A stretch of DNA of 22,262 bases from a virus. Both the position numbers and the translations under genes were made by a program. The stretch covers positions 1-22,262 of IMG/VR virus record IMGVR_UViG_3300020122_000134. The stretch is one strand, 5' to 3'. Of the stretch, positions 1 to 22,262 are shown in pieces (within the stretch, counting starts at the first letter, position 1; the number at the start of each line of letters is the position of its first letter). The notes under the pieces were generated by a model. That model was not told the origin of the DNA. It searched no databases and was given only the letters and a program-made list of their open reading frames with translations.

Positions 1-7
1 ACGGCCA

Positions 8-205
8 ATGAATAGGTACAACGGTGCAGGCTGGCGCTGGGCACCTAGGACGCATGGCGCGGTGCCATTGCTCAAGGTGCAGAAGGAAACGGTGGTGCGT
101 GTCATAAGGCGAGGTGCGCATGGCGGTAAAAAATGTAGGGACGGAGATTGTGATCGGTGCAAATCAACGGGAGCGCCTGGAGCGCCTGGTCAAGCAGGCG
201 CTTGA
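8..205 (+). CDS. Possible small protein at the window edge, 65 aa
   Basis: An ATG at 8 overlaps a TGA at 9-11 in another frame, the same ATGA coupling used throughout this phage, so an upstream gene may end here and this one begin. The first 37 residues precede the next gene and look protein-like (ending in KETVVRVIRR). The rest overlaps the next gene out of frame and is Gly/Ala/Pro-rich, like a shadow translation. The ribosome-binding site cannot be judged at the window edge. It may be non-coding leader instead. Confidence 0.25.
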   Translation: MNRYNGAGWRWAPRTHGAVPLLKVQKETVVRVIRRGAHGGKKCRDGDCDRCKSTGAPGAPGQAGA

Positions 206-695
206 GTGGCAAGGAACTGTTTCAGGTTTGTCGAAACAGTTAGACGATGCTCAAAAGGAACTGGCAAAGGTACTCGATGACCAGCTTCCGGAAGTCATGG
301 CGGAACTGGGGCTGGAAGAGTTCAAGATGCAGGATGGCACCAAGGTCAAGTTGGTCGAGCGGTTCACGGCCAGTGTGTCGAAGCGCAATGAAGTTGCAGC
401 TGCTGCGATCTTCAAGCGCCTCAAGGCCGGTGACCTAGTGCAGTATGCAATGACCATGACGTTCGGTGCGTCCGGGGACAATCGCAAGACAATCCAAGAA
501 ATCAAAGCCTGGTCTGTCAAGGCCAAGGTGCCGTTGGACACAAAGACCGTGGTCAATACTGCCACGCTCAAGGCATGGGTGCGCGACATGAAAGCTCAGG
601 GCAAATTGCAGCCTGACGATTTGGACGCGCTAGGCGTGCACGTGCACAATACCGTGGACGTGAAGCAACCAAAGGAGGTGCGTGATGGCGAATAG
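120..695 (+). CDS. Conserved phage protein with N-terminal coiled coil, 191 aa
   Basis: The start is ATG 120 because GAGG at 111-114 lies five bases upstream; a GTG at 114 is less well placed. Residues about 15-60 are charged and heptad-like (coiled coil), followed by a segment around EELGLEEF-type residues and DGTKVKL, then a mixed alpha/beta region ending in VHVHNTVDVK. This architecture (coiled coil, 'GLEEF..DG.KV' segment, conserved C-terminal valines) recurs in phage replication neighbourhoods, but I know of no established function. It overlaps the next gene by 11 bases and is probably translated with it. A structural role around single-stranded DNA is possible from context only. Confidence 0.85.
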   Translation: MAVKNVGTEIVIGANQRERLERLVKQALEWQGTVSGLSKQLDDAQKELAKVLDDQLPEVMAELGLEEFKMQDGTKVKLVERFTASVSKRNEVAAAAIFKRLKAGDLVQYAMTMTFGASGDNRKTIQEIKAWSVKAKVPLDTKTVVNTATLKAWVRDMKAQGKLQPDDLDALGVHVHNTVDVKQPKEVRDGE

Positions 696-1497
696 TAAAG
701 CGCTGGTTAAGCGCCAGCAGGCAGGAGCATTGGTGCAAGGTGCATCGTACGAAAGTCTCATGGGGCCAAAAGCGGCGGGAGCGGAGAATGTGACCGCTGG
801 GGATTTGTCCATCCCCCGTCTGTACATGCTCCAGCCGCTCAGCCCGCAGGTGTCCGGTTCCGGTAAGCTCAAGGGCGCTGCACCGGGCATGATCTTCGAT
901 TCGGTGACCCAGAAGTTCTACGAAAAGATCTGGTTCATCGTGTGTCTGTACCGTCGCTCTTGGGTGGAATGGGTGGAGCGCGATGCAGGCGGCGGTTTCG
1001 TGGCGGAGCACTTCGAAGTAAACCCAAAATGGAAGCGTGAGGAGCGTGGTCCATTTGTCATCAGCAAGAAGGAGTCGGCCGACGGCAAGCCACACATTAT
1101 CAACGACACGCGGAGCTTCTTCAGTCTGTACAGCCCGAAGCTGGATAAAGCGGACCTGCCGGATAACCCCACGACGGCGATCCAGAGTTTGACCAGCACG
1201 CAGATCCGACGGGCCAGCAACCTGCTGACCGTGATCACCGGCAAGGAGTTCCGCAGCAAGTCCGGCAAGGTGGGTCGGCTGCCGATCTTTGCCTCGGTGA
1301 TCATGGCCGAGGGTGAAGAGAGCGAGAATGACCAGGGCACATGGTATTCCTGGAAGTTCACGGACACGGAAACGTTGGTGCCGGATGGATCGGAATTGCT
1401 GGAGCGTGCCGTGGCGTTCTACAAATTGGCGGCGGAGTTCAAGGTGACCGTCCCTCCGCCGCAGCAGGACGTAGTTGGCGATGAGGGGGGCATGTAG
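685..1497 (+). CDS. Conserved phage protein, possible ssDNA-binding or replication accessory, 270 aa
   Basis: A full Shine-Dalgarno sequence (GGAGGTG, 674-680) precedes ATG 685; the GTG at 682 is a less likely start. The N-terminal part carries a segment of the type 'GDLSIPRLYMLQPLSPQV' (residues about 39-56), typical of a widespread family in phage replication blocks. It is followed by a beta-rich core with many aromatic residues (W-W-V-E-W, YSWKF) and a Pro/Gln-rich acidic tail ending in GDEGGM. Aromatic-rich beta cores and acidic tails are features of phage ssDNA-binding proteins, but no motif proves that here. It sits just ahead of the primase gene, which starts three bases after its stop. 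Confidence 0.82.
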   Translation: MANSKALVKRQQAGALVQGASYESLMGPKAAGAENVTAGDLSIPRLYMLQPLSPQVSGSGKLKGAAPGMIFDSVTQKFYEKIWFIVCLYRRSWVEWVERDAGGGFVAEHFEVNPKWKREERGPFVISKKESADGKPHIINDTRSFFSLYSPKLDKADLPDNPTTAIQSLTSTQIRRASNLLTVITGKEFRSKSGKVGRLPIFASVIMAEGEESENDQGTWYSWKFTDTETLVPDGSELLERAVAFYKLAAEFKVTVPPPQQDVVGDEGGM

Positions 1498-1500
1498 CCA

Positions 1501-3048
1501 ATGCCCAAAAGGTTGCTCAAGCTGTTTGCGGGCAACCCCGACGTGCACGGGGTCTATCTGCCGCCAAAGCAGAAGACCCCGGACGCTAGGGGCAAGCTCA
1601 AGGGTCGCCAATGGGCGGAAAGCGCGCCAGTGACCCTAGAGCTTTGGCAGAAGCATGTGAAGGGCGAGCAGGGTCTGGGCGTCTACATGCTCAGGCGGGA
1701 CGGTACAGTGCGCTTTGCCGCGATTGACATGGACGTATACCCCACGCAGCACAAACTCATTGCACGCCGCATCACAGATGAGAAGTTGCCGTTGGTGCTG
1801 TGCAAGAGCAAATCGGGCGGAGCGCACCTATATCTATTCGGGAAGGAGGATCTACCAGCAAGTCTGGTGCGGCGTCGGCTGGAAGCCTGGGCAGCGCGCC
1901 TCAACCTGTACGAGTTTGTCAAACGGAAGGAAGACAAGATCGAGGTGTTCCCCAAGCAGGATTCGCTCTCAGGCGATTCTGATGTGGGGAACTACCTCAA
2001 CATGCCGTATTTTGGGGACGAACGGCAGGCGCTGAATGACGACGGCAAGGTATTGACGCTCGATCAGTTCATCACCAAGGCCAACGCGACAGCCACGACT
2101 GTCGAGGCACTTGAGAAGCTGGGACTGGATGAAGGTGAGGCGCTGAAGGATGGTCCACCTTGCCTGCAAGCCCTGGTGGCCGCTGGCCCGATCAACGCTT
2201 ATCGGGATAATTCCCTGCTGGCTCTGGGCGTGTATCTCAAGGTACGGGACGCGGACAATTGGGAAACGCGGTTGGAGGAATATCATCGGCAGTTCATCGG
2301 TACGCCACTAACCGCCAAGGAGGTGCTGAAGGTCCAGCGGAGCGTGGCGAAGAAGGACTACAATTACGCTTGTAAGCAAGCACCACTCAGCACGCGCTGC
2401 AATCGTCCGGTCTGTATTACGCGAACGTATGGCGTGCGCGCCGTGGCCGAGGCACACGGGCAGGACACCGGATTCAATCTCAACCTGGGCCAGTTGCGCA
2501 AGTTCGACATGGACGGTGCGCCATTGTACGAACTGGAGGTGGATGGCAAATGGATGCGCATGTCCACGGAGACGTTACTGAACTACACGGCATTCCGCAA
2601 GGCTGTATTCGAGCAATTGAATCGTATGCCCGTGCGCCTGAAAGCGGAGACATGGGACGCAATCTTGGAGGATAAGCTACAGACCATGGTGATCGAAGTC
2701 GCCCCGCCGGACGTGGGGAATGCTGGCCTGGTGCGGCACCATCTGGAACAGTTTGTGCGGTACCTACCAGCCACACGGAAGGAGGACTTGTTGCAGGGGA
2801 TGGCGTACTCGCTGCCGGATCAGCAACGAGTATGGTTCCGTTCACCACACTTCGAGGAGTACCTGAAGAAACACCGGGTCATGTATACGTCACGCGATCT
2901 GACCACGGCTTTCCGCCGCTGGGGCTTCAAGCACGGGCAGATCAACATCAAGGGTGTCTGTATCCAATATTGGGAGATGCCCCAGTTCGACCGGCAGAAC
3001 GAACCGAACGACGTGCCCCGTATCCCCCAGGAAAAGGAGACTATGTGA
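1501..3048 (+). CDS. Archaeo-eukaryotic-type primase (AEP superfamily, TOTE-like), 515 aa
   Basis: This is a predicted DNA primase or primase-polymerase that makes primers for phage replication. Residues 72-80 read FAAIDMDVY, giving metal-binding D76 and D78. SGGAHLYLF follows at 105-113 (the S-x-H motif, H109), then EVFPKQ near 148-153 and GNYLNMPYFG at 163-172, the usual AEP series as in TOTE-system primases. A C-terminal part (from about 210) includes a cysteine cluster (C291, C300, C305) with the pattern C..xPL..xCNRxxC, seen in related phage and plasmid primases and possibly binding zinc or an Fe-S cluster. No helicase motor is fused; the separate SF1 helicase downstream may supply it. 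The ATG at 1501 follows the previous stop closely, and its last ATG codon overlaps the next gene's start. Confidence 0.85.
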   Translation: MPKRLLKLFAGNPDVHGVYLPPKQKTPDARGKLKGRQWAESAPVTLELWQKHVKGEQGLGVYMLRRDGTVRFAAIDMDVYPTQHKLIARRITDEKLPLVLCKSKSGGAHLYLFGKEDLPASLVRRRLEAWAARLNLYEFVKRKEDKIEVFPKQDSLSGDSDVGNYLNMPYFGDERQALNDDGKVLTLDQFITKANATATTVEALEKLGLDEGEALKDGPPCLQALVAAGPINAYRDNSLLALGVYLKVRDADNWETRLEEYHRQFIGTPLTAKEVLKVQRSVAKKDYNYACKQAPLSTRCNRPVCITRTYGVRAVAEAHGQDTGFNLNLGQLRKFDMDGAPLYELEVDGKWMRMSTETLLNYTAFRKAVFEQLNRMPVRLKAETWDAILEDKLQTMVIEVAPPDVGNAGLVRHHLEQFVRYLPATRKEDLLQGMAYSLPDQQRVWFRSPHFEEYLKKHRVMYTSRDLTTAFRRWGFKHGQINIKGVCIQYWEMPQFDRQNEPNDVPRIPQEKETM

Positions 3049-3809
3049 TTGGTCTACGCCCATTTTTCACATATTTTGGTGGTAAATGGCGGGTTGCTTT
3101 GAGATATCCTGCACCAGAATACAGCATGATTATAGAACCATTTGCGGGTGCGGCAGGGTACTCACTACGTCATCCAGATCGACAAATATTCTTGAATGAT
3201 CTGAACGAAGAAATCAGTAGTTTATGGGAGTATTTGATCCACGTGACTGAGCGGGAAATTCGTAGTCTACCGGTCGTGTTTGAGACAACGCGTAATCTTA
3301 GATGTTGTCAAGAAGCAAAAATACTGATTGGATTTTGGCTCAACAAAGGTTCTTCCACAGGAAGACATTTTGTACCGTCTGCGTGGATGCGCGCAGGGGC
3401 ACATCAAGATAGTTTCTGGGGAGCAGCCATTCGGGAGAGAATTGCCAGTCAGATTCAATACATTCGACATTGGAAAATATCTAACAGACCATTCGAGCGG
3501 ATCGGCAATCGAAAAGCAACTTGGTTTATTGATCCGCCGTATCATAGGACAAAAGGATATAAATACCAGTCCATCGATTACGCACTTTTGGCGGAGTATG
3601 CAAAAAATCGTCGTGGACAAGTGATTTGTTGCGAGCAAGATGGAGCGGACTGGTTGCCATTTAAACCTTTTATCACGCTGAAAGGTTTAGAAGGACGATA
3701 TGGTGGCAAACAATCAAAAGAATGGATATGGACCAATGAAAATAGAAATCGTATTCGGGCCACCGGGCACGGGGAAGACGACGCACTGTACACAGACCGT
3801 GGCCAATGA
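3045..3809 (+). CDS. dam: Dam-like N6-adenine DNA methyltransferase (D12 class), 254 aa
   Basis: It transfers a methyl group from S-adenosylmethionine to adenine in DNA. FTYFGGK (residues 8-14) and EPFAGAAGYS (31-40) form the cofactor site, NDLN (51-54) is the following acidic motif, and DPPY (163-166) is the catalytic motif. KEWIWTNE (225-232) matches the usual C-terminal end of the family. The GTG start at 3045 has AAGGAG six bases upstream and overlaps the primase stop. Residues 233-254 run on inside the helicase gene in another frame, and the whole gene is clearly more AT-rich than both neighbours, which suggests insertion by transfer. The target site cannot be read from sequence; GATC is only a guess. 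It may protect phage DNA from restriction. Confidence 0.88.
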   Translation: MIGLRPFFTYFGGKWRVALRYPAPEYSMIIEPFAGAAGYSLRHPDRQIFLNDLNEEISSLWEYLIHVTEREIRSLPVVFETTRNLRCCQEAKILIGFWLNKGSSTGRHFVPSAWMRAGAHQDSFWGAAIRERIASQIQYIRHWKISNRPFERIGNRKATWFIDPPYHRTKGYKYQSIDYALLAEYAKNRRGQVICCEQDGADWLPFKPFITLKGLEGRYGGKQSKEWIWTNENRNRIRATGHGEDDALYTDRGQ

Positions 3810-5118
3810 ACAACCGGACAGTTTTGTGTATGCCGCGTTCACGCGCAAAGCTGCGCATGAGGCAAGGTCGCGGGCCAAGTTCGGCGGTCCTGGCCAGTAT
3901 AGCACGCTGCATTCCCTGGCGTTCCGTGCGCTTGAAGCACGGTCAGAAGAGATGATGGATTGGGAGGACTACCGTCAGCTAGGCCGTGCCATGAATTTGC
4001 GTTTCTCCAAGTTCTTGGACGCGGACGAGGCAGCCTATGGCGGTGCGGAAGAGGGTGACCGCTTGCGTGCCGTATGTGATTTGGCCGCTGCACGTTGCAT
4101 CAAGCCTGCGCAGATCATGGGTATGGATGTTGACCCGTGGCGCGTGGAGCAATTCGTGGCAGCAGTCTCAACTTATAAAGTTGATACTGGCAAGCGGGAC
4201 TTCAACGACTTGCTGATCGAAGCATTGGACGACGTCGAGCCTGAGCCATTGGATATGGCAGTGATCGACGAAGCACAGGATTTGTCCACGCTTCAATGGA
4301 AATTCGCCATGAAGTATTTCAATAAGGCCAAGCGCCTGCTGATTGCCGGCGATGACGACCAAGCTATTTTCACTTGGGCGGGGGCGGATATAACACGGTT
4401 CCTTGCCCTTAAGGGCAAGCGGACTGTGCTAGCTCAAAGTTACCGCTGCCCGACTGCCGTATTCCACGCGGCGGACAGCGTGGCACACCGGATCAAGCAG
4501 CGACAGCCCAAGGCGTGGGCACCACGAAATGCGGGCGGAGCAGTACAGGCCGTAGGTAGCGTGGAGCAGGTGGATATCAAAGCGCCGGGTACGCACATGC
4601 TGCTGGCGCGGCATGGATATCTGCTGAAGGAATGGACTGAGCATTGCCGCTCGCTTGGGGTGCCATACTTGCTGCGTGGCGAGCCCAGCGTGCGCAAGGA
4701 ACATCTGAACGTGATCCGCTACTGGGAGAAGCGTAGACGCGGGGAAGAGATAGGTGTGGGCCAGCGGGAATTGATCAACCGGTACACGGCGCGGTCACCT
4801 ACTAGTCAAGAGCCATGGTGGGATGCGCTGACGGGCATCAAGCCCGTTGACCGGGAGTTTTACCGTGCCGCCCTTGCGCGTGGTGCCGACCTGGATGCGC
4901 CTCCGCTCGTCCAGATAAACACGGTGCACGGCGTCAAGGGCGGCGAGGCGGACCACGTGGCGATCTTGAGCGACCGCAGCATGGCCACGGAACGCGGTGC
5001 GGAGCGGGAACCTGACGGAGAGCACCGTGTGGCCTATGTCGCGTTGACCCGCGCCCGGCAAATGGTGACAATCGTCCGCCCACAGGGACCCTGTCATTAT
5101 CCGTTTTCTTTTAATTGA
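3736..5118 (+). CDS. SF1 UvrD/Rep-like DNA helicase, 460 aa
   Basis: An ATP-driven DNA helicase with a full set of superfamily 1 motifs: Walker A GPPGTGKTT (residues 8-16), Ia FTRKAA (35-40), Walker B with DEAQD (178-182), III GDDDQAIFTWAGAD (205-218), IV QSYRCP (234-239), V with NTVHGVKGGEADHV (395-408) and VI VALTRAR (435-441). It is much shorter than bacterial UvrD (about 720 aa), as is common in phages. I chose ATG 3736 because it places MKIEIVFG directly before Walker A; an in-frame ATG at 3700 with AAGGA at 3691-3695 is a real alternative. Either start lies inside the end of the methyltransferase gene. It probably serves as the replication helicase with the nearby primase. Confidence 0.9.
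   Translation: MKIEIVFGPPGTGKTTHCTQTVANEQPDSFVYAAFTRKAAHEARSRAKFGGPGQYSTLHSLAFRALEARSEEMMDWEDYRQLGRAMNLRFSKFLDADEAAYGGAEEGDRLRAVCDLAAARCIKPAQIMGMDVDPWRVEQFVAAVSTYKVDTGKRDFNDLLIEALDDVEPEPLDMAVIDEAQDLSTLQWKFAMKYFNKAKRLLIAGDDDQAIFTWAGADITRFLALKGKRTVLAQSYRCPTAVFHAADSVAHRIKQRQPKAWAPRNAGGAVQAVGSVEQVDIKAPGTHMLLARHGYLLKEWTEHCRSLGVPYLLRGEPSVRKEHLNVIRYWEKRRRGEEIGVGQRELINRYTARSPTSQEPWWDALTGIKPVDREFYRAALARGADLDAPPLVQINTVHGVKGGEADHVAILSDRSMATERGAEREPDGEHRVAYVALTRARQMVTIVRPQGPCHYPFSFN
4168..4184. repeat. Short inverted repeat inside helicase gene
   Basis: A 7-bp perfect stem (TCAACTT / AAGTTGA) with a 3-base loop lies in coding sequence. It is small and may be chance, but it is one of several such stems in this replication block. 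Confidence 0.4.
4402..4419. repeat. Perfect 18-bp palindrome inside helicase gene
   Basis: The sequence CTTGCCCTTAAGGGCAAG reads identically on both strands with no loop. It encodes the end of a helix before motif IV of the helicase. Perfect dyads of this size are typical of protein-binding sites, but no function is shown. Confidence 0.7.
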
Positions 5119-5194
5119 GAATCGTAGTAGGGTTCATTCAGTGATCGGTGGCCCCGGTTACTGATTGGTAACTACCCTAAACCTGGAGCGGCAA

Positions 5195-5326
5195 ATGAAC
5201 AGAAAGTTCTGGTACGCGCGAGTCAAAGAAACTCGTGCGGAATGGAAGCAGGAGCGTAGCCCCGGTGCCTGGGATGCGTACCAAAATGCACGAAATGCTC
5301 TGCTCCGCTGCTTCAAAAAGAAATAA
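5195..5326 (+). CDS. Small basic protein of unknown function, 43 aa
   Basis: ATG 5195 has GGAG at 5185-5188, six bases upstream. The product begins MNRKFWYARVKETRAEW and ends LLRCFKKK; it is basic and predicted to be mostly helical, with several aromatic residues. It stands alone between the helicase stop (5118) and a hairpin at 5333-5351. I do not recognise a family. A good ribosome-binding site and protein-like composition support it. Confidence 0.55.
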   Translation: MNRKFWYARVKETRAEWKQERSPGAWDAYQNARNALLRCFKKK

Positions 5327-5332
5327 GCCGAA

Positions 5333-5351
5333 ACGCCGCGTGTTGCGGCGT
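5333..5351 (+). terminator. GC-rich hairpin after the 43-aa gene
   Basis: A 7-bp perfect stem (ACGCCGC / GCGGCGT) with a 5-base loop begins seven bases after the small gene's stop. There is no following T run, so it is at best a weak terminator or an RNA-processing or stability hairpin. Confidence 0.35.
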
Positions 5352-5391
5352 CCGCGATCGGGTGGCCCCCGGTGCGCTGATGAGGCAAGCT

Positions 5392-5419
5392 TATACCGGC
5401 GTTACTTCTCGCCGGTATA
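5392..5419 (+). promoter_or_regulatory. 10-bp stem hairpin just upstream of a start codon
   Basis: TATACCGGCG (5392-5401) pairs perfectly with CGCCGGTATA (5410-5419) around the loop TTACTTCT. The Shine-Dalgarno TGGAG follows at about 5424-5428 and the ATG at 5435, so the hairpin ends a few bases before the ribosome-binding site. It could stabilise the mRNA 5' end, mark a processing site, or act as an operator. No T run follows, so it is not a canonical terminator. Confidence 0.55.
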
Positions 5420-5434
5420 CCCCTGGAGAAAAAT

Positions 5435-5662
5435 ATGAACGTGTCTGTTTGTGTCGACGGGCGGCAAGGCGTGATCGATTGCGCCCGTGCGCTTGTCCGT
5501 TCTCTCGAAGGACTTGACGGTGCCGAAGCGCGCCAGGTGATGGATGTATTCACCAACGATGGTGGTTCAATCCCCATCATCGAACCTTCCCCTCAGGCAA
5601 TGATCGTCATTGCCGCTGTCCGCCACACGGTTGCGCACATGATCGCGTCGGAGGTTGCATGA
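5435..5662 (+). CDS. Small protein of unknown function, 75 aa
   Basis: ATG 5435 follows TGGAG with a spacing of about six bases. The product starts MNVSVCVDGRQGVIDCARAL, has a helical, alanine-rich N-terminal half, a Pro-rich turn (IIEPSPQA) and a helical C-terminus with two histidines (RHTVAHMI). No membrane segment or metal motif is clear. Its stop overlaps the next start in an ATGA, so the two are probably co-translated. Confidence 0.7.
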   Translation: MNVSVCVDGRQGVIDCARALVRSLEGLDGAEARQVMDVFTNDGGSIPIIEPSPQAMIVIAAVRHTVAHMIASEVA

Positions 5663-6006
5663 ACCTCAAGATCAAGCGCCTACGGGCAGACGGGGTGGTG
5701 ACAACGCAGACGGTGCGCACACCTGCATACCTGGATGCAGAAACGGCAGACCGCAAGCCTGCCGTGCGCGGCGACATTGAACGTGCGCTGAGGGTGTGGG
5801 ATGGCAAGGTGCAGCGGTCAGGGCGGGTTGTACGCCAGCCGCGTACCGCGTCCTTCATCGGGCAAGCCGTGGCCGATGCGCGGCACCTGGACCCTGAGAA
5901 AAACGTGGTGAAGCAGCTACGCGCCATCGCCCGTCGCAATCGGGTCAGCCTGGAACTGCTAGTCAAGCACCTGGCCTTCGACGGAAAGGTGGTGACCCAT
6001 GGCTGA
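5659..6006 (+). CDS. Basic protein of unknown function, 115 aa
   Basis: The start ATG 5659 overlaps the previous stop (ATGA). The product is strongly basic (Arg/Lys throughout, e.g. NLKIKRLRADG, KNVVKQLRAIARRNRVS) and its last third looks like a helix-turn-helix-sized helical unit, so nucleic-acid binding is possible. I do not recognise the family. It overlaps the next small gene by eight bases. Confidence 0.7.
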   Translation: MNLKIKRLRADGVVTTQTVRTPAYLDAETADRKPAVRGDIERALRVWDGKVQRSGRVVRQPRTASFIGQAVADARHLDPEKNVVKQLRAIARRNRVSLELLVKHLAFDGKVVTHG

Positions 6007-6163
6007 TATCCTCCGCAAGCTGGACGGGACGGAGATGCACCAGGCGGCACGGGTGCAGAAGCCTCTGGCTCCGGCCAAGCTTCGCAAGCTTCGTAAGCTG
6101 CTTGGCCTTTCCGCCGCTGAGCACCGCCGCTGGCTGTACCAAATCAATCGGCTAGCGGGCTGA
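5999..6163 (+). CDS. Small basic protein of unknown function, 54 aa
   Basis: ATG 5999 lies inside the end of the previous gene, behind an AAAGGTGG ribosome-binding site at about 5984-5992. The product (MADILRKLDG at the start, then an ALAPAKLRKLRKLLGLS-type basic amphipathic helix and a HRRWLYQINRL tail) looks like a small DNA- or protein-binding peptide. AAGCTT repeated three times in the DNA encodes the KLRKLRKLL stretch. No family is recognised. Confidence 0.6.
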   Translation: MADILRKLDGTEMHQAARVQKPLAPAKLRKLRKLLGLSAAEHRRWLYQINRLAG

Positions 6164-6187
6164 GAAGAATAGCGGTATGGTAGAAAT

Positions 6188-6214
6188 ATGAGAGGCAAAC
6201 TTCTTGCCTCTCAT
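6188..6214 (+). promoter_or_regulatory. 11-bp stem hairpin in the leader before 6237
   Basis: ATGAGAGGCAA (6188-6198) pairs perfectly with TTGCCTCTCAT (6204-6214) around the 5-base loop ACTTC. It fills the short gap between the previous stop (6163) and the Shine-Dalgarno AAGGTG (6226-6231) of the next gene. There is no T run. It may be a terminator of weak type, a processing site, or an mRNA 5' stabiliser. Confidence 0.55.
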
Positions 6215-6236
6215 CCCTCAACGATAAGGTGCGCCT

Positions 6237-6788
6237 ATGTACATCCTGAATATCCAGTCCAACACGCTGCTCAAGGACATGACCCCGGCGGTCAAGGGCG
6301 AAATTGCCCACGTGAAGAGCGAGAAGGATCTGCGCAAGCAGGTCAAGGCCGAGCAGGCCATTGCATTGCACAATAACAACGTCGCGACGGAGGACGCCTT
6401 GTCCGCCGACGTTGCTCCCGACAAGGCGTACAGTGAACTGTGGCAGTTGCTGACGGACAATGCCGAGACGCTGGATCTTTCCCAACCCAAAAAGGAGGAG
6501 CGTACCATGAAATCCACCAAAGCCAGTGCTTCGCGCGCGAAAGCCGAATCCAAAAAAGCCAAGCCCGCCAGCAAGAAGGGCGGAGGAGCCGGTCGCAAGT
6601 CGGCCTTTGCGCCGGACGCCAAGATCACCGTGCTCGCAAAGGAGAATCCGAAGCGCGAAGGGTCAGCGTCCTTCAAGCGATTTGCGCTGTACAGCAAGCA
6701 CAAGACGGTGGAGTCTTTCCTCAAGGCCGGTGGCACGTCGGGTGATTTGCGGTACGACATGGATGCGAAGTACATCAAGGTCGCCTAG
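6237..6788 (+). CDS. Two-part basic protein with Lys/Ala-rich linker, 183 aa
   Basis: ATG 6237 has AAGGTGCG at 6226-6233. Residues 1-88 form an acidic/mixed helical part (MYILNIQSNTLLKDM...). Residues 91-125 are a Lys/Ala/Ser-rich, histone-H1-like linker (KSTKASASRAKAESKKAK). The C-terminal domain (about 128-183) contains KENPKREGSASFKRFALY and GGTSGDLRYDMDAKYI, a small domain of unknown function that I recall from phage and plasmid proteins. Residue 91 is an ATG preceded by a perfect ribosome-binding site, so a shorter protein containing linker and C-terminal domain is likely also made. DNA binding is inferred from charge only. A strong terminator follows. Confidence 0.85.
   Translation: MYILNIQSNTLLKDMTPAVKGEIAHVKSEKDLRKQVKAEQAIALHNNNVATEDALSADVAPDKAYSELWQLLTDNAETLDLSQPKKEERTMKSTKASASRAKAESKKAKPASKKGGGAGRKSAFAPDAKITVLAKENPKREGSASFKRFALYSKHKTVESFLKAGGTSGDLRYDMDAKYIKVA
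6492..6509 (+). promoter_or_regulatory. Internal in-frame ribosome-binding site and start
   Basis: AAGGAGGAG (6492-6500) stands six bases before an in-frame ATG at 6507 (codon 91 of the gene at 6237). It is one of the best ribosome-binding sites in the window. A separate 93-residue product, 6507-6788, made of the basic linker and C-terminal domain is predicted. Confidence 0.6.
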
Positions 6789-6812
6789 TTCATCAGCAAC
6801 GCAGTTAAAGCT

Positions 6813-6856
6813 CATACGCCCCTGCACTTTAGCGAGTGCAGGGGCGTATGTGTTTT
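6813..6856 (+). terminator. Strong rho-independent terminator or attenuator
   Basis: A perfect 16-bp stem (6813-6828 with 6835-6850, starting CATACGCCCC) has a 6-base loop TTAGCG and is followed by TGTTTT. It lies between the gene ending at 6788 and the modification operon starting at 6868. Only eleven bases separate it from that start, leaving no room for a promoter after it. Either readthrough or a promoter upstream of the hairpin must feed the operon. Confidence 0.85.
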
Positions 6857-6867
6857 AGGGAGAGATC

Positions 6868-7713
6868 ATGAAGAGCGCACCGCTATTCGACTGGATGCAG
6901 AAGCGCCACTGGATCTATGTGCAGCGCTTCGAGAAGAATCTCCCCCCACCGTGGACCACGGACAAAATCCTGCAGCAGTACAAGTTCACCAATGTGTTCC
7001 GCCAACTGGACCGTGTTACGATTGAGCTCAACAAGTTTCTACCAGCCGATCATCCAGAATATCTATTCAACCTGATCTGGATGCGTTGGTTCAATTGGCC
7101 GGAGACGTGGAAATTGATCGGACTGATCAACAACTGGCCAAAGGAGAAACGAAGTTTCATCCGAATGTGCAAAGGCTGGCAGAACGGCGGATATCAGTTG
7201 TTCACAGGTGCATACATCGTCACCAATGGCGGCCGCAGTTGCCCCAAGCTGGACTACTATGTGGAAATGATGGACGTGCTGTGGAAAGATCGAGATCTGT
7301 TGTCCGAGTACATCAAGACCATGGGCACGCTTGAGGAAACGTGGAATATCCTGAAAAGCCAACCCGGCCTTGGGCCGTTCACTGCGTACGAAGTGGTCAC
7401 TGACCTGCGTTGGACGTGGTTGAAGAATGCACCCGACATCATGACGTGGGCGAATCCGGGGCCAGGTGCCAGACGAGGCTTGAATCGTCTGGCAGGTAGA
7501 GATCTAAAAGCCACTGTGCTGCGTGAACAGCAGATTCGAGAGATAAAGAAGCTGTTGGATATTGCAGGCGTCGTTAGGTGGCCGTCGTGGTTTCCAACGT
7601 ATGATCTGGAAATGCGGGAGATCGAGCACAGCCTGTGCGAGTTTGACAAATATGAGCGGGTGCGTTTGGGTCAGGGTCGTCCACGTTCACGTTACAACGG
7701 AGGTGCGCAATGA
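6868..7713 (+). CDS. HMUDK_hel-family protein (5-hmdU DNA kinase helical domain / aGPT-PPlase clade), 281 aa
   Basis: This belongs to the all-helical HhH-glycosylase-like family found in 5-hydroxymethyl-dU DNA kinases and in proteins named alpha-glutamyl/putrescinyl thymine pyrophosphorylase. Family landmarks are PPPWT (26-30), DKILQQYKFTNVFRQLDR (32-49), FTGAY (112-116), PGLGPFTAYEVVTDLR (166-181) and TWANPGPGARRGL (193-205). The domain fills the protein; there is no fused P-loop kinase. By family it acts on 5-hydroxymethyluracil in DNA, either binding the base or replacing a leaving group on it. ATG 6868 follows GGGAGAG, and the end overlaps the glycosyltransferase start (ATGA). Family membership is confident; the exact reaction is not. 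Confidence 0.85.
   Translation: MKSAPLFDWMQKRHWIYVQRFEKNLPPPWTTDKILQQYKFTNVFRQLDRVTIELNKFLPADHPEYLFNLIWMRWFNWPETWKLIGLINNWPKEKRSFIRMCKGWQNGGYQLFTGAYIVTNGGRSCPKLDYYVEMMDVLWKDRDLLSEYIKTMGTLEETWNILKSQPGLGPFTAYEVVTDLRWTWLKNAPDIMTWANPGPGARRGLNRLAGRDLKATVLREQQIREIKKLLDIAGVVRWPSWFPTYDLEMREIEHSLCEFDKYERVRLGQGRPRSRYNGGAQ
7467..7494. repeat. 10-bp inverted repeat inside the HMUDK_hel gene
   Basis: TGCCAGACGA (7467-7476) and TCGTCTGGCA (7485-7494) are perfect complements around an 8-base loop. The arms encode the conserved GPGARRGLNRLAG region, so the stem is compatible with strong protein conservation, but the perfect match is notable. Confidence 0.65.
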
Positions 7714-8480
7714 AAGGCAAGGAGAATTGGCAGATCTTCATTCCCACACGGGGACGCGTTCATGACCAGGAGACCTGGAAGTGGATCCCCGCGAACATGT
7801 TTAATCGGACGTATGCTCTTCTACATAAGGAGGAAGAGAAAGCGTGGAAGGACAGATATCCTGACCGGCAGTATCTTGTCCATCCAAAATCGGACATCGG
7901 TGGTATCAGGCAATGGTTGATGGAGCAAGGAAATACACCCCACCTCGTATTGGACGATGACCTCAAGTTCTATCGACGCAAGGCAATTGGGGATTGGCAC
8001 TTGCGTTACTGTGCATCATCCGACATGAGAGATCTATTTACCATGTTGTGGAAACAGCCACAAGCACTGGTGGGCGTGGCCGCACGTCAAGGACATAATC
8101 GTGAGCCGGAGAATTTCCGTCTGATTGGCCGCCAGATGCAATTACATGGCTACGATCCGCGCGTATGGCAAGATCTAGGAATCAAGTGCGATCGGGTCAA
8201 GTTGATGGAGGACTTCGACATCATCCTTCAGCTGCTGCGCGCGGGGAAACAGAACTACATCGCATATGAATGGGCCATTGGTCAACGCGCATCGAACATG
8301 CCTGGTGGATGCTCATTGTATCGCACCAATGAGGCACAGACTGCGGCCGCACAGAAATTGGCCAAGCTCCATCCTGGATTCGTCAAGGTTGTTGAGAAGG
8401 AGAACAAAAATTGGAAAGGTTTTGAGAAGCGCACCGATGTCATCGTGTACTGGAAGAAAGCCTACGAGAGTTCACTATGA
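7710..8480 (+). CDS. TET-associated-type glycosyltransferase (TAGT, GT-A fold), 256 aa
   Basis: A predicted sugar transferase acting on hydroxymethylated pyrimidines in DNA. IFIPTRGR (9-16) opens the fold, HPKSDIGGIRQWL follows (58-70), LVLDDDLKFYRR (79-90) carries the DxD-like metal/nucleotide-sugar motif, and a second acidic motif MEDFDIILQLLRAG lies at 166-179. A GGCSLYRT segment (199-206) and a C-terminal hPGFVKVV...WKKA region complete the pattern of phage members of this family. The full Shine-Dalgarno GGAGGTG (7699-7705) precedes ATG 7710. It overlaps both neighbours by four bases, which ties it to the helical-domain protein and the synthase homologue. The sugar donor cannot be told from sequence. 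Confidence 0.8.
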   Translation: MKGKENWQIFIPTRGRVHDQETWKWIPANMFNRTYALLHKEEEKAWKDRYPDRQYLVHPKSDIGGIRQWLMEQGNTPHLVLDDDLKFYRRKAIGDWHLRYCASSDMRDLFTMLWKQPQALVGVAARQGHNREPENFRLIGRQMQLHGYDPRVWQDLGIKCDRVKLMEDFDIILQLLRAGKQNYIAYEWAIGQRASNMPGGCSLYRTNEAQTAAAQKLAKLHPGFVKVVEKENKNWKGFEKRTDVIVYWKKAYESSL

Positions 8481-9424
8481 TCACGATCCGAGCAAGGAAC
8501 GTGAACGAAGCGTTGGGCAAGTGCCTGCGGATGCTAGATGAACCGATGCTGACCCGCAACATTGCCCCGCGCGGGTTGCGCACGCTGGAGTTTGTCGAGC
8601 CGGTGTGCACCACGTACCGCTACCCCTGGCAGCGGGTGCTGCTGCATGAGAAGCGGGACGCCAATCCGTTCTTTCATTTGGCGGAGGCGCTATGGATCTT
8701 GGCCGGGCGCAATGACGTTGCCCCACTGGCTCAGTTCAACAGTAACATCCGTCAGTATTCGGACGATGGGCTAACGTTTCACGGTGCTTACGGGCACAGG
8801 CTGCGCGCGGACATGGACCAGGTGGCGTGGGCCATCCGTCGATTGAAGACAGACCCAGATACGCGGCAGGTAGTGTTGCAGATCTGGGATGCGCGGCGGG
8901 ACATGCAGGAGGGTACACGAGACATGCCTTGCAACACGCAGGTGTACCTGAAGATTCGTGATGGACGGCTTAACATCTTGGTCACGTGCCGCTCGAACGA
9001 TGCGCTGTGGGGCGCATACGGGGCGAATGCTGTCCAGTTCAGCGTGCTGCAGGAATACATTGCGGCGCATGTGGGTTGTGCCATCGGCGAGTACCGCCAG
9101 GTCTCGGACAGTCTGCATGTGTACCTAGACCAAGGACCGTATCAGGTGATTAAGGACGACGTTGTTGAGGACCCATATTACAGTCAGGATCATAGCAAGC
9201 TGGACAGATATACACTGCTAGTCCAAGACCCGCAACGCTTCGACCGGGATCTCAAGCACGTGTTCGATGATCCGTTGCCCGTGTTCGAGGAACGATTCCT
9301 AGAGCATGTGTATAAGCCGATGGTGAAGTGTTGGAGGACGAGGACTATTGAAGACGCGTCTTCAATACTAGCCCCTGATTGGCGACTTGCCGTGCAGCAA
9401 TGGCTCAAGCGGAGGCAGAAATGA
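8477..9424 (+). CDS. Thymidylate synthase-family protein, probable dUMP hydroxymethylase, 315 aa
   Basis: A folate-dependent pyrimidine C5 methylase/hydroxymethylase. Catalytic Cys is C152 in DMPCNTQ; the phosphate-binding Arg and substrate loop follow in CRSNDALWGAYGANAVQF (171-188); H214/Y216 (SLHVY) match the conserved His-x-Tyr. The 'RSND.LWGAYGANAVQFS.LQEY' version differs from cellular ThyA (LG.PFNIASYALL) and is the form seen in phage hydroxymethylase-like members. N184 aligns with the Asn that selects uracil, whereas dCMP hydroxymethylases carry Asp there, so dUMP is the expected substrate. Because of its neighbours I predict 5-hydroxymethyl-dUMP as product, but plain dTMP synthesis cannot be excluded. 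It is about 50 residues longer than E. coli ThyA. The start overlaps the previous stop. Confidence 0.85.
   Translation: MITIRARNVNEALGKCLRMLDEPMLTRNIAPRGLRTLEFVEPVCTTYRYPWQRVLLHEKRDANPFFHLAEALWILAGRNDVAPLAQFNSNIRQYSDDGLTFHGAYGHRLRADMDQVAWAIRRLKTDPDTRQVVLQIWDARRDMQEGTRDMPCNTQVYLKIRDGRLNILVTCRSNDALWGAYGANAVQFSVLQEYIAAHVGCAIGEYRQVSDSLHVYLDQGPYQVIKDDVVEDPYYSQDHSKLDRYTLLVQDPQRFDRDLKHVFDDPLPVFEERFLEHVYKPMVKCWRTRTIEDASSILAPDWRLAVQQWLKRRQK
9346..9367. repeat. Perfect 22-bp palindrome near the 3' end of the synthase gene
   Basis: An uninterrupted dyad (left arm TATTGAAGACG, right arm CGTCTTCAATA) lies in coding sequence 54 bases upstream of the HD-domain gene's start. It has no loop and no T run, so it resembles an operator-type binding site more than a terminator. 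Confidence 0.8.
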
Positions 9425-9975
9425 GTGTACTGGAACATATCCAACTGACACGACGTGGCGGAGCGGTCAAGCGCTTCCATACGGTGCCGTTCATTGGTGA
9501 ACAGACCGTGGCTGCGCACACGTTCGGCGTACTGAATATTGTCATGCGGTTGGCAGATAGCTGGTCACCAGACTTGGTGCGTGCAGTGCTCTGGCATGAT
9601 TTGTCAGAATGCGAACTGGGGGACATACCAGCGCAGGCTAAATGGAAACACGGCAATTTGCATGCAGCTCTAGAGGCAAACTTCAATTACCACCACCAGT
9701 TGCTTACGAACCCGCTCACAGCCATCGAAAGCAAGCTGATCAAGTTCGCTGATCGGATGGAACTACTGCTTACGGCCATTGAGCAAGCGCGGTTGGGCAA
9801 TCAAGGTGCAGAAGTGATCATTGACCGGGTGTGCGAGCACCTTGGCCCGAAGATCATGGCGCAACCCAAGCATTGGAACCGGTTCTTCTTCGATGTACTG
9901 GAGGACTACGGCTGGCTTGAACTGAACGACTCTTTCCTGGAGGAGCATGGTATCGAAATCGGCGATGCAACGTGA
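9421..9975 (+). CDS. HD-domain 5'-deoxynucleotidase, YfbR-like, 184 aa
   Basis: A metal-dependent phosphohydrolase that is expected to remove phosphate from deoxynucleoside 5'-monophosphates. The HD set is H33 (AAHTFGV), H59-D60 (WHDLSECELGDIP) and D111 (KFADRMELL); R18 sits where YfbR has its substrate-contacting Arg. Length fits YfbR (about 200 aa). ATG 9421 has GGAGG at 9411-9415 and overlaps the synthase stop (ATGA); an upstream in-frame ATG at 9379 lies inside the synthase gene and is less likely. Next to a hydroxymethylase it could deplete dTMP or other competing nucleotides, as known dNMP-degrading enzymes do in phages with modified DNA. Its substrate choice is inference. Confidence 0.85.
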   Translation: MSVLEHIQLTRRGGAVKRFHTVPFIGEQTVAAHTFGVLNIVMRLADSWSPDLVRAVLWHDLSECELGDIPAQAKWKHGNLHAALEANFNYHHQLLTNPLTAIESKLIKFADRMELLLTAIEQARLGNQGAEVIIDRVCEHLGPKIMAQPKHWNRFFFDVLEDYGWLELNDSFLEEHGIEIGDAT

Positions 9976-10345
9976 TCTGTTCAGCGATCTGTTTGAAAAA
10001 CGGATCGCTGAACTGGCTAATCAGGACGTGCAGGCTTTGATGACTGCACGTTTGGCATACGGTGAAAGCTGGAACAGCCGGGGAGGATCAGGTGCGTTTC
10101 ATGTGTTCGCCCGTAAATGGGACCGAATCGAGAACCAGGCCAAGATGGCCGGGTATGATATATTCCAGGCAATGGAAAAGTTCCCCGGTAAGGACGGGTT
10201 ACTCGATGACGTGCGGGACTTGCGTCGCTACCTACTTCTGGTAGAAGAATATTGGTTCCGCGAGTGTCCCACTGGCGGCAAGCATGCAGTCAACCTGGAG
10301 ACGGTCACATGCGGAAAGTGCAAGCAGCTAGTTCCAGCACCATAA
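9965..10345 (+). CDS. Protein resembling nucleotide-modification-associated domain 1, with C-terminal Cys pair, 126 aa
   Basis: The pattern YGESW (32-36), GAFHVFARKWDRIEN (43-57), DDVRDLRRYLLLVEEY (81-96) resembles the small helical 'nucleotide modification associated' domain (formerly DUF1599), which occurs beside base-modification genes in phages. After it comes a short tail with C101, C116 and C119 (TCGKCKQL), possibly a zinc knuckle. I prefer the ATG at 9965 (MQRDLFSDLF), although neither it nor ATG 9947 has a well-spaced ribosome-binding site; translation may be coupled to the HD gene it overlaps. Biochemical role is unknown. The domain assignment is by pattern memory and moderate. Confidence 0.75.
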   Translation: MQRDLFSDLFEKRIAELANQDVQALMTARLAYGESWNSRGGSGAFHVFARKWDRIENQAKMAGYDIFQAMEKFPGKDGLLDDVRDLRRYLLLVEEYWFRECPTGGKHAVNLETVTCGKCKQLVPAP

Positions 10346-12309
10346 CCAACGCCAGTGAGTTGCCTAATCTCAAGGGCGTACGGGCACTGGGCACGGACTG
10401 TGAAACGCGTGACCCTGGGTTGATGGCGCTTGGGCCGGGGGACATCCGCAGGGAAGGTGAAGTGCTGGGCGTTGCCTTGTCCACCGGAGATAAGTCCTGG
10501 TACGTGCCGCTCAACGGTAAACTGTCTAGGGACAAAGCGGTGAAGTGGCTGCGGGACGTGCACGCGCAGAAGGAGACCACGTTCTACGGTGCCAACCTGA
10601 TGTACGACATGGGGTGGTATCAGAGCACAGGCTTCCCGATCCTTGGCCCGGTGCGCGACGTGCTGCATGCCGGGCGCTTGTGTGACCTGTGGGGTAAGTA
10701 TCCGTCGCTGGATGAACTGTTGGTGAAATACCTAGGTGGCGGTAAGACAGGTGACAAGCTCTGGGCATGGCTGGCTGCGCATCGGGGCGGGGAGCCTACG
10801 CGCAAAGCGCAGATCAACTATTTGAACCTTGCGCCAGTTGAGTTGGTGGGCGAATATGCCTGCGGGGATGTGGCTGAATTAGTGCGGCTGGAAGACAAGA
10901 TCAAGGTGGAACTTGAGCGGCGGTCGATGTGGAGATGGTATCTAGTAGAGGAGCGACTTCTTCCTCTACTGCATGCTATGCGCATGCGTGGGGTGCGCTA
11001 CGACGTGGACGGTGCGCACAAGCTGGGCGAGCGGTGGGCCAAGGAGCATGCAGTAGATTTGAAGACGTTTGGAGCCTTGGTCTATGGAGCTAAGGCGTGG
11101 GGCCGGATGGGGCCGGAGGAACGTGCTTTGGCTGTTGATACAGGCAGTAGTGCCAAGTTGGCTGAGGTGTATGCCTCGCGCGGCGTCGTCGTTCCCCGCA
11201 CAGATAAGACCGGTGCACCAAGCATCACCAAAGTGTGGCTGAAGGACCAGGGGGACGAGTTCTCGCTGCTACTTCAGCGTATACGCAGCCGCGAGAAACT
11301 ACGCGGAGCACATCTGGACGGTACACTACAGCATGTTGTTGCAGGACGTATCCATCCCACGCTCAAGCAATTGTGGCCACGCACGCTCAGGCTGTCGTCG
11401 GAGAATCCTTCGGAACAGAACGTGCCCAAGCGGGATGAGATACTAGCTCCGCAGATTCGTGGACTATGGTTGCCGGACAAAGGTGAAGAGTGGGGACGCT
11501 ATGACGATGCGCAGCAAGAATATCGTTACATGGTCAACTGCGCCGTAGGACCAGGTGCGGAAGAGGCACGCGGACAGTACGCGGCAGACCCCGGGATGGA
11601 CTTTCATCAGTACGTGGCGGACATGTTCGGCGTGCCACGGGACACGCGCATCAAGAACACAAATTTCTCCAAGGTGTACCGCGCTGGCAAAGCCAAGTTC
11701 TCTGCGACACTCGGTGTGGACCGTGAGGAAGGAGATAAATGGTACGCGGACTACGATGAAAAGCTGCCGTTCGTGGCGGCCACGGCGCGCAAGGCGGAAG
11801 AGCTAGCTAAGAAACGTGGCTATGTGCAGCTGATGCTGGAGGATGCGCGGATCCATTTCGACCGGTACGGCATCGATGACTGGGACTTGAAGAATTTGCA
11901 GGGAAAGACGGCAGCACAGGCCAAGGCATTGGAAGTCAGCTATCCGACAAAGAAAGAAGCCGAGCGCGTATGCAAGGAATTGTTTGGCGAGCAGGTGCCC
12001 AAGAAACATTATCGCGTGGGGCTGTACGGTGTGTATACAGCGATCAATAGCGTCATCCAGCCCAGCTGCGCGCAGCGCATGAAGAAGGCACTCCTGGATT
12101 TGCAGGATGCCGGAATCTACGACGTGCTGGGTGTGCCGCTGGTATCCGTGCATGATGAGTGGGGGTTCAGCGTACCGAAGACGAAAGCTGGGCGCGAAGC
12201 GTTCAGAGAAGTGAAACAGATCCTGGAGAAAGATCCCACTGTGCTGCGCGTACCATTCCGCGTGGGTGCGGAGATCGGCCCAGATTGGGGACATTTAAAG
12301 GAGCTATAA
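10309..12309 (+). CDS. polA: DNA polymerase I family (family A) with 3'-5' exonuclease, 666 aa
   Basis: The replicative phage DNA polymerase. The exonuclease motifs are DCE (D30, E32), N96/D100 in GANLMYD, and Y183/D187 in YACGD. Polymerase motif A is RYDDAQQEYR (about 398-407), motif B is RIKNTNFSKVY (447-457) with the O-helix Lys 449, Phe 453 and Tyr 457, and motif C is SVHDEW with D616 and E617. Phe 453 aligns with E. coli Phe762. No 5' nuclease domain is present. About 60 residues between motifs B and C (around RYGIDDWDLKNLQGKT) are less standard. ATG 10309 has GGAG at 10297-10300, and the gene lies inside the end of the previous one. It would have to accept a modified triphosphate if the pathway upstream works as predicted. 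Confidence 0.93.
   Translation: MRKVQAASSSTITNASELPNLKGVRALGTDCETRDPGLMALGPGDIRREGEVLGVALSTGDKSWYVPLNGKLSRDKAVKWLRDVHAQKETTFYGANLMYDMGWYQSTGFPILGPVRDVLHAGRLCDLWGKYPSLDELLVKYLGGGKTGDKLWAWLAAHRGGEPTRKAQINYLNLAPVELVGEYACGDVAELVRLEDKIKVELERRSMWRWYLVEERLLPLLHAMRMRGVRYDVDGAHKLGERWAKEHAVDLKTFGALVYGAKAWGRMGPEERALAVDTGSSAKLAEVYASRGVVVPRTDKTGAPSITKVWLKDQGDEFSLLLQRIRSREKLRGAHLDGTLQHVVAGRIHPTLKQLWPRTLRLSSENPSEQNVPKRDEILAPQIRGLWLPDKGEEWGRYDDAQQEYRYMVNCAVGPGAEEARGQYAADPGMDFHQYVADMFGVPRDTRIKNTNFSKVYRAGKAKFSATLGVDREEGDKWYADYDEKLPFVAATARKAEELAKKRGYVQLMLEDARIHFDRYGIDDWDLKNLQGKTAAQAKALEVSYPTKKEAERVCKELFGEQVPKKHYRVGLYGVYTAINSVIQPSCAQRMKKALLDLQDAGIYDVLGVPLVSVHDEWGFSVPKTKAGREAFREVKQILEKDPTVLRVPFRVGAEIGPDWGHLKEL
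10944..10970. repeat. 9-bp inverted repeat inside the polymerase gene
   Basis: AGTAGAGGA (10944-10952) pairs with TCCTCTACT (10962-10970) across a 9-base loop. It lies in coding sequence at the junction of exonuclease and polymerase domains. No function is evident. Confidence 0.55.
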
Positions 12310-12431
12310 TGCACCCGTTCATCATTGCACTGATCTTCGCATTGATTTTTGTAAGCGGATTTGTGCTGGGAATAGTCTATTGGCAACTACACATCAACAA
12401 AGAACAGTACGTACGTTCATCATGGCGTTGA
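12309..12431 (+). CDS. Single-helix membrane peptide, 40 aa
   Basis: ATG 12309 shares one base with the polymerase stop (TAATG) and has AAAGGAG at 12297-12303, five bases upstream. The product MHPFIIALIFALIFVSGFVL continues with GIVYWQ and a short charged tail (HINKEQYVRSSWR). Residues 3-24 are a clear transmembrane helix, likely N-out or N-in with a small soluble tail. Function unknown; small inner-membrane peptides of this type in phages include lysis or exclusion proteins. Confidence 0.65.
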   Translation: MHPFIIALIFALIFVSGFVLGIVYWQLHINKEQYVRSSWR

Positions 12432-12456
12432 TATACGTCAGATTAAAAAACGGCGG

Positions 12457-12462
12457 TATAAT
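12457..12462 (+). promoter_or_regulatory. TATAAT box directly before ATG 12468
   Basis: A perfect -10 hexamer lies five bases before the start of the next gene, which has no good Shine-Dalgarno. A TTGATA at 12428-12433 is too far (23-base spacer) for a normal -35. If active, transcription would start at or next to the ATG and give a leaderless mRNA. May be chance in an AT-rich stretch. Confidence 0.25.
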
Positions 12463-12467
12463 TAACT

Positions 12468-12740
12468 ATGGACACTTGCCTAGATTGCGGGGTGCCTTTG
12501 AAAAAGCGCGGTGCAGAACGGTGCGTGTACCACTACAAAAAGCGTTTCAAGCAATCGAAAAGATTCATCTCACCGAAGCCCAGAGATGACGGCATGACAG
12601 AGATTGAAGTGCTGGCAGCCGTGCGCGCGTTCCAGGCTAAGGGCGGGTTGATCAAACGGTTGCCGGACCAGGATACACCGCGTCGCACGATTATTTGTAG
12701 ACAGTACGAGCAGTATGAGAACGTGATTGACCACGCATAG
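12468..12740 (+). CDS. Small zinc-ribbon protein, 90 aa
   Basis: The N-terminus MDTCLDCGVPLKKRGAERC with H22 forms a C-x2-C...C-x2-H metal-binding knuckle (C4, C7, C19, H22). It is followed by a basic stretch (HYKKRFKQSKRF) and a helical second part from about residue 43 (MTEIEVLAAVRAFQAKGGLIKRLP) that resembles a small helix-turn-helix unit. Nucleic-acid binding is therefore likely. The start lacks a clear ribosome-binding site; an internal ATG at 12594 could give the second part alone. An overlapping frame from 12422 was judged a shadow because it lacks any motif. Confidence 0.65.
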   Translation: MDTCLDCGVPLKKRGAERCVYHYKKRFKQSKRFISPKPRDDGMTEIEVLAAVRAFQAKGGLIKRLPDQDTPRRTIICRQYEQYENVIDHA

Positions 12741-12953
12741 GTTCTTTCACAAGGGAGTGCAAGCTGGTCTGCGCCGCTGCGAGTTGAGGATTCGCCTGCT
12801 TGGACTATAAGCCTTGCGGCTTGCTGAGATTGAGAAGCAAAATGCCTGAGATGCTGAGGAGCAATCCGTTGACGCGCAGGACTCAGGTTAATGCATTATC
12901 ATGAGCTAGCCACAGACCAGCCCACCCACCAACGATTTTTGAGGGAGGAGAGG
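12741..12953. other. Non-coding gap with short hairpins, 213 bp
   Basis: No ORF of convincing quality lies here on either strand. It holds a 5-bp stem AAGCC-TTGC-GGCTT (12809-12822) and complementary segments AATGCCTGAG (12841-12850) against CTCAG (12882-12886) and GCATT (12893-12897), so a folded RNA is possible. It separates the replication and modification block from the accessory cassette and may hold a promoter, but no convincing -35/-10 pair was found. A 20-codon ORF from 12843 has no ribosome-binding site. Confidence 0.4.
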
Positions 12954-13136
12954 ATGAACATGGAAATCGTCTATAAAGCCATTGCCGAGGCGCTTCAGGA
13001 CTCCTATCCAGAGACGACACCCGCAATGGTGCGGGAAGTCCATGAGGCGATGCAAAAGGGTGAATCGCTTCCGCATGGGATCATCGGAATGTTTGCGCGC
13101 GACTCGCTGACCTCTTTGCGCGAACATAGGAAATAG
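12954..13136 (+). CDS. Small helical protein of unknown function, 60 aa
   Basis: ATG 12954 follows GAGGGAGGAG (12941-12950). The product starts MNMEIVYKAIAEALQDSYPE and is predicted to be helical, with an acidic N-terminal half and a basic tail (SLREHRK). It opens the accessory cassette. An in-frame upstream ATG at 12891 lacks a ribosome-binding site. No family is recognised. Confidence 0.6.
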   Translation: MNMEIVYKAIAEALQDSYPETTPAMVREVHEAMQKGESLPHGIIGMFARDSLTSLREHRK

Positions 13137-13168
13137 CCCCACCCCGAACATCGACCAGTGCGGCGTGG

Positions 13169-13357
13169 ATGGACACGCACCCCGCTAACCCCGAGGGTAA
13201 GCGTACGCCTCGTGTAGTACCGATAAGCGAGGTCAAAAATCGGGGAATGAACAATTACGCAGCCGGTATCAAGCCCGGCCACTGGTCGACCACTTGGAGG
13301 AATGAAGATGAAACCCTACGGCCCTACAACAAAAGAATTGAAAGCTGCACGGCGTAA
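13169..13357 (+). CDS. Doubtful small ORF, 62 aa
   Basis: An open frame in the gap before 13308, with a protein-like middle (RGMNNYAAGIKPGHWSTTW) but no good ribosome-binding site and an end that overlaps the better-supported next gene by 50 bases. Kept as a candidate only; the alternative is non-coding leader. Confidence 0.25.
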   Translation: MDTHPANPEGKRTPRVVPISEVKNRGMNNYAAGIKPGHWSTTWRNEDETLRPYNKRIESCTA

Positions 13358-13550
13358 GGCAAGGCTAGACGCATTCTACGCTGAGCCAAAAGAAGCCGAC
13401 ACGCCCACCGACACCGAGATGCTGGATTGGCTTTTGGCCGCAATTAGCGGGCGCAATATTAGCCACGCTGCACTTTTCAATTGGCCTCCGCAGAACCGAA
13501 ATGATATTGTCGCCGCCATGCGCACCGAAACCGGGAAGGAGGGAGAGTGA
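13308..13550 (+). CDS. Small protein of unknown function, 80 aa
   Basis: GGAGG at 13296-13300 is seven bases from ATG 13308 but only one from ATG 13302, so 13308 is chosen. The product begins with a basic helix (MKPYGPTTKELKAARRKAR) followed by an acidic, aromatic-containing part (EMLDWLLAAISG, FNWPPQNRNDIVAAM). Its GTGA overlap couples it to the next gene. No family recognised. Confidence 0.65.
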   Translation: MKPYGPTTKELKAARRKARLDAFYAEPKEADTPTDTEMLDWLLAAISGRNISHAALFNWPPQNRNDIVAAMRTETGKEGE

Positions 13551-13855
13551 GCAAGTTTGGAGAGCCTTGGGCAAAAGTTCAAGAACAGTATTGTGCCGTG
13601 CGCGCCGCCAACGGTGACGATGTTGTTACTGGCAACGGCGATGACATGGGTTACGTTGACGTGCCCGAAGAATATCGAAATAGGATGCTCGCCTGTGTCA
13701 ACGCCCTCGCCGGAATTGCCGATCCGGGGGCTTGGGTGGAGGCGGTAAAGGAACTAATTCGCTGCACCGATCCAGCAGAAGACGGCGACATGGCCCGCGT
13801 CCTCGCCAAACTCACCAAAGCGGAGGGGAAGAATGATCTGCGTTCATTGTCATAA
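13547..13855 (+). CDS. Conserved small phage protein, 102 aa
   Basis: The GTG start at 13547 overlaps the previous stop and has GGAGGG just upstream. The product (FGEPWAK at the start, then EYRNRMLACVNALAGIADPGAWV) matches a common small phage family with the 'RMLACVNACAGIPDP' signature. Function is unknown. It ends 22 bases inside the next gene. Confidence 0.7.
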   Translation: MSKFGEPWAKVQEQYCAVRAANGDDVVTGNGDDMGYVDVPEEYRNRMLACVNALAGIADPGAWVEAVKELIRCTDPAEDGDMARVLAKLTKAEGKNDLRSLS

Positions 13856-14072
13856 GCCGCTACGGGATGAAATCGAATCCCTCTGCCGCGAGAACGCTGC
13901 GTTGAGGGAGGCGTTGCGAGCATCGCACGACGCATGGAAAACGGTACAATATACTAAGGAAGAAGTATCGCCCAGCTTTAGAGGAAACGCCGCTAACGAA
14001 GCGAATAAAATTCGTACCCTCCTCACCGGAGCGAACCCCCCGATCCCCCGAGGGCAGAATGAGAATGAGTGA
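13833..14072 (+). CDS. Small coiled-coil protein with N-terminal Cys motif, 79 aa
   Basis: ATG 13833 has CGGAGGGG upstream at 13821-13828. The N-terminus MICVHCHKPL is a half zinc knuckle (C-x2-C-H), followed by a leucine/alanine/glutamate heptad run (residues about 12-35, ESLCRENAALREALRAS). It is predicted to dimerise. The C-terminus is Pro-rich. Function unknown; typical of accessory phage genes. Confidence 0.65.
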   Translation: MICVHCHKPLRDEIESLCRENAALREALRASHDAWKTVQYTKEEVSPSFRGNAANEANKIRTLLTGANPPIPRGQNENE

Positions 14073-14409
14073 ACTAACCTGCAAGTGCGGAGAGATCAAA
14101 GAATTTCCCAGCCTCGGATATCATTGGCTTGACGAGTTAACATGCACGCTTCATGGAACCGTGCGTTGCGGCAAATGGGTACCCGTTATAGAAGAAGGCG
14201 ACCCCACCCCCGAGGAAACGATTGCGTGGGTTGAGAAGAATCGGCCACACATTGTTCCGCCGTCGCTCACTTCACACGGATTATGGATTGTCGGTCTACA
14301 ACCGGGGAATATCGCGTTTTCTGGCCGCACCTTAGTCGCAGCGTGTCATTTTGCAATGAGGAGGAGGAGAGGCAAAAAAGAAGAGAAAGCGGAGAGGAGA
14401 ATCCCATGA
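14059..14409 (+). CDS. Cysteine-containing protein of unknown function, 116 aa
   Basis: AGGG at about 14051-14054 precedes ATG 14059 (ATG 14065 is an alternative), inside the end of the previous gene. Near the start are TCKCGE and later LTCTLHGTVRCGKW, giving four to five cysteines that could bind zinc. The last 17 residues are very basic (RRRRGKKEEKAERR), because the DNA there also carries the next gene's purine-rich ribosome-binding site. No family recognised. Confidence 0.65.
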   Translation: MRMSELTCKCGEIKEFPSLGYHWLDELTCTLHGTVRCGKWVPVIEEGDPTPEETIAWVEKNRPHIVPPSLTSHGLWIVGLQPGNIAFSGRTLVAACHFAMRRRRGKKEEKAERRIP

Positions 14410-14816
14410 CCCCGAAACCTAGCAAGGAGGCGATGGAGTTGCTTCTGTGTCCGTTCTGCGGCGCAGCGGCAGACTCCCCTTGGGCATGTTTTTGGGACGG
14501 TGTGGTGCGTACTCAATGCACCGATACGACCTACACATGCCCAATCAAATACATCATGATGACGCCCACTGAATGGAACACCAGGGCTCACGCCTCCAAG
14601 TACGAAAAGATTGCGAGGGAGGGAAACGAGGCGCTGCGAGAAGCGAAACTAGAAACTTGGGTAGCGACAAATCCACAGGGCGGCTGCGATATAAGAATTT
14701 CCTGCTCCTGTTTACACATTGATCTGGAAATATTTTGGGTCAAAGGGGAAAAAGAAACGCATTCCCCAGACTGCCCCGCCCGCCCCTGGGCCGAATTGAT
14801 CGGGGGTGGGGAATGA
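14406..14816 (+). CDS. Lar-like restriction-alleviation zinc-ribbon protein, 136 aa
   Basis: The N-terminal domain has LLCPFCGAAA (C15, C18), a second pair of cysteines (C38, C45) and EWNTR at 56-60. This is the order of the Lar-type small zinc-ribbon family (CPFCG...C..C...WN.R), whose founding member lowers type I restriction by promoting methylation. The C-terminal half (85-136) has more cysteines (GGCDIRISCSC, SPDCPARPW) and is not typical of Lar. The anti-restriction role is inferred; most family members are untested. ATG 14406 overlaps the previous stop and follows a GGAGAGGAGA ribosome-binding region. Confidence 0.65.
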   Translation: MTPKPSKEAMELLLCPFCGAAADSPWACFWDGVVRTQCTDTTYTCPIKYIMMTPTEWNTRAHASKYEKIAREGNEALREAKLETWVATNPQGGCDIRISCSCLHIDLEIFWVKGEKETHSPDCPARPWAELIGGGE

Positions 14817-15040
14817 TGACGAGGGAGAGGCTGGTTGCTCTAGAAGGCGCATTAACTATTCGCAATTCCACTGAAGCCGAATGTCAGGAATTGATCGCTG
14901 AAGTGGGTAGGATGCGGGCGGCGTTGGCGCAAATTGAAGCTCGCACAAAAAGTAAAGAGAAACGGTTTTCCAAAGAAACAATGCTGACCGTCTTCTTGAT
15001 TGCACACAAAGCCCTCGGAGCCGACGATGAAGAAGGGTAA
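14813..15040 (+). CDS. Small coiled-coil protein, 75 aa
   Basis: The start is ATG 14813, overlapping the previous stop (ATGA); ATG 14816 is equally possible. GGGGTGGGG lies just upstream. Product MMTRERLVALEGALTIRN continues with an amphipathic, charged helix (ECQELIAEVGRMRAALAQIEA), predicted coiled coil. No family recognised. Confidence 0.6.
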   Translation: MMTRERLVALEGALTIRNSTEAECQELIAEVGRMRAALAQIEARTKSKEKRFSKETMLTVFLIAHKALGADDEEG

Positions 15041-15212
15041 GGGGAGCGACATTTGTGTCTGTGGGCATAGGCGCGGGTTACATATCGCCAATAAAGGAGG
15101 CTGTCTTCATCATTGGTGGAAAGGGCCTGAGTCCCCGCCTTGGGGGTATGTTTATTGTCCATGTGACTGTTTCAAGAAACGCCCCACCCCAAAGAAGGAG
15201 AAAGCGAGATGA
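15027..15212 (+). CDS. Small cysteine/histidine-rich zinc-binding protein, 61 aa
   Basis: ATG 15027 has GGAG at 15017-15020. The product has ICVCGHRRGLH (residues 9-19), GGCLHHWW and YCPCDCF, a compact C-x-C-x-H...C-x-H...C-x-C-x-C set that is likely a zinc-binding fold of the type seen in many small phage proteins. The tail is basic (KKRPTPKKEK). It overlaps both neighbours. Function unknown. Confidence 0.65.
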   Translation: MKKGKGSDICVCGHRRGLHIANKGGCLHHWWKGPESPPWGYVYCPCDCFKKRPTPKKEKAR

Positions 15213-15646
15213 GTCCAGACTACTCAGAGTATCCATCTACAGATACCGCACCCTGTCCGCGCTGTATGATGCCGCGGACAGATGGTGGACGACGCGCACA
15301 CACTTGCAGACCTGTCACGTCTGTTGTAGCAGCCGATCCGGGGCCGCCAATCCCGCAACAAGATGAACTGCCAAAATTCTCCGCAACCGAATTGGCTGAG
15401 GCGATGCAGTTCGCAAGCATAGTGATCCGGCTCGCACAGAGCACTCCGCAAGATGCCAAGTGTAATGATACCGTGATGAAACTCCAATCCGCCGCGCGCT
15501 TCATCGCGGCAAGTGCGGAGGGATGGAACAAGATTGCTGAAATGGCACCTTCCGTTGAAGCGGAACGAATGGGAAACGGGCCATATCTTGGTTGCGCGAT
15601 GCTGGAGATCGCCACCAAAATCCTCACCACTTACTTGAGGCTCTGA
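15209..15646 (+). CDS. Protein with N-terminal zinc knuckle and helical domain, 145 aa
   Basis: The start overlaps the previous stop (ATGA) behind AAGGAG. PCPRCMMPR (15-23) with later HTC suggests a zinc knuckle. After a Pro-rich linker (ADPGPPIPQQDELP) follows a helical domain (about 55-145) with no motif that I recognise. Confidence 0.6.
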   Translation: MSPDYSEYPSTDTAPCPRCMMPRTDGGRRAHTCRPVTSVVAADPGPPIPQQDELPKFSATELAEAMQFASIVIRLAQSTPQDAKCNDTVMKLQSAARFIAASAEGWNKIAEMAPSVEAERMGNGPYLGCAMLEIATKILTTYLRL

Positions 15647-15904
15647 ATGAGCACGCTGCGTGGAGGGCGCGACAAACCGCATCGTAAGCTGAAAATTGAG
15701 ACGCCCCAAATGTCGCCGCACATTGTAGAATTCATTTGCCAACTAAAAGAAATCCACCGTGAATTTGGGCGCGAAGGGGCTTTGCGCTTTATCGCAGAGA
15801 CAGAAGCCAGAGATGCGTTGCCGAAAGGTTCTCTGAAGCGCTTTATGTCGCTTTTCAGTGCCGAAAATTCACCCTGCGAAGCCGAAGGAGCATTTACTCT
15901 ATGA
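15647..15904 (+). CDS. Small basic-helical protein of unknown function, 85 aa
   Basis: The ATG directly abuts the previous stop (TGA-ATG). The product starts with a basic stretch (RGGRDKPHRKLKIE), then helices (IVEFICQLKEIHREFGREGALRFI). DNA binding is possible by composition only. Its stop overlaps the next start. Confidence 0.6.
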   Translation: MSTLRGGRDKPHRKLKIETPQMSPHIVEFICQLKEIHREFGREGALRFIAETEARDALPKGSLKRFMSLFSAENSPCEAEGAFTL

Positions 15905-16302
15905 CCCACACCCTCTCAAGCGCGATCCGCGCGGCGGCGGAAGAGATTGGCGAAAATATGGGCAATGACTTAGTCGCTCCCATAGAAGAGCTTATAACTC
16001 GTCATCTCTCCCCAATCCTCGACCCCTCGGTGGGTGATGAAGCGACGCGGGCGGCAGAGCAGATTGGCGAGATACATCCTGCAAACATCTATCTAAGCAT
16101 GGGAGATCGTGCTGCGGCAGAGCGCATCATCCAACTCGCCATCTCCCAATCCCAAGCGCCGTTGGTGGAGAGGGTCGGGATACTCGAAGCAGAAGTTACC
16201 TTTTGGCGGGACACGGCCAATCGAAACAATGAGCGTGTTTGTGAACTGCTAGAAAACTCGCTCAGAGTCCGCCAAGCCCTCACGCCAAAGGAGAAGGTAT
16301 GA
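15901..16302 (+). CDS. Small phage protein with repeated AAA-E-I helices, 133 aa
   Basis: Begins MTHTLSSAIRAAAEEIGENM; similar units recur at TRAAEQIGEI and AAAERIIQLAI, so the N-terminal two thirds look like a repeated short helix ending in a coiled-coil (GILEAEVTFWRDTANRNNERVCELLEN). Proteins of this build are frequent in the accessory regions of phages of Alpha- and Betaproteobacteria. Function unknown. Confidence 0.6.
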   Translation: MTHTLSSAIRAAAEEIGENMGNDLVAPIEELITRHLSPILDPSVGDEATRAAEQIGEIHPANIYLSMGDRAAAERIIQLAISQSQAPLVERVGILEAEVTFWRDTANRNNERVCELLENSLRVRQALTPKEKV

Positions 16303-16502
16303 CGCAGTGCGCGAATTGCAACGCACCTATGACTGACGAGGCGCGTCGAGAAATTCGCCTATTTGCTCGTTTCTGCCGAGAGCAAGCACGCGATCCGATT
16401 CAAACGCTGATCCGTTGGTGGAAGTACGAAGGTTTTACGTCCAAAGAACAAGCTTGGCGATACGCGCAGGCAAAGGTGAAGGCGCAAAAGGAGAGGGTAT
16501 GA
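16299..16502 (+). CDS. Small zinc-knuckle/basic protein, 67 aa
   Basis: ATG overlaps the previous stop. CANCNAPM (4-11) is a C-x2-C knuckle, followed by an arginine-rich helix with aromatics (REIRLFARFCREQARDP, IRWWKYEGF) and a basic tail. Probably nucleic-acid binding. Unknown family. Confidence 0.6.
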   Translation: MTQCANCNAPMTDEARREIRLFARFCREQARDPIQTLIRWWKYEGFTSKEQAWRYAQAKVKAQKERV

Positions 16503-16849
16503 CCCCCACCAATTTCCTAGCCCCGATCAAGGAGAGGCTGAAGAAGGCGACGCCGGGGCCGTGGGTTCATACTCGGCATTCTAATTCTTTGATCGGAATT
16601 CTGCCACATACCGTGGTTGGGAAAGACGATCTGGCGCAAGTTTGTCAACCTTCGGGACGCGAGGAACAGAAAGCCAACGCCGACCTAATCGCCCATGCTC
16701 CCACCGACCTCTCCCGCCTGATTGAGGTGGTGGAGGCGCAGGCGGAAGTGATTACAAGATTTAAAGAATCTGAAATGGCGACTTCTGGATGGGACGATTC
16801 GCTGCTTGAACACGCAATTCAAAAACTCACCACCCTTTTGGGAGGATGA
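16499..16849 (+). CDS. Ea22-like phage protein, 116 aa
   Basis: MTPTNFLAPIKERL, the 'ATPGPW' motif (17-22), and NADLIAHAPTDLSRLIEVVE (about 60-79) are the signature of the Ea22-like group of lambdoid and related accessory proteins, which have no proven role. The C-terminal 40 residues are a coiled-coil-like helix. The start overlaps the previous stop; GGAGAG precedes it. Confidence 0.7.
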   Translation: MTPTNFLAPIKERLKKATPGPWVHTRHSNSLIGILPHTVVGKDDLAQVCQPSGREEQKANADLIAHAPTDLSRLIEVVEAQAEVITRFKESEMATSGWDDSLLEHAIQKLTTLLGG

Positions 16850-16850
16850 T

Positions 16851-17228
16851 ATGGGGACGCGCCTTCTCCAAGGAGCCCAAATGAGCTTGCTCAAGCGGGT
16901 GTGGGGGTGGATTGATGGGTGGGAATTGCTGATATTTAAAGCGCGTATCGGTGCCTTTTTGAGCCTTCCAGAAAGATACCGATATAATATAATCCCGCGC
17001 AATCGGTCGCGTTTTTGGAGGAGTTCTCTCTGCCTTCTCCTCCTCGCCGGGGGATTGCTGGGAGGGTGCATTGATACGGAGAGCCAGAACTGGAAAGACC
17101 TCCAGAAAGGTTTCAAATGTGTCAACGGATGGGCGTACAAACTTATAGATAGAGGCGCGGTGCTGATTCTTGATCCTGATGCAAAACCTATGTCCTGCGC
17201 CAAGTGGCGCGCTCAGCAGCCCAAATAA
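16851..17228 (+). CDS. Lipoprotein-like protein, spanin candidate, 125 aa
   Basis: ATG 16851 has GGAGG at 16841-16845. Residues 59-73 are hydrophobic and end in LLGGC (lipobox-like, Cys 73), after a basic, aromatic region. The mature part would be about 50 residues with two more cysteines. The long N-terminal stretch before the hydrophobic segment is unusual for a lipoprotein; a membrane anchor is the alternative. Position just ahead of the holin and endolysin genes suggests a lysis accessory such as a spanin, but this is inference. Confidence 0.55.
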   Translation: MGTRLLQGAQMSLLKRVWGWIDGWELLIFKARIGAFLSLPERYRYNIIPRNRSRFWRSSLCLLLLAGGLLGGCIDTESQNWKDLQKGFKCVNGWAYKLIDRGAVLILDPDAKPMSCAKWRAQQPK

Positions 17229-17257
17229 ATCCCGCACTCACGCGAAAAGGAGGGGAG

Positions 17258-17494
17258 ATGCAAGCAATCATTATCAGCAACATTGAGGCTCAAGACTTGA
17301 TGCGGCGTATTAAGCTCAAAATGTTCCACATTGAAAAAGCACTCCCAACGATGTGCGAATACGAAAAGACTCGCCCTGGCGTTGGTCTAGAGCAGGCTGC
17401 ACAGAGTGTTTTGCGTGACATGCATCGTCGCTTTCATTACGAAGTGACACGTTGGCTCCAAGAGATGGGCGCAACTGAAACATTCGAAGCCTAA
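17258..17494 (+). CDS. Small protein of unknown function, 78 aa
   Basis: AAAAGGAGGGGAG (17246-17257) precedes ATG 17258. The product starts MQAIIISNIEAQDLMRRIKL and is predicted to be mostly helical, without cysteine motif or membrane segment. It lies between lysis genes, which may be coincidence. Confidence 0.65.
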   Translation: MQAIIISNIEAQDLMRRIKLKMFHIEKALPTMCEYEKTRPGVGLEQAAQSVLRDMHRRFHYEVTRWLQEMGATETFEA

Positions 17495-17545
17495 CCGCCC
17501 CTCTCGGGCCTAAGTTTCGCACTCATTGAGCAAGGTGATGACGAC

Positions 17546-17722
17546 ATGGACTGGCAGACTGTTTTGCTTATCGTTACTTCGCCGTTTTGGGGCGGATTCT
17601 TGTTCACGATTGCAATCGTCCTGCTCGACATTGTGGGGGCGATTATCGTTTGCTTCTTTTTGCTGGCTCGGTTTGCTGTCTCTATGGCTGTGGATGCTGT
17701 CCGCGAACGTTTCCGCCGCTGA
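17546..17722 (+). CDS. Holin candidate with two membrane helices, 58 aa
   Basis: Product MDWQTVLLIVTSPFWGGFLF goes straight into a second hydrophobic stretch (TIAIVLLDIVGAIIVCFFLL) and ends in an arginine-rich tail (DAVRERFRR). Two membrane helices, small size and a basic C-terminus fit a small holin that would open the inner membrane for the endolysin. ATG 17546 has AAGGTG at 17532-17537. It overlaps the endolysin gene in another frame. Confidence is moderate because holins have no conserved sequence. Confidence 0.6.
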   Translation: MDWQTVLLIVTSPFWGGFLFTIAIVLLDIVGAIIVCFFLLARFAVSMAVDAVRERFRR

Positions 17723-18125
17723 ACCGGTCGATTTGGTGAGGCTGCGCGATGTCATCTGTGACAAAATCGAAACTGGAAACCGGCCCGACGCTAGAGGAAC
17801 GCCTCCGCATTGGGCTGTCGGCGATGGTGGAAGATCGTTTGGCAAATGCCAGATTCAGTACGCTACCGCTATTGCGATTGGAGGACTTGACCCACGCCGT
17901 GAGGGATTTCCAGCACTTGGAGACCCTGTACGGTCTAAGCATATCGCATACACTATTCTCTTGTGGTGCAATACCGTACGGCACCGCACCACCGTCATTG
18001 GCTTGGCAGCTTGCTATAACGGAACAGCAATGGATTACCCGAGAAGAGACGACCCTCGGCCTAGTTATCGCCGCCTGAGAATCTACGCCGAAGCAGTGGA
18101 ACGCGCTTATAAGGAGAGACAATGA
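17631..18125 (+). CDS. Exported lytic transglycosylase/lysozyme-like endolysin, 164 aa
   Basis: It likely cuts peptidoglycan. After a hydrophobic segment (CWLGLLSLWLWML) and a signal-peptidase-type site (SANVSA-AEP) follows a domain of the type VICDKIETGNRPDA with the probable catalytic Glu in IETG. GDGGRSFGKCQIQY resembles the 'G..G.mQ' segment, and LAACYNG the 'YNGG' segment of transglycosylases. The start is uncertain: TTG 17631 gives an ideal signal peptide (WGRLSF...) but no ribosome-binding site; ATG 17538 or ATG 17694 are alternatives. Export by Sec suggests a signal-arrest or secreted endolysin. The holin frame overlaps its 5' part. Confidence 0.7.
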   Translation: MWGRLSFASFCWLGLLSLWLWMLSANVSAAEPVDLVRLRDVICDKIETGNRPDARGTPPHWAVGDGGRSFGKCQIQYATAIAIGGLDPRREGFPALGDPVRSKHIAYTILLWCNTVRHRTTVIGLAACYNGTAMDYPRRDDPRPSYRRLRIYAEAVERAYKERQ

Positions 18126-18298
18126 ACGTACAAGAAGAAATAACTGAATGCAAAGCAATGCTTAGCAAGCAACCACAGACGCTTTTCCATATTGCTCTGT
18201 CGGGACTGCTTCAAAAAGCGTCTAAAGAGATTGACCGTCTACGCCGCGAGATTGCGATTCTCGATCCGAATCATCCGGAGGTGCAGCGTGGCAAGTGA
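18122..18298 (+). CDS. Small coiled-coil protein, 58 aa
   Basis: ATG 18122 overlaps the endolysin stop (ATGA), behind AAGGAGAG. Product MNVQEEITECKAMLSKQPQT is followed by a hydrophobic-charged helix (FHIALSGLLQKASKEIDRLRREIAIL). It is predicted coiled coil. Function unknown; its stop lies inside the nuclease gene's start. Confidence 0.6.
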   Translation: MNVQEEITECKAMLSKQPQTLFHIALSGLLQKASKEIDRLRREIAILDPNHPEVQRGK

Positions 18299-18674
18299 AT
18301 CCGCGTTCCAAAAACAGATTCTCCGGCGGTTACGTGCCGTGGGGGACGCGCACAAGCACACGGATGCGCAGGCCGGGGTGCCCGATATCAGTTTTACATT
18401 GCGTAGCAATGGGAAGCTGATGCCATTAGATGGCTGGATCGAGCTCAAAGAAGGCGCGGGGGAATGGCTCTCGAAAGAACAAGCACTGTGGATGCGCAAA
18501 CGGGGTGGGGCCGGTGCTGTGTGCTACATGATGCGGCTGGAGGGACGCTGGGTGCATCTGTGGTGGTGGACAGAGGCGATTAAGCACGAGAAGTCGACCT
18601 TGGCCTGGGCTGCATACCCATCGGCGATAGACCTGGCAGAAACGTTGAGAGAGGTGGCGCATGCGAACGCTTGA
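18288..18674 (+). CDS. VRR-NUC domain nuclease, PD-(D/E)XK fold, 128 aa
   Basis: The catalytic set is GVPD (D33), WIELK (E52, K54) and SKEQALWMRKRG (Q65), matching small stand-alone VRR-NUC nucleases of phages, which are thought to process branched or damaged DNA. The length fits the family. The GTG start at 18288 is supported by the full Shine-Dalgarno GGAGGTG (18277-18283). It overlaps the previous gene by 11 bases. Likely substrate is a replication or packaging intermediate; this is inference from the family. Confidence 0.85.
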   Translation: MASESAFQKQILRRLRAVGDAHKHTDAQAGVPDISFTLRSNGKLMPLDGWIELKEGAGEWLSKEQALWMRKRGGAGAVCYMMRLEGRWVHLWWWTEAIKHEKSTLAWAAYPSAIDLAETLREVAHANA

Positions 18675-18912
18675 AGAAGCTGGGAGAAATGTTGATTGGG
18701 AAACGTGGAGAAAAGAATTTGCACTGCATCCGGTTATCGCCCCATGCCACCCCGGCGGTAATTGGACAGAGCAAGGCAAGCCTTGGCCATTGAATGGCAC
18801 AAAGCCTGGCATTGTTACAGGCGTCAATACGTTCTGGGCAGAACGCCAATGCACAAGTTGCTGGCGCTACGGGTGGCCAATTGAACATGCAGAGGGATGT
18901 ATGTGCGCCTGA
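18661..18912 (+). CDS. Protein of unknown function with C-terminal cysteines, 83 aa
   Basis: ATG 18661 follows GAGAGGTGG. MRTLEEAGRNVDWETWRKEF opens a helical part; the end has CTSCWRYG and EGCMCA, a four-Cys arrangement that could bind zinc. It overlaps the nuclease gene by 14 bases. No family recognised. Confidence 0.6.
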   Translation: MRTLEEAGRNVDWETWRKEFALHPVIAPCHPGGNWTEQGKPWPLNGTKPGIVTGVNTFWAERQCTSCWRYGWPIEHAEGCMCA

Positions 18913-18959
18913 GTGAGTTTCGCGGATCTTCTACAACTAACCGGGGATGAGGTGCGATT

Positions 18960-19130
18960 ATGATCACGCTATATCTACTGGTGATCGTGGCAACCAGCGG
19001 CGGAATTACCAGTATCGGACCGTATTCACAGACTGCGTGTGAGGTGGCCAAAGCGGCAGTGATGACGTCAGTCGTTTCTGCGCGTGCGGTTTGCGTGCCT
19101 CTACCAGCCGTACAAGGGGGCGTGCGATGA
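18960..19130 (+). CDS. Small exported or membrane protein, 56 aa
   Basis: ATG 18960 has GAGGTGCG at 18949-18956. The first 11 residues (MITLYLLVIVA) are hydrophobic, then a Gly/Ser-rich stretch and a part with two cysteines (C27 in TACEVA, C45 in AVCVPLP). It resembles small phage periplasmic proteins with a short N-terminal anchor. Stop overlaps the next start. Confidence 0.55.
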   Translation: MITLYLLVIVATSGGITSIGPYSQTACEVAKAAVMTSVVSARAVCVPLPAVQGGVR

Positions 19131-19414
19131 GCTTCGATAAACAAACCATCGAGCATGGTGAGACATACGTCGGGACAACGCATGGTGAGATGTGGGGCGT
19201 TGGGTGGTATCGCATCGCGCACCCGCAAGGGCTGGTGTGGCATAAAGGCGGGCAGAAATGGATGAAGGTCAGGGTAGAGGGGGTTGAGCAGACACTGCCT
19301 GTGGTGCTCGGGGCGTGCACCGGGTTCAGGTACGGCGGGGAAATATGGCATGGGCCATTTAGAGTGCCGGATGAACGGGAGAATATATGTCAGAGGTGCT
19401 TGACCCTTGGCTAG
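19127..19414 (+). CDS. Protein of unknown function, 95 aa
   Basis: ATG 19127 overlaps the previous stop, behind AAGGGGG. Product is rich in Gly, Trp and His (MWGVGWYRIAHPQG, HKGGQKWMK) and ends with two cysteines (NICQRCL). Beta-rich by composition. No family recognised. Confidence 0.6.
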   Translation: MSFDKQTIEHGETYVGTTHGEMWGVGWYRIAHPQGLVWHKGGQKWMKVRVEGVEQTLPVVLGACTGFRYGGEIWHGPFRVPDERENICQRCLTLG

Positions 19415-19740
19415 ACCCAGATGATGCAGAGCCTGTGTGGGTGATGCGGTGCAGACTGGAAGTGTATCATTGGGGAAATGGCCACGTGAAATTAGATATG
19501 CGTGCAGTAGACTTCGGCACCGGATGGCCGTCGTACAAGCTCAATACAGCGAAAAAGACGCTTAGCGGATTAAGTTATGTATACCACCCGTTCATAGGAA
19601 CAGTGATATCGCTTGATGGATTACGGCCGATTGATTTAAAGCTACTACGTGAAGGCACTATGACGGATAGGCTGCGTGATGTAATACCATGGGATGATTT
19701 TATGTGCGGGACGAACGTGACAGAGGCGATTGGTGGATGA
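19387..19740 (+). CDS. Protein of unknown function, 117 aa
   Basis: ATG 19387 follows GGGAG and overlaps the previous gene by 28 bases. The product is acidic at the start (SEVLDPWLDPDDAEP) and contains a mixed alpha/beta core (LDMRAVDFGTGWPSYKL). The second half is noticeably more AT-rich than the terminase genes. No family recognised. Confidence 0.6.
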   Translation: MSEVLDPWLDPDDAEPVWVMRCRLEVYHWGNGHVKLDMRAVDFGTGWPSYKLNTAKKTLSGLSYVYHPFIGTVISLDGLRPIDLKLLREGTMTDRLRDVIPWDDFMCGTNVTEAIGG

Positions 19741-19967
19741 AGATTACCAAGCTACCAGACCAGAAGAATGGGCCACGGCAAAGCGTGATGCTGCATGAGA
19801 CATCGGCAGCATTTCAGTCCGTTGGGGCATGGACACATGGGGTCATCCGCAGTGTGCCGTGGGATGAGGTTGTTGATCCAACACCCGTGGCCAACCAAAA
19901 TGCCTCGGCGGAAAAGCGTCACTCGCGCCAACGTAAAAAAAGCCATAAGAGATCTGGTAACAGCTAA
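19737..19967 (+). CDS. Small protein with basic tail, 76 aa
   Basis: The start overlaps the previous stop (ATGA). Residues 1-55 look protein-like (KLPDQKNGPRQSVMLHETSA, VPWDEVVDPTPV), but the last 20 (EKRHSRQRKKSHKRSGNS) are an extreme basic tail, while a different frame over the same DNA gives a more ordinary sequence (see 19900-20010). A frameshift near 19895 is possible. Confidence 0.55.
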   Translation: MKITKLPDQKNGPRQSVMLHETSAAFQSVGAWTHGVIRSVPWDEVVDPTPVANQNASAEKRHSRQRKKSHKRSGNS

Positions 19968-20010
19968 TATGTTATTACGACTAAGTGGCTGTAATCAGGC
20001 GGGATATTAG
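19900..20010 (+). CDS. Possible overlapping mini-protein, 36 aa
   Basis: Frame +1 relative to the preceding gene gives MPRRKSVTRANVKKAIRDLV followed by TANMLLRLSGCNQAGY, an ordinary basic helical sequence. No ribosome-binding site. It may instead be the true C-terminus of the 19737 gene after a frameshift. Confidence 0.25.
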   Translation: MPRRKSVTRANVKKAIRDLVTANMLLRLSGCNQAGY

Positions 20011-20150
20011 GTATTAGTATTAGCTATAAGGGGCCTCGAGGGGGGTACACATGTTTTTGGTCAGCGGACTAATAGCTAATATTGCTAATATAAAATAGCG
20101 TAGAACCCGCGTGGATACTGAACGAAACCGATATTAGCACCCCCTATTAG
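20005..20150. repeat. Cluster of TATTAG(C)/(G)CTAATA repeats before terS
   Basis: Direct copies of TATTAG start at 20005, 20012 and 20018. Inverted copies (CTAATA) start at 20069, 20076 and 20085, and direct copies return at 20132 and 20145. One further inverted copy (GCTAATA) is at 19963. A G-rich run (GGGGCC...GGGGGG) lies at 20030-20045. The AT-rich gap 20011-20198 has no gene. Such a cluster directly upstream of terS is a candidate packaging site, operator or origin. Confidence 0.75.
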
Positions 20151-20198
20151 GGCCGTTTTGGGCTATTTTCTGGTGCGAAGGCGCGCTAGAGTTGGTCC

Positions 20199-20729
20199 AT
20201 GGCTAAACGACTCGTTGAACCGCCTACGCAAGTCCCCTCTCCGCACTCGCCATACCGTCTAAAAAAGAATGAAAACCGGAACCTTGTCCGAAAGACAAGC
20301 TACCGTGCAGCATCCTCGAAGTATGATCCCAAGTATTGTGACATGCTCATCGCGCACTGTGCTGCGGGATTTTCCTACAGCACGTTCGCGCCGAAGATCG
20401 GCGTGCAGCGGCAGACGACCACGGAATGGTGCGACCAATTCCCAGAGTTCAATGAAGCACGGATGCGTGCCGAAGCGCAGCTGGACTTGTGGCATGAAGA
20501 AGAAGCCATGGCCCACGCGAAAGGCGAGCGTGATCCGCGGACACTGACCGGTTTCATCTGGCGTTCGAAGAACGTGGGCAAATGGCGTGACCAGCCAATC
20601 GACCCTGCAACGCAAGCAATCCTTCCTCCCGGACAAGCAAGCACCAACGTTCTGCTGATCGACTCCAAAGCTGCTGAGATCATTTCTCAGTACATCCGCG
20701 AGCGCGGAGCTAAGGAGGTGGTCAATTGA
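20199..20729 (+). CDS. terS: Terminase small subunit, 176 aa
   Basis: The small terminase subunit recognises the packaging site on phage DNA and recruits the large subunit. A helix-turn-helix-like N-terminal part (about 35-90) contains DMLIAHCAAGFSYSTFAPKI and EFNEARMRAEAQLDLW; a family-typical FIWRSKNVGKWRDQP follows at about 118-132, and a C-terminal helix (IISQYIRERGAKEV) is suited to binding TerL. Length fits. Only a weak ribosome-binding site precedes ATG 20199. The stop overlaps terL's TTG start. Confidence 0.8.
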   Translation: MAKRLVEPPTQVPSPHSPYRLKKNENRNLVRKTSYRAASSKYDPKYCDMLIAHCAAGFSYSTFAPKIGVQRQTTTEWCDQFPEFNEARMRAEAQLDLWHEEEAMAHAKGERDPRTLTGFIWRSKNVGKWRDQPIDPATQAILPPGQASTNVLLIDSKAAEIISQYIRERGAKEVVN

Positions 20730-22261
20730 GCACGCTCACTCAAGAGCAGATCAATGCTATTGAGGATTGGGCACGTAAGAATCCAGAACTATGGAAACGC
20801 GCACGTCGTGACGTGGCACGCCGGTACATGTTGCCGTTCACTTTGGTGACCTACCAGGGATTCGAACAATCATGGCACCACAATCTATGCTGCGACGTAC
20901 TTGACCTGGTGCTAGCTGGCGCGCTCAAGCGCGTGATGGTGTTCGAGCCACCACGGCACTCCAAGACGGAATTGTTCCAGCGTCGCTTTCCGGCATTCAT
21001 CCTTGGGCGACAGCCCAACGCGAAGATCATCGGCACTAGTTACTCCGCTGAGCTTGCATCTGCCAACTGCGTGGACGTTCAACGCATCATTGAGTCGCCA
21101 GAGTATGAACAGCTTTTCCCAGACACTAAGCTTCCAAAACGCGGGCGAGGAAAGCGTGACTCCACAACGTTTGAACTTGCGCGTGGACGCGGGGGCTATC
21201 GTAGCGCGGGTGTTGGTGGCCCGATCACGGGATTTGGTTTCAACTTTGGTCTTATCGACGACCCGCTCAAGAACCGGGAGGAAGCGGAATCGTTGACAGT
21301 AACCGAGAAGCAGTATGCATGGTACACGTCAACGTTCTACACGCGAATGGACAGCGTCAGTGCACCGATCATCCTGTCCATGACGCGCTGGCACCCGAAC
21401 GACCTGGCCGGCAAACTGCTGGCGTTGGCCAAGAGCGACCCGACCGCAGATCAATGGACGGTGATCAGTCTCCCGGCAATCCTGGACCAGGAGCAGCAAC
21501 GCTACGCGGGGGACGATCGGCAGATTGGCGAAGCGCTATGGCCGAAGCGTTTCCCCATTGACCATTTGCTCAAGGTCAAGCAGAACGTAGGTGCGTATGA
21601 CTGGGAAGCGTTGTACCAGCAGCGACCGTATCCGGCAGGTGGGGCGAAGATTCCAGTGACCAAGTTCAAGGTGATCGAGCGCGAACAATGCCCAAAGGAA
21701 TTGCAATGGGCCAACTTCACGGACCTGGCTGTCAGCGCAAAGACAAGCGCGGACTTCACGGTCAATGGCTTCATTGCGTACGATTGGGAAAGCGGGAACG
21801 TGTATCTGCGCGACGTGATACGCGGGCAGTGGGAATGGCCGCAATCGCGCAAGCTGCTTACCCAGCGTTTCATCAATGAGCGTTATCTGGGCTGGCATGG
21901 CCCGGCAGGCGTGGAGAAGGCTGGGCAGCAGCAGGCACTGATCGATGACCTGAATTCTATCCGCGAACTGGTTGCGCTCCCGCTAACATTCGAAGCGTGC
22001 GAGGTGGACAAGGATAAGTTGACCCGTGCGCTGCCCTGGATTGCCAAGGTGGACGCGGGCAAGTTCTACCTGGTGCAAGGACCATGGCTGAATGACTTCA
22101 TTGCCGAGTGCTCGCTCTTCACTGGCGCTGGCGACCTGCACGATGACCAGGTGGATATGGTCAGCGGCGCATACGCGCTGGCAGTGAAAGGCGCGCAAGG
22201 CGTCGGCTCGTTCGAGACAGGCATGTCAATGTATGACCGCCACTTACAGGAGACACGATGA
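20726..22261 (+). CDS. terL: Terminase large subunit, 511 aa
   Basis: The packaging motor and nuclease. Walker A-like FEPPRHSKTE (73-82), Walker B GLIDDP (165-170), coupling motif ILSMTRWHPNDLAG (196-209), then the RNase H-like nuclease with D323 (FTDLAVS), E397 (GVEKAG) and the terminal HDDQVD (462-467). It starts at TTG 20726, overlapping the terS stop (TTGA), and is supported by the perfect Shine-Dalgarno TAAGGAGGTG at 20711-20720. The gene is complete; its stop overlaps an ATG that begins the next gene. Confidence 0.93.
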   Translation: MSTLTQEQINAIEDWARKNPELWKRARRDVARRYMLPFTLVTYQGFEQSWHHNLCCDVLDLVLAGALKRVMVFEPPRHSKTELFQRRFPAFILGRQPNAKIIGTSYSAELASANCVDVQRIIESPEYEQLFPDTKLPKRGRGKRDSTTFELARGRGGYRSAGVGGPITGFGFNFGLIDDPLKNREEAESLTVTEKQYAWYTSTFYTRMDSVSAPIILSMTRWHPNDLAGKLLALAKSDPTADQWTVISLPAILDQEQQRYAGDDRQIGEALWPKRFPIDHLLKVKQNVGAYDWEALYQQRPYPAGGAKIPVTKFKVIEREQCPKELQWANFTDLAVSAKTSADFTVNGFIAYDWESGNVYLRDVIRGQWEWPQSRKLLTQRFINERYLGWHGPAGVEKAGQQQALIDDLNSIRELVALPLTFEACEVDKDKLTRALPWIAKVDAGKFYLVQGPWLNDFIAECSLFTGAGDLHDDQVDMVSGAYALAVKGAQGVGSFETGMSMYDRHLQETR

Positions 22262-22262
22262 A
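22258..22262 (+). CDS. Start of the next gene, cut by the window
   Basis: The ATGA overlap with the terL stop and the CAGGAGA ribosome-binding site (about 22247-22253) indicate that another gene begins at 22258. After terL a portal protein gene would be usual, but only the first codon is visible. Confidence 0.5.

Follow-up and report, generated by a model that had tools for sequence, protein, structure and literature searches.

Among the closest described systems is that of Pseudomonas phage M6 (5-NedU; NC_007809), in which a helical HMUDK_hel protein (hel, gp055), a thymidylate synthase (TS) superfamily hydroxymethylase (gp058) and an HD protein (gp059) are followed by polA. A P-loop kinase gene (gp054) immediately precedes hel, Nmad5 separates hel from TS, and ADDT also lies upstream; the M6 kinase reportedly favours TG/TC sequence contexts (PMC6449724). 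In 2022 a Pelagiphage region was described in which TS, aG/PT-PPlase1, a deoxynucleotidase and a beta-glucosyl-HMC-alpha-glucosyltransferase lie close to the DNA polymerase, and the available text interprets it as M6-type hypermodification of broadened function (PMC9599517). For Brevibacterium phage LuckyBarnes (NC_047851; host B. iodinum ATCC 15728), the announcement lists a "dCMP-hydroxymethylase and two glycosyltransferases" (PMC6588365). According to a 2019 paper, no phage had been reported to contain glucosylated 5hmdU.

We analysed a linear 22,262-bp viral fragment (the window, meaning the whole stretch) that shares hel, the hydroxymethylase, the HD protein and polA with M6 in the same order but has no kinase, Nmad5 or ADDT, carrying a TAGT glycosyltransferase instead. 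Five consecutive, overlapping genes occupied positions 6868-10345 of the + strand and were followed by polA (Table 1), as the initial annotation had described. The ATG of the HD gene (9421) overlapped the stop of the hydroxymethylase gene. A hairpin just 5' of the module likely marks its 5' boundary; it was by far the longest of five scan matches, the remaining four having 5-6 pairs each, with the total number of matches equal to the shuffled mean.

Table 1. Positions of the module genes and flanking features in the window.
Feature	Position	Strand	Assignment
hel	6868-7713	+	HMUDK_hel PF18723, 281 aa
TAGT	7710-8480	+	PF20691, 256 aa
TS-superfamily predicted dUMP hydroxymethylase	8477-9424	+	Thymidylat_synt, catalytic Cys, N184
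HD-domain YfbR-like 5'-deoxynucleotidase	9421-9975	+	HD_3 + YfbR-like
Gene 5, conserved protein	9947 (or ATG 9965)-10345	+	No named family, relatives only
polA, family A DNA polymerase	ATG 10309-12309	+	Module neighbour, as in M6
Intrinsic-terminator-like hairpin	6813-6850	+	17 pairs (10 G-C), loop 4, TGTTTT tail

The first gene product was assigned to the Pfam family HMUDK_hel (PF18723, formerly named aGPT-Pplase1; E 4.5e-50, 171 bits, cut-off 25) and to phrog_2396 (PHROGs; E 8e-62), and has a 43% identity to M6 gp055. Its AF2 model (pLDDT 94.8; phage-record rows were left out of the alignments for structure prediction) matched by Foldseek the helical proteins of phiRSL1 and PhiW-14 and the SP10 5-hmdU DNA kinase, with no significant match in the PDB. 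An HhH-like stretch of 28 columns lay within 0.6 A of RecR (E 8.8, weak) and the model weakly resembled Endonuclease III (TM 0.35-0.39), the two observations behind the base flipping proposed below. As no PDB fold reached significance in Foldseek, they do no more than hint at a DNA-glycosylase fold. Sequence profile searches of the PDB starting from hel or TAGT returned no matches. The initial annotation had placed this gene in the HMUDK_hel/aGPT-PPlase clade, with which these results agree, and had considered the stand-alone helical domain unusual, which they do not support, because the M6 hel is itself a separate gene adjoining a separate kinase gene; Sonora also has a separate hel gene. The unusual feature is the missing kinase together with a TAGT.

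The second gene product scored 57.8 bits against PF20691 (curated cut-off 27.5) and matched phrog_842, "beta-glucosyl-HMC-alpha-glucosyltransferase" (E 7e-45), in agreement with the TAGT-type glycosyltransferase originally proposed. The AF2 model (pLDDT 94.4) has a predicted GT-A fold with an acidic, putatively metal-binding motif (D82-D83-D84), and Foldseek returned TarP, ppGalNAc-T and other GT-A folds. The DDD motif, D168, G199-G200, R205 and W248 were invariant across 44-47 sequences. The name TAGT derives from an association with TET/JBP dioxygenase; Tet_JBP was not matched in nine records, in a search to which no positive control responded. The TAGT had been thought to take the place of the kinase; it sits instead where M6 has Nmad5.

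The third gene product matched Thymidylat_synt (71.8 bits, cut-off 24.3) and phrog_5131 (E 3.5e-97), and shares approximately 40% identity with M6 gp058 and with proteins annotated as deoxyuridylate hydroxymethyltransferase. At position 184 it has Asn, the uracil-selecting residue that Asp replaces in the dCMP type, and this Asn aligns with the Asp of the CMP 5-hydroxymethylase MilA. Asn and the catalytic Cys were present in every TS relative readable at these columns, across all partner classes. These features point to a uracil-type dUMP hydroxymethylase, as the initial annotation had concluded from N184. The gene could alternatively encode a dCMP hydroxymethylase, with the TAGT glycosylating 5-hydroxymethylcytosine as in T-even phages; the T-even-type phrog_842 match of the TAGT, the wording of the LuckyBarnes announcement and the best PDB match of the TS, a CMP 5-hydroxymethylase, all lean that way. 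This is very unlikely when set against the Asn at 184, which the window shares with LuckyBarnes (SGIN) and all the readable relatives, the similarity to the M6 enzyme and the pairing with hel, a protein of the 5-hmdU pathway, and a dCMP hydroxymethylase was disfavoured.

The fourth gene product exceeded the cut-offs of both the HD_3 and the YfbR-like families, has a homologue at the same place in M6 (gp059) and is probably a dNMP/dNTP phosphohydrolase, consistent with the YfbR-like nucleotidase first suggested. Family searches therefore upheld the original assignments of genes 1-4 (hel, TAGT, TS and HD/YfbR, all over cut-offs) and not that of gene 5, which had been called Nmad1-like. Gene 5 had no Pfam or PHROG match and an NCBIfam match at chance level only, and the matches of its 21 relatives included no Nmad family and no convincing Pfam family; Nmad1 was rejected on these grounds. 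The relatives are 46-57% identical and share a motif (YG-SW-RGG-GAF-RKWDR) in which W42, R45, G46 and G47 are invariant. Gene 5 belongs to a conserved, unnamed family found in many hel loci and common near polA.

No P-loop kinase of PF18748 or PF18751 was detected in the window, and the initial annotation had likewise seen no 5-hmdU kinase. A kinase could fall under another P-loop family, as in Microbacterium phage Golden, whose neighbouring kinase is PF18751; that family and a family-independent Walker A scan were therefore included. Window ORFs contained two Walker-A-like strings, of which only that in the UvrD helicase is plausible, the other falling in the D12 methyltransferase frame. ADDT was absent from the window, with M6 and Sonora matching as positive controls. 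Of the components of kinase-dependent hypermodification, the TS-superfamily hydroxymethylase and hel are thus present by sequence and the P-loop kinase and ADDT are absent, the kinase result covering the 22-kb fragment of this phage's genome.

A total of 182 hel clusters (95% identity) were compared, drawn from query-biased samples of related viruses. TAGT was nearby in 62 and the kinase in 51, with both in none (Fisher p 7e-12, relatedness ignored). Within 3 kb of hel, 43 of 50 kinase-only clusters had a P-loop ORF of 130-290 aa, compared to none of 60 TAGT-only, 16 methyltransferase (MTase) and 13 TylF clusters. ADDT (18 clusters), radical-SAM (18), PLP (11) and FAD (8) families were all found only with the kinase. 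In 34 contigs that carry TAGT and span 30 kb or more, neither PF18748 nor PF18751 occurred. Kinase and ADDT were both absent from two complete hel and TAGT genomes, that of LuckyBarnes and a contig (G052) of 62.8 kb whose terminal repeat measures 123 bp.

The window being an incomplete 22-kb record, a kinase could lie outside it and serve an ordinary M6/ViI hypermodification, with the TAGT adding a sugar to the hypermodified base or serving otherwise. Modification genes are dispersed in some phages, such as ViI, and a kinase of an unrecognised family may be encoded elsewhere in the genome. The 34 long contigs and two complete genomes, the missing ADDT in the window and in both of these genomes, and the restriction of the ADDT, radical-SAM and PLP families to kinase loci make this quite improbable. 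Because related sequences, including the two complete genomes, also lack a kinase, we take its absence as real. Of the two outcomes originally predicted, this comparative genomics gives good support to glycosylated 5-hydroxymethyluracil made without a 5-hmdU DNA kinase; the other, attachment of a sugar following some other activation, found no support, with no kinase-size P-loop ORF within 3 kb of hel in TAGT-only clusters and no ADDT, radical-SAM or PLP family near TAGT.

For most of the remaining hel proteins the neighbour was a GT-B glycosyltransferase or methyltransferase gene, in part on shared phage backbones, and in bacterial chromosomes the partner was a TylF-type methyltransferase. 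The same primase-UvrD-...-hel-...-TS-polA backbone bore a TAGT, an MTase or a GT-B-like gene. Partner changes on the hel tree numbered 27 (minimum 4), and 14 (minimum 3) under a mixture model with 81 rows. As judged from gene content, the hel-TAGT variant is a widespread class that extends beyond this phage. No fusion of hel with TAGT was found, and in many TAGT loci other genes intervene between the two. Hel and TAGT might be neighbours by shared phage history only, the TAGT having a target other than phage DNA. MW202897, a complete genome with TAGT-TS-HD, has no PF18723 match, so in some cases TAGT may do without hel, and DLP_6 has a TAGT relative in another gene setting, both of which would fit such a history. 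We hold it extremely improbable in view of the hel and TS genes found in 64 of the 66 TAGT contigs that extend upstream by at least 2.5 kb, the recurrence of hel with TAGT in the unrelated LuckyBarnes in a different gene order, and the exchange of partners on a constant backbone.

Hel might itself be an enzyme, for example one that activates 5hmU or exchanges the base ahead of the partner's reaction. Its original name (alpha-glutamyl/putrescinyl thymine pyrophosphorylase clade 1), the polar residues invariant in the alignment (R13, R45, D48, D179, C257, E258, K261, R264) and a weak match of the predicted fold to amino acid:DNA transferases are consistent with catalysis. Hel however accompanies phosphate, sugar and probably methyl transferases that have no common activated intermediate, and kinase-free loci offer no evident use for pyrophosphorylation, so that we consider a catalytic hel unlikely and prefer a role in recognition.

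We propose, with a probability of roughly 0.6, that through this module phage DNA acquires a thymine derivative carrying a sugar, with no phosphorylation involved, hel being a portable 5hmU-DNA targeting module whose partner is exchanged. The TS homologue would convert dUMP to 5-hydroxymethyl-dUMP, as N184 and homology suggest, the HD phosphohydrolase would clear competing thymidine nucleotides, and the phage polymerase would copy 5-hmdUTP into DNA by analogy with M6 and PhiW-14. HMUDK_hel would then recognise 5hmU in the new DNA and probably flip out and present the base, possibly in complex with its partner, and the adjacent TAGT would transfer a sugar onto the hydroxymethyl oxygen, in the simplest case glucose from host UDP-glucose. 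The product would resemble base J. The putative catalytic partners of hel comprise the P-loop kinase (M6, ViI, SP10), TAGT (the window), a GT-B glycosyltransferase, a class I methyltransferase and, in bacterial chromosomes, the TylF-type methyltransferase. The chances are about even that HMUDK_hel is a general 5-hydroxymethyluracil-DNA adaptor and not a kinase accessory, partner swaps in phages and some bacteria giving varied thymine derivatives from one core, including glycosyl-5hmU and possibly 5-methoxymethyl-U.

If this is correct, environmental viruses widely carry a base-J-like modification that arises at the nucleotide level, and the Pfam name of the helical domain is misleading. From the gene beside hel one could then tell whether the base chemistry in unseen viral DNA is phosphate-derived, sugar or methyl. 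This would bear on evasion of restriction and DNA glycosylases and on sequencing losses of modified viral DNA, and such loci would supply DNA glycosyl- and methyltransferases directed at 5hmU. As LuckyBarnes is a cultured phage, the reading is open to test now.

LuckyBarnes, like the window, combines hel, TAGT and a uracil-type TS without a kinase, here in a complete genome; unlike the window it has two TAGT genes in the order TS-TAGT-TAGT-hel, and its hel is approximately 29% identical. The Pelagiphage region has the same gene set as the window, and the available text of that paper mentions neither the missing kinase nor the exclusivity or other partners (PMC9599517). The combination was initially put forward as a new variant; the co-location of the genes had already been noted in Pelagiphages. 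T-even phages share the TAGT family (T6-type beta-glucosyl-HMC-alpha-glucosyltransferase) and DNA glycosylation with the window (PMC13390438), but make 5hmC, and their TAGT is believed to attach the second glucose, whereas the window has a uracil-type TS and hel. Kinetoplastid base J, made by JBP dioxygenase and JGT, is an O-glycosylated 5-hydroxymethyluracil like the product predicted here (PMC6449724); it arises by oxidation of thymine in DNA, whereas the 5hmU of the window is predicted to be made at the nucleotide level.

The window is a linear viral record of 22,262 bp that encodes an AEP-TOTE-type primase, a Dam-like methyltransferase, a UvrD helicase, a five-gene module, a family A polymerase and terminases. 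As the initial annotation had proposed, the module genes overlap, each with the next end to start. The module lies behind a hairpin, and family matches identified four of its genes: the helical protein HMUDK_hel (hel), the glycosyltransferase TAGT, a thymidylate-synthase-superfamily protein (TS) and an HD/YfbR-like protein. The fifth had been called Nmad1-like; it belongs to a conserved family (relatives 46-57% identical), and since no convincing Pfam family is common to the Pfam matches of these relatives, that assignment was rejected.

Features of the window and of comparison loci
Locus	Coordinates	Feature	Remarks
Window	114-695 and 682-1497	Genes related to phage Pam3 gp33 and gp34	Ahead of primase
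Window	1501-3048	Primase	AEP-TOTE family
Window	2832-3809	Dam-type (D12) adenine methyltransferase	Between primase and UvrD helicase; true start probably downstream of listed ATG
Window	6813-6850	Strong terminator-like hairpin	Directly ahead of module
Window		Gene 1, HMUDK_hel	PF18723, E 4.5e-50
Window		Gene 2, TAGT	PF20691, E 1.8e-15; phrog_842, E 7e-45
Window		Gene 3, TS-superfamily hydroxymethylase	
Window		Gene 4, HD/YfbR-like phosphohydrolase	
Window		Gene 5, 132-aa protein	No credible family
L262	5114-5977	Class I SAM methyltransferase adjoining hel	Same phage backbone as L304; 14 further clusters
L304	5144-5980	Class I SAM methyltransferase adjoining hel	
L211	4743-6008	GT-B-type glycosyltransferase adjoining hel	Glycos_transf_1
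L271	6795-7919	GT-B-type glycosyltransferase adjoining hel	Subfamily without Pfam match
L133	8855-9940	GT-B-type glycosyltransferase adjoining hel	Same subfamily as L271
L007	13268-13696	Small nucleotidyltransferase-like gene	TagD-like by eye
L003 (MW202897)	19995-22685	TAGT-TS-HD-DUF3310	Complete circular phage; no hel or kinase match
L369	5684-6286	Microbacterium phage Golden gp55	P-loop kinase

Profile searches of the whole window detected neither P-loop 5-hmdU DNA kinase family (PF18748, PF18751), nor Nmad5 (PF18757), nor ADDT (PF18724), so the lack of a kinase noted initially held for the window; it extended to TAGT-bearing relatives. IMG/VR was searched with TAGT and hel profiles and GTDB genomes with the hel profile. 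None of the best 80 TAGT contigs carried a kinase within the locus, and among the 66 whose upstream sequence reached 2.5 kb or more, 64 had both hel and TS. In the 34 TAGT contigs measuring 30 kb or more, searches of the whole record detected neither PF18748 nor PF18751 (0/34 each), and PF18723 in 34/34. Two kinase-free genomes are complete, the Brevibacterium phage LuckyBarnes and the viral contig G052 (62,781 bp, 123-bp direct terminal repeat). When ORFs up to 3 kb from hel were scanned for Walker A motifs irrespective of family, a kinase-sized P-loop ORF turned up in 0/60 TAGT-only clusters compared to 43/50 kinase-only clusters.

Grouped at 95% identity, the hel proteins formed 182 clusters, of which 62 had TAGT (counted within 6 kb), 51 a kinase and none both (Fisher p 7e-12, relatedness ignored). 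Most remaining clusters had another transferase nearby: a class I SAM methyltransferase (16), a GT-B glycosyltransferase (about 20) or, on bacterial chromosomes, a TylF-type O-methyltransferase (13). Two partner classes occurred together in only 4 clusters, and 21 had none. One GT-B subfamily matches Glycos_transf_1; the smaller GTB30 has no Pfam match and was assigned to GT-B from sequence only. Median distance to hel was 0-4 bp for kinase, TAGT, methyltransferase, TylF and GTB30 and about 630 bp for the GT-B subfamily GTB16. M6-type pathway enzymes were restricted to kinase loci: ADDT (18 clusters, by Pfam), and radical SAM (18), PLP (11) and FAD (8), named from annotation or by eye. A nucleotidyltransferase-like gene (9/9; L007 and 8 more clusters) and a dUTPase-like family (by eye; 11/11) occurred at TAGT loci only, the former possibly hinting at a phage-made sugar donor.

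In related phages, a shared primase-UvrD-hel-TS-polA backbone carries TAGT (L022, L055), methyltransferase (L262, L304) or GTB30 (L271) near hel. A tree of 180 hel proteins implies 27 changes of partner class (minimum 4), and a mixture model on 81 hel rows 14 (minimum 3); branches with good support require more than one exchange, the exact number being uncertain because of long branches, the window's own among them. The hel-adjacent methyltransferase suggests O-methylation of 5hmU. The chromosomal hel-TylF loci (L335, L337, L348 and others within L327-L368), with Nmad2, MazG_C, SLOG (LD_cluster2) and sometimes TS nearby, are likely a bacterial DNA-modification or defence system; a TS and a 5hmdU kinase domain have lately been validated in defence systems (PMC13092281).

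The closest solved relatives of the window TS are MilA CMP 5-hydroxymethylases. In alignment the catalytic Cys is kept and N184, previously read as uracil-selecting, lies opposite the MilA Asp; whatever the partner class, all readable TS relatives encoded near hel share this Asn and Cys, and LuckyBarnes TS also has the Asn. These residues argue for dUMP as the substrate, which would yield 5hmU rather than 5hmC.

AlphaFold2 models were confident (pLDDT: hel 94.8, TAGT 94.4). The predicted TAGT structure has a GT-A fold matching TarP and ppGalNAc-T, with D82-D83-D84 invariant. The hel model matched helical proteins of other 5-hmdU kinases and the fused SP10 kinase, with weak similarity to amino acid:DNA transferases; against the PDB it had no significant match, the non-significant list including RecR (28-column stretch, 0.6 A), RuvA and Endonuclease III-3. 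These non-significant hits would fit, short of proof, an HhH-type DNA-binding element at GLGPF (residues 167-171).

If hel serves transferases that add phosphate, sugar and probably methyl to presumably one hydroxymethyl group, the simplest role for it would be to recognise 5hmU in DNA and present it to the partner transferase. TAGT in the window would then add a sugar, giving glycosyl-5hmU. SMUG1-type glycosylases attack free 5hmU, and the sugar would also shield it from such enzymes. The probable task of the HD protein is to suppress dTTP, something a dTTPase does during PhiW-14 infection (PMC5977210).

Glucosylated 5hmdU had, according to a 2019 paper, not been reported from phages (PMC6449724). 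In its treatment of genes near polA, a 2022 pelagiphage study describes TS, aG/PT-PPlase1 (the former name of HMUDK_hel), a deoxynucleotidase and a 'beta-glucosyl-HMC-alpha-glucosyltransferase', a set that its authors suggest perhaps broadens the M6 system (PMC9599517). New, as far as the literature searched shows, are the mutual exclusion of kinase and TAGT, complete genomes lacking the kinase, the uracil type of the TS and an exchange of hel partners that goes beyond these two.

In Pseudomonas phage M6 the order, with a few small genes interspersed, is kinase gp054 (PF18748), hel gp055, Nmad5 gp056, TS, HD, DUF3310 and polA; public records label such kinases, gp054 and Golden gp55 included, 'terminase small subunit'. 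The window, in the order hel, TAGT, TS, HD, the fifth gene and polA, lacks kinase and Nmad5 and has TAGT after hel and ahead of TS. The layout proposed initially, a lone helical domain followed by a glycosyltransferase, stands, but a separate hel is no novelty, being found in M6 too. LuckyBarnes, an isolated phage with a complete 50,774-bp genome, has the order TS-TAGT-TAGT-hel and was announced as carrying 'dCMP-hydroxymethylase and two glycosyltransferases' (PMC6588365).
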